Source of the DNA: a virus
IMG/VR virus record: IMGVR_UViG_3300044681_000173
Span: 1 to 40,939 of that record
Strand: one strand, 5' to 3'
Length of the DNA: 40,939 nt
Positions within the stretch are counted from its first letter, which is position 1; the number at the start of each line of letters is the position of its first letter. Made by a program: the position numbers and the translations under genes. Under the pieces are notes generated by a model. The model searched no databases and was not told the origin of the DNA. It saw only the letters and a list, made by a program, of their open reading frames with translations. Positions 1-40,939 of the stretch are shown one piece after another.

Positions 1-59
1 GCCCCCCCCCGCCACCCCCGGGCGGGGGGGCGGGGGCCGGGGGGGGTCTCGCCATCGCG
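1..59. other. C/G homopolymer-rich left end
   Basis: No gene. The first half is C runs and the second half G runs, so the strand can fold on itself into a long GC hairpin. The right end of the window (about 40795-40939) is also G-rich, but no exact direct terminal repeat is visible between the two ends. It could be a true genome end region or a place where assembly broke in homopolymers. Confidence 0.5.
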
Positions 60-129
60 TGATGTGTGAGGGGCGTGTCAGACTGGAAGTGGAAAGGGCC
101 GGGGTGGTCCCGGCTCGGAAGGGGTAGCA
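60..129 (+). promoter_or_regulatory. Repeated leader element 1
   Basis: Positions 60-80 match the conserved block found in five places on this arm (core ATGTGTGAGG followed by CGTGTCA). A hairpin at 96-116 follows, with arms GCCGGG and CCCGGC and loop GTGGT. The Shine-Dalgarno GGAAGGGG (117-124) precedes the GTG start at 130. This copy lacks the second hairpin and the leading TGCAGG. Confidence 0.65.
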
Positions 130-864
130 GTGGCTAGGCCGAATGGGTACGTGGTGTGGGAGGGGCCGTCAGCGTATGACGGTGCGCCCATCGTGGTGAT
201 CGTGACGGGGCTGGTGACGCGGTCACGGAACAGCAAGACGGGCGGGATGGTGCAGACGTACATCCTGCGGCAGGACGTGTCTCCGACTGAGGGGGTGTAC
301 ACGTCGGAGGCGGATGCTTCGATCTGTGGGGATTGCCCGCATCGGGGCGTGATGGTGGAGGGGCGGCGGGCTCGACGCTCGTGCTACGTGAATCTGGGGC
401 AGGGGCCGCTGTCGGTGTGGAAGGCGTATGCCCGTGGCTCTTACCCTCGGGCTGACGTGGCGGATGTCGCCCCGCTGGTGGCGGGGCGGGCGGTGCGTCT
501 GGGGACGTACGGGGATCCGGGCATGGTGCCGCTGTCGGTGTGGCTGACGCTGGTCGAGCGGGCGGCGTCGTGGACGGGGTATACGCACCAGTGGCGGCGG
601 ATCGATTCGGCGTACTCGCTGCTGTTGATGGCGTCGGCGGATTCGGTCGCGGATCGGCGGGAGGCCCGATTGATGGGGTATCGGTGCTTCTACGTGGTGC
701 CGAAGGGCACGCGGTCGGCGGCTGGGGCGGTGCAGTGCCTGTCGGATGCGCGGGGCTTGCACTGTGAGGATTGCGGCGCGTGTGCGGGGACTCGGATGGG
801 GGCGAAGCCGAACGCGGTGGACATCTTCATCGAGGCTCATGGGCCGGGGGCGAAGTACGTCTGA
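130..864 (+). CDS. Conserved phage protein with cysteine clusters (DUF7227-like)
   Basis: 244 residues with a GTG start preceded by GGAAGGGG. It holds two cysteine groups: CGDCPHR with a nearby C in the first third, and CEDCGAC near the C-terminus (about 213-219). These suggest metal binding or disulfides. The N-terminal pattern (Gly-Tyr-Val, then Gly-Pro-Ser, Asp-Gly-Ala-Pro-Ile, then a Ser/Lys-Thr-Gly segment) recalls a widespread phage family that I know as DUF7227; this is recognition from memory, not a search. Function unknown. It is the first gene of the rightward arm and alone in its cassette, since leader element 2 starts right after its stop codon. Confidence 0.8.
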   Translation: MARPNGYVVWEGPSAYDGAPIVVIVTGLVTRSRNSKTGGMVQTYILRQDVSPTEGVYTSEADASICGDCPHRGVMVEGRRARRSCYVNLGQGPLSVWKAYARGSYPRADVADVAPLVAGRAVRLGTYGDPGMVPLSVWLTLVERAASWTGYTHQWRRIDSAYSLLLMASADSVADRREARLMGYRCFYVVPKGTRSAAGAVQCLSDARGLHCEDCGACAGTRMGAKPNAVDIFIEAHGPGAKYV

Positions 865-865
865 T

Positions 866-966
866 TGCAGGATGTGTGAGGGCCGTGTCAGCATGGTGGT
901 AGCCGGGGCTGTGGTTCCGGCTGCTGCCATGTCGCGGATGGCCCGCGACAGGAAGGGATTGAGGCA
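866..966 (+). promoter_or_regulatory. Repeated leader element 2
   Basis: The conserved block lies at 866-890, directly after the upstream stop. Hairpin 1 is 901-922 (arms AGCCGG and CCGGCT). Hairpin 2 is a perfect 8-bp stem at 930-950 (TGTCGCGG and CCGCGACA, loop ATGGC). The Shine-Dalgarno GGAAGGGA (951-958) leads to the ATG at 967. Neither hairpin is followed by a T-tract, so they do not look like intrinsic terminators. Confidence 0.7.
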
Positions 967-1410
967 ATGAGAGAGCGTAAGTCGAAGATGGTGCGTCTGC
1001 TGCCGTCGGATGCGGTGGAGCGGGTGGCGATGAACGTGCTGGCTGCGATGCATGACATTCCGGTGTCGGATCTGCACAACACGCGGCTGATGTCGGATCT
1101 GGTGTTCGCTCAGGTGACGGATGCCAAGTGCGAGGGCTACGGCCCGGAGTTCGCGGTGGTCTGCACTGAGGGCGTGGGTTGGCAGTCGGGTGACGATGAG
1201 CGGATCCTCGTCCCGATGCAGGCGGGGTTCGGTTGGACGTTCACGGTTCCGGTGAGTGTGAACGTGCTGCGGCGTCTGGCTGAGGGCGCTGAGGTGGTGG
1301 ATCTGGCGGATCACGTTCGCCGGTTCGGCGACCGGCTTGAGTGCAATTGGGGGCTGTGGCACGAGTCGCTGGTTGAGGTGGGCGCTGACGTTGAGGAGGT
1401 GCTGCTGTGA
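967..1410 (+). CDS. Hypothetical protein
   Basis: 147 residues, ATG start behind GGAAGGGA. No family recognised. The N-terminus is basic (RERKSK); the rest is mixed alpha/beta with an acidic C-terminus ending in a Glu/Val-rich helix. No signal peptide, membrane segment or clear metal site. It is the first gene of the cassette opened by leader element 2, and its last codons carry the strong GGAGG ribosome site for the next 23-residue gene, so the two are translationally coupled. Confidence 0.7.
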   Translation: MRERKSKMVRLLPSDAVERVAMNVLAAMHDIPVSDLHNTRLMSDLVFAQVTDAKCEGYGPEFAVVCTEGVGWQSGDDERILVPMQAGFGWTFTVPVSVNVLRRLAEGAEVVDLADHVRRFGDRLECNWGLWHESLVEVGADVEEVLL

Positions 1411-1478
1411 CGGTGGTGCTGTGGCTGATGTTCGGGATCGCATTGACGGTCGCATTCGGTCACTGGAATCTGAAGTAG
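1407..1478 (+). CDS. 23-residue membrane peptide
   Basis: A very small gene starting with GTG that overlaps the upstream stop by GTGA. It has a strong Shine-Dalgarno (GAGGAGG, 1393-1399) seven bases before the start. The product is almost entirely one hydrophobic helix (VVLWLMFGIALTVAF) with a short HWNLK tail, so a single-pass inner-membrane peptide is likely. The ribosome site, spacing and overlap make it credible despite its size. Function unknown. Confidence 0.55.
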   Translation: MTVVLWLMFGIALTVAFGHWNLK

Positions 1479-1562
1479 GGCCGTGTGGTTTCGGTGCAGC
1501 CCGCTCCCGTGTGGGGCGGGCTGTGCCGTGACGTGGATGGCCCACGTCGAGAAGGGATAGGC
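1477..1562 (+). promoter_or_regulatory. Repeated leader element 3 (partial block)
   Basis: The linear block is reduced to AGGGCCGTGT (from 1477). Hairpin 1 is large (1498-1522; AGCCCGC pairs with GCGGGCT and extends inward with a G-U pair). Hairpin 2 at 1530-1548 has arms GACGTGG and CCACGTC and the same ATGGC loop as hairpin 2 of element 2, with different stem bases. GAGAAGGGA (1550-1558) is the ribosome site for the ATG at 1563. Confidence 0.65.
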
Positions 1563-2030
1563 ATGAGCACGGACAATTTGGTGGAGCAGATCACTGCGCT
1601 GCTGGAGGCGAAGTACCCGGACCCGTGTGTTGAGGTCGGGGGTTTGGTGGAGCTGGATCGGGCGAAGCGTGAGGCTCGGGATGCTGTGCGGGATGGGATC
1701 GTGGAGTACTTCTACGAGATCCTCGGCAATCACGAGGACATCCTGATCGGGCTGCTGGATCACCTCGACATGTCGCTGCCGCTGAAGCGGTTCAGGGTTC
1801 ATGTCGATTTCCAGTACTCGACGCTGGAGGTGGAAGGGATCGAGGCGAAGTCGGTTGATGATGCGTGCGCGAAGGTGCTCGACGCGCTGGAGTGGCAGAG
1901 CGATGACGAGGTCGAGGTGGAGTGGGGTCTCAGCCTTCAGGGCAAGCATGCGTCTGCTGACTTCTCGTTCAGCCTCAGCGAGACGTTCGATCTGTCGGAT
2001 GCTGACGTCGAGGCTGAGGAGATGGAGTGA
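1563..2030 (+). CDS. Acidic hypothetical protein
   Basis: 155 residues. I chose the ATG at 1563, behind GAGAAGGGA, over an in-frame upstream start that would run through the structured leader. The protein is strongly acidic, with a helical first half and a beta-rich second half, and ends in an Asp/Glu run. There are no cysteine clusters or membrane segments. No family recognised. The 3' end overlaps the next start (TGATG), indicating coupled translation. Confidence 0.7.
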   Translation: MSTDNLVEQITALLEAKYPDPCVEVGGLVELDRAKREARDAVRDGIVEYFYEILGNHEDILIGLLDHLDMSLPLKRFRVHVDFQYSTLEVEGIEAKSVDDACAKVLDALEWQSDDEVEVEWGLSLQGKHASADFSFSLSETFDLSDADVEAEEME

Positions 2031-2293
2031 TGGCATCCATTGACACGGTGTGGGTTGACCCTGACGGTCTGTTCATCATCGACATGCATGTGTGTGCTGA
2101 GTCGCTGAACGGTGACTGGTGCCACCAGATCGGCGGCGTGCATCGGGCGGGCAAGTCGTGCGTCTGGTTCGCCGTGGTCGAGGTGCTGCCCGACGGGTCG
2201 GGTGAGTGCGTCGATGAGGACAGCAGTCTCGCTGGGGCTGTGAGCAAGGCGCATGATCGCTGGCCTGTCGTTCAGCAAATGCAGGATGTGTGA
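2030..2293 (+). CDS. Small hypothetical protein
   Basis: 87 residues. The ATG at 2030 overlaps the upstream TGA, with GAGGAG about nine bases upstream; a GTG one codon earlier is also possible. Acidic, with three scattered cysteines and a few Trp, no recognised domain. Its last codons and TGA lie inside the conserved block of leader element 4, so the block overlaps coding sequence here. Confidence 0.65.
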   Translation: MASIDTVWVDPDGLFIIDMHVCAESLNGDWCHQIGGVHRAGKSCVWFAVVEVLPDGSGECVDEDSSLAGAVSKAHDRWPVVQQMQDV

Positions 2294-2387
2294 GGCGCGT
2301 GTCACGATTGATGGTGAGAGCCGGGGCAACCCGGCTCGATCCATGAGCCGTGAAGTACACGACTCAACCGAATGAAGGGAGCAAGAC
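2280..2387 (+). promoter_or_regulatory. Repeated leader element 4
   Basis: Conserved block at 2280-2304. Hairpin 1 (2318-2337) is a perfect 8-bp stem, GAGCCGGG with CCCGGCTC, closed by the GNRA-type tetraloop GCAA. Hairpin 2 (2344-2366) pairs TGAGCCGTG with CACGACTCA with one mismatch and loop AAGTA. The start site GAAGGGAGCAAGAC before the ATG at 2388 is identical to that of element 5. Confidence 0.72.
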
Positions 2388-2648
2388 ATGAGCACGAAGG
2401 TTGAACTGCGTCCGCTGTCCGTGATCGGCGGCGAGATCGCTGAGGCTGGCCGCAGCAGTGGCTGGTACTGGGCGGCCAAGCCGTACGTCGAGGCGATGTG
2501 CTGGCTGCACTCGGTCAATGACCGTTACGGCATGGACTCGGGCCGGAGCGTGGTGATCTACGCGCTGGCGAACATGCAGTCGTGGCGGGGCGAGCAGGCC
2601 CGCTCGATCAAGGCTGAGTTGAAGGCTCACCTGAAGGCGGGTGAGTGA
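2388..2648 (+). CDS. Hypothetical protein
   Basis: 86 residues, ATG behind GAAGGGAGCAAGAC. It appears helical, with a Trp/Tyr-rich centre (WYWAAK) and a basic C-terminal helix. No known family seen. First of four tightly packed genes that end with the DNA methyltransferase. Its end forms the GGTGAGTGA junction that recurs at two other gene borders in this arm. Confidence 0.65.
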   Translation: MSTKVELRPLSVIGGEIAEAGRSSGWYWAAKPYVEAMCWLHSVNDRYGMDSGRSVVIYALANMQSWRGEQARSIKAELKAHLKAGE

Positions 2649-2868
2649 CGTGAACGTTGACGCTGACATCGAGTACGAGGGCTGGTCGGACACGTGCAAG
2701 AACGGTCACGACAAGCGGGCCACTGGCTGGACCCAGTTGAACGGGTGCCGTGAGTGCAAGCGTGAAGCGGCTCGCCGTTACCGGGCTGCCCGTAAGGCGG
2801 GTGTCCCGTTGCAGGAGACGAAGCGTCAGCCGAGGAAAGACCTCGGCTTCGATCAAGTGAAGGGGTAG
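2641..2868 (+). CDS. Small zinc-finger protein (HNH-associated type)
   Basis: 75 residues from the GTG at 2641; a second GTG at 2650 is an equally plausible start. It contains C-K-N-G-H followed about 15 residues later by C-R-E-C-K, the pattern of the treble-clef zinc site often attached to phage HNH endonucleases. The catalytic HNH His/Asn segment is not visible and the tail is short and basic. A DNA-binding zinc protein is the safest reading. Confidence 0.6.
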   Translation: MSDVNVDADIEYEGWSDTCKNGHDKRATGWTQLNGCRECKREAARRYRAARKAGVPLQETKRQPRKDLGFDQVKG

Positions 2869-2872
2869 TGGC

Positions 2873-3046
2873 ATGAAGATCGAGGGGTACAGCCTCAGCA
2901 ATGAGGACGGGTCTGCCGCCATATCTACGTGGCTGCTGGACGATGAGGAGATCGGTGACGTGATCGGCTCCATCATCGAGGAACTGGAGTCGGTGCGTTC
3001 GACTGGCCGGAACACCATCACGTTCTGGTTCGTGGACGGTGAGTGA
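2873..3046 (+). CDS. 57-residue acidic hypothetical protein
   Basis: Starts with ATG behind AGGGG (2861-2865) and ends at the TGA two bases before the methyltransferase start. The product is acidic, with an Asp/Glu-rich helical middle (LDDEEIGDVIGSIIEELE) and a short beta-like end. Size, ribosome site and tight spacing support it as a gene; function unknown. It resembles small acidic proteins that accompany phage DNA-modification genes, but that is only context. Confidence 0.55.
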   Translation: MKIEGYSLSNEDGSAAISTWLLDDEEIGDVIGSIIEELESVRSTGRNTITFWFVDGE

Positions 3047-3047
3047 C

Positions 3048-4019
3048 ATGCGGTTCGCGTCGGTGTTTGCCGGGATCGGTGGGTTCGATCTCGGTTTCGA
3101 ACAGGTCGGCATGACGCCGACTGCTCAAGTGGAAATCAGTGACGGGCGACGGGACATCCTCGCCGCCCATTGGCCTAACGTCAGAAGGGGAAGTGATGTC
3201 TGCTCAGTCAGCGGCACAGAATTGGGAGAGCCCGACCTCATCGTCGGAGGATTCCCTTGTCAGGACACATCCATCGCAGCACCTCACCGTGCTGGGCTCG
3301 ACGGCAAGCGATCCGGCTTGTTCTACGAGTTCGTCCGCCTCGTTGACGAGGTCGCCCGACTCGTCGATGAGAGCAAGCCGCGATGGGTCTGCATCGAGAA
3401 CCCGGTCGGGCTCCTCAAGTCCAACGGAGGGAGGGACATGGCAGCAGTGGTCGGGAACTTGGCTGACCTCGGGTATGGGTGGGCGTACCGAGTGGTGGAC
3501 AGCCAACATCTCGGCAGCGCCCAGCGACGGCAGCGAGTGCTCGTTGTTGGACATCGTGGAGGAGATGCCCGACCCGCATGGTCCGTGCTGGGTGACGCCG
3601 GAGCAGGCAGTGAAACTGCTGCCTCGTCTGGCAAGCGCCGGGGACAGGCTGGACCCTCGCTTGCGAGCAGCCCTCACGGACCTAGCGGGACGCTGATCTG
3701 GCGCAAGTCGGCTCGGCCTCGCAAGTCGCTGGCCGATGGCGGCTATGAGACGTGGGTTCCTGATGACAGGTCGAACACGTTGACCGGGTTCGATGGTGGC
3801 AATGCTGCACGTCAGACGCATCTGATCATGCAGCAGGGTCAGCTCCGCACGTTGACGCACGTGGAGTGGGAGAGGTTGCAGGGTTTCCCCGATGAGTGGA
3901 CTGCGGGGCTGGGTTCGAAGGACAGGTACTCGGCTCTGGGTGATGCGATGAACGTGCCGATGGCGCAGTGGCTGGGTCGCAGGTTCTCGCAGGTTCACGC
4001 CGACGTTCCGATGCTGTGA
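3048..4019 (+). CDS. dcm: DNA (cytosine-5-)-methyltransferase
   Basis: 323 residues from the ATG at 3048; an in-frame GTG lies at 3039. It transfers a methyl group from S-adenosylmethionine to C5 of cytosine in DNA. Family motifs are in order: motif I FAGIGGFDLGF (about 7-17), motif IV GFPCQDTS with catalytic Cys71, motif VI ENPV (117-120), motif VIII QRRQR (159-163), then the target-recognition region and the C-terminal motifs IX/X (LTHVEWERLQGFPDEW, and GDAMNVPMAQWLG). All key residues are intact. No restriction endonuclease lies nearby, so it is probably an orphan enzyme protecting phage DNA or altering its regulation. Confidence 0.93.
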   Translation: MRFASVFAGIGGFDLGFEQVGMTPTAQVEISDGRRDILAAHWPNVRRGSDVCSVSGTELGEPDLIVGGFPCQDTSIAAPHRAGLDGKRSGLFYEFVRLVDEVARLVDESKPRWVCIENPVGLLKSNGGRDMAAVVGNLADLGYGWAYRVVDSQHLGSAQRRQRVLVVGHRGGDARPAWSVLGDAGAGSETAASSGKRRGQAGPSLASSPHGPSGTLIWRKSARPRKSLADGGYETWVPDDRSNTLTGFDGGNAARQTHLIMQQGQLRTLTHVEWERLQGFPDEWTAGLGSKDRYSALGDAMNVPMAQWLGRRFSQVHADVPML

Positions 4020-4020
4020 A

Positions 4021-4125
4021 TGCAGGATGTCAGAGGGGTGTGTCATTGTTGAGGTGAGGGCAGGACGTTGTGCCTGCCTGATCCTGAGCCATGACCGTCA
4101 TGGTTCTGACTGAAGGGAGCAAGAC
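4021..4125 (+). promoter_or_regulatory. Repeated leader element 5
   Basis: Conserved block at 4021-4045, right after the methyltransferase stop. Hairpin 1 (4058-4079) pairs GGCAGG with CCTGCC. Hairpin 2 (4086-4106) pairs GAGCCATGA with TCATGGTTC around the loop CCG. The same 16 bases as in element 4 (GAAGGGAGCAAGACATG without its last base) form the start site for 4126. Confidence 0.72.
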
Positions 4126-4332
4126 ATGGCTAGGTATCGGGCGCGTGTTTCGTACACGCAGTACCGCTACTTCGATTTCGAAGCGGACAACGAGGATCTG
4201 GCGTGGGATCACGCCGACAAGTTGATGGAGGTCTTGGATGTGTCGACCATCATCAATGAGTGGGAGTCGTTCCACCCCGATGCGCTGAGTGCGGAAGACA
4301 TCGAACTACTGAGCGACAAGGAAGGTGAGTGA
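4126..4332 (+). CDS. Small hypothetical protein
   Basis: 68 residues, ATG behind GAAGGGAGCAAGAC. The N-terminus is beta-like with alternating aromatics (YTQYRYFDFEA), followed by acidic helices. Its shape recalls small phage proteins with a one-sheet fold, but no family is recognised. It ends in KEGE at the recurrent GGTGAGTGA junction, so the next gene is coupled. Confidence 0.65.
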   Translation: MARYRARVSYTQYRYFDFEADNEDLAWDHADKLMEVLDVSTIINEWESFHPDALSAEDIELLSDKEGE

Positions 4333-4333
4333 G

Positions 4334-4534
4334 ATGTGCTTCAACGATTACGACACTGAGTGCGGATGCACCCCGGTCGACGGGCTCGTAACCCACGCCC
4401 TCGAATGTCCGCTCAACACGGTCAGCATCGATGACCTCGACGCTGTCATATGGCACGGGGAAGTGGTCGTCATCGAACGGGATGACGACATCGATGAGGA
4501 TCTGGCAGCGGCGCTGTGGGGGTGGGAAGAGTGA
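4334..4534 (+). CDS. Small acidic cysteine-containing protein
   Basis: 66 residues from the ATG at 4334 (a GTG at 4325 is in frame). The first 27 residues carry four cysteines: C2, CGC at about 11-13, and C26 before PLN. The rest is very acidic. The pattern CFNDYDTECGC with a downstream His and Cys resembles a small metal site found in short actinophage proteins; function unknown. It overlaps the next GTG start by four bases. Confidence 0.6.
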   Translation: MCFNDYDTECGCTPVDGLVTHALECPLNTVSIDDLDAVIWHGEVVVIERDDDIDEDLAAALWGWEE

Positions 4535-4731
4535 TCATCATCATCATCTTCGCCACCCTCGTGGTCGCAGCTCTTTTCATCACCTACTACATGGGCAAGG
4601 ACGTTGGCTACCAGTACGGGTGGGATGACTGCGATCAGCGTGTCTTCCTGTGCCGTGATTGCAGGATGTCAGCGGTACGTGCCACAATGGATTCAACGCA
4701 CAGCAACTCAATCAACCAGAAAGGAAAGTGA
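4531..4731 (+). CDS. Small single-pass membrane protein
   Basis: 66 residues from the GTG at 4531, which overlaps the upstream TGA; GGGTGGGAAGA lies just before it. The N-terminus is a clear membrane helix (runs of Ile, then FATLVVAALFITYYMG). The soluble part contains CDQRVFLCRDC, a possible metal site. Its 3' part carries the block of leader element 6, so regulatory and coding sequence overlap. Function unknown. Confidence 0.55.
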   Translation: MIIIIIFATLVVAALFITYYMGKDVGYQYGWDDCDQRVFLCRDCRMSAVRATMDSTHSNSINQKGK

Positions 4732-4736
4732 TCTAG
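4660..4736 (+). promoter_or_regulatory. Repeated leader element 6 (block only)
   Basis: Positions 4660-4684 match the conserved block (TGCAGGATGT then CGTGCCA) inside the end of the preceding gene. No clear hairpin follows. The ribosome site AAAGGA (4720-4725) is about 11 bases before the ATG at 4737. It is the most diverged full-length copy. Confidence 0.55.
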
Positions 4737-5672
4737 ATGACCACATATGTGGAGCACATGCGCCAGCAGAACGCGCTGGCGCGCACGCTGGTCGACGTGA
4801 CTGGCGCAACCAGCATCAGCGAGGTGCTGGAGCAGGCCGACCTCGATTGGGAGGTGAGCCTGCACGACCTCAAGTACACGCCGGGTTCCGACATGCCATC
4901 AGTGGACATGCCGGATCACTTCGCCGTTGCCCGGTCGGGCCTGACCCCGCTGGGCGTGGTCGGCCAGCGATACACCCCGATCCAGAACTCGGATGCGTTC
5001 GCCCCGCTTGAGTACCTTGAGCGGGAGGGATTCATCTCGGGCTATGACCAAGCCGGGGTGCTCGGCGACGGGCAGAAGGTGTTCGTCATCGCCACGCTGA
5101 ACAAGGAGCTGAACGTCGGCGACCCGCACACCAACAGGTTGCTGTTCTCCACCACGCACGACGGGACGGGATCGTTCAACGTGCGGGCAATCAGTCAGCG
5201 CCTGTTCTGCTCCAACCAGATCCCAAGGCTCAACTCTTTGGGCAAGTCTCTTGGCATCTCGATCCGTCACACCCAGTCAGCGCAGCAGCGCATGCTGAGG
5301 GTGAAGGATCTCGTGCTCGCTGAGATGCGGTGGATCGATGAATATCAGAAGGGATATGAGACCCTTCTTGATTCACCCGCCCAAGGTGATGCGGTGCTGG
5401 CGTTCGTCAGCATGATCGCCCCCACGCCTGTGCCTCCGGCCACCGAGCGGATGGTGCGGGCTGCCGAGAAGAAGCGTGAGGACATCCTTCAGCGGATCTA
5501 CGGCAGCACCAACAGCAACATCAGGGGCACGTGGGCCGCTGCATTCCAAGGCGCAGTCGAGTACTCCGACTTCGACGCACGAGGCAACAACGCCGAGCGC
5601 ATCCTGCTCGGCAGGGATGTCGCGTTCAAGCGTGAGGCGTGGGATCTCGCCCTTCAAATGGCTACTCGCTAG
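4737..5672 (+). CDS. DUF932 / phage-plasmid-like protein (TIGR03299 type)
   Basis: 311 residues. The sequence matches the DUF932 family by eye: an N-terminal region with FAVARS, then VVGQRYTPIQNSDAF, the beta-rich HDGTGSFNVRAISQRLFCSN core, and a long helical C-terminal half with AAEKKRE. The family is common in actinophages and plasmids; its biochemical role is unsettled, though it often accompanies DNA-modification or recombination genes. It is the largest well-conserved gene of this arm besides the methyltransferase, and a strong hairpin follows it. Confidence 0.85.
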   Translation: MTTYVEHMRQQNALARTLVDVTGATSISEVLEQADLDWEVSLHDLKYTPGSDMPSVDMPDHFAVARSGLTPLGVVGQRYTPIQNSDAFAPLEYLEREGFISGYDQAGVLGDGQKVFVIATLNKELNVGDPHTNRLLFSTTHDGTGSFNVRAISQRLFCSNQIPRLNSLGKSLGISIRHTQSAQQRMLRVKDLVLAEMRWIDEYQKGYETLLDSPAQGDAVLAFVSMIAPTPVPPATERMVRAAEKKREDILQRIYGSTNSNIRGTWAAAFQGAVEYSDFDARGNNAERILLGRDVAFKREAWDLALQMATR

Positions 5673-5684
5673 CCACCATCAACT

Positions 5685-5724
5685 GCCCCCGTCCCGGTGT
5701 CATCCCTTCCACCGGGGCGGGGGC
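5685..5724 (+). terminator. Long GC hairpin after the DUF932 gene
   Basis: Arms at 5685-5699 and 5710-5724 pair over 15 bases (GCCCCCGTCCCGGTG against its complement with one G-U), with a 10-base loop. TTCCCCTT follows. It is probably a terminator or a partial one, because a gene with a perfect AGGAGG ribosome site begins only 19 bases later. Confidence 0.7.
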
Positions 5725-5742
5725 TTCCCCTTAGGAGGACAC

Positions 5743-5874
5743 ATGGCAAGCAGAACAGGGACAGGCAAGTTCGGGTGGTGCCTCGACGGGCACCATGAAG
5801 GATGCAAGTACCTCATCAACACGACAGACGGTGCGAAGTGCTGCACCTGTGAGTGCCACGCTAGTAAGGACTAG
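5743..5874 (+). CDS. 43-residue Cys/His-rich protein
   Basis: ATG at 5743 with an ideal AGGAGG (5733-5738). Basic N-terminus, then C-x4-H-H-x2-C, and CCTCECH near the end: enough Cys and His for a small zinc knuckle. It ends 14 bases inside the convergent sigma-factor gene, so the two transcripts overlap tail to tail. Function unknown. The hairpin just upstream may attenuate its expression. Confidence 0.6.
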   Translation: MASRTGTGKFGWCLDGHHEGCKYLINTTDGAKCCTCECHASKD

Positions 5875-6496
5875 GCCCGCCCAGTGCCTCGATCACTTGC
5901 CGCATAGCCCGCTGACTCAACTGCTCCACACGCTGCGGGCTGATGCCCCAGTCGTCACCGATAACCTGCAACGTGGTGCCGTAGGCGAACCGCTCCAGCA
6001 GGATCGAGTACTCCCGAGGTTGCAGCTCCTTCAATGCTGACTCGACATCGGCCACCATCGCCAGCACATCACCGCCCTCAGATGCTGGCTTGGTTCTGCG
6101 CTTACCGCCCAACTCAGCCGGGTCAAGGATCTGACCAGCGAGAGATCCGGTGTCGTTGTAGATCACCTCGATGATCTTCTCAATCATCTCCGGTCGGTAG
6201 AAGTACTCGTCCTCTGGACGGTAGCCCGACTTCGATGCCTTCTCTCGCCGTGCGTAACGGTCACACTCCCGAACCATGGACACGAGCAGAGCCTTCTCAC
6301 CCTGCCGTCTCTCATGCGGGTCATCCCTGATCAGGTACTCAGCGACCTTGCCCTTCCTGCGGAAGGCGTACTCGGATGCGACCTGACGCAGGTCGTCTGC
6401 CTGCACGTAGCCGTGGTACTTGTACGCCACCTTACGGGCGGCAATCGAAGCGATCTCAATTACTTCGATCCAGATCGGATCATCTGCCTCAATCAT
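5861..6496 (-). CDS. Sigma-70-like RNA polymerase sigma factor
   Basis: 211 residues. The C-terminal 60 residues look like sigma region 4: ALKELQPREYSILLERF followed by a helix-turn-helix (TTLQVIGDDWGISPQRVEQLSQRAM), the module that binds -35 elements. The N-terminal half contains a region-2-like helical segment (VQADDLRQVASEYAF, and ALLVSMVRECDRYARRE). It would direct host RNA polymerase to phage promoters. It is the last gene of the leftward early module, seven bases after the exonuclease gene. Whether it recognises the repeated blocks of the rightward arm is untested. Confidence 0.8.
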   Translation of the reverse strand: MIEADDPIWIEVIEIASIAARKVAYKYHGYVQADDLRQVASEYAFRRKGKVAEYLIRDDPHERRQGEKALLVSMVRECDRYARREKASKSGYRPEDEYFYRPEMIEKIIEVIYNDTGSLAGQILDPAELGGKRRTKPASEGGDVLAMVADVESALKELQPREYSILLERFAYGTTLQVIGDDWGISPQRVEQLSQRAMRQVIEALGGPSPY

Positions 6497-6503
6497 CCTG
6501 CAA

Positions 6504-7046
6504 TCACCTGTGAAGATTCTTGATGTAGGGGAGAACGTGCGGCACGAGTTCGCGCAGCACCTTCACGTCTTGCTCGCAGTGGTACACCACTTCATCCATG
6601 GCGTCCTTGTTCAAGGTGGCAGCGAGCTGCCACTGCTCCCATGAGATCGCCGTCTTAGCCTCGCCCAGTTCGAAGAACCTCTGGGCGTTCTCCAGTTTTG
6701 CTGAGCCGATCCGCATTGACGCTGAGTTCAAGTACCACCGGGTATCCATGTGCCACTCGACATTCACGGGCCGCTCGCCCGCCTTGGCGAGACGGGCATT
6801 GATGAATGGGATGTCGAACAGTTTGCTGTTGTGTCCGCAGATCAACTTGTACTTCTCAAGGTGGGTGCGGATGGCGACAGCCAACTTGCTGTCATCGATA
6901 TTCGTCCGACCGCGCCACGGTTTTTCGTCCGCCCGGAACGTGGTCACCTCACCTGTGTTCCCATCAAGGAACGAGCAGCACAGGATGCGACCCATCAGAC
7001 CCTTCAGATCAGTGGTTTCTATGTCGAACACGACACTCGGAATCAT
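6504..7046 (-). CDS. 3'-5' exonuclease, RNase H-like (DEDD)
   Basis: 180 residues. It contains the three exonuclease motifs: FDIETTD (Asp8, Glu10), HNSKLFDIPFI (Asp78) and HCEQDV (Asp160), which bind two metal ions and remove nucleotides from DNA 3' ends. Family members usually have Tyr-Cys-x-Gln-Asp at motif III; here His156 sits at the usual Tyr position and Tyr155 precedes it. There is no polymerase domain and no DNA polymerase gene elsewhere, so it probably serves proofreading, repair or recombination. ATGA overlap with the upstream gene. Confidence 0.85.
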   Translation of the reverse strand: MIPSVVFDIETTDLKGLMGRILCCSFLDGNTGEVTTFRADEKPWRGRTNIDDSKLAVAIRTHLEKYKLICGHNSKLFDIPFINARLAKAGERPVNVEWHMDTRWYLNSASMRIGSAKLENAQRFFELGEAKTAISWEQWQLAATLNKDAMDEVVYHCEQDVKVLRELVPHVLPYIKNLHR

Positions 7047-7324
7047 TCAGCTTCCTCCCATTCGGCGTCTTCCATCTCAGCACCGAGCGCCGCATACCCG
7101 GCAATATCAACCCACGAATCCATCTTCGTAGGGTCGTTGACGAGGCGGGCGATCTTCACGCCCGCCATAGCGAGGGCCACCTGTGAAGGGGTGACGTTGG
7201 TTCGGAAAATGACCGACCAGATGTCGGCGATGCGCTTGTGGTTTTCCCATGCGTCGCCGTAGTCGACGTGCCTGTCACCACTGATGAGTGAGCCTGCTTC
7301 CCGCAGGACATCGTCTCGATTCAC
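7043..7324 (-). CDS. DUF6378-like phage protein
   Basis: 93 residues, GTG start behind AAAGAGG. The pattern DVLREAGSLISGDRHVDYGD, then HKRIADIWSVIF and a helix ending in KIARL, with DSWVDIAGYAAL near the end, matches the DUF6378 family as I remember it. Members occur in many phages beside replication and nucleotide-metabolism genes; biochemical function is not established. All-helical, cytoplasmic. Confidence 0.75.
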   Translation of the reverse strand: MNRDDVLREAGSLISGDRHVDYGDAWENHKRIADIWSVIFRTNVTPSQVALAMAGVKIARLVNDPTKMDSWVDIAGYAALGAEMEDAEWEEAE

Positions 7325-7335
7325 GGAGCCTCTTT

Positions 7336-7992
7336 CTACTTCACTGCGCCGATGAGTTCGGCGAAGTACTCTGCTCCGTGTTCCTGAAGTGTACTGTTTA
7401 CGTCGTGCCCCGGAGGCAGTGACACGCGCACAGCGTCAGGCAATTCACTCATCACCTTGTCGGCTAGTTCAGCGCCGGGGTTGGAGCCGTCCTCCCTGCC
7501 TGCGTCATTGTCCATGACGCAGACAACCTTCTCGATTCCATCGAAGCAGCGGCGGAAGTGTGGCTTCCACGCCTTGCTTCCGGGGACAGCGACACTGGGA
7601 TACCCGGCGGCGGTAGCGGCGACAGAATCGAGTTCGCCTTCGACCACGAGTATGGTGTCGATCGCATCGGCGAGGGCTGACACGTTGTACAGGTGCTGCG
7701 ACTGCCCGCTTGGGGCGTTGTACTTCGGGCCTCTCCCCTTGGGGTCGATCATCCTGAACTTGAATCCGATGACACCGCCGAGGGGTGTGATGTAGGGGAT
7801 GCTGAGCATCCCAGTGAACCGCTCCTCGTGGCCGGGTGCTGGCTCGGCCACGTACCCAAGCATGAACTGGTCGGCAGCGTCGAGCAGCCCCCGGTTGCCG
7901 AGGTATTCCTCAGCAGGGCTGCCATGCAATTCAACCCAGTACTGCTCAGCCGCCCGAGTCCACATCTCAGTGAGTTTCTTGTTGGGTATCAC
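7336..7992 (-). CDS. Toprim-domain primase core
   Basis: 218 residues from a GTG that overlaps the upstream TGA. The N-terminal half resembles the DnaG-type RNA polymerase fold (LGNRGL, then LSIPYITPLGGVIGFKFRMID, and PKYNAP). The Toprim motifs follow: VVEGELDS with Glu118 and VMDNDAGRE with Asp161 and Asp163, which hold Mg2+ for primer synthesis. The zinc-binding CHC2 domain that normally heads a DnaG primase is a separate gene at 9640-9975, so the two probably act together. No helicase-binding domain is visible. Confidence 0.85.
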   Translation of the reverse strand: MIPNKKLTEMWTRAAEQYWVELHGSPAEEYLGNRGLLDAADQFMLGYVAEPAPGHEERFTGMLSIPYITPLGGVIGFKFRMIDPKGRGPKYNAPSGQSQHLYNVSALADAIDTILVVEGELDSVAATAAGYPSVAVPGSKAWKPHFRRCFDGIEKVVCVMDNDAGREDGSNPGAELADKVMSELPDAVRVSLPPGHDVNSTLQEHGAEYFAELIGAVK

Positions 7993-8270
7993 TCCGGTCG
8001 AGCCTCTTCCCCGTACTTGTCCACGTCGTCTACGTGCCCGTGCAGCTCCAGCAGCACGTCATTCTTGATCTCGTCAGGCGGGATGTGTTCACCGCACTCG
8101 ATGAAGCCAATGCCGTGAACCTTCGGCTCGATCCAGATGTGGCTACCCGCATCAATCGGAGTGTCCGGTGCCACCTGATACTTCTTCAGGTAGGACAACA
8201 GGTCGCACAGGTCTTGAACTGTGCGAACGTCAGCACTGATGCTGACGCTTCCATGCATCTCGATCTTCAT
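7989..8270 (-). CDS. Hypothetical protein
   Basis: 93 residues. I chose the ATG at 8270, which overlaps the upstream stop as TAATG; a longer reading would run through the upstream gene. The N-terminus is beta-like (KIEMHGSVSISADV), followed by a helix LCDLLSYLKKY and then a region with several His and Asp residues (IWIEPKVHGIGFIECGEH). No family recognised. Confidence 0.65.
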   Translation of the reverse strand: MKIEMHGSVSISADVRTVQDLCDLLSYLKKYQVAPDTPIDAGSHIWIEPKVHGIGFIECGEHIPPDEIKNDVLLELHGHVDDVDKYGEEARPE

Positions 8271-8656
8271 TAGCAAGCCCACCTTCCTCCGGCGAAATGT
8301 TTCTTCCCTGACCATGTCTGCTTCTTGTCGTGCCCGTCGAGGATGGCCACGAATGCCGCTGTCTGTACTGCGCGGGGCCATTGGTTCACGGGTGTGATGC
8401 GCAGCCACTTGCCGTACTGGCGAGGGTTGGGATGCCACGACTTGATCCATCCCATGATGTGATAGGTCGTGCTATCAGCGAGGGCGTCGTTCATCTGATA
8501 CAGCCCCCGGTACTTGCCAGTCGAACTGACTACCGTGGATAGGTCGTTGCTTTCCCGGTGCGCCACGCACCTCTCGTATGTCTGGTACACGGCGGGAACC
8601 TCGTAGCGTGGTGGCTCGATAGACGGAGCCATGGACATGAGCAGTACGTCAATCAT
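8270..8656 (-). CDS. Lysozyme-like / Rpf-type transglycosylase
   Basis: 128 residues from the ATG at 8656, six bases after GGGAGG. The middle matches the lysozyme-like core of resuscitation-promoting factors and goose-type transglycosylases: CVAHRESNDLS with the probable catalytic Glu35, then GKYRGLYQMN, and a C-terminal helical part with ITPVNQWPRAVQTAAFVA, which fits the substrate-cleft helices. It would cleave the glycan chain of peptidoglycan. No signal peptide is visible, so it would need a holin or virion packaging to reach the wall. Its place in the early module, away from the lysis genes, is odd. Confidence 0.75.
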   Translation of the reverse strand: MIDVLLMSMAPSIEPPRYEVPAVYQTYERCVAHRESNDLSTVVSSTGKYRGLYQMNDALADSTTYHIMGWIKSWHPNPRQYGKWLRITPVNQWPRAVQTAAFVAILDGHDKKQTWSGKKHFAGGRWAC

Positions 8657-9173
8657 GTGGAACCTCCCAGCGCTCCTCGTCCACTCCTCCACCTGTCCAA
8701 ATGTCAAACTCGGAGGCGGCGAGAACCGCGTTTCGTGGTGTCGCCCCAGAGGCCAGAGCACCTAGGGCATAACTGGCTCCCGAGCCGATTGCGTACAGGC
8801 CGGAAGCATCGACAAGGACGGTCATGTCGCCCTCGATCTGGAAAAGTTCACCGCCGAAGCCGATGATCATCTGGAATCCTTCGTCGTCCTCAAACGTGAT
8901 GCGCTGCTCTGCGAACAGCTCGCGCAGAGACGGGGCGAGTGTCGAGACGGCGAAGTGATGAGGGTCAGTGACGCCTTCACAATCAGGTGGTTCCCACAAG
9001 AACATGGCTGCGTCGCATGCGCTGCCTTTGCCAGCGCAGGCGTACGTGTACCCACCGATGGTGATGATCTTGCGCTGCGACGTGCTAACGAACGGGCGAT
9101 CATTCGACGTGACCTGATAGTCAGCGGCGATAGTCCAGCCCGTGTACGTGACTACCCCAACGATGGTGGTCAT
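8649..9173 (-). CDS. HslV/proteasome-like Ntn hydrolase
   Basis: 174 residues from the ATG at 9173 (ATGA overlap); a longer reading adds an unlikely Arg-rich leader. After Met removal it would begin TTIVGV, as bacterial HslV does, with the probable nucleophile Thr1. Asp17 (IAADYQVT) and a Lys at about 34 (SQRKI) match the catalytic positions of HslV and proteasome beta subunits, and LYAIGSGASYALGAL matches their IGSGG-YA helix. The regulator binding site cannot be judged. It may form a peptidase ring, or be a related Ntn amidohydrolase. Its place among replication genes suggests an early role, perhaps proteolysis of host proteins; that is inference. Confidence 0.8.
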   Translation of the reverse strand: MTTIVGVVTYTGWTIAADYQVTSNDRPFVSTSQRKIITIGGYTYACAGKGSACDAAMFLWEPPDCEGVTDPHHFAVSTLAPSLRELFAEQRITFEDDEGFQMIIGFGGELFQIEGDMTVLVDASGLYAIGSGASYALGALASGATPRNAVLAASEFDIWTGGGVDEERWEVPHD

Positions 9174-9643
9174 TCGGGTAGGTCCATTCGTGGAAGCACG
9201 ACAGTCAACGCGGTCCACGGGATGAGGACGACGGGCTCCTCGTCTGTTGCGAGATTGCGATCTCGCCGTCCGGTGTACACGTCCTCGACGCCAGAGATCA
9301 GGGGTGGCCGGACGCTGGCGAGGGAACCTCGACCGGACTCAAAGGCGAACAGGACTTCAGCGGACATGGTGAACGTCCGCTCAATCTGTAACATGTCCTC
9401 ATACTTCCTGCGTTTGAGCAGAATGCCGTCCGGGTGGCGAGAGGTGAGAGTCTCCATGCTGTCCTTGCGAGACTTCACTTCAACGAACTTGATGGCGTCG
9501 CCTCGATGCGTGGGGCAGTCGCATGTAACGACGTAGTCGACGGCGCTGAACGAAGGGAACTTGTGCCACGTGGTGTAGCCATCTTCCATGCGCGCCCGGA
9601 TCAAGTACTCGATGCCCCGATCCTTCTCGGTTTCCAGTCTCAT
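9170..9643 (-). CDS. PD-(D/E)XK-type nuclease-like protein
   Basis: 157 residues from the ATG at 9643, which overlaps the primase zinc-finger stop as ATGA. DRGIEYLIRARMEDGY, then AVDYVVTCDC and FVEVKSRKDS give a nuclease-like core with Asp36, Glu55 and Lys57. The pair CDCPTH could add a metal ligand. It could be an endonuclease or resolvase acting on replicating DNA; it could also be an inactive DNA-binding relative. No closer family recognised. Confidence 0.6.
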   Translation of the reverse strand: MRLETEKDRGIEYLIRARMEDGYTTWHKFPSFSAVDYVVTCDCPTHRGDAIKFVEVKSRKDSMETLTSRHPDGILLKRRKYEDMLQIERTFTMSAEVLFAFESGRGSLASVRPPLISGVEDVYTGRRDRNLATDEEPVVLIPWTALTVVLPRMDLPE

Positions 9644-9975
9644 GCTGTCCCCCTCAGGGCTGGGGGCACCCAGCGTCGGGACGCCTTCTTCGGCTTCGCC
9701 GTCGCCGACCAGCCCGAGCCACCCATGATGTCTTCCAGCGCCTGCCACGCCTCACGCTGCGACAAGCCATCGACCTCCATGATGAGGGTGATGGCGTCAC
9801 CGCCAAGGCCACAGCCATGGCAGTTCCACAGGCCACGCCCTCGGTTGACTGAGGCGGATGCGCTCTTGTCACCATGAATGGGGCACTTGAATCGCTGCTC
9901 TCCATGACGAGGTTCCGGCAGCCCGTAGTGCTTGAACACTGCGACCAGTGCGGCTTCCTTCTCTTCCTGATTCAC
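9640..9975 (-). CDS. CHC2 zinc-finger domain of a DnaG-type primase
   Basis: 111 residues. RFKCPIHGDKSASASVN, then LWNCHGCGLGGDAITLIM, is the classic CHC2 zinc ribbon with Cys31, His34, Cys52 and Cys55, followed by the SQREAWQALEDI helix. This domain recognises the template in DNA primases. In full-length primases it is fused ahead of the Toprim core; here the core is a separate gene about 1.6 kb downstream in the same operon (7336-7992). The basic Pro-rich tail (AKPKKASRRWVPPA) could be a linker. Confidence 0.88.
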   Translation of the reverse strand: MNQEEKEAALVAVFKHYGLPEPRHGEQRFKCPIHGDKSASASVNRGRGLWNCHGCGLGGDAITLIMEVDGLSQREAWQALEDIMGGSGWSATAKPKKASRRWVPPALRGTA

Positions 9976-10337
9976 ACCGCCCCCAGTTGCCGGAGGAGAT
10001 CGACCAGTGTGTCGAGGGACATCGTGACGTAGGACTGATGCACGCCCTTGCCTCGCCGCTTGTGTACCACTATCGGTACGGTTTCACCCTCAGCCGGGTA
10101 CTTCTCCTGATAGTTCTGCGCCTCGATCTCGGACTCCGCGATCCACGTCGGGAGATCCATGGCCTTCCTGTTCTTCAGCTCCGCGATCACTGTCACGTTG
10201 CTCGTGGGGAACGCCACATCGCCGATGTCTTTCACCCCGGTGCGAGGTAGACGCTTGGCGCGGATTCCCTGTGATTGCAGATAGTCAGCGCACTCGGTTT
10301 CGAATCTACTGCCACGAGCCTTCGCTGCCGCAGTCAT
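9972..10337 (-). CDS. Holliday junction resolvase-like nuclease
   Basis: 121 residues from the ATG at 10337 (ATGA overlap with whiB). The fold is of the Hjc/VRR-like PD-(D/E)XK type: KARGSRFETECADYLQSQG, then GVKDIGDVAF and VIAELKNRK, with catalytic Glu13, Asp40, Glu53 and Lys55. Such small nucleases cut branched DNA to resolve recombination and replication intermediates before packaging. The family tendency and its place beside primase and ATPase genes support this, but substrate specificity cannot be read from sequence. Confidence 0.8.
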   Translation of the reverse strand: MTAAAKARGSRFETECADYLQSQGIRAKRLPRTGVKDIGDVAFPTSNVTVIAELKNRKAMDLPTWIAESEIEAQNYQEKYPAEGETVPIVVHKRRGKGVHQSYVTMSLDTLVDLLRQLGAV

Positions 10338-10564
10338 GCTGCCCACCCCTTGCGCTTCAGGGTGTACCGCTCACTAGCGCTCAACCCTCCCCAAATTCCG
10401 AACTCGGCATGCTCTGAGCCGTAGGCCAGACACTCGGCACGGATGTCGCAGGCGGCGCACACGCGCCGCACGAGAGGTGGTACTTGCGCCCGGTAATCGG
10501 GGAAGAATGCTTCTGGATCTGTCCCGATGCAGTTCGCAAGGGTCCAGTCTGGTTCTACTGCCAT
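10334..10564 (-). CDS. whiB: WhiB-family iron-sulfur transcriptional regulator
   Basis: 76 residues with an AGGAGG ribosome site. The four cluster cysteines are present (Cys12, and Cys36-x2-Cys39-x5-Cys45), with the family's GIWGG turn at about 56-60 and a basic C-terminal helix (LKRKGW) for DNA contact. WhiB proteins bind a 4Fe-4S cluster and act with the housekeeping sigma factor; they are confined to actinobacteria and their phages, which fixes the host group. It overlaps the ATPase end and the resolvase start, within the replication operon. It may redirect host transcription or block superinfection, as known for other phage WhiB proteins. Confidence 0.92.
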   Translation of the reverse strand: MAVEPDWTLANCIGTDPEAFFPDYRAQVPPLVRRVCAACDIRAECLAYGSEHAEFGIWGGLSASERYTLKRKGWAA

Positions 10565-11385
10565 TGCCTACGCCTCCTATGTAGGTCAAGTTCCTGTTGC
10601 GTGTTGAAGAAACTCATCGTCTCCGCGTCCACGAACAACTGGACGGGGCTCTCGGCCTTGGCGTCTGACACGCCACCGTCACGGTTCTTCACGCTTGCCA
10701 CCCAGTAGTGGTCGCCGTCGATGGCGACGGTGAGCACGGTCTCTGGGAACTGCGAGATTTTCCCGATGATTGACTTCATCGGGCCGGGACGGGTGGGAGA
10801 TGAGGAGTCTTCGCTGGTGTGGTGAAGCACCACGACGGCGGACTCGGTCTTCCTGCTGAGTGTGTGGAAAGCAGTCATGGTGTCGAGCAACCCCTGCCAC
10901 GACGAATCGTTTCCCGTGTACACGCTCATCAGGACATCCACCACGATGAGACTGGGAGCTACGCCAAACATTTCAATGAAGGCGTGTGTCTCTTCCCAGA
11001 TGCCATCGATGGTGGGGTTCGGGTCCGTCTCGATGCGGACCCTGCGCTGAAGGGAGGTGAGCGCGGCCTCGACCTCGCCCACCTCCCCCGCCGCACGTAG
11101 CGCCTTCACGTCATTCACGGTTCGGTTGGTCAGGATGGCTGCGCTGCGATTAGCCATCGTCCCCATGTCAGAGTCAGCCGAGATGTACAAGACTGGCTCG
11201 TCCCCGGCAGCCTTGATGGCGTACCAGAGGGCGAGAGCAGTCTTGCCTCGACCGGGCTGACCGGCGACAAGGGCTACCTGTCCACGCCGAAAACGCACAC
11301 CGATGTTCGTCAGGGCTGGGAGGATCTCAGGGAGATCCTTCCCGGCCTCTGACGTGCCACGGACTACGTGAAGTAGAGAACGCAT
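10555..11385 (-). CDS. RecA-fold ATPase, DnaB/RepA-like helicase
   Basis: 276 residues. Walker A is GQPGRGKT (42-49) and Walker B is LIVVD (146-150). VVLHHTSED carries the paired His typical of this group, and a C-terminal part follows with DGDHYWVASVKNRDG. These match hexameric replicative helicases of the RepA/DnaB class and related RecA-like ATPases. The DnaB N-terminal helical domain is absent, and the length is close to that of RepA-type enzymes. Primase genes are in the same operon, so a role at the fork is likely. Confidence 0.85.
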   Translation of the reverse strand: MRSLLHVVRGTSEAGKDLPEILPALTNIGVRFRRGQVALVAGQPGRGKTALALWYAIKAAGDEPVLYISADSDMGTMANRSAAILTNRTVNDVKALRAAGEVGEVEAALTSLQRRVRIETDPNPTIDGIWEETHAFIEMFGVAPSLIVVDVLMSVYTGNDSSWQGLLDTMTAFHTLSRKTESAVVVLHHTSEDSSSPTRPGPMKSIIGKISQFPETVLTVAIDGDHYWVASVKNRDGGVSDAKAESPVQLFVDAETMSFFNTQQELDLHRRRRQWQ

Positions 11386-11388
11386 GGG

Positions 11389-11868
11389 CTACTTCTTGGC
11401 AGGCCAAGCAGCCTTGCAGATGTTCTCCTTGTTGTACGGCCCGACGCGGAAGGGGGTCTCGTTCACGCAGGCGTACATCTTGTACGGCGAGCCAGACTTG
11501 TTGATGCCTGACTTCACAATGCGAGCGCCATGCTCGCAAGCACCAGCGTCGGGGTTGCCGCGCAGGTACTTGTTGCCCCAATCATCGACTCGCTCCTCAA
11601 GGGACGCAGGAGCCAGCATCCCCTGTTCGGCCAGAGCAGCGATGGCCGTCGCCGTCTGGTCAGGGGCCGAGGTCGATGCCGGAGTTGGGGCGACTCGTGC
11701 TGGGGCCGGAGGCTGGCCCCCCACGAGCAGCTCGTTTGCGTAACGCATCACTAGTGTGATCTCCTCGATGCGGCGCATCATCTCTTCCGCATCCTCAGCG
11801 CGACCTGTCAGTAGGTCGCCGTTACTCAACTTGTGGGTGATGCTGAATGGTGCTTCGGTCATTGCCAT
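11389..11868 (-). CDS. Zinc-binding protein, possible ssDNA-binding partner
   Basis: 159 residues from the ATG at 11868, eight bases after AAGGAG. There is an N-terminal helical segment (EDAEEMMRRIEEITLVM), then a Pro/Ala-rich linker (about 52-72). A compact C-terminal domain carries CEHGARIVKSG, YACVNE and a final Cys-Lys; Cys111, His113, Cys134 and Cys151 could hold zinc. The last part resembles domains next to phage recombination and replication genes. It lies between the nuclease and the helicase-like ATPase, which fits a DNA-binding accessory role; function unproven. Confidence 0.65.
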   Translation of the reverse strand: MAMTEAPFSITHKLSNGDLLTGRAEDAEEMMRRIEEITLVMRYANELLVGGQPPAPARVAPTPASTSAPDQTATAIAALAEQGMLAPASLEERVDDWGNKYLRGNPDAGACEHGARIVKSGINKSGSPYKMYACVNETPFRVGPYNKENICKAAWPAKK

Positions 11869-11873
11869 GTGAT

Positions 11874-12542
11874 TCACTCCTTGTTATCTGCTATCCGAAG
11901 TGGGTACTCGGAACTCTTGGGACCATCGACAGCCACGCAGTACTCGGCAAAGGAGCACCACGAGCAGTGGTCTGACGGATTCGGCGTAAACCAGCCGAGA
12001 TCCAGTTGGGCGTTCATCGCCCCGAACGAGTAGTCGAAGTAGTCCATCGACCACGGGGAAAGATCCATGAGGTCTGACAGTTCGCCATGACGAGTCATGT
12101 AGTAGCCGCCCCACTTGGGGCGCACACCCATGCTGCGCTCAAGGATGCTGGCGTAAAGGCCGAGTTGCTGGGGCGTCTGCTTGCGGGTGCCAGTTTTGTA
12201 GTCCACCAGAATCAGGTCATTGCCTGACTCGTACACCGCATCGATGACGGCCTTCACGGGACGGCCACCGAAGTGAACGATGGCGTCCCACTCGATACCG
12301 GGACGACCATCGGGCAGCGTCGCGATCTGCCAGCCAGTGTTCTCCAGCCACGACAGGTACTTCTCAACCTGCTCAAGTCCAGCGGACTGCCAGAACTCCA
12401 AGTCCTCGCCGTCAGGCTGCGCCTTACTGCGGCGACCACCGACGCGCCACTGCTCAGAGGGAACTCCCGAGCGACGCTCGTGTTCCTGAATGGTCTGCAT
12501 CCATATCGCAGCCCAACGCTCGGGCAACAGTGAATCGGTCAT
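11874..12542 (-). CDS. Cas4/RecB-like Fe-S nuclease, C-terminal part
   Basis: 222 residues from the ATG at 12542, which overlaps the zinc-ribbon stop; GAGGAG precedes it. It has the nuclease core of the PD-(D/E)XK Cas4/RecB family: Glu84, Asp101 (KAVIDAV), Asp114 and Lys116 (LVDYKTG), and the QLGLYA motif (Gln126, Tyr130). The end, CSWCSFAEYC (Cys193, Cys196, Cys202), supplies three of the four 4Fe-4S ligands. The family's N-terminal part, with the fourth cysteine and the G-x3-H motif, is missing here but is encoded at 12720-12923. The enzyme would process DNA ends during recombination. Confidence 0.85.
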   Translation of the reverse strand: MTDSLLPERWAAIWMQTIQEHERRSGVPSEQWRVGGRRSKAQPDGEDLEFWQSAGLEQVEKYLSWLENTGWQIATLPDGRPGIEWDAIVHFGGRPVKAVIDAVYESGNDLILVDYKTGTRKQTPQQLGLYASILERSMGVRPKWGGYYMTRHGELSDLMDLSPWSMDYFDYSFGAMNAQLDLGWFTPNPSDHCSWCSFAEYCVAVDGPKSSEYPLRIADNKE

Positions 12543-12727
12543 GCCAGCGACTCCTCTACTGGTGTGGGGATCGTGATGGCCGACTCGCACGAGTAGCAGT
12601 AACCATTGAGTGAGTAGGCAGCGATGTTGTTGTCCTCATCGAGTTGCACGACAACCTTCATCAGATCGCTGCCGCAGTTGCCGCACTCCCGTGACGGCAA
12701 CCCGCGCAGATCAGTTGTGTTACTCAC
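12539..12727 (-). CDS. Zinc-ribbon protein inside the split nuclease locus
   Basis: 62 residues from the GTG at 12727, which overlaps the upstream gene by GTGAGTAA; AGGGTG precedes it. CGNC and CYSC, 27 residues apart, form a zinc ribbon with a beta-rich spacer. It lies between the two halves of the Cas4-like nuclease and overlaps both neighbours, so all three are probably translated together. It could be a DNA-binding subunit of the nuclease, or an independent gene that split it. Confidence 0.7.
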   Translation of the reverse strand: MSNTTDLRGLPSRECGNCGSDLMKVVVQLDEDNNIAAYSLNGYCYSCESAITIPTPVEESLA

Positions 12728-12923
12728 CGCGCACACCCTGCATTCGCTGGTAGATCTCATGGTTCAGAGACTCGATCATCGAATGAACTGCGTTACCAGC
12801 GGCCAGATACACGGCTGGCCGCTCAGGCACCTGAGCAACCTTGCCCAAGTAGTAGGAATGCTGGCAGCGTAGGAACGTACTCAACTGTGAGAAGCTCCTG
12901 TGTGCCGGTATCTCGCCGATCAT
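12720..12923 (-). CDS. Cas4/RecB-like Fe-S nuclease, N-terminal part
   Basis: 67 residues, ATG overlapping the upstream stop. HRSFSQLSTFLRCQHSYYL, then PAVYLAAGNAVHSMIE, is the typical N-terminus of Cas4/RecB-like nucleases: the first cluster cysteine (Cys20) and the G-x3-H motif (Gly43, His47). The nuclease core follows only after the intervening zinc-ribbon gene, in a separate frame. Seen: both parts are intact and carry good start sites. Inferred: they assemble into one enzyme. A recent frameshift is unlikely, because a whole gene lies between. Confidence 0.8.
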   Translation of the reverse strand: MIGEIPAHRSFSQLSTFLRCQHSYYLGKVAQVPERPAVYLAAGNAVHSMIESLNHEIYQRMQGVRGE

Positions 12924-13192
12924 TGAACCCCCACAAGGATGTAGTCGAAGTCTTCGGTGTCAACATCTGTCATGCTCCAGCCCGGAAGATTCCCAGACTC
13001 CAGCACCGCTTCGAAACCCATCGACTTCAGCAGTTGCATGATGGGCTTCAAACTTTCGGGGTCGGTGTGCCATGGGTACACGAGCATCCCCCGAGTGACG
13101 CTTGGGTTCAGGACGATCTCCTTGTCACCAAGGCGAACCGCGTGAACCCAGTTCTCGATGTCATCAATGCGCACGCGCAGAACGTACTCCAT
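12920..13192 (-). CDS. Hypothetical protein
   Basis: 90 residues. Beta-rich start (YVLRVRIDDIENWVHAVRLGDKEIVLNP), then a helix LKPIMQLLKSMGFEAV and an acidic end. No family recognised. The ribosome site is weak. An 11-bp palindrome, TGACAATGTCA (13198-13208), lies just upstream of the start and could be an operator. It is the first gene after the terminator at 13315-13359, so the replication operon may restart here. Confidence 0.6.
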   Translation of the reverse strand: MEYVLRVRIDDIENWVHAVRLGDKEIVLNPSVTRGMLVYPWHTDPESLKPIMQLLKSMGFEAVLESGNLPGWSMTDVDTEDFDYILVGVQ

Positions 13193-13385
13193 ACCTGTGA
13201 CAATGTCATGGGATTTGGTTCGGCGTGTCGCAGGCCCTCTTACACCCCCGCAATGCAGGATACGTCGGGGGCTATACCGGGTGACGGGCGACGGTGACGG
13301 AGCCAGAAACGGAAAGCCCCCCTTACCCGCTCAGATGCTCTGGGGGGGTAGGGGGGGCTGCCCGGACTCTGGGCTCTGGTGAGGG
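13193..13385. other. Intergenic region with terminator and possible operon restart
   Basis: No gene. It holds the HTH-gene terminator (13315-13359), a GC-rich stretch with CCCCCG and CGGGGG arms (about 13245-13270), and the palindrome TGACAATGTCA (13198-13208) next to the first start of the nuclease operon. No convincing -35/-10 pair is visible. Confidence 0.4.
13315..13359 (-). terminator. Intrinsic terminator after the HTH gene
   Basis: On the minus strand, AGCCCCCCCTACCC (13359-13346) pairs with GGGTAAGGGGGGCT (13328-13315) over 14 bases with one mismatch. TTTCCGTTTCT follows. It would separate the regulator from the replication operon. Confidence 0.75.
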
Positions 13386-13808
13386 TTACGGATTGCGAAC
13401 GAGGCCCGTGTCCTCGGGCCGAGCCGCGACGTAGTAGAACCCCTCCGGGCTGTCGTACTCGTAGTGAACCCGGAGGTTCTTGCGCAGTAGCTCCGTCTTC
13501 CAACGGTCGAACCGCCGCTGATCCACTGGTCGAACATCCAGCCCGCGATTAATGCGGGCTGCGATGCGCAACATCGACAGCGGGTAAGCGTGGTTGTGGT
13601 CGAGAGCAATCCGCTCCCACGGGATCTCGTCGTACCTGACTCGATTGGTCAAGCCAATCCGTGACAGGTGACCACTCACCGTGGAAAGGGCAACGTCCTC
13701 GTTGTAGATCTCCTTGATCCTCTGCTGGATCTCTTCATGTGTCAGACCGTCTTCTTCAACCCAGTGCTCAAGCACTGAGTCAGAAGGCATCTTCCGCCGT
13801 GCTGGCAT
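13386..13808 (-). CDS. Helix-turn-helix regulator, candidate repressor
   Basis: 140 residues from the ATG at 13808, with AAAGG six bases upstream; an in-frame ATG nine codons earlier lacks such a site. The helix-turn-helix is at about 21-52 (LTHEEIQQRIKEIY, then ALSTVSGHLSRIGL). The rest is basic and ends in a beta-like YEYDSPEGFYYVA segment. It is divergent from the integrase across a region with two dyads, the position expected of an immunity repressor or lysogeny regulator. No Cro- or excisionase-like gene is obvious. Confidence 0.7.
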   Translation of the reverse strand: MPARRKMPSDSVLEHWVEEDGLTHEEIQQRIKEIYNEDVALSTVSGHLSRIGLTNRVRYDEIPWERIALDHNHAYPLSMLRIAARINRGLDVRPVDQRRFDRWKTELLRKNLRVHYEYDSPEGFYYVAARPEDTGLVRNP

Positions 13809-13845
13809 TACACACCTTTCGTGGGCATCACTCAATCCTCAAGTC

Positions 13846-13873
13846 AGACTACAGAGTTTTGCTCAGAACACAA
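13846..13873 (-). promoter_or_regulatory. Candidate promoter of the HTH gene
   Basis: On the minus strand TTGTGT (13873-13868) and TAGTCT (13851-13846) are spaced by 16 bases, the same spacing as the integrase and late promoter candidates. The -35 overlaps the arm of the inverted repeat at 13871-13900. A second pair, TTGATT (13946-13941) and TAGTTT (13924-13919), also with 16 bases, lies upstream. Confidence 0.35.
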
Positions 13874-13900
13874 TCACCACATCCCTCAATGGGGTGATTG
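13871..13900. promoter_or_regulatory. Inverted repeat, candidate operator
   Basis: CAATCACC (13871-13878) and GGTGATTG (13893-13900) are perfect 8-bp inverted arms 14 bases apart, between the HTH gene and the integrase. The dyad abuts a candidate -35 of the HTH gene. Confidence 0.5.
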
Positions 13901-13911
13901 TACTTTATGTT

Positions 13912-13924
13912 TAGTTTCAAACTA
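13912..13924. promoter_or_regulatory. 13-bp palindrome, candidate operator
   Basis: TAGTTTCAAACTA is a perfect palindrome around one central base. It covers the TAGTTT -10 of the upstream minus-strand promoter candidate. Confidence 0.4.
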
Positions 13925-14007
13925 GGGCAAAATGGGACAAAATCAAGGCTCGAACTTGTACCCAAGGTCGATGACCACACCCTGCGTTAACATGTCTCAA
14001 TGCTTAC

Positions 14008-14035
14008 TTGACACTTGAACGGTAGGCATTACTCT
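14008..14035 (+). promoter_or_regulatory. Integrase promoter (leaderless transcript)
   Basis: TTGACA (14008-14013) and TACTCT (14030-14035) are spaced by 16 bases. A start about seven bases after the -10 falls at the ATG at 14043, and there is no Shine-Dalgarno, so the mRNA is probably leaderless, as is common in actinobacteria. Confidence 0.65.
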
Positions 14036-14042
14036 TGATCAC

Positions 14043-15020
14043 ATGGAATCGCCGATGTTGTCAGTTGCCATCGAGGAGTTCCTTCAGTGGAGGGCAAGGC
14101 ACTACCGCCCCAACACGGTGAAGAACTCCGAAACAGCTCTGCGCCTGCTCATGCAGGCGCTGGGCGATCTGCCCGTAGATGAGATCAATCGGGACGACGG
14201 CGAGCGGATCATCGCCTACCTGCATGAACGACAGCAGGCATCCACCGTCAACCAGAACCGGACGGTTCTACAGGCGTTCTTCAAGTGGCTGGTCGAGGAA
14301 GGCTATGTGCCCCTGACGTTCAACCCCTTCCGCAACATCCGGCCTGACCGGGTGCCGCAGAAGGACTACCCACGCCTCACCGTGGACGAGTTCGAACCTT
14401 TCCTCGACTCGGCCACGTCACCCAGAGACAGGATCTTCTGCGCCCTTGGCCTGTACCTGTTCCTGCGCGGATCCGAGGCGGCCTCCCTGCGGGTACGCGA
14501 CCTCCGCCTAGGCGAAGGCACGCTGACCGTCACTGTCCACAAGACCAACGACATTGATGTCATGCCACTGAACACGGAACTGGACCGGGAGCTGCGCCGC
14601 TGGCTAACCCACATGACCAGTGAACTTGGCCCCCTCGACCCCGACTGGTACTTGGTGCCAGCATTCACCGCCAGCAGGTTCACCCAGAAACTAGCCCCCA
14701 CCCGGCCCATATCGAAGCCAGAAGCGCCCATCAAGCGGACACTGGAAGCCTACGGGTGGGAGGATACCTACTGGGCTGGGGCGCACCTCCTGCGCCGCAG
14801 CGGGGCACGCTGCCTCTTCGATGAACTCTGTGACCAAGCCGTTGACGCAAGTCTCCGCATCGTTTCATCACAGTTACATCACAAAAATGTCGCAATGACG
14901 GAGCGATATCTTGGTATAACAGCGGATAGAGCCCGCCGTGACAGGCTCCTAAAGGGAGCAAACATGTTCACCAGAAAGTCCATGGATAACGTCATCACTC
15001 TAAGGGGGGTCGCACAGTGA
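14043..15020 (+). CDS. int: Tyrosine integrase
   Basis: 325 residues. The N-terminal SAM-like core-binding domain (about 5-90, NTVKNSETALRLL, then TVNQNRTVLQAFFKWL) is followed by the catalytic domain with all key residues: Arg142 (LRGSEAASL), Lys167, His248 and Arg251 (HLLRRSGAR), His279/His280 (LHHKNV) and nucleophile Tyr289 (TERYLG). It would integrate and excise the phage at an attachment site, so the phage is temperate. There is no long arm-binding domain ahead of the SAM-like part. A zinc-ribbon gene overlaps its stop; no excisionase was recognised. Confidence 0.93.
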   Translation: MESPMLSVAIEEFLQWRARHYRPNTVKNSETALRLLMQALGDLPVDEINRDDGERIIAYLHERQQASTVNQNRTVLQAFFKWLVEEGYVPLTFNPFRNIRPDRVPQKDYPRLTVDEFEPFLDSATSPRDRIFCALGLYLFLRGSEAASLRVRDLRLGEGTLTVTVHKTNDIDVMPLNTELDRELRRWLTHMTSELGPLDPDWYLVPAFTASRFTQKLAPTRPISKPEAPIKRTLEAYGWEDTYWAGAHLLRRSGARCLFDELCDQAVDASLRIVSSQLHHKNVAMTERYLGITADRARRDRLLKGANMFTRKSMDNVITLRGVAQ

Positions 15021-15235
15021 AAATCAGCGTTACTGCGTGCGACAAGTGCCACGTTCGAAGTGAGAAGAAACCAGTGGCAGAGTGGTCGCTCCGGCGAGGA
15101 GCAACCCGCTGGAGCGGAGAACTCTGCGACAAGTGCTTTCAGGAAATCCTGAAGACCTACCAGCCGTCATCGATGTCTCGTGCTCGCCACGTCATCAACG
15201 AGACAAAGATCAACGACATTCCAAAACTGCCCTAG
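15017..15235 (+). CDS. Small zinc-ribbon protein
   Basis: 72 residues. GTG start overlapping the integrase stop (GTGA), with AGGGGGG upstream. CDKC near the N-terminus (residues 8-11) and CDKC at about 37-40 form a zinc ribbon; the tail is basic (SRARHVINETK). Such proteins occur in actinophages, often near DNA-binding genes. Co-transcription with the integrase suggests an accessory or regulatory role, possibly as a directionality factor, but there is no specific sign of that. Confidence 0.65.
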   Translation: MKISVTACDKCHVRSEKKPVAEWSLRRGATRWSGELCDKCFQEILKTYQPSSMSRARHVINETKINDIPKLP

Positions 15236-15238
15236 AAA

Positions 15239-15282
15239 CGCAAAAAGCGGGGTGGATGGCCGAAGCCATCCACCCCTTTGCG
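15239..15282. terminator. Bidirectional terminator between convergent operons
   Basis: GGGGTGGATGGC (15249-15260) and GCCATCCACCCC (15265-15276) form a perfect 12-bp stem with loop CGAA. CGCAAA (15239-15244) and TTTGCG (15277-15282) extend it, with A and T runs at either side. It ends the integrase operon from the left and the late operon from the right. Confidence 0.88.
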
Positions 15283-15486
15283 TCACAGGTTGATAAGATC
15301 AAAAAGGTTTAGCGTGTCCTCATCAAGTTCACCATGCGGGCTGATCCCGTTAGCGCGCTGCACGCCCCGCACCACCTCCATCAGAGGTGCATCCAACTGG
15401 TTGCCGCCGGGGACATTCAAAGCAACCCGAACCTTTCCCACCAGCGGGTCAGTCTGACCCTTCACCACCAGTGGCACAGCCGACAT
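15283..15486 (-). CDS. Putative peptidoglycan-binding miniprotein
   Basis: 67 residues from the ATG at 15486, just after the stop of the upstream virion gene. The C-terminal half, MEVVRGVQRANGISPHGELDEDTLNLFDLI, resembles a PG_binding_1 repeat, in which a helix-G-x-D-G-x-x-G pattern binds the cell wall. The N-terminal part is beta-like. It is the last gene of the late operon and could anchor a lysis enzyme or virion part to the wall. The domain assignment is a by-eye inference. Confidence 0.55.
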   Translation of the reverse strand: MSAVPLVVKGQTDPLVGKVRVALNVPGGNQLDAPLMEVVRGVQRANGISPHGELDEDTLNLFDLINL

Positions 15487-15491
15487 TCGCA

Positions 15492-17396
15492 CTAAAGCTC
15501 CACATCCACAGTCTGAAGTTGAAGGGTCACCAGCCCACCAAAGCCGTCCGCAAAGGACGGCGGTGTTATCTGTTCGAACTGCACAGCGCGCACCACACAG
15601 ATCCGCTCCTCGCCCGTGCTGTAGTCCTGAAACAGGCACGACCCGCCCGACTGCTCCAGCCTCTCCAAGGCCCGCAGCCGTTCCCACGGGTCACTGACCC
15701 GAACAACACCATTCGAATCCTCCTCCGACTTGAAGCACAGAAGCGGCAGTGTCAGCGTCCGAGACCGCAGAGGAGCGGGCAGGGCACGCAACTGCCACTC
15801 CAGCATGCGCGGACCCTTGGTGTCGTCACTCGTATCCCGAGACAGGGAAATCCTGATCTCAAACTCGGTATCGGGCTGCAACTCGGCAGACAGGGGAATG
15901 TTCAACACCTGACCCAGAGGGATAGAACCGAAGTCCGCAAACACCGTCGGGTCAGAAGATGTGACACGCACACCCAGTGAGCCACCGCCACCATCGGATG
16001 ACTTCACAGAGAAAGACACCGGCTGCTTGTACTCCGTCGTGCCCCACCGCACGACGCCAGAGTCAAGGAAACCATTCTCGGCAAGACGAGTGGGATGCTC
16101 GATGTACACCTTCGTCGTCGTCGTGATCAGGGCTCGACCCGTAGACCCAACAAACGCAACAGATGTCGGAGTGCCAGAAGCAATCGAAAGGTCAGAAGCG
16201 TAGGCATAGAAGGCGTCAACTGTCTGGCCTAGATCAATCCGCCACAGCCCGTAGAATCCACCACGAGCGGCGGCTCGGGTGGCGTACACGTACTCACCGT
16301 CAAACGCCATGTCAAGGACATCGTCCTCGACGCTCAACGGCCCGTACACGAAACCAGTACCCGAAGCATTCTCGGATGCCACACGAATGCCACGGTTCGT
16401 GGCAGCGATGACATAGGTGTTCAAGTAGCTCCGAAGATTTCGGAGCCTCTCCCCGACCGGAAATTCGGCCACGTTCACTGGCTCAAGCATCGCGGCGTTG
16501 CCGCCCGCCGTCGTGTCAATCGTGAACGACAGCACCTTCGACTGAACACCAATGTTGACCGCTACCAGAATGGCGGACGTTGTCTCGGTGATAGCCGAGA
16601 ACTCAACGTCGCTATGCACATACTCGTAGCGGGAATCAACAACCAGATCGACAGCAACAGGTGGAGTGGTTGGGTTACGACCAAGTTCAAAGATTCGGGC
16701 TGGCTCAGGATCGGTGATCAAACACCCGACAATGATGCGATCCTTCACGAAACCAATCGACTGCACCGTCCACGCCCCACCGGGGGCGTCGTACAGTTTC
16801 GTCGCAGTCAGATCAGACGCGATCTCGTAGACGCCGTCAGTGGCCCCCACGATGGCGCTTGAGCCATCGGTCGTCAGCGCAACGGCAGATCCAGTAAACC
16901 CGGTCGCCTGCACAACCGCCTCAGCGGCAGCGTCATAGAGGTACACGCCGCCGTCATACAAGAACCACGCACCGGCAGCGCACGTGGCAGCGTGCGTGCC
17001 GCCGTGCTCCGCAACTTCCTCAGTGTCCGGCAGAAGTTTCAGCTCGCCCTGCGTCCACACGTCAACATTCGCTGACTGCCTGTACCGATAAAGATCACCA
17101 GAGTCTGCGTCGTAATACTCGGCTCCACCACCAAGATGCCATGAGGTGGCTGAACGCAGCCACCAGTTCGCCAGAGAGTTCTCACCAGCAGTCGCGGCCT
17201 GATCGACGCGCTCCTTCTGGTACGTCGTCGTCACGCGAGTAATGCGAGTCTGATCAGAAGCAGACGACAACCACGGCTGATTGCCGATGGCGTAGTCAGC
17301 GGCAAACGATGACCTGTCGTAGCGGGCAAGCCGGTCAACAATGTCCTGACCTAGCGTGAATGGTAGGTCGTTAACAATCGCCTTGTTGTCAGACAT
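15492..17396 (-). CDS. Virion structural protein, beta-propeller-like
   Basis: 634 residues. Many short beta repeats of the type WFLYDGGVYLYDAAAEAVVQATGF and FDGEYVYATRA suggest a propeller of 6-8 blades (about 140-430). A beta-sandwich-like part follows, ending in VTLQLQTVDVEL. Large proteins of this kind are common in the tail region of actinophages, where they form part of the tail nozzle or needle. Ribosome site weak. It lies between the DUF6321 gene and the PG-binding gene at the end of the late operon. It may contact the receptor or hold fibres; not proven. Confidence 0.7.
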   Translation of the reverse strand: MSDNKAIVNDLPFTLGQDIVDRLARYDRSSFAADYAIGNQPWLSSASDQTRITRVTTTYQKERVDQAATAGENSLANWWLRSATSWHLGGGAEYYDADSGDLYRYRQSANVDVWTQGELKLLPDTEEVAEHGGTHAATCAAGAWFLYDGGVYLYDAAAEAVVQATGFTGSAVALTTDGSSAIVGATDGVYEIASDLTATKLYDAPGGAWTVQSIGFVKDRIIVGCLITDPEPARIFELGRNPTTPPVAVDLVVDSRYEYVHSDVEFSAITETTSAILVAVNIGVQSKVLSFTIDTTAGGNAAMLEPVNVAEFPVGERLRNLRSYLNTYVIAATNRGIRVASENASGTGFVYGPLSVEDDVLDMAFDGEYVYATRAAARGGFYGLWRIDLGQTVDAFYAYASDLSIASGTPTSVAFVGSTGRALITTTTKVYIEHPTRLAENGFLDSGVVRWGTTEYKQPVSFSVKSSDGGGGSLGVRVTSSDPTVFADFGSIPLGQVLNIPLSAELQPDTEFEIRISLSRDTSDDTKGPRMLEWQLRALPAPLRSRTLTLPLLCFKSEEDSNGVVRVSDPWERLRALERLEQSGGSCLFQDYSTGEERICVVRAVQFEQITPPSFADGFGGLVTLQLQTVDVEL

Positions 17397-17663
17397 TTAG
17401 CAATTCCAAGCGCGTAGGGATTTGTTGATCCTGCTGTTCGGGTCATTCGCTGTCTTCTTCGAAGTCAGCTTCTTCTTCATGCCAGTCATGCGGGCACAAA
17501 AACTCCGCTTGCGCGGACCTCCCCCCGGCTGCGGGGCTTTCAGCCCCGGCTTCTTCGGGTTGGCACGGTTGTAGGAAGCGCGACCCTTTTCGTTCAAGCC
17601 ACCCTCAGGGTTCTTTCCCTCTTTGCGCTGCCAAGCGGCAGAAGCAAACCGCTTACCGGCCAC
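17397..17663 (-). CDS. DUF6321-like basic phage protein
   Basis: 88 residues, GTG start behind AAGGGAAG. The pattern KEGKNPEGGLNEKGR, then LKAPQPGGGPRKRSFCARM and KKLTSKKTANDPNSRI, ending NKSLRAWNC, matches DUF6321 as seen in many tailed phages, including T7-like ones. It is very basic and has two conserved cysteines. Function is not established; a role in virion assembly or DNA binding is possible. It follows the endolysin with two bases between. Confidence 0.8.
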   Translation of the reverse strand: MAGKRFASAAWQRKEGKNPEGGLNEKGRASYNRANPKKPGLKAPQPGGGPRKRSFCARMTGMKKKLTSKKTANDPNSRINKSLRAWNC

Positions 17664-17664
17664 G

Positions 17665-18171
17665 TTAACTTCCCTTCTTCACCCGACCAGACGGTGAAAT
17701 GCCAAGCCTCTTCATCTCTACTTGGACAATCACTGGGTTCGGGTTGTGCAGCACAAAGTGCATCGGATCCCAAAAATTGCGGTAGTTGATGCCTGCCTCC
17801 AGCAACTTGTACTTGCGTAAAAGAGACTTCAACTTCAGGAACTTGACCGGATGCTGGATCCACCACCTGTTGTACTTGGACTGGCTTCCCTCTTTGGTCG
17901 CATTCAAATCAATGGCAACACCAGCGCAATGATCGGAGATGCTGCTGGATGCTCGGCCCTTGCGAACCGGAGCCCACCCCCAGTCATCGAAGGTGCCCTC
18001 GTCAATGGCGCGAATCTGTGAGTGGTACTCCGCAGCAAACGCAACAAGGTAGCCACCGACATCCTTCCGCAGCTTCAGGCTGCGTCCAGTGCCGGGAATC
18101 CTGAATGACTTCAGTCGAGGGTCAGTCCCGCTAGGGATGACCTCCCAACCATTGATGCTCTTAGCGGCCAT
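17665..18171 (-). CDS. Endolysin, M15 D-Ala-D-Ala peptidase
   Basis: 168 residues. The M15C (VanY-like) zinc site is clear: SDHCAGVAIDLN with His81 and Asp88, and WDPMHFV with His138. The enzyme cleaves the peptide stems of peptidoglycan. It overlaps the holin-like gene by 11 bases, and a second membrane gene follows in the same cassette, so this is the lysis module. No signal peptide, as expected for a holin-dependent endolysin. No separate wall-binding domain is fused; the short basic tail and the downstream PG-binding gene may serve. Confidence 0.9.
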   Translation of the reverse strand: MAAKSINGWEVIPSGTDPRLKSFRIPGTGRSLKLRKDVGGYLVAFAAEYHSQIRAIDEGTFDDWGWAPVRKGRASSSISDHCAGVAIDLNATKEGSQSKYNRWWIQHPVKFLKLKSLLRKYKLLEAGINYRNFWDPMHFVLHNPNPVIVQVEMKRLGISPSGRVKKGS

Positions 18172-18403
18172 TCTTGTCGATCACCCCGAAGCGCGGGTTC
18201 TCGCCGTTCAGGTAGTCGATGAGGACAACAACGGCAGGAGGTACAGCAACCACGAGAACAGGCGGCAGACCAAACCCGGCGATGTTGTCAACAACCCACG
18301 TCAGACCAGTCGCAATGAACACCTTCAGCGCTACGCCAATGGGATGGTCATTGATGAAACTGAGAAAATCTTTCCAAGAATTCACGGTCACTCCATATGC
18401 CAC
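18161..18403 (-). CDS. Putative holin
   Basis: 80 residues from a GTG at 18403; a GTG at 18391, overlapping the upstream TGA, gives 76 residues and may be the true start. It has two hydrophobic segments (about 24-42 and 46-64), a Pro-Pro turn, and a charged C-terminus (NGENPRFGVIDKNGR). Its adjacency to the endolysin supports a holin that lets the enzyme cross the membrane. Another membrane gene lies just upstream, as in two-component systems. Confidence 0.7.
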   Translation of the reverse strand: MAYGVTVNSWKDFLSFINDHPIGVALKVFIATGLTWVVDNIAGFGLPPVLVVAVPPAVVVLIDYLNGENPRFGVIDKNGR

Positions 18404-18579
18404 TCAATGTGGCGGTCGATTTTGCCCTCTATACGATCAACCGCATCCCTCATCGAAGATCCACCATTGGGTTTGATCTCGTGAAGGATGCGGTTGACGC
18501 GATGGTCTATAACCCACAACAGCGCACCGAATGCAGCGGAAACGATGCCGACTATTGCGAGGATGTCTCCAACTGTCAT
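18388..18579 (-). CDS. Small membrane protein of the lysis module
   Basis: 63 residues: N-terminal membrane helix (VGDILAIVGIVSAAFGALLWVI), then an amphipathic, partly coiled C-terminal helix with HRVNRILHEIK and RIEGKIDRHIEWH. This one-membrane-helix-plus-coil shape is typical of the second small lysis gene of many actinophages (holin partner, or DUF2746-like). It overlaps the putative holin by several bases. Which of the two is the pore former cannot be decided. Confidence 0.65.
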   Translation of the reverse strand: MTVGDILAIVGIVSAAFGALLWVIDHRVNRILHEIKPNGGSSMRDAVDRIEGKIDRHIEWHME

Positions 18580-18594
18580 TGCCCCCGAAGCCCT

Positions 18595-18825
18595 CTACTC
18601 GTGCCCGGGGCAGGAAGCCAGTTCCTCCTCTGACGCTTCCGCGAAGTCCATGTCATCGTCGGCGTCAAATTCGGCGGTGTCGGGGGAACAGACCAGTGTT
18701 CGTCCCGAATCCAGCTCGGTGTGGATGAACGTCTCGTCTCCAGTCCACCCGAGCACGCGCAGGTAGCGCGGCTCGGACCCGTCCTCGGAGCGCTGCGGCT
18801 TGTACGAAATGTGAATGTATGGCAC
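18595..18825 (-). CDS. Acidic hypothetical protein
   Basis: 76 residues. ATG at 18825 behind AAGGAG at the proper distance. Beta-like first half (YIHISYKP, then LRVLGWTGDETFIHTEL) and a strongly acidic second half (FDADDDMDFAEASEEEL). No family recognised. It lies between the RCC1 fibre and the lysis genes, where fibre-assembly or small virion proteins are often found. Confidence 0.65.
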   Translation of the reverse strand: MPYIHISYKPQRSEDGSEPRYLRVLGWTGDETFIHTELDSGRTLVCSPDTAEFDADDDMDFAEASEEELASCPGHE

Positions 18826-18840
18826 TTGCAGTTCTCCTTG

Positions 18841-20646
18841 TTATTGACGCATCGAACGTCGCCACGCGAAGTGGCTGACATTGCGGTAGTAGGTTTCAAC
18901 GGCATAGCGATCTATGCCGTCGTCACGACCGAGGTAGTAGATCGTTCCGTCATTCATGTGACACACGGCGAAGTAGTAAGACGCCTGATCGATAGAGCCC
19001 ATGAAGATGTTCTTCACACCAGACTCGTTACCGTCAACCGTCCACGGCATGTACTTCGTGATCTCACGGGCGTGGTTGGTGGTGTTTGCGGTGGACTCGG
19101 TCGCGTCGCCAATCACGCCGTAGCCGTGGTAGCCGAACGATGCCCAGCGGTCGTTTGTCGTCTTCACCCACGTCGTTCCGTAGGAGCCACCGCCAATGGT
19201 CACAATATCTTCAATGTTTCCTTGGAAACCAGCAGGCAAGTTGCAGGCAACAAAGCCAGTGTTGTTGGCAGAAGTTGAACCGTTTCCGGCCTTGCCGTAG
19301 TTACCGGCACCAGCCGAGTACAGGATCCCGTTGCTGCCCAGCATGTACACCGTCGGGTACTCGCGACCAGAGATCCAATACTTGTTGCACGTCACACCAG
19401 CAGGCATGTTCATGGCAAACCACGAGTACTGTCGCGTCTGGTTGCCAGTGCAAAGCTGACCGTAGGAGTTGTCTCCAGCGCCCCACAGTTGACCAGAAGA
19501 ATCCTTAGCAATCGTGAAGCCACCCGGCACACCACCAACGCCGTTGAGGGTGTACCGCCACTGATCCGACTGGATCTCAACAATGTCCGACAGTGAAGTC
19601 AGGAACGGGGTGTTCCTGTCGACAGCCCACGACCCGTCACCGCCCTGCGCGTCACGGTTAGACCCCCACGCCCAGACATGTCCATCATCGGTAAGGCCGT
19701 ACACCATCGCGCCGTAGCAGCCGCCGCTGACAACATCAGTGAACACGACACCCGTGACGTTAGTAAGCGTCACGGGAGAAGTGCGTGTGGTGGTGGTTCC
19801 ATCGCCAAGCGTGCCGTAGCCGTTGTAGCCCCACGACCAGATCTCACCGTCACCAGTCAGAATGTGAACCGACTGGGTAGCGTCTTCGCCATTCAGCAGG
19901 AACTTCACCGCATGCTTGTTCACGCCACCGAAGCCGGAGACACGCTTGTACCAGCGGCGATGCGTCGTCGTGCCGTCACCCAACTGACCAGTGCCGTTGT
20001 GCCCAGTCGCGTACAGGTAGCCATTGTTCGTGATGAAGTAGGAGTTGTACGACGTGACGAACAGGTCAAGGATGAAGTCATTGGCCTCCAGCTCGTCAAC
20101 GATGCTTGCGGGCTGGAAGCCACTGCGGTACTCGTCAGAAGTCGTGTTGCTGTCACCCCACGCCTGACCGTTGTTCCCGTAGTAGGTGCGCCCACAGCCA
20201 TAGATGCGGCGGCGGTCAGCGGACAGGTAGTCACCAGTCCACTGGATACCCCAGTTCTGGCGAATCTTGTCAGCAGAGTCACGGTACTTAGCCAACTGGT
20301 AGGCTGAACGGTGAACCGGATGAGCAATGTTGCTCGTCCATGACGGGTAGCCACTCGATGCCGCAGTGAGTACCTGCCCCGGCGCGCCGATAGCGAGGCG
20401 CGCAGGGCCGGAAGCGTCACGGATGATCAGATCACCCGGAACCTCCAACTGGGTTGCACCCTCAGCGATAGTGTCCCAATCAGCGTGAACCACGCCAGCC
20501 GTCTTGGGAGTGCTGCCAGTGTTAGCGGTGATGCAGACGAAAGAGTCGCCCGCGTAGGACACAGCGTCGAGCGCCTCATACGCCGTCGCGGCATCCCACT
20601 CGCCCCGCCAGTTCAGGCGGATCTTACCGAGGTTGATAGTGGGCAT
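18841..20646 (-). CDS. RCC1-repeat tail fibre / receptor-binding protein
   Basis: 601 residues, ATG behind AAGGAAGGT. The first about 100 residues are a virion-attachment type region (YEALDAVSYAGDSFVCI, then GDLIIRDASGPARLAIG) sharing a segment with the fibre gene next to it. From about 180 to 560 run RCC1-like blades: GYLYATGHNGTGQLGDGTT, GEIWSWGYNGYGTLGDGTT, HVWAWGSNRDAQGGDGS, LWGAGDNSYGQL, ILYSAGAGNYGKAGNGS and WASFGYHGYGVIGDAT. The family forms seven-bladed propellers that bind proteins or sugars; here it probably faces the host surface. Confidence 0.88.
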   Translation of the reverse strand: MPTINLGKIRLNWRGEWDAATAYEALDAVSYAGDSFVCITANTGSTPKTAGVVHADWDTIAEGATQLEVPGDLIIRDASGPARLAIGAPGQVLTAASSGYPSWTSNIAHPVHRSAYQLAKYRDSADKIRQNWGIQWTGDYLSADRRRIYGCGRTYYGNNGQAWGDSNTTSDEYRSGFQPASIVDELEANDFILDLFVTSYNSYFITNNGYLYATGHNGTGQLGDGTTTHRRWYKRVSGFGGVNKHAVKFLLNGEDATQSVHILTGDGEIWSWGYNGYGTLGDGTTTTRTSPVTLTNVTGVVFTDVVSGGCYGAMVYGLTDDGHVWAWGSNRDAQGGDGSWAVDRNTPFLTSLSDIVEIQSDQWRYTLNGVGGVPGGFTIAKDSSGQLWGAGDNSYGQLCTGNQTRQYSWFAMNMPAGVTCNKYWISGREYPTVYMLGSNGILYSAGAGNYGKAGNGSTSANNTGFVACNLPAGFQGNIEDIVTIGGGSYGTTWVKTTNDRWASFGYHGYGVIGDATESTANTTNHAREITKYMPWTVDGNESGVKNIFMGSIDQASYYFAVCHMNDGTIYYLGRDDGIDRYAVETYYRNVSHFAWRRSMRQ

Positions 20647-20657
20647 TTATACCTTCC

Positions 20658-21740
20658 TTACGAGAGAACCAGATGACCGCTGGCGTTGATAGTGATGTTC
20701 ATGTCGTCGGGGAGAATGACCCACTCGTTGTAGTCCTCGACGTTGTACGGCCCACCCGCCGTGGTCTGATCGACCACGACGTTCAGATCCCCGTTACCGG
20801 CTACAGTGAAACCGAAGAACGCAGGACCGAAGTTCGTCCAAGCAATCCCCTCAGCCGCAGTCGAGTCAGCGAGTAGAGCCTGCCCGTCATTACCGACGGG
20901 CAGAGTGGACAACTGTGCGCTTCCCGCACCGACGATGAGATCACCGACGTTGCTGAAAACGTTCTTCTCAATGAACGCTGACGTGTCCGCTGCCACGTAC
21001 TGCCAACCGTAAGTGGATCCGGTGTACACGCGCATAAGACGGGCGTTCGTTGAGAAGTAGAGCGCGCCAATTTGCAGACTGTTGCCATCATTGTCGAGTG
21101 CGGGGTCCGCACTTTTCGCACCGAGGTATCGATCATCGAACTGGTCGTATGTGGCAGCGGCCTGAGCGGCATAGTTTGAAGAACTCGTGGCGGAAGCAGC
21201 CGCCGCAACGGCGCTTGCCGCAGCGGCGGCAGCGTTAGCGTCGGAAGTCTGAACACGCAGCTCCACATACGCCTTGTTCGCTGCGTCACCGTCAGCCGTG
21301 GGATTCGCAAGGTTGGTGAGTCTGTAGCCGCCCGCATTGGTGTCAGACCCGTACGTCTTGTTGCTGATCGTTTGAACAGCGGTCGTGCCAACAACTTCCT
21401 CATACTGCCCAAGACCATGGACACCGGCCATGCCTGATTCGTGGGCACGGAAATCAGTGAAGTCGAGCGCGCTCACACCGTGCTCGACCGAAACACCATT
21501 CGAATGCGCACGCGGAGACGTGCCGTCCACGCCTCGATCTACGGCATAGGCCAGACCAATCTGGCCGGTAACCGTGACGATCTCTTCGTTGGCGCTGTCC
21601 TTCTCAATGATGAGCGTGAAGGGAAAATTGACAGGGAAACCAGAGTTAGAGGCAACCTGCAACTGGGTGTCTTCAGTGCCGATAGCAAGAAGCAGAGTCG
21701 TGCTAACAGCAGTCGAGGAATAGTATCTTGCTGGGGGCAT
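20658..21740 (-). CDS. Tail fibre protein
   Basis: 360 residues, ATG behind GAGGTAGCC. Beta-rich N-terminal domain (about 1-90), then YRLTNLANPTADGDAANKAYVELR, a motif common where phage fibres emerge from the virion. A long Ala-rich coiled coil follows (about 172-200), then a beta C-terminal region with GDLIVGAGSAQLSTLPVG and GFTVAGNGDLNVVV. The GDLI-x-A-x-RL-x-(I/L)-x-(V/G)-GQ pattern recurs in the RCC1 gene downstream, so the two fibres share a module. Probably a trimeric fibre shaft. Confidence 0.82.
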   Translation of the reverse strand: MPPARYYSSTAVSTTLLLAIGTEDTQLQVASNSGFPVNFPFTLIIEKDSANEEIVTVTGQIGLAYAVDRGVDGTSPRAHSNGVSVEHGVSALDFTDFRAHESGMAGVHGLGQYEEVVGTTAVQTISNKTYGSDTNAGGYRLTNLANPTADGDAANKAYVELRVQTSDANAAAAAASAVAAAASATSSSNYAAQAAATYDQFDDRYLGAKSADPALDNDGNSLQIGALYFSTNARLMRVYTGSTYGWQYVAADTSAFIEKNVFSNVGDLIVGAGSAQLSTLPVGNDGQALLADSTAAEGIAWTNFGPAFFGFTVAGNGDLNVVVDQTTAGGPYNVEDYNEWVILPDDMNITINASGHLVLS

Positions 21741-21742
21741 GG

Positions 21743-22627
21743 CTACCTCGTGTAGTTGATGACGGACATGTACAGTTCCTGCTGCTTGCGCTTCTCTTCG
21801 GCAAGGCGAACGAGGAACAGCGAGTACAGGTAGCGGGCGGTCGTTGTTGCCTCGCCCGGATTCACGTTCTGGTCGATGGCCTCCGCAGACGGAGCCTTCG
21901 ACACAACCTTGCCGGGGTCAATCGTGGACACCAGTCGGTACATCGCGCCGTAGCGGATGCAATCCTCAGAGGACGCAGGAAGACCCGTGACATCGGAGAA
22001 TTCGTCACTGAGTTCCACCAGCGGCGCAGCGCGCCTGCCGTACTGAACGCGCACAGTACGCCCCGGCATCGGAGCCTCAAGAAGAATCAGAGCCAACCGT
22101 GGTTCCCCGTTGACCGTGTAGTTTCGGTCAAGCCGGTAGCGGTTGAGGATCGGCCACACGCCAGTTGAATCTGGCGCGTCCCACGTCACTCCCAGCACGT
22201 CATTTGCGTCAGCGGGAAGCACGTACGCGAACGTGGTGCCATCGAAAGTGAACTCATGTGAACTGATCGAGCGAAGATCGACGGCCTTGATCGTGTCGTT
22301 TATGGCGCGGCGAATCTGGTAACGGGGAAAGATCGGGTTGTTTCGCAGGATCGTCGCCGCAGGGTGCGCCTGAGCGGTCGATCCGCGCCATCCACGGCCA
22401 CCCGGAATGACCTGAACGGTGCCAGCCGTTGCGCTCACGTTCTTGATGTAGATCAGCTCGTCAGCCATCTCGATGGTGCCACGGCTCAAAGCCTGCGGAT
22501 CATCAACCGAGAGGATGAGGTCATTCGCAGTACACGGCTGCGACAGGACCGTCAGCGACTCCTGACCACGAACGTAAGTCATCAGTTCGCTGAACGTGTC
22601 ATTGATCATCGTGTCAAACGTGCTCAT
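21743..22627 (-). CDS. Head-tail adaptor/connector-like protein
   Basis: 294 residues, ATGA overlap with the upstream gene. Helical start (TFDTMINDTFSELMTYV), then beta segments (LILSVDDPQALSRGTIEMADELIYIK, GRGWRGSTAQAHPAATILRNN), a helix with PRYQIRRAINDTIKAVDL, and a helical end (LYSLFLVRLAEEKRKQQELYM). The layout, and its place downstream of the capsid and before the fibres, fit a connector that joins portal and tail in short-tailed actinophages. Not matched to a named family, so this is by context and general pattern. Confidence 0.65.
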   Translation of the reverse strand: MSTFDTMINDTFSELMTYVRGQESLTVLSQPCTANDLILSVDDPQALSRGTIEMADELIYIKNVSATAGTVQVIPGGRGWRGSTAQAHPAATILRNNPIFPRYQIRRAINDTIKAVDLRSISSHEFTFDGTTFAYVLPADANDVLGVTWDAPDSTGVWPILNRYRLDRNYTVNGEPRLALILLEAPMPGRTVRVQYGRRAAPLVELSDEFSDVTGLPASSEDCIRYGAMYRLVSTIDPGKVVSKAPSAEAIDQNVNPGEATTTARYLYSLFLVRLAEEKRKQQELYMSVINYTR

Positions 22628-22863
22628 GCCTTAGCCGCCACTCCCAGTGAATCGCTCAGCCTGACGGCCTTCTGAATGTCCTTCATCTTGGTTGACTTCG
22701 GCTGAATGCCGTCCTTGCGTGCAGACCGATATGCGTCCAGTTCCCGGTCGTTCGCGTGGGACCAAGCACGAATGTGCATGTCTTGGTAAGAAAGAGTGGC
22801 AGCCTTACAGCCAAAACAACCTTCCACATACTCAGGGTGAGTGCGCTCCGAGTGAAGAGACAT
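22624..22863 (-). CDS. Small helical protein with a CxxC motif
   Basis: 79 residues from the ATG at 22863 (TGATG overlap, GGAGGG upstream). HPEYVEGCFGCKAATLSY near the start, then a helical middle with charged residues and a basic end. Proteins of this shape are frequent in actinophage head regions. The HPEYVEGCFGCK segment is typical of that group, but no function is known. Confidence 0.65.
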   Translation of the reverse strand: MSLHSERTHPEYVEGCFGCKAATLSYQDMHIRAWSHANDRELDAYRSARKDGIQPKSTKMKDIQKAVRLSDSLGVAAKA

Positions 22864-23114
22864 CAACCCTCCGAAATGAACTCGCCGTACCCGGCAGCGG
22901 TCAGTTCCGCTGCCAGTTCGTTTGAAATATCAATGACGTAGCCGCCGCGAAGGACGACATCACACTGCTTGAGGAAGTCCCCCTGCGGCGTCAGTACGGT
23001 GCGCCATGTGCCGCCGTACTTCACCAAAGTCTTTGCCTGATCAATGGATGTCCACCACAGTGGATGATCCATTCCGCGCTTCACGTTGAACGTGGGTCCG
23101 TTGAAATAGGGCAT
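22863..23114 (-). CDS. Small virion-region protein
   Basis: 83 residues, starting with the ATG at 23114. Beta-rich (MPYFNGPTFNVKRGMDHPLWWTS, then GTWRTVLTPQGDFLKQCDVVLRGGYVIDIS) with a short helix ELAAELTAAGYG near the end. It stops two bases before the start codon region of the next gene and overlaps it as TGATG. Position between capsid and adaptor suggests a head-completion or capsid-decoration role; no family recognised. Confidence 0.6.
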   Translation of the reverse strand: MPYFNGPTFNVKRGMDHPLWWTSIDQAKTLVKYGGTWRTVLTPQGDFLKQCDVVLRGGYVIDISNELAAELTAAGYGEFISEG

Positions 23115-23116
23115 GA

Positions 23117-23272
23117 CTACTTCTTGCGCTCGTCCTTAGCGCCTTCCTTGCTCTCGGACTCGCGGTGCATCGGAGCCTGCGGCGTAACGCCGCGAGTGTT
23201 ACCGCCGATGCCTGACTTGTTGCCGGGAATGAGAACGTCATTAACGTCTTTGCATCCACAACCAGCGCACAT
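23117..23272 (-). CDS. 51-residue cysteine-rich protein
   Basis: ATG at 23272 behind AGGAG. The first eight residues are MCAGCGCK, so three cysteines sit in the N-terminus; the rest is charged and low in structure (IPGNKSGIGGNTRGV, then a Lys/Glu-rich end). Coding is supported by the ribosome site and by the packed position between the capsid terminator and the next virion gene. Function unknown; a small capsid accessory or metal-binding peptide is possible. Confidence 0.6.
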   Translation of the reverse strand: MCAGCGCKDVNDVLIPGNKSGIGGNTRGVTPQAPMHRESESKEGAKDERKK

Positions 23273-23295
23273 ACAAACTCCTAAGAATGGTGGCA

Positions 23296-23322
23296 GGGAG
23301 GGGCCGCTAGGCGACCCCTCCC
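23296..23322 (-). terminator. Terminator after the major capsid gene
   Basis: GGGAGGGGCCGC (23296-23307) pairs with GCGACCCCTCCC (23311-23322) over 12 positions with one G-U on the minus strand and a 3-base loop. It would reduce read-through so that capsid protein is made in excess over downstream genes. No strong T-tract follows. Confidence 0.65.
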
Positions 23323-23339
23323 CGTCGAACGGGTTACGT

Positions 23340-24275
23340 CTAGATGCTGCTGGTGCAGGTAATGACGTAACGCGCCTCAGGCCGGAACACGTTCCAGCCG
23401 AGGTTGCCCTTCCAGCCCGCGCTCCTGAAACGAAGCAGCTTGTCGGTAACCGGCGAGATCACCGTGGAGGGCTCGGAGGCGACAGCCTCCACCAGCGCCT
23501 GCTTGCCGAGGATGACGACCTTGTGGTCGCCATCAACGGTCTCGACGCGAGGGCTCTCAATGAACTTGACACCCTCGTACACCCCGACTTCGCCAGCCCA
23601 AATTGAGCCAACGCCAGCCTCGGTGTAGGTGTGCGGCTCACGCCACACGTTCGCACCCGCCGCAGCGGCCTCCGAGCGGAGGTCGAACGAAGTGTCCGGG
23701 TGCAGCATGCCAACGAAGAACGCGCCATCCTTCGGCTGCACGGATGCAGCGCGGAGGCGGGCTACGGCCTTACGGATGTCGGCAGCCTGAAGAGTGGTGG
23801 TAGCGCCACCAGTCTTGTCCTCGCCGTTGACGACGGTCTCGTCATCGGCAGTCGAGCCGACAAAGCGGCCCGTTGCGAGGCCAACGAGCTTGGCGTACAC
23901 CAGCGCGTCGAGGGAGTCACGCATGTTCCATGCGAGCATATCCGCGACGGCGGGATCAATCGCCGACAGCGACTCAAGCGCAAGACGCTCGGTCGTGGTG
24001 ACGGCGTTGCCGTACTCGTTGACAGTCACGGAAACCTTGGTGGTGTTGTTAAGTGCAACAGCATCCACATCGCTGGTCTCAGTCAGCGCCGAAGTGACGC
24101 GAGAGAGATCATTGTGAAGCTGGAACACAACAGTCGCACCGGGGTTCGTGACATCCACGGGACGTACATCGGCGAAGCGACGGAACATGGGCTCCGAACG
24201 CAACTCCATCTGCACGTACTTGTCATACGCTGTCTGAATGAGATTAGTCAGCGTAGACGTAGACGTGATTGCCAT
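23340..24275 (-). CDS. Major capsid protein (N4-gp56 type, HK97 fold)
   Basis: 311 residues. ITSTSTLTNLIQTAYDKYVQMEL, then FRRFADVRPVDVTNPGATVVFQLHNDLS, is the start of N4-gp56-family capsid proteins; TTTERLALESLSAIDPAVADMLAWNMRDSLD follows. The P-domain-like middle (VARLRAASVQPKDGAFFVGMLHPDTSFDLRSE) and the closing strands match. It assembles the icosahedral shell with the scaffold encoded just upstream. A terminator after it and a ribosome site of modest strength are seen. This family occurs in podoviruses and some siphoviruses. Confidence 0.92.
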   Translation of the reverse strand: MAITSTSTLTNLIQTAYDKYVQMELRSEPMFRRFADVRPVDVTNPGATVVFQLHNDLSRVTSALTETSDVDAVALNNTTKVSVTVNEYGNAVTTTERLALESLSAIDPAVADMLAWNMRDSLDALVYAKLVGLATGRFVGSTADDETVVNGEDKTGGATTTLQAADIRKAVARLRAASVQPKDGAFFVGMLHPDTSFDLRSEAAAAGANVWREPHTYTEAGVGSIWAGEVGVYEGVKFIESPRVETVDGDHKVVILGKQALVEAVASEPSTVISPVTDKLLRFRSAGWKGNLGWNVFRPEARYVITCTSSI

Positions 24276-24311
24276 GCCTACTGCTTTCTGTTAGGTGATT
24301 TACAAGGACTG

Positions 24312-24731
24312 TCAGCCCCTGAGGATCGCCGTCAACTCCTCTGGAGTTGAGGCGTTCTGGATTCTCTGCTCCAGTGATCGCCCCGCTTCGGGGTCGATGC
24401 CGCCTTCCTCTACGGCTGACATCAATTCGGCGGCATGCACGCTGCCTTCAGCAGCGTCCTTGTTTGGCGAAGCACCAAAGACCTCTCCGTACTCTCCGAG
24501 CCAATCGTTGAGGTCATCTTCGTCCTCGACATCGTCAGGGACGAACTTCGCAATCTTCGGGTTCAACCCGAGTGCGGAAAGTGACTGCCCGATCTGTTCC
24601 TCGCGCGTCCGCGAGATGTATCCGTCGAGCATTTCATCGCGCTCTTTGAGCGCGCTTGACAGTTCCTTAACTTGCTTACGCAACTGTCGGACGAGATCCG
24701 AGCCATCCTCGTAATCGTCGTACTCCGCCAT
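24312..24731 (-). CDS. Capsid scaffolding-like protein
   Basis: 139 residues, ATG behind GGGAG. Acidic and mostly helical, with a coiled coil near the start (LVRQLRKQVKELSSALKERDEMLDGYI), low aromatic content and a helical C-terminus (RSLEQRIQNASTPEELTAIL) that would bind capsid. It lies immediately upstream of the major capsid gene, the usual site for a scaffold. There is no protease motif. Confidence 0.78.
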   Translation of the reverse strand: MAEYDDYEDGSDLVRQLRKQVKELSSALKERDEMLDGYISRTREEQIGQSLSALGLNPKIAKFVPDDVEDEDDLNDWLGEYGEVFGASPNKDAAEGSVHAAELMSAVEEGGIDPEAGRSLEQRIQNASTPEELTAILRG

Positions 24732-24857
24732 TTCATCTCCCTAGTGTGTTCCAATGTGGTTTGCGTGAACCGCATAGCCAGAGAGGGGGCTCTGGGTATG
24801 GCTTTCACGACTGTCGGGCTTTGCTCTCCTGCTGGGGCCGATCGATCCAGCGAGGGG

Positions 24858-24935
24858 TGGACGTGCCCGGAATCGAACCGGGGTACAGACAAATCTGAAG
24901 TATCAGTTCAGATTTGTCACAGACCTGTCACGCCC
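24858..24935 (-). tRNA. tRNA-like element, canonical T arm and acceptor, anticodon-like GAT
   Basis: 78 bases on the minus strand. The acceptor GGGCGTG pairs fully with CACGTCC (one G-U); the discriminator is A, followed by CC. The T arm is canonical (CCCGG, TTCGATT, CCGGG). The middle is a perfect 12-bp hairpin with a loop CTGATAC that would put GAT (Ile) in the anticodon position, with T before it and A after it. The stem is far longer than normal, the variable region is unusual, and only about 10 bases remain for the D arm, with no D stem. It may be a degenerate tRNA or a tRNA mimic, such as a tmRNA-like or processing structure. Confidence 0.5.
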
Positions 24936-24938
24936 GTA

Positions 24939-24961
24939 CATCCGCTCATAACGAGCGGATG
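24939..24961. other. Perfect 9-bp hairpin
   Basis: CATCCGCTC and GAGCGGATG with loop ATAAC, between the stop of the upstream virion gene and the tRNA-like element. No T-run follows, so it may be a processing signal rather than a terminator. Confidence 0.6.
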
Positions 24962-24968
24962 ACTATTA

Positions 24969-26390
<1,422 letters not shown>

Positions 26391-26400
26391 CTACGTTCCT

Positions 26401-27396
26401 CTACATGAATCCGAAGTCTTTGGCGATCATCGCCGCGACACTCGTGTACTCGTCAGTTGCCTGCTGTGTGTATTGCCATCTCGGGTCTTTGCGGGCCTTC
26501 AACTGAACCTCGTAGAGGTTCATTGGCTTGAAGTTGCCCTTCTCGTCAGTAGTGTTCAGAACCGACTGGACGAGAGAGTCATTCAGGTCAATGTTCGGAA
26601 TCTCAAGAGTGTCACCGATAGCCCGCAGGTACGGGTCAGCGGCAGTGCGCACTGTTTGGCCCTGCATGATCTGATTGGCGAGACCGGGGTACTTCGACAG
26701 AGCCATCTCTTTGAAGTAGTTCGTGGCATCATCCACCGTCTGCGACCCGGCAAAGATGCCCCGAAGCGCCGTCTTGAAGTAGTCCTCAAACGCCGTGTTC
26801 GTCATCGAGGCGTCGATCCCGTAGTCATAGGCCGACTTGTAGATCTTGTCCGCGTACTGACCGGCTAGCCCCTCCATGTCATGGAGTTCAATACCCATGA
26901 CTGTCTTGGTCTTGGAGAAGTCCAGTGCGTTACCAAGTTCAGTGTTGAACCACGTCTGATCGAACAACTGAAGTGTTCCATCAGGCATGGTCTCGGACTG
27001 GTAGTACTGCTTCTCCGCCATATCAAGCGCCGAAGCATCATCGATCACTGCCCCAGCCTTAGCGAAATACTCTTTGATCCGCTTCGCCTGTGCTTGAAGC
27101 AGTGCATCGAAGAACTCCGGCTCATAGTTGGAGCGGTCAATCTCTCGCTGAATGTACGTGTACAGATGATTGCGACCCCACTCCGAGTTCTGGAGCGAGT
27201 TCACAATCTCTGACCACTGAACCTCAGATCCCTGATTCATCTGATCGATGAATCCCTGAAGCAGGGTCTGAAGTTCCGGGTTTCGCATCAGCACCGTGAT
27301 CGCTGGCATCATTGCCACATCGCCAAGTTCAACGGCGTTGGCGTCAAGGGTGTCCTGATTGAAAGTGGGGGTTCCCTCAGCGTATGTGACTGTCAT
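26401..27396 (-). CDS. Virion protein, mostly helical
   Basis: 331 residues; the ATG overlaps the upstream stop (ATGA). Mostly alpha-helical with acidic and aromatic residues, e.g. PELQTLLQGFIDQMNQGSEV, LDFSKTKTVMGIEL and DYFKTALRGIFAG. No enzyme motifs and no membrane helix. It lies between two other virion proteins in the block that encodes internal or core components, and is likely part of the same assembly. No named family recognised. Confidence 0.6.
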   Translation of the reverse strand: MTVTYAEGTPTFNQDTLDANAVELGDVAMMPAITVLMRNPELQTLLQGFIDQMNQGSEVQWSEIVNSLQNSEWGRNHLYTYIQREIDRSNYEPEFFDALLQAQAKRIKEYFAKAGAVIDDASALDMAEKQYYQSETMPDGTLQLFDQTWFNTELGNALDFSKTKTVMGIELHDMEGLAGQYADKIYKSAYDYGIDASMTNTAFEDYFKTALRGIFAGSQTVDDATNYFKEMALSKYPGLANQIMQGQTVRTAADPYLRAIGDTLEIPNIDLNDSLVQSVLNTTDEKGNFKPMNLYEVQLKARKDPRWQYTQQATDEYTSVAAMIAKDFGFM

Positions 27397-28256
27397 CCGC
27401 CCATCTCCTGCAAGTACGTTTCGACCGAGTCCTTGCGCTGAGACAGGAACTGGTCAATGCCTTTGACAAACTCCATCGCGACAGAACGCTCAGCCCAACC
27501 GGGCTGAGACTTCACGTACTCCATTGCATACTGCTGTGGATCGAAAGCAGCGGCGATCTGCTTTGTGGTGCTGTTTGAAGATCCACCGCTTGAGTAGCCG
27601 GATGTTTCTGTAATTGCGGGGTTCTTCTTCTGGGCCTTCTTCAGCATCCGCTGAAAGACTCGCGCCTCGTCGTCGGTCGCCGTGCGACCGAACTCAGAGG
27701 CGAAAGCCTCGTCAATGTAGGCCCGCGCCTGCTGTTCAGTGGAGAACGAGTAGGTGGTGTTGCGGCTGGAGAATGGCCCACCACCACCACCACCGCCAGA
27801 TCCGAGACCGTTCGCCTGATCGTAGGCAGCCTGCTCAACGAGCAGCTCGTCCCAAGGCTTCTGGGCGTACTGCGCGTAGTGGAGGAAAGTGTTCCAGTTG
27901 TTCTTGCCGAAGCGAGTATCGCCAAGAATGTCATTTAGCCGGTTGTACTCATCGGGGTCATTCACCAGCATCGCGTCGATCTGGGCCTTGACCTCGCTAG
28001 TCTTTGCCGCGTTCAAGGAAACGATATTTCCTTGAGCGTCTCGCTGGAGGTCGTTCATGTACGACGGCAACTGCGGGTTAGACGTTAGATACCTGTTTGC
28101 GCCCGGTGCCCCGAAATTGGACACGCGCCCGCCGCCGACTTCACGGGCGGCGTTAGCGGCGTACACACCCGGCTTTGTCGAACTCCACGAGATTGGAATC
28201 AGCGGGTCGTTAGTACTCGTATCTCCTGAAACGAGATACGGATTCGGTTCTGTCAT
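27393..28256 (-). CDS. Virion protein with Gly-rich linker
   Basis: 287 residues from the ATG at 28256, which overlaps the upstream TGA; an in-frame longer reading is unlikely. A region with LPSYMNDLQRDAQGNIVSLN and FLHYAQYAQKPWDELLVEQ is followed by a run of seven glycines (coding (cca)n at 27778-27799). A helical C-terminal part follows, with STEQQARAYIDEAFASEFGRTAT and FDPQQYAMEYVKSQPGWAE. It resembles the 473-residue neighbour in layout. Function unknown; probably an internal virion protein. Confidence 0.62.
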   Translation of the reverse strand: MTEPNPYLVSGDTSTNDPLIPISWSSTKPGVYAANAAREVGGGRVSNFGAPGANRYLTSNPQLPSYMNDLQRDAQGNIVSLNAAKTSEVKAQIDAMLVNDPDEYNRLNDILGDTRFGKNNWNTFLHYAQYAQKPWDELLVEQAAYDQANGLGSGGGGGGGPFSSRNTTYSFSTEQQARAYIDEAFASEFGRTATDDEARVFQRMLKKAQKKNPAITETSGYSSGGSSNSTTKQIAAAFDPQQYAMEYVKSQPGWAERSVAMEFVKGIDQFLSQRKDSVETYLQEMGG

Positions 28257-31200
28257 GCCGCCTCTCCCAACCACGGAGCAAGGTCATCGTTCTCAAGGAA
28301 ATTGTCATAGAAGTCAGCGAACTCCAGACTGACCATGCGATGACCAGCAGCCCACTCGGCAAACATTGACTTGACAGTCTTTGAATCTGCTCCCTGAGCG
28401 ATGGCATCCAATGCCATCTGGCGCTCATTCATGTACACGCCGATGTTCTGCCACAGATTCGTTTGCCCGCGAGACTGACTGAAATTCGGATCAGCCATCG
28501 CAATCTCAATTGCGTTCAAGTAGGTAGGCGTCATGTCGGTGTACGTCTGGTAGTTCACGTCCCACGTGTCACCAAATCGCTGAGACATCTCCACCTTCAC
28601 GAAGTTGTCCCACATGGCCTTGACGCCCTCAGCGCCCTTCGCGTCAATACTTGTCAGGCCAAGCTGCGCAAGCGCATCATCGCGAAGCGCCTTCTCCTTG
28701 TTGTAGACGTTCCACGCCTGCTTCATAATGAGATCAGTCTTCATCTCATCGGGCTTCTTCCTGCGACGGAACATGTCTGCCGTACCGGGAACCTCCTGAG
28801 TTCCCCAATACTGGTAGACACCCTGATCAAACGGGCCGTTTTGCGTACCCGCCGTCAAGATTCCGATAGCGCGAGGATCCAACTGCGCAAGCGTGCGAAC
28901 CAGAGAGTCATTCTGCGCGATGACCTCGTACGACTCAATCGTGTTACCGAGCGTGCTTGCCGCCTTCTCAGACGTTGACTCAATCATCGGCAGGAAGTCC
29001 TCACCGAACTTCTCCAAGAACTGATCAACTCGCTGCTGGTACGTCATGTTCGGATCAGCCATCAACTGACGCCAGAAATCCTCTTGCATCTGGTACTTCG
29101 ACTGCCGAGTAAACGTGAACGGTGCAAGAAGGGAAGCGCCAACGCTGAACTTGTAGAACCCGTTGACGTTGTCCATGATCTTGGCAACATCCGGCATCAG
29201 CTCCGGGGGAGCACCAGCCTTGTACCAGTCGACAAACGCCGACTTCATCATCGAGTCTGCAATGCCCACGTACATCTGGTCACTTTCGCCAGAGATGAAC
29301 TGGTACATCTTCTTCGCCGTCGTAGGGGCAAGCCCCTCCCACCAGTTGTTCGACAGGACACCGAACGGGGCGATCTGGTTGTAGATCTCGGGCGGGAGTT
29401 GGTCCCGCAGCATTGCCTGAGTGTCCGGCTTGCCCGCCAAGAACATCTGGATTGGAACCTGTACAACAGGCCCGAAACCCGGCAGGAACGGCGTCTCTCC
29501 GGGGGTAACCACGTTGATCGATCCCTGCGGGATTGCGACACCCACACCATTCGTGACGTTATCCATCAGCCACTTGTTGATGCCCGATGGCAGGCGGATG
29601 TAGCGGTCAGTAGAACCAGTGAGGAACGCCCACCTGTCTGACGGGACAGGTCGGCCCTCCTTATCCACAACCATGCCCAACTGGTTAGGCAGGTTCCACA
29701 GGATTGAAGCGCGTACCGCGACCGAAGGATCGTCAATGACGATCTTCGTCCACACCTTCATGCTGTTCTCCCACGCGGGAAAGAACGGAACAATCCAGCG
29801 GAAGAACGCCGCAGGGTTCGACAGGCGCTCAATCGTGTACAACGTGTCCTTCAGGTCACGCAGCGCAACAGCCTTGGCCGACCTATCAATCTGCCGGAGA
29901 ACATCCTCAGTCAGTTCAGTGCCCTGCCGCTGCGCGACACCGAGCATGTTGTCGAACTCACGAGACCACACGGTGGCGTAGTAGGGGTGCCGAACGAGTG
30001 CCGTTTCGGGCTTGGCCCCAATCCACTGGAAGATCTTGTTGAGAGGGACGTTGAAGATGTCGCTAGCGGTCTTGATGTTGAACCGTGAGGCAACCTCGCG
30101 ACCATGGATGGCGCTGAGCATCTCCGGGTAACCCTTGGTGAACGGCTCGATGGCAGCCTTGTAGGCGAAGCCGCCAGCCTTTTCAGTTGTCGCGGCAAGG
30201 CGAATCGCCTCGTCCGTGGGCAAGTAGCGCAGGATCATGCCATCCACTTCGGCAACATGTCCCTCGACGTTCTTGCGCGAGATGCGCATGTCACGCCGGT
30301 AGTACTTTCCCGCGTTCGAACGCAGCCAGTTGCTGACCTCAACCACCGGGTCAATGCCACTGTTCGGGTTCGCCAGTGCCGCTGCACGCTTCTCCAGAAG
30401 CATCATCGCCACTGGGTCGTTGCGCATCTGCGTGACAGACTGGTCAAGTTCGTCGTAGTACTGCGGGTCCGTTGGCTTGACCTTGACGTAGTTGCCCTCT
30501 TGCAGGCGAAGGTTTCGCGCCCGCCCGGACACCGATTCAAGAACCAGTGCGTTGGTTTCGCCCATGCCCGCGAGTTCGCGGGCCACGCTGCCCTCAGCTC
30601 CACCAAAAGCGGAGTACGAGCCCATGTCGCCGAAGTCGCGTGTACGAGAATCGACCCGTTCCTTCGTGCCGATCCTTTGCCGCGTGGCAATGATCTCATC
30701 GAGCCGCGCCTGCTGGTTGGCGATCTGCACCCGCAGGGCGGTCGTCTCAGCGTCCTGTACACCCTGAAGTAGAAGCGTGTCGAGAACGTTGTTCATCTCG
30801 CCAAGTTCACGAATGGCGCGATCTTCTGCTCTGCGCAACTGCCCGCCAGTCACCGCTCGCCGCAGGCCACGGCCAATGTTGACACCGCCATGAACCACGG
30901 CGGGACCAAGATGGCCTATCATCGGCAAAAGACCGACGGTGGCAAACGACCGAAGCCAGCCCTCCAGAACGTTTCGCTGGGTGTAACCCAAGCGAATAAG
31001 CACCCCGGCCTTCCACAGCGACATGTACGTGTCGGCTGCACCCTTGAGGGTGCCAGCGACTCGTCGCAGGGCTAGTGAGTTCTCGGCCTTGCTCATGGCG
31101 CTGCCCAAGTCATCGGCGTACTTCACCAGAATGGACGCGGTCTCATCGATAACCCGCATGTCCATCATCGGTAGTTTCGTCTCTAACTGAGAACGAAGCA

Positions 31201-33175
31201 GCGGCGTGGTGCGAATCAACTTGCCTTCGTCGTCAACAAGGTAGCGACGACCAGACCGAATCTGGCTGATCGTTGCCGAACGCGCCTCATCAATCTTCTT
31301 GTAGGCGTCATCCAGTAGGTCACGATTGAAACTGTCAGACTCGCGGAGCATCCGCTCAACCTCGCCGACGCTAGTCGGGCGAGCTGCAAGTTGGCGATTC
31401 AGTTCTTCCTCAGTGATGCGGCCCTTGTCAAACTGTGAGCGCAGTTCATCGACCTTCTTCGTGTTCCGCTCAGCCAGTTTCGTTGCGAAGATCCGGGTGA
31501 AAGCCTTGTACTCAATATCCTGCACAATGCCGTAGCGAGACTTTGCCGTCGATCCGGCACCCCAAGCGTTCATCATCTCCGTGGTGAACGCTGGGTCATT
31601 TCGCAGAGTGCGGGAATCTGACAGGGCGGCAGCCAATTCGTCGCTGCTGCGACCAACCTCCATGCCGCCAATGTCAATCATGCCGGACGCACGGGAACCA
31701 GTAACCCACTCCACGAGCGGGCTCCACACTGCAACACGCGGAAGTCGCGCCGAGATTTCGTACACGGTCTCAAACGCGGCAGGAGCGGCACCTGTCTCCG
31801 TGACACCACGAAGGAGTTGCCCAGCCTCCTCGCCGCTGAGAGCCCCGCCTCGGCGGGCACGCTTGATGGCCTTCTTGTCGACCTGCGCTGCGCGGCGTGT
31901 TACACGCCCGCGCTGCCAAGCGTTAGCAATTTGGGAGCCAACGACACTGTTGGATCCCCACTGAGACAGCGGCCTGAACTGGTATTCGTTCAAACGAATT
32001 GCCGACTCAAGGCCGGTGGTGCCGGATGCGAAAGTTCCGACCAGTTCGGCGTCATCGAGTGCCTGCATTGCTGCATCGAACTGTGGGTCACGCAGCCGCA
32101 TGTTGGCAACGACGCTGTCCGGGCTGACACCCTCCAGCATGTTGTCTAGAAGCCGAGGAACCTCGGACTCACCAAGTCGTGCCTTGAGAATGTCGTACTG
32201 ATCCGGTGCCGAATGCCGCACCATTTCGACAAACAAATCTGACCTCGACTGCTTCAGCGCAGCAATGTGCTTTGGTGAACCCGCAGAAGCGCCAAGGAAG
32301 TTCAAGGCGTCAGTCTTATTGTTGATGCCAGCGCCGACCGACGCGAGCATGTCACGCCACGTTCCCTGAAACTCGGTCAGTTCCAGAAGGCTCTTGTAGT
32401 CGCGGGCCACGATCTCATCGGCAACAACGGATGCCTTGTTGACTTGACCAAGGAGCGCATCGTCCACCTGATTGGTGACCATGGTCGCCAACTTGGGGCC
32501 AACAACGTTGAACCGCTTCGTACCAAGACCAGCGATGGCGACTGAACCGGGTTCGGCTCCCGTCACCGCCTCGGCTATTCGCCCAGCGCGACCGAAGTTC
32601 GTTCCCAGTCGGGCAACCTTGGCTCCCTTGCCGACGAGAACCAGTGGATCAAGGAACCACGCAACCGTCGTGTCAATCAGGCCGGAAGTCCAGTTGATGT
32701 TGAAGTTCTCATCGAGAACATTCAAATTCGTCGGACCCCAGTTTACTTCGCGAACCTGCGCGTCAAGGGGGTCAACGCCTTTCAGCTTCGCGTCGACCAG
32801 TTGACCCGGCGTGAAATCCAGAGCCTGCTCAGTGGTGATGTCCTGACCGAGAAGGCGACCAGTGGCGTACGAGTAGCGCTGATTCACTCCCGTGTACAGG
32901 GAATTGAGTCCAGACGCTGTCGCACTAGCGGCAGGGCCAACAACTGGAACGGAACTGAAGTCATCGGTCCAGAACCGATCAAAGATCGATTCGTACCCAT
33001 CACCCTGAGCGGCCTTGGCGGCGTTCTGGGCGGCAATGCGCTTCCGCTCAAGTTCTTGCTCGGCCAGATCAGCCTGATTCAGTTCATCCGTCTCCGACTG
33101 GAAAACCCCAATAGCCCCATTCGGGCTGAGCGCGACAGGGTTAAGCGGGATTGCTGGCTTGTTCGCCAAGTCCAT
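28253..33175 (-). CDS. 1640-residue internal virion / DNA-ejection protein (putative)
   Basis: The longest gene. Mixed helical protein with hydrophobic patches, e.g. GVLIRLGYTQRNVLEGWL and VGLLPMIGHLGPAVVHGG, and FFRWIVPFFPAWENSMKV later. No tape-measure coiled-coil pattern and no lysozyme or protease motif is evident. Giant internal proteins of this size are typical of short-tailed phages, where they leave with the DNA and span the cell envelope (as T7 gp16). The ATG lies inside the end of a 58-residue gene and the stop overlaps the next gene, so it is coupled on both sides. The ejection role is inferred from size and position. Confidence 0.65.
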   Translation of the reverse strand: MDLANKPAIPLNPVALSPNGAIGVFQSETDELNQADLAEQELERKRIAAQNAAKAAQGDGYESIFDRFWTDDFSSVPVVGPAASATASGLNSLYTGVNQRYSYATGRLLGQDITTEQALDFTPGQLVDAKLKGVDPLDAQVREVNWGPTNLNVLDENFNINWTSGLIDTTVAWFLDPLVLVGKGAKVARLGTNFGRAGRIAEAVTGAEPGSVAIAGLGTKRFNVVGPKLATMVTNQVDDALLGQVNKASVVADEIVARDYKSLLELTEFQGTWRDMLASVGAGINNKTDALNFLGASAGSPKHIAALKQSRSDLFVEMVRHSAPDQYDILKARLGESEVPRLLDNMLEGVSPDSVVANMRLRDPQFDAAMQALDDAELVGTFASGTTGLESAIRLNEYQFRPLSQWGSNSVVGSQIANAWQRGRVTRRAAQVDKKAIKRARRGGALSGEEAGQLLRGVTETGAAPAAFETVYEISARLPRVAVWSPLVEWVTGSRASGMIDIGGMEVGRSSDELAAALSDSRTLRNDPAFTTEMMNAWGAGSTAKSRYGIVQDIEYKAFTRIFATKLAERNTKKVDELRSQFDKGRITEEELNRQLAARPTSVGEVERMLRESDSFNRDLLDDAYKKIDEARSATISQIRSGRRYLVDDEGKLIRTTPLLRSQLETKLPMMDMRVIDETASILVKYADDLGSAMSKAENSLALRRVAGTLKGAADTYMSLWKAGVLIRLGYTQRNVLEGWLRSFATVGLLPMIGHLGPAVVHGGVNIGRGLRRAVTGGQLRRAEDRAIRELGEMNNVLDTLLLQGVQDAETTALRVQIANQQARLDEIIATRQRIGTKERVDSRTRDFGDMGSYSAFGGAEGSVARELAGMGETNALVLESVSGRARNLRLQEGNYVKVKPTDPQYYDELDQSVTQMRNDPVAMMLLEKRAAALANPNSGIDPVVEVSNWLRSNAGKYYRRDMRISRKNVEGHVAEVDGMILRYLPTDEAIRLAATTEKAGGFAYKAAIEPFTKGYPEMLSAIHGREVASRFNIKTASDIFNVPLNKIFQWIGAKPETALVRHPYYATVWSREFDNMLGVAQRQGTELTEDVLRQIDRSAKAVALRDLKDTLYTIERLSNPAAFFRWIVPFFPAWENSMKVWTKIVIDDPSVAVRASILWNLPNQLGMVVDKEGRPVPSDRWAFLTGSTDRYIRLPSGINKWLMDNVTNGVGVAIPQGSINVVTPGETPFLPGFGPVVQVPIQMFLAGKPDTQAMLRDQLPPEIYNQIAPFGVLSNNWWEGLAPTTAKKMYQFISGESDQMYVGIADSMMKSAFVDWYKAGAPPELMPDVAKIMDNVNGFYKFSVGASLLAPFTFTRQSKYQMQEDFWRQLMADPNMTYQQRVDQFLEKFGEDFLPMIESTSEKAASTLGNTIESYEVIAQNDSLVRTLAQLDPRAIGILTAGTQNGPFDQGVYQYWGTQEVPGTADMFRRRKKPDEMKTDLIMKQAWNVYNKEKALRDDALAQLGLTSIDAKGAEGVKAMWDNFVKVEMSQRFGDTWDVNYQTYTDMTPTYLNAIEIAMADPNFSQSRGQTNLWQNIGVYMNERQMALDAIAQGADSKTVKSMFAEWAAGHRMVSLEFADFYDNFLENDDLAPWLGEAA

Positions 33176-33317
33176 CCCTCCCCTGAACGATGGTGAGGAA
33201 GGCGTCGCGCTGCTCCGCCGACTCCCACGGTGTCATGCCAAGCCCGAAGATGACGCCACCCGCGTGGAGGCCGAGAACCTCCACGGCAGCGGCGACATCC
33301 TCTTCAAACGAAGGCAT
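33141..33317 (-). CDS. 58-residue hypothetical protein
   Basis: Starts at the ATG that overlaps the upstream TAA (TAATG) and ends 35 bases inside the giant virion gene. The product has a helical N-terminus (PSFEEDVAAAVEVLGLHAGG), a short hydrophobic stretch, then TPWESAEQRDAFLTIVQG and a polar tail. The coupled start is its main support. Small adaptor-like proteins often precede large virion genes; no family known. Confidence 0.55.
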   Translation of the reverse strand: MPSFEEDVAAAVEVLGLHAGGVIFGLGMTPWESAEQRDAFLTIVQGRDGLGEQASNPA

Positions 33318-33757
33318 TACGAAAACGACCTCACATAGCGAACGAAACGAACGAAAGACGGTGGTACACCGGGCCTGTTGGCTGCCGCCTCCAGCGCCGG
33401 TAGGTACGGCCCCATTGCCGTCATGTCGCGGGCGGACAGGTCCGCCGACTTCTTCGGTATACCGAGAGATTCAAGACCCGGACCCGGACCAAGAGCCATC
33501 CCTGAAGTCAGTGGCTCATCTGGTCGCTGTGACATTTCCGACAGCAGCGTGACCTTTGGCATGTTCGCGCCAAAATCCATGCCGCCAGACATCGGCGCTG
33601 CCGACTGAATTTCCCGCATCTCACCCTGCTCGCCGTATGCCGCATCAGGAATATCGGCAACGGTCTGGGCCTTAGCGATGCCATCCGTTCTCCTAGAGAA
33701 CTTGCCGGGGCCGGATGCAGGCGCGGGTTTCGTAGGTGCCTGATATCCACCAGCCAT
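33317..33757 (-). CDS. Small disordered virion-region protein
   Basis: 146 residues, ATG behind AAGGAG. The start MAGGYQAPTKPAPASGPGKF, with SRRTDG next, and a GANMPKVTLLS segment resemble a conserved Pro/Gly-rich protein found near the internal virion genes of many actinophages. The rest is low-complexity with short helices near the end (MTAMGPYLPALEAAAN). Probably a minor virion or assembly protein; function unknown. Confidence 0.7.
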   Translation of the reverse strand: MAGGYQAPTKPAPASGPGKFSRRTDGIAKAQTVADIPDAAYGEQGEMREIQSAAPMSGGMDFGANMPKVTLLSEMSQRPDEPLTSGMALGPGPGLESLGIPKKSADLSARDMTAMGPYLPALEAAANRPGVPPSFVRFVRYVRSFS

Positions 33758-33759
33758 GG

Positions 33760-36657
33760 CTAACTCCTTAGAGCCTTACGTGCGTCCTCATCCATGCCAG
33801 CGAATCCCTTGCCAGCGTTGCGTGTGCGGCGAGTTGCTTCCTTGCCATAACGCTTCGTGCCAGCATTTCGCCGGTACTTCTGTCGCCTGTCGGCCTCGGC
33901 CTTCACAAGACCGGGGTGGTTCTTCTTCCACTTTTCAAGGCGTGCCCGGTACTTCTGAATGTCCTCACCCTCACGCCGCTCGATGCCGTGCTTTGCACGC
34001 CACGCCTCGCGCCGATTGAATTCGCGGCGAGAGATCTTGCGACCTAAGTTGTCCCGAACGTAATCCTTCTGCGGTGCGGGCTTCTGTGAAGGCGGTCGCG
34101 AGTCCCGAGCGGTTTCCGCAGCTTTCGCCGCTGCCGCCTCCTCCTGCTTCCCCTGCATGTACATCGACTGAGCGCCAAGAAGCGCAGTGCCAGACACGAG
34201 GGCGCTACCGCCAAGGGCGCGACCAACGTACTTGCGCACCCTGCGCTTGCCCTTGGGTGCCGCTGCTCCAGCAGGCTTCGGGTTCGGGCCGTACTGCTGC
34301 CCGTAGAAGAGAACTTCCTCTTCCGGCCCGTACTGCGCTGGCTTTCCGTCCTTGGTGACACCACCAGTCTTCGCGGACACGCCCTTCGGAGGACGTGACG
34401 GCTTCCCGGTCGGCTTTGTTCCCTCAGCAGCGGGCTTCGCTGGCGTCGGCTTCTCGCTTTCCTTCTTGTTAGAAGGCTTCTTCGCTGAAGGCTTCTTCGG
34501 CGCGGGCGGCTTAGGCGTCTCGGTCGGCGTCTCGGCCTTCGGCTTACGTGAAGTCCCCGGCTTCGTCGTCTCAGCCGGAGTCTCCGCCTTCGGCTTACGT
34601 GGAGCCCGTGGCTTCGGCCCCTCGACGGCAGCCGGGTTCGGGGTTTCCGCCTTTGGCTTACGTGAACGAGATGAAGAAGGCTTCTTGGGCTGAGAAGGCT
34701 TAGGTGCCGCCGCCGGGGCTGGCGCGGGAGTTGGTGCTTCAGTGCGAGACGGAGTCCTCTCCATCATGCGCCTGATCGACCCATACGGGTCGTAGTCATC
34801 AACAACCGCAGACGGGCGTGCCTGCGGACCCACCTGTGAACTTTCCACACGGTTCGGCTGCGCCTCAGCCAGACGCTGATCAACACGTGCCCGCTCATCC
34901 CGAGCAACCTGCCCAGCGCGAGTGGTCGCATAGTTCGGTGACTTCGGATCTTGGCTAGCGCGCCATTCCTTCAGCCGCTTCTGGTACGCGGCCTCGCTCT
35001 CACCCTTGCGCTTATTCGGCTTGCGCAGGCTTGCCCGCGACTTGCGCAGATTGGCAATTGTGCGCTTCTCGGACCATTCCTTCAGTCGCGCATCGAACGC
35101 TTCCTGCGACTCGCCCTCCTTGCGCACGGGGCGCTTCCCGCGAGCTGTCTCAAAGCCCTGCGAGCGGTCGTAGTTCGGGCGTGCTGCCGGTCGAGGGTTG
35201 GCTCCCGGCGGCGGGGTCTCCATCAGAGACTTCAGGTCATTGAATTCGGCCTCGGCCATGGGGACGCGGGCAGCGGCTTCCTGCCGCGCCTGCTCTACGG
35301 AACCCTTCACTGCTCCCGGCGGCATCTCAATGGCCTTCTCGCCGACACCCATGTCAGTGATGAGGCCATCCTGTCGTCGCTGCTGCATGCGCGTGTACTG
35401 CTCGTACTGGCGAGGAGTCATGTCAGCCACGGCGGTGTCTACGGTTTCCGGCGCGGCCTTCGGGTTGTTGATGTCAGACTTTGTCTGGGCCGTCTTCCAC
35501 TTGTTCTTAGCGGACTTGTAGCCTTCCTTCCACGGAACGTACTTTCCAGCCTCCTCGTCCCACATCCTGAACTGCTGATGGTTCGGAGTGCTGTTGCCAT
35601 CCCACGTCCACTTGACCTTAGGCACTTCCTTGCCGTCAGGGGTGGTGACGTTGCCGCGCATGTTCTTGTTCACGTTCGGGGCAAGAGCCTCCCGGCCAGT
35701 CTCCCCGTAACTGTTCACGTTCGGCTTCTTACCCGGCTGGAATCCGAGAGCGTCCAGCGTGGAAGAGACCTCTTCCTGCGTCATCGGCCCACGCACCTCG
35801 CCCGGAGCTGCTGGCATCGGACGGTTCGGATCCAACTTGCTGCCCGGTGCCGGTGGAAGATCCACCTTTGGGCGCAGTTGCATGTCTGCGACAGAAACGC
35901 GAGGCGGCTGCGGAAGGGCAGCGTTCGGGTTTGCCTCCAGCATCTTCGCCAGTCTGCGAAGGTTCTGGTCAGCGATCACCCGGTCGCGCAGGTTAGCCAA
36001 CTGGTAATCGGCGCGGCGTGCAGCGCCGCGAGTCGCGGCCTCACGCTCGGCCTCCGCCAGTGCGCGGGCATCACCGGACTGAACGCCGCGAGCGGCGCTT
36101 GCGCCGGGAGCCATGCGTGACGAAGCGCCACGCTGGACCGCATCGGCAGCAGCCTTGGAGGCGACGGCCTCCCCTGCCTCACCAGCGCCCTTGCCGACAA
36201 CCTTGCCCGCAACCTTGCCCACGACCTTGCCAGCGGGACCGAGGCCCGGAACGGGAATCATCGAAGCGGCAAGGAGGCCACCACTCACCCAAGGGTTGAG
36301 TTCTCCCTGACCCATGAGACCCTTAACTTGCTCACTGGGGACGAGGAACTCGATAACGTTATTAGCCGCGATCTCCGCCGACCGACCCAGTGAAGGGTTC
36401 GCCGAAGGAATAGCGCGCCCCGGAGTTGCGGGGCCATAGTTGGCGGTACGAGGGTTCGTACCCGGCGCGTTGTACTGGCGCGGCTGACCGTAAGCGACAC
36501 CACCCGCCGTCTGCTGACGCTGAGCGTCGGCGGTGGCGGGTCGGTAGGTGGACATCGTCGGCTGATTGCGCAGGAAATCTGCAACAGCCGGATCTACCTT
36601 CGCAGAGGGCCGATTGGTGCCCTTCTTACGGCGACGCGGATCATAAGTGGTTGGCAT
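33760..36657 (-). CDS. 965-residue basic virion protein with H1-like repeats
   Basis: ATG behind GGAGG. The N-terminal about 110 residues are disordered; a hydrophobic Gly/Ala/Val stretch (GGLLAASMIPVPGLGPAGKVVG) could be membrane-active. Helical and basic regions follow. Residues about 660-720 hold three copies of RKPKAETP within Pro/Ala/Lys-rich sequence like the tail of histone H1. A helical motif of the form GE(S/D)-x3-(Y/F)-x2-RLKEW-like is present three times (DNA near 35081-35127, 34961-35019 and 33917-33982). The end is very basic (RRTRNAGKGFAG). It may bind packaged DNA; not proven. Confidence 0.62.
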   Translation of the reverse strand: MPTTYDPRRRKKGTNRPSAKVDPAVADFLRNQPTMSTYRPATADAQRQQTAGGVAYGQPRQYNAPGTNPRTANYGPATPGRAIPSANPSLGRSAEIAANNVIEFLVPSEQVKGLMGQGELNPWVSGGLLAASMIPVPGLGPAGKVVGKVAGKVVGKGAGEAGEAVASKAAADAVQRGASSRMAPGASAARGVQSGDARALAEAEREAATRGAARRADYQLANLRDRVIADQNLRRLAKMLEANPNAALPQPPRVSVADMQLRPKVDLPPAPGSKLDPNRPMPAAPGEVRGPMTQEEVSSTLDALGFQPGKKPNVNSYGETGREALAPNVNKNMRGNVTTPDGKEVPKVKWTWDGNSTPNHQQFRMWDEEAGKYVPWKEGYKSAKNKWKTAQTKSDINNPKAAPETVDTAVADMTPRQYEQYTRMQQRRQDGLITDMGVGEKAIEMPPGAVKGSVEQARQEAAARVPMAEAEFNDLKSLMETPPPGANPRPAARPNYDRSQGFETARGKRPVRKEGESQEAFDARLKEWSEKRTIANLRKSRASLRKPNKRKGESEAAYQKRLKEWRASQDPKSPNYATTRAGQVARDERARVDQRLAEAQPNRVESSQVGPQARPSAVVDDYDPYGSIRRMMERTPSRTEAPTPAPAPAAAPKPSQPKKPSSSRSRKPKAETPNPAAVEGPKPRAPRKPKAETPAETTKPGTSRKPKAETPTETPKPPAPKKPSAKKPSNKKESEKPTPAKPAAEGTKPTGKPSRPPKGVSAKTGGVTKDGKPAQYGPEEEVLFYGQQYGPNPKPAGAAAPKGKRRVRKYVGRALGGSALVSGTALLGAQSMYMQGKQEEAAAAKAAETARDSRPPSQKPAPQKDYVRDNLGRKISRREFNRREAWRAKHGIERREGEDIQKYRARLEKWKKNHPGLVKAEADRRQKYRRNAGTKRYGKEATRRTRNAGKGFAGMDEDARKALRS

Positions 36658-36681
36658 TGCTGCCGTCCTCCGCAGTCGTAG

Positions 36682-36831
36682 TTACTTGAGCTTCTTGGTG
36701 TTCCCCGGCTTGCCCTTGGGGGTCATGCCCTTGGCGGTGTTAGCGTGCGGGTTGCCGCCGCCCTGCTTCTTACCCATGATGGGCTTGCCGTACTGGGCGC
36801 TCGCCTTGCTGCCCTGCTTGCCAATTGCCAC
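36682..36831 (-). CDS. 49-residue Lys/Gly-rich basic protein
   Basis: GTG at 36831 with AAAGGA about six bases upstream. Sequence pattern: IGKQGSKASAQYGKPIMGKK, then QGGGNPHANTAKGM and a Lys-rich end. Highly basic and unstructured. It sits between portal and the 965-residue gene. A DNA- or RNA-binding virion peptide is the simplest guess; no family known. Confidence 0.6.
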   Translation of the reverse strand: MAIGKQGSKASAQYGKPIMGKKQGGGNPHANTAKGMTPKGKPGNTKKLK

Positions 36832-36846
36832 TGTTTTTCCTTTCGA

Positions 36847-38592
36847 TTACGCGGGGACTGACCGCGAAACGTGTCCCGACATGACAGGTGTTCCTGTGCC
36901 GGTAAGTCCTGCGAGGAGCCGCTGCATCGGCGGCGGACCCTGCTGAATATCCATAGGTTGCTCGGGTGCCGGAGGCATCGGCTGACCCGTCATCGGGTCA
37001 ATCTGCGGTGGCTCCTCCTCCTGCTCAAAAGCGGCAGCCACGGCATCTTCAAGAGCGTCGCCCTTCTTGCGGCGCTCGATGATCATGCCCATCTGCTTGA
37101 TGATCTTCGAAGGATCCTGACCGTTCGCGGCCATCTGCGGGATTGCCTGCGCCATCGCGGCCACGCCAGCCTTCAGGCTGTCGCGCATCTCCTCCATGTC
37201 AATGGCGCGTTCCTCTTCGGTCGCGTTCATTGACACCGGCAGATGCCGACGGGTGAAGCCGCGTGAGATCAACTTGTCGCCACGGGCCTGAAGGGCAAAG
37301 ATCAATGCGCGGTTGGGGTCAAGACCGGCCATCAGGCCGAAAGAACTCGTGACACCATAGTTGCCAGCGATATCGGTCGATGGCCGGTACTTCAGCTTGT
37401 ACTGGACGCCGTTTGCGGTGGCAGATACCTCGCGCTGTACTTCGCCGAAGTACGCCTCGTCAACCATGAATGCGAGCGACACTGCGTCGCCAAGAACTTC
37501 ACCCATGACCGACTGAGCCGTCTTGACCTGAGAGTCGAAGGCTGCCTGCAAAGCCTTGATGCCCTGCCCGGTGACAATCGACCCGTCCGCCTGTCCTGCT
37601 CTGGACTCGGGGAAGCGAGTTCCGAACTTCATTTCGTCGGCTAGCAGGTTGTTCTCGGCGAACGCATACGGTGGAAGATCGAGGGGAACGCGACGGATCT
37701 TGTCCGGTGCGTTCGAACGGATCACCGCGTCCGGGCCGATGCTCAACTGGGTGACGTCCGTGGGCAGAGCAAGCGGAGCCTCAACGCTCTTCTGCGTGGC
37801 CTCCAGCATCAGCAAAGCAAGACGCGCCTTCGCCGCATACACCGGCAGAACGTCATCGAACTGGCCGCGAGCCTCGCCGTCGAGAGAGGGACGCTGTGCA
37901 ATAGCGACAGGTACACGACCAATCGGGTTGCTTGCCTGCGCAAGAACCAGACCATGCCGATCCGGCAGGAACATGACCGACTGCTTGTCGTCATACCAGC
38001 GGACAACCTCAATCAGGCTGTTCTCGTCCGTAGCACCAAACGCGCTGCGCTTGAGAATCTTCGCCTCGTGCTCGGGGAACATTGCCGCGAGGTCACCGGC
38101 CTTGCGGCGGAACAGGTGCGCGTACACGCGGACCTCACCAAAACGGTCCATGTCGTAGTACGCGCCCTCGCACGACTCGACATGAATGTGTGGCCGCTGC
38201 TCCTTGAAATGCGGCTCCACCCGAAGCGGAACAAAACCGTACGTGATGAACTGGTCAGCGGCGCGAATCAGTGTCGTCGCCATACGAGACGCAGAAATGT
38301 AGTAGTTCGCGATCTTCGTGCGCTTGTCAGCCTTCGTCCGGGCACCCTCATCAAGGGTCGAATCGCCAGACGCCGAGATCGTTGGTAGAACACCAACCTG
38401 CTCGGACAGATCCTTCGCGACGATGTCGATCATGTTCGCGACAATCGGACGCGACCATGCTCCCTCAGGGAACAGGCCGGGAAAAACCTGCTCAGCGTGC
38501 CCAGCCCGAATAGCGGCGACCTCGGTCATCCGCTTATCGCGCTCAGCATTCCGCTGACGCAGCGCCTCAAAGCGCTCCGCGTACTCTGACAT
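36847..38592 (-). CDS. Portal protein
   Basis: 581 residues, ATG start in the four-base gap region after the terminase. Helical N-terminus, then PEGAWSRPIVANMIDIVAKDLSEQ and a beta-rich wing (FVPLRVEPHFKEQRPHIHVESCEGAYYDMD). A long central part with helices such as YAAKARLALLMLEATQK and QGIKALQAAFDSQVKTAQSV follows, and the C-terminal tail is Pro/Gln-rich (DPMTGQPMPPAPEQPMDIQQ). This is the usual layout of dodecameric portals of podovirus-like actinophages. It forms the DNA channel and docks the terminase encoded just upstream. Confidence 0.85.
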   Translation of the reverse strand: MSEYAERFEALRQRNAERDKRMTEVAAIRAGHAEQVFPGLFPEGAWSRPIVANMIDIVAKDLSEQVGVLPTISASGDSTLDEGARTKADKRTKIANYYISASRMATTLIRAADQFITYGFVPLRVEPHFKEQRPHIHVESCEGAYYDMDRFGEVRVYAHLFRRKAGDLAAMFPEHEAKILKRSAFGATDENSLIEVVRWYDDKQSVMFLPDRHGLVLAQASNPIGRVPVAIAQRPSLDGEARGQFDDVLPVYAAKARLALLMLEATQKSVEAPLALPTDVTQLSIGPDAVIRSNAPDKIRRVPLDLPPYAFAENNLLADEMKFGTRFPESRAGQADGSIVTGQGIKALQAAFDSQVKTAQSVMGEVLGDAVSLAFMVDEAYFGEVQREVSATANGVQYKLKYRPSTDIAGNYGVTSSFGLMAGLDPNRALIFALQARGDKLISRGFTRRHLPVSMNATEEERAIDMEEMRDSLKAGVAAMAQAIPQMAANGQDPSKIIKQMGMIIERRKKGDALEDAVAAAFEQEEEPPQIDPMTGQPMPPAPEQPMDIQQGPPPMQRLLAGLTGTGTPVMSGHVSRSVPA

Positions 38593-38595
38593 GTA

Positions 38596-40506
38596 CTACA
38601 GCCTTCCCACCATTTGTGACGCAGCCAGCTCGTCCAAAGAAATCACGTACCTACTTTCGATATCGCGAGCGCTAGCGAAAGGATTCGACATGAACTTCGA
38701 CATGCCAGCAGACTGAAACAGCACCTCGCGGGCAACAATCTCGCAGAACCACAACGCCATCACGGCGTCCATCTTCAACTTGGTTCCCTTAACACCCGGC
38801 TGCCACGTGATCAACTGCTCCACCAGTTTCTTCACGTGCTCAAACGAACTCGCGTCCGGCAACTCAACAATGTTGTCACCAGCGTGCTTGAACGTCTCCT
38901 GCCCCTCACGCTTGGTCTTCGAACCAAACAACGGAGCAAGAGACGCCACGCCAAAATCAGGATCAGACTTGTTCGTAGACGTGTGATGCGGACGATACGA
39001 GATACCCCGAGTCGCAAGAAACGCCCGGATCTCCTCATCCTTCGTCAAGAACAACTGAAACGCATTCGACTCAACAATCACCGTGTTCGGCTTGTACTTG
39101 TCCGACCACGAGTAAATCAACTCCCGAATCGCCGCAGGAGTGGGAGCAGTCATCACATGCACATCAAGCACGTAACGCATCTGCGTGCGGCGATCCACCG
39201 CGTAAGCAACAGCGGCAGTGTCACCCGACATCGCAGGATCAATCCCAATAATGCGATAGAAATTCGCAGAATCAGTCGGGTGACCAGCAGCCCCAGACAC
39301 CAATGGACCCGGCTTCCGCATACCATTGATTGCGCCTCTGACGCAGACCGGATCAAAGATGGCATCCTCGGCAACATCGAGGTTCTGGTACACCAGCGAC
39401 CATTTGCTGGGACCAACCTCATTGCGGACCACGCTCAAACGTGGGCCGCTCCACCGCTCAAAATGACCATCCTCATCAGGGCGATCACTCTCAGCCAGTG
39501 GAAGATCACACTTCGGCCACAGCGTCTCCCAATCAGAAGGAGAATCGCCATAACCCAACACCGCAGGCATCGCCAAATACGTCCACGGCACACGACCATC
39601 CGTGTAATGCTCCGCGTTACGCAGCTCCCGATACAAATCCACCGGAGCAACCCGCGTACCCACCACCAGCAACTGGCCGCCATCCGGTGGAAGTCGGGAC
39701 GCCACCTCCTGCCGGATCCAATCCTGATGCTTGGCCCACTCCCCCGCGTTAGACAAGGTCACCACGTCGTCAAGAACAATCAGGTTCGCACGCGAGCCAT
39801 AAATGGCCCCACCCGCGCCCAGCGCCTCAACAGTCGGGTCTTTCTCCCCTGAATCGCGAGCGTCCCCGCCCAGATAGATCTTGTTCGCAGCCCACTGATC
39901 CGCCGTCGCCTTGTAGCCATCCGCAGGCCCAAACGCCACCTGCAAATCCGCATACCTCGGATGCGTCAGCCGCTGCTTAATCGCATACAGGAACTTCTTC
40001 GCCTGCTCCTGAGTCTTCGACACAATCAACACATTGATGTTCGGATCCTTCGCGATCCGGTACGTCACATAGTTGATCGTGATCGTCATGCTCTTCGCAT
40101 GATTCGGAGGAACGTTCACAAGAAGCCGCGACAAGCCAGCAGTCCCCGGCTCATACACCATCGAGTCATGCAGCCAAGACGGCTCCCGACCCTCCAGCAG
40201 ATCCACCACGTTCTGCATATGGGGCCACACCTTCGTCCCCAAATACCGCTCGCTGAACTCCGAAAACCCGATATCCGAATCCCGCGACACCCGAGCCACA
40301 TCAGCCCGACCCAGACGAACCTGATCCACCCGATCAGCGAAATCCCGATTCTCACGGCGGCGAGCCTCGTACCACGAGCGAGACCGCCGTATCACCTTCA
40401 AACCCTGCTCAATCGTCCGGCCCTGCCGGACCAGATCAATCAGCTCCTGCTCAGCAACCTCAGGCGCGACACGGCGGCGAGGATGCTCCTCAGGCTTCCT
40501 CGCCAC
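38596..40506 (-). CDS. terL: Terminase large subunit with TerS-like N-terminus
   Basis: 636 residues, GTG start behind GGAGG. ATPase: Walker A NVPPNHAKSM (131-140) and Walker B LIVLDD (242-247). Nuclease domain begins RIIGIDPAMSGDT with the metal-binding Asp423. The first about 70 residues, EQELIDLVRQGRTIEQGL then RRSRSWYEARRRENRDF, look like the helix-turn-helix and helical region of small terminase subunits, and no separate terS gene is seen. It cuts and pumps DNA into the head. The first gene of the late operon. Confidence 0.9.
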   Translation of the reverse strand: MARKPEEHPRRRVAPEVAEQELIDLVRQGRTIEQGLKVIRRSRSWYEARRRENRDFADRVDQVRLGRADVARVSRDSDIGFSEFSERYLGTKVWPHMQNVVDLLEGREPSWLHDSMVYEPGTAGLSRLLVNVPPNHAKSMTITINYVTYRIAKDPNINVLIVSKTQEQAKKFLYAIKQRLTHPRYADLQVAFGPADGYKATADQWAANKIYLGGDARDSGEKDPTVEALGAGGAIYGSRANLIVLDDVVTLSNAGEWAKHQDWIRQEVASRLPPDGGQLLVVGTRVAPVDLYRELRNAEHYTDGRVPWTYLAMPAVLGYGDSPSDWETLWPKCDLPLAESDRPDEDGHFERWSGPRLSVVRNEVGPSKWSLVYQNLDVAEDAIFDPVCVRGAINGMRKPGPLVSGAAGHPTDSANFYRIIGIDPAMSGDTAAVAYAVDRRTQMRYVLDVHVMTAPTPAAIRELIYSWSDKYKPNTVIVESNAFQLFLTKDEEIRAFLATRGISYRPHHTSTNKSDPDFGVASLAPLFGSKTKREGQETFKHAGDNIVELPDASSFEHVKKLVEQLITWQPGVKGTKLKMDAVMALWFCEIVAREVLFQSAGMSKFMSNPFASARDIESRYVISLDELAASQMVGRL

Positions 40507-40592
40507 AGAACCTCCAAGGAGTAACAGCGGCAGGAAGAAAGGGGGAAAGCGCCTTAGACAGACTCCACCGCAACCAGAAACAAAGAACGTGA

Positions 40593-40626
40593 GCCCCTGC
40601 GGGGGGCGTAAGCCCCCCTAGGGGCG
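40593..40626. other. GC-rich hairpin in the late leader
   Basis: The inner stem GGGGGGC/GCCCCCC has loop GTAA, and the outer stem GCCCCT/AGGGGC is separated by a small internal loop. It is in the leader RNA of the late operon, about 90-110 bases upstream of terL. It may act in mRNA stability or attenuation. Confidence 0.55.
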
Positions 40627-40647
40627 AACCAGAAAAGAACTCTCTAA

Positions 40648-40675
40648 AGAGTAAGAGGGGTTGAAAAGGGGTCAA
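40648..40675 (-). promoter_or_regulatory. Late operon promoter candidate
   Basis: On the minus strand TTGACC (40675-40670) and TACTCT (40653-40648) are spaced by 16 bases. The -10 and spacing are identical to those of the integrase promoter, and the -35 differs by one base. The 14-bp palindrome ACTCT-CTAA-AGAGT (40639-40652) overlaps the -10, so it could be repressed by a dimeric regulator. The leader to terL would be about 135 bases. Confidence 0.6.
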
Positions 40676-40939
40676 TCTCAAGACCCAAGCCGAAAAAACC
40701 CCCAAAGATGTCCGAATTATCCACATTCAACCCCGCCACAGCTCCACCAAGGACACCCAACCCATCTGGTCGAAATTTTTGAGAGCACTAGATGTAGGGG
40801 GTGGGGGGGCGGTTTAAGCATCCCCCGGTCGGGGGGGCTTACGTGGGGGACTTCCACACAAGTTCGAAGGCAAGTGAGGGGGCAACCGCCCCGCCCCCGC
40901 CTGCGCCAGCGATCACAGTGCGGGGGGGAGGGGGCCGGG

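Follow-up and report, generated by a model that had tools for sequence, protein, structure and literature searches.

A repeated phage block joining a putative repressor site, a promoter-like sequence and covarying leader hairpins

INTRODUCTION

Streptomyces phage R4 has been described with a repressor-stoperator system (PMC10276819), and cluster A phages carry 20 to 30 stoperator sites (PMC6550527). The ESAS of cluster K phages (Adephagia, TM4) are intergenic sequences of ~46 bp at the head of some genes; they contain −35 and −10 boxes 17 to 18 nt apart, and the current interpretation is that they are repeated promoters of a SigA-like type (PMC11373665). Their inverted repeat does not support RNA pairing (PMC3203893).

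Here we describe a repeated block, followed in most copies by hairpins, in the rightward arm of a 40,939-nt stretch of viral DNA (IMG/VR record IMGVR_UViG_3300044681_000173, hereafter the window). The original prediction, made from the letters of the window, had likened these elements to the cluster K repeats, a comparison made apt by the present reading of ESAS as promoters, and had offered three possible roles: phage promoter, antitermination site, or translation control.

RESULTS

A block recurs on one strand of the early arm

A search of the window for TGCAGGATGT-N8-CGTGTCA with at most 3 mismatches returned + strand copies at 56 (3 mismatches), 866 (0), 2280 (0), 4021 (1) and 4660 (1). 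These five same-strand copies compare with a mean of 0.10 in 100 dinucleotide shuffles, none of which reached five, bearing out the predicted recurrence. The prediction had also placed every copy at the 3′ end of a gene, which fails for copy 56, located in a gap divergent from the terminase gene; and the 25-nt block that it delimited is real, with the conserved stretch continuing 3′ to ~+38. Near 1477, a reduced copy retains the central TGnnGTAGGGCCGTGT and has neither GCAGG nor any −10. Homologous copies were present in ~10 related phage contigs. When IMG/VR was scanned for the exact pattern of the full 25-nt block, 10 contigs with one copy each were recovered, most of them apparently chance matches; L013 and L014 are real carriers. 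The copies and their conservation, like the stand-alone sites, the association with repressor genes and the base pairing of the hairpins described below, were established by comparison.

Hairpin counts agreed with the prediction: hairpins follow five of the six copies, with two at 866, 1477, 2280 and 4021, one at copy 56 and zero at copy 4660. In five copies, the predicted GAAGGGA-type ribosome site (GGAAGGG or GAAGGGA) lies ahead of the next start codon, and copy 4660 has GAAAGGA. The repeated unit is divisible into separable modules, namely a 5′ 11-bp site, the rest of the block, and the hairpins. The block copies of the window are as follows.

54–91, + strand: copy 1, putative promoter block with degenerate operator TCGCGTGATG, TGAGGG, and extended −10 TGT-CAGACT (79–84)
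864–874, + strand: copy 2, operator/stoperator-like site ATTGCAGGATG, overlapping −35-like TTGCAG
877–894, + strand: copy 2, TGAGGG spacer box (877–882), TG (886–887), −10-like CAGCAT (889–894)
2278–2308, + strand: copy 3, putative operator AATGCAGGATG (2278–2288), TGAGGC, −10-like TGT-CACGAT (2303–2308)
4019–4049, + strand: copy 4, putative operator AATGCAGGATG (4019–4029), AGAGGG, −10-like TGT-CATTGT (4044–4049)
4658–4688, + strand: copy 5, putative operator ATTGCAGGATG (4658–4668), −10-like TGC-CACAAT (4683–4688), the best among window copies
Downstream of copy 5, + strand: no hairpin; Shine-Dalgarno sequence GAAAGGA; ATG at 4737

The 5′ part of the block recurs at repressor genes

The first 11 bp of the block, ANYGCAGGRTG, are also found by themselves on the leftward strand, in every case in the direction of transcription. 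The stand-alone sites include the following.

6494–6504, − strand: ATTGCAGGATG where the exonuclease and sigma genes meet; overlaps the start codon of the latter and is conserved among relatives
12734–12744, − strand: AATGCAGGGTG within the leftward operon, in the direction of transcription
13978–13988, − strand: AACGCAGGGTG in the integrase-repressor intergenic region, where relatives have the same kind of site

Exact matches to ANNGCAGGRTG numbered nine in the window, compared to 0.98 in dinucleotide shuffles, and all nine read with transcription; across six site-bearing records, a hand count from site positions and gene directions gave 32 of 33. Of these nine, the sites at 6298 and 34237 fall inside coding sequence, and chance alone would give about one exact match.

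Two genes lie near the last of these stand-alone sites.

13386–13835, − strand: putative immunity repressor (PHROG 3929), assigned by homology to R4 gp29 and a family profile match to PDB 7R6R
14043–15020, + strand: tyrosine integrase

The integrase makes the phage probably temperate. WhiB, found in 17 of 20 records, suggests an actinobacterial host. Nucleotide BLAST against known phages matched the DNA methylase only, and no prophages with this terminase were found among genome contigs. The repressor matched PHROG 3929 (E = 1e-23) and gp29 of Streptomyces phage R4, annotated as "similar to L5 gp71" (34% identity over 140 aa, E = 2e-18). Its family profile placed 7R6R, a crystallised cluster A mycobacteriophage immunity repressor, first in the PDB (E = 7e-4), a relation that is, at the level of sequence profiles, one of distant homology. 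A Foldseek search with the weak AlphaFold model of the repressor (pLDDT 69) gave no match to 7R6R and was uninformative.

De novo counting of 8-mers upstream of 15 nonredundant repressor genes yielded GCAGGGTG in nine, ATTGCAGG in eight and AACGCAGG in eight, while the best 8-mer of a shuffled control reached at most four. The ANYGCAGGRTG site was in this way recovered independently upstream of relatives of the phage's own repressor gene. Because of this location and the homology of the repressor to R4 gp29, ANYGCAGGRTG is probably an L5/R4-type operator or stoperator to which the repressor would bind; recurrence of the block's 5′ part alone at repressor genes likewise points to DNA binding. 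Homologues of the repressor, the integrase and g15017 co-occur in site-bearing phages and were not found in relatives without the block, and the link between site and repressor is correlative and in part due to shared descent. A repeated early block was also looked for in L292, whose repressor is 42% identical, and no clear one was seen.

One alternative is that the sites form a pure stoperator array, in which bound repressor stops elongation, the −10-like sequence is incidental, and one upstream promoter serves the whole arm. As in L5, the sites are asymmetric, read with transcription, and lie in or near short intergenic gaps (PMC6550527). However, TGAGGG and TGnYAnnAT are strongly conserved solely in the early-arm copies, the stand-alone sites having neither. 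Moreover, in three phages the operator of the copy nearest the terminase gene is poor (window 54, L016 2433 and L023 555), and in the first two the rest of the block is present all the same. We regard an array of this kind as improbable.

The TGAGGG box was itself considered as the repressor site and dropped, since it is missing from the stand-alone sites. The spacer TGnnTGAGGG is strongly conserved in the block and missing from stand-alone sites, which counts against the composite reading favoured below.

The rest of the block resembles an extended −10 promoter

Downstream of the 11-bp site, the remainder resembles an extended −10 promoter, TGnYAnnAT, located 18 nt from TTGCAG. A −10-like hexamer occupies one fixed position across 24 copies: this offset scored best of 35 in 13 of them, where 0.7 would be expected, and ranked in the top three in 21, with a mean score of 2.93 compared to 0.07 at the next offset. 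T was found at −15 and −7 in 21 of 21 copies, and the TG is conserved. Based on this fixed position, a phage promoter is the best fit of the three roles originally offered, and transcription from copy 2 is predicted to start at ~901. The hexamer reads C/T-A-n-n-A-T, mostly with C at −12, the −35 is merely TTGCAG-like, and a strict sigma-70 consensus scan of positions 1–5900 returned no promoter.

The promoter might instead be read by a phage sigma factor and not by host sigma-A, with TGCAGGATG and the spacer box as −35, YAnnAT as −10, and middle or late timing of the arm. The phage does encode a candidate for this or other phage promoters.

5861–6496, − strand: phage sigma factor, Pfam sigma-70 region 4

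This protein is conserved in the family, and its model resembles and aligns with solved sigma factors over most of its length; among the top matches listed, nearly all are sigma factors or sigma-containing complexes. A hexamer that is mostly CAnnAT, not TATAAT, and the absence of strict sigma-A matches would also suit such a reader. Yet relatives with different early-arm repeats (GTTTCCCTC in L021, TTGCAACAnnTTTGACA in L022) retain both the sigma factor and the recognition helix of its region 4 (QRV-E/D-Q); this protein therefore does not track the block, the 5′ part of which tracks the repressor instead. Co-evolution of sigma factor and block, considered as a candidate, found no support given the conservation of this helix across different repeats. 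Recognition by the phage sigma factor is thus rather unlikely in our estimation, though it carries some weight.

Leader hairpins covary and occur apart from the block

The hairpins of the window lie between block and start codon.

96–116, + strand: single leader hairpin of copy 1, followed by Shine-Dalgarno sequence GGAAGGGG (117–124) and a GTG start at 130
894–929, + strand: hairpin 1 of copy 2, with a 15-bp stem; the part from ~901 on is 3′ of the predicted start
930–950, + strand: hairpin 2 of copy 2, directly adjoining Shine-Dalgarno sequence GGAAGGG (951–957); ATG at 967
1484–1563, + strand: structured leader with degenerate block and no −10; hairpin 1 at ~1492–1528, hairpin 2 at 1530–1548, Shine-Dalgarno sequence at 1551–1557
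2311–2365, + strand: two leader hairpins of copy 3 (2311–2344 and 2345–2365), Shine-Dalgarno sequence GAAGGGAG, ATG at 2388
4059–4106, + strand: two leader hairpins of copy 4 (4059–4078 and 4086–4106), Shine-Dalgarno sequence GAAGGGAG, ATG at 4126

In the hairpin alignment, 97.5% of cells were paired and 14 of 23 pairs showed compensatory change, and 0 of 500 shuffles were as good; helix 1 of the two-hairpin class was 91.7% paired, with compensatory change in 2 of 7 pairs. These compensatory changes identify the hairpins, whether one or two, as genuine RNA structures. Rfam covariance models gave no match to positions 1–6000 at E ≤ 1. A check against chance with a covariance model, set beforehand, placed the elements far above chance and recovered a leader outside the training set, L150 5387–5465, at E = 2e-20. 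Because this leader has no intact block, the hairpins are, on comparative grounds, independent of the promoter.

Block and hairpins might together form a nut- or put-like antitermination site, the block serving as linear RNA box and the hairpins as its stem-loop partner. Of the five window copies whose block is full or nearly so, four have a hairpin after the linear box. In the two-hairpin class, moreover, the base of stem 1 involves nucleotides 5′ of the predicted start, which a transcript begun there would lack, a point that also counts against such a start; a block-less leader retains this stem. In nut and put sites, however, box and stem-loop always stand together in the transcript, and here they were found apart: no hairpin accompanies the block of copy 4660 or of its relatives in L013, L150, L156 and L246, no intact block accompanies the hairpins of the 1484 and L150 5387 leaders, and at the repressor locus the block's 5′ part stands alone. 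Nor did positions 1–5900 contain a + strand intrinsic terminator (GC stem plus T-run) to be read through. Antitermination, the second role originally offered, is accordingly disfavoured and appears very improbable.

The hairpins could also be terminators or attenuators of the upstream unit, as they are GC-rich stems between cassettes. Actinophage phiC31 has been reported to have terminators that lack U-tracts. Against this, no U-tract follows the hairpins here, the 1484 and L150 5387 leaders have no recognisable promoter between hairpins and gene, so efficient termination would silence the gene, and hairpin 2 directly adjoins the Shine-Dalgarno sequence in leaders of the 866 type. We consider termination quite unlikely.

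Translation control, the third role, found modest support and may apply to the hairpins only. Opening of the ribosome site was easier in native leaders than in shuffles in 15 of 18 cases from the leader's own start and in 13 of 18 for readthrough, with a mean z of ~−0.65, a modest effect among sequences related to each other. Tentatively, the two-hairpin leader might represent a new structured-RNA family of actinobacterial phages: a promoter-independent insulator or processing element that would fix, for each cistron of a long phage transcript, the 5′ end and how far the ribosome site is exposed, coupled to a repressible promoter whose transcripts start inside the same hairpin.

DISCUSSION

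We favour, with a probability of about 0.7, a composite module in which a repressor site, an extended −10 promoter and leader hairpins control early genes; promoter activity, repressor binding, start point and hairpin function are the parts that we infer. The asymmetric ANYGCAGGRTG, at about −37 to −27, would be the site for the phage's own L5/R4-type repressor, with ATTGCAGGATGTG as the predicted bound sequence, and would overlap the −35 region of the TGnYAnnAT promoter. Transcription would start ~7 nt downstream of the −10, in most copies at or within a few bases of hairpin 1, and one or two GC-rich RNA hairpins would extend from there to the Shine-Dalgarno sequence. Repressor made in a lysogen would shut the block promoters, and repressor bound at stand-alone sites reading with transcription could halt elongation in a stoperator-like manner. 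During lytic growth, each cassette would be driven by its own promoter. The hairpins most likely would protect the 5′ end or allow its processing and keep the ribosome site free of the GC-rich leader, in both locally begun and readthrough transcripts.

The block units would thus combine repressor-stoperator control with ESAS-like repeated promoters, kinds that are already known. A seemingly isolated repeat is now tied to the L5/R4 repressor-stoperator class, and stoperator-type sites can apparently form part of a repeated promoter-plus-leader module. Together, repressor and binding sites are a likely immunity system for a phage family known mainly from metagenomes, and hint at how dormancy is kept. 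Covarying hairpins between promoter and ribosome site that persist where the promoter is gone make a testable case, and the covariance model and site consensus are directly usable for searching other actinophages.

As in ESAS, promoter-like intergenic sequences are repeated and open some genes. The 17-bp imperfect inverted repeats of ESAS are unpaired as RNA, whereas here covarying RNA hairpins lie downstream of the block, and the 13-bp SAS GGGATAGGAGCCC was not enriched at gene starts (2 hits with 2 mismatches compared to 0.79 expected). Phage phiC31 likewise has a repeated motif in one orientation upstream of early genes, GGGTTGCCGACTCCCTTAC, copies of which we take to be early promoters; it has no sequence similarity to the block. 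The R4-like Streptomyces phage Lannister has a homologous repressor, and some of its early gaps run from a promoter-like stretch through two successive hairpins to a Shine-Dalgarno sequence (L290 31224–31341), but its hairpin 1 resembles a tRNA T-arm minihelix and the one described here does not. The system shares with R4 and L5 (cluster A) a homologous repressor, several short asymmetric sites reading with transcription, and one or more sites near the repressor gene (window 13978, intergenic and upstream of that gene). It differs in the site sequence, ANYGCAGGRTG, in having 8 to 9 sites compared to the 20 to 30 of cluster A, and in that four of them belong to a repeated unit of promoter and leader, most sites of cluster A lying outside promoters.

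Results

Genome layout and distribution of the block

Structural genes of the 40.9-kb phage record, including those for terminase and portal, run leftward. Genes for replication and recombination, a WhiB protein, and a sigma factor lie together in one leftward operon, which starts with the repressor beside the integrase.

54-5672, + strand: rightward arm, its start divergent from the terminase gene
5861-6496, - strand: sigma factor
10334-10564, - strand: WhiB protein

The sigma factor and WhiB are present across most of the phage family, integrase-less members included. Upstream of terminase (40507-40939), a gap also seen in L016, L017, and L018 contains conserved non-coding stretches (GGACTTGTGTGGAAGTCC-like, GGATGCTTAA, and AAATTTC), which may represent a packaging site or a late promoter.

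The original prediction described a repeated 25-nt block in the rightward arm, and five same-strand copies were recovered at up to 3 mismatches, against 0.1 expected. The block is present as described, with conservation that extends beyond 25 nt; the reported tally of a hairpin after five of six copies, and two hairpins in four of six, was correct. Related contigs were found with terminase at 72-87% identity. Using a weight matrix built from the window copies, extra copies were located in L016, L017, L018, L023, and L062, again in the terminase-divergent arm, and subsequently also in L013, L150, L154, L156, L246, and L249. Across 21 distinct copies, numbered relative to the predicted transcription start, G-34, T-28, G-27, G-23, G-21, G-20, T-15, and T-7 are invariant.

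Promoter-like features of the block

Block copies display TG-n-YAnnAT at indices 22-30. Among 35 offsets scored with a standard -10 matrix, this one came first in 13 of 24 copies, against 0.7 expected; its mean score was 2.93, compared to 0.07 for the next offset. Clear hexamers (CATAAT, CACAAT, and CATGAT) occur in most copies without a hairpin; TTGCAG or ATGCAG lies 18 nt upstream of the -10-like hexamer, and a spacer box, TGnnTGAGGG, is conserved. Two related contigs, L021 (GTTTCCCTCGTGAATGCCATAATGG) and L022 (TTGCAACATGCTTGACACATGTTTCATAATGGG), have an identical layout with a different upstream box. A strict consensus scan of window 1-5900 returned no sigma-70 promoter. Structure comparison supported the identity of the phage sigma factor, which does not track the block.

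Association with a repressor and its candidate sites

The window repressor falls within PHROG 3929 and shares 34% identity with gp29 of phage R4, a protein annotated as similar to L5 gp71; R4 has been described with a repressor-stoperator system (PMC10276819). The best PDB sequence for the family profile was the TipsytheTRex immunity repressor (7R6R, E=7e-4). In a weak AlphaFold model, which gave no match in a Foldseek search, the N-terminal three-helix and second helical regions roughly match the locations of the two DNA-binding domains of 7R6R. Block-bearing phages have all of the repressor, the integrase, and a third gene, g15017, and relatives without the block are missing all three. Comparison of window 12920-15235 with L245, L249, and L252 showed this set confined to some members of the family, a pattern that gain or loss of a lysogeny module, binding sites included, would produce.

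ANNGCAGGRTG, which forms the 5' part of the block, is also found on its own. Nine exact sites occur in the window (0.98 expected), four on the + strand in the rightward arm and five on the - strand in the leftward genes. Judged from their positions and the gene directions, all nine are oriented along transcription, as are 32 of 33 across six records. Stand-alone sites include the following.

At the sigma gene, - strand: overlapping the start codon, kept in relatives
At the repressor locus, - strand: between integrase and repressor

Upstream of 15 distinct repressor genes, the 8-mers GCAGGGTG, ATTGCAGG, and AACGCAGG were enriched in an analysis that did not use the block. Within this set, the site accompanies repressors that share at least 50% identity with the window repressor and is absent upstream of those sharing 42% or less. 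A good operator is often missing from the terminase-proximal block copy.

Covariation in the leader hairpins

Among seven two-hairpin leaders, 97.5% of cells were paired and 14 of 23 pairs showed compensatory change; neither shuffles nor slid registers came near this pairing. A model built from these leaders recovered another at L150 5387-5465 (E=2e-20), which was not among the sequences used. Since this leader has no block, and the leader at window 1484-1563 no -10, the hairpins cannot be regarded as a mere promoter component.

Hairpin 1 starts at, or within a few bases of, the predicted transcription start in most copies, and in leaders of the type at copy 866 the Shine-Dalgarno sequence is immediately 3' of hairpin 2. 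For locally started transcripts, 15 of 18 cases had a lower cost of opening the ribosome site than shuffled leaders did, a modest effect among related sequences. Helix 1 was 91.7% paired, with compensatory change in two of seven pairs. In two-hairpin leaders, the base of stem 1 draws partner bases from upstream of the predicted start, which fits readthrough transcripts or a more upstream start.

Repeats in other phages

Early intergenic gaps of Streptomyces phage Lannister (L290 28739-33961, - strand) repeatedly carry a hairpin resembling a tRNA T-arm plus acceptor minihelix (GGTTCGAGTCC between complementary arms), often followed by a second hairpin and then a ribosome site; these hairpins had no Rfam match at E<=1. 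Early arms of the lower-GC relatives L028, L029, and L034 contain inverted repeats, AGCANATC-AAA-GATNTGCT, 5' of GAAAGGAGCAA ribosome sites, with arms that vary symmetrically, as expected of RNA hairpins or dyad operators. Early arms of more distant relatives have different repeated gene-start sequences.

L094: CTTAAGACAGGAGAAAAAATG
L086 and L089: long purine runs, e.g., AGAGGGAGAGGGCAAG
L165: TACCGTTAACATGAAAGG

Discussion

The block and leader finding is genuine. The repeated units are best read as early promoters under repressor control joined to covarying leader hairpins, where both the promoter and its control are predicted. They differ from the L5/R4 stoperators and cluster K ESAS in having an RNA leader, for which Rfam holds no counterpart; block and leader together represent a new variant of the actinophage control known from those systems.
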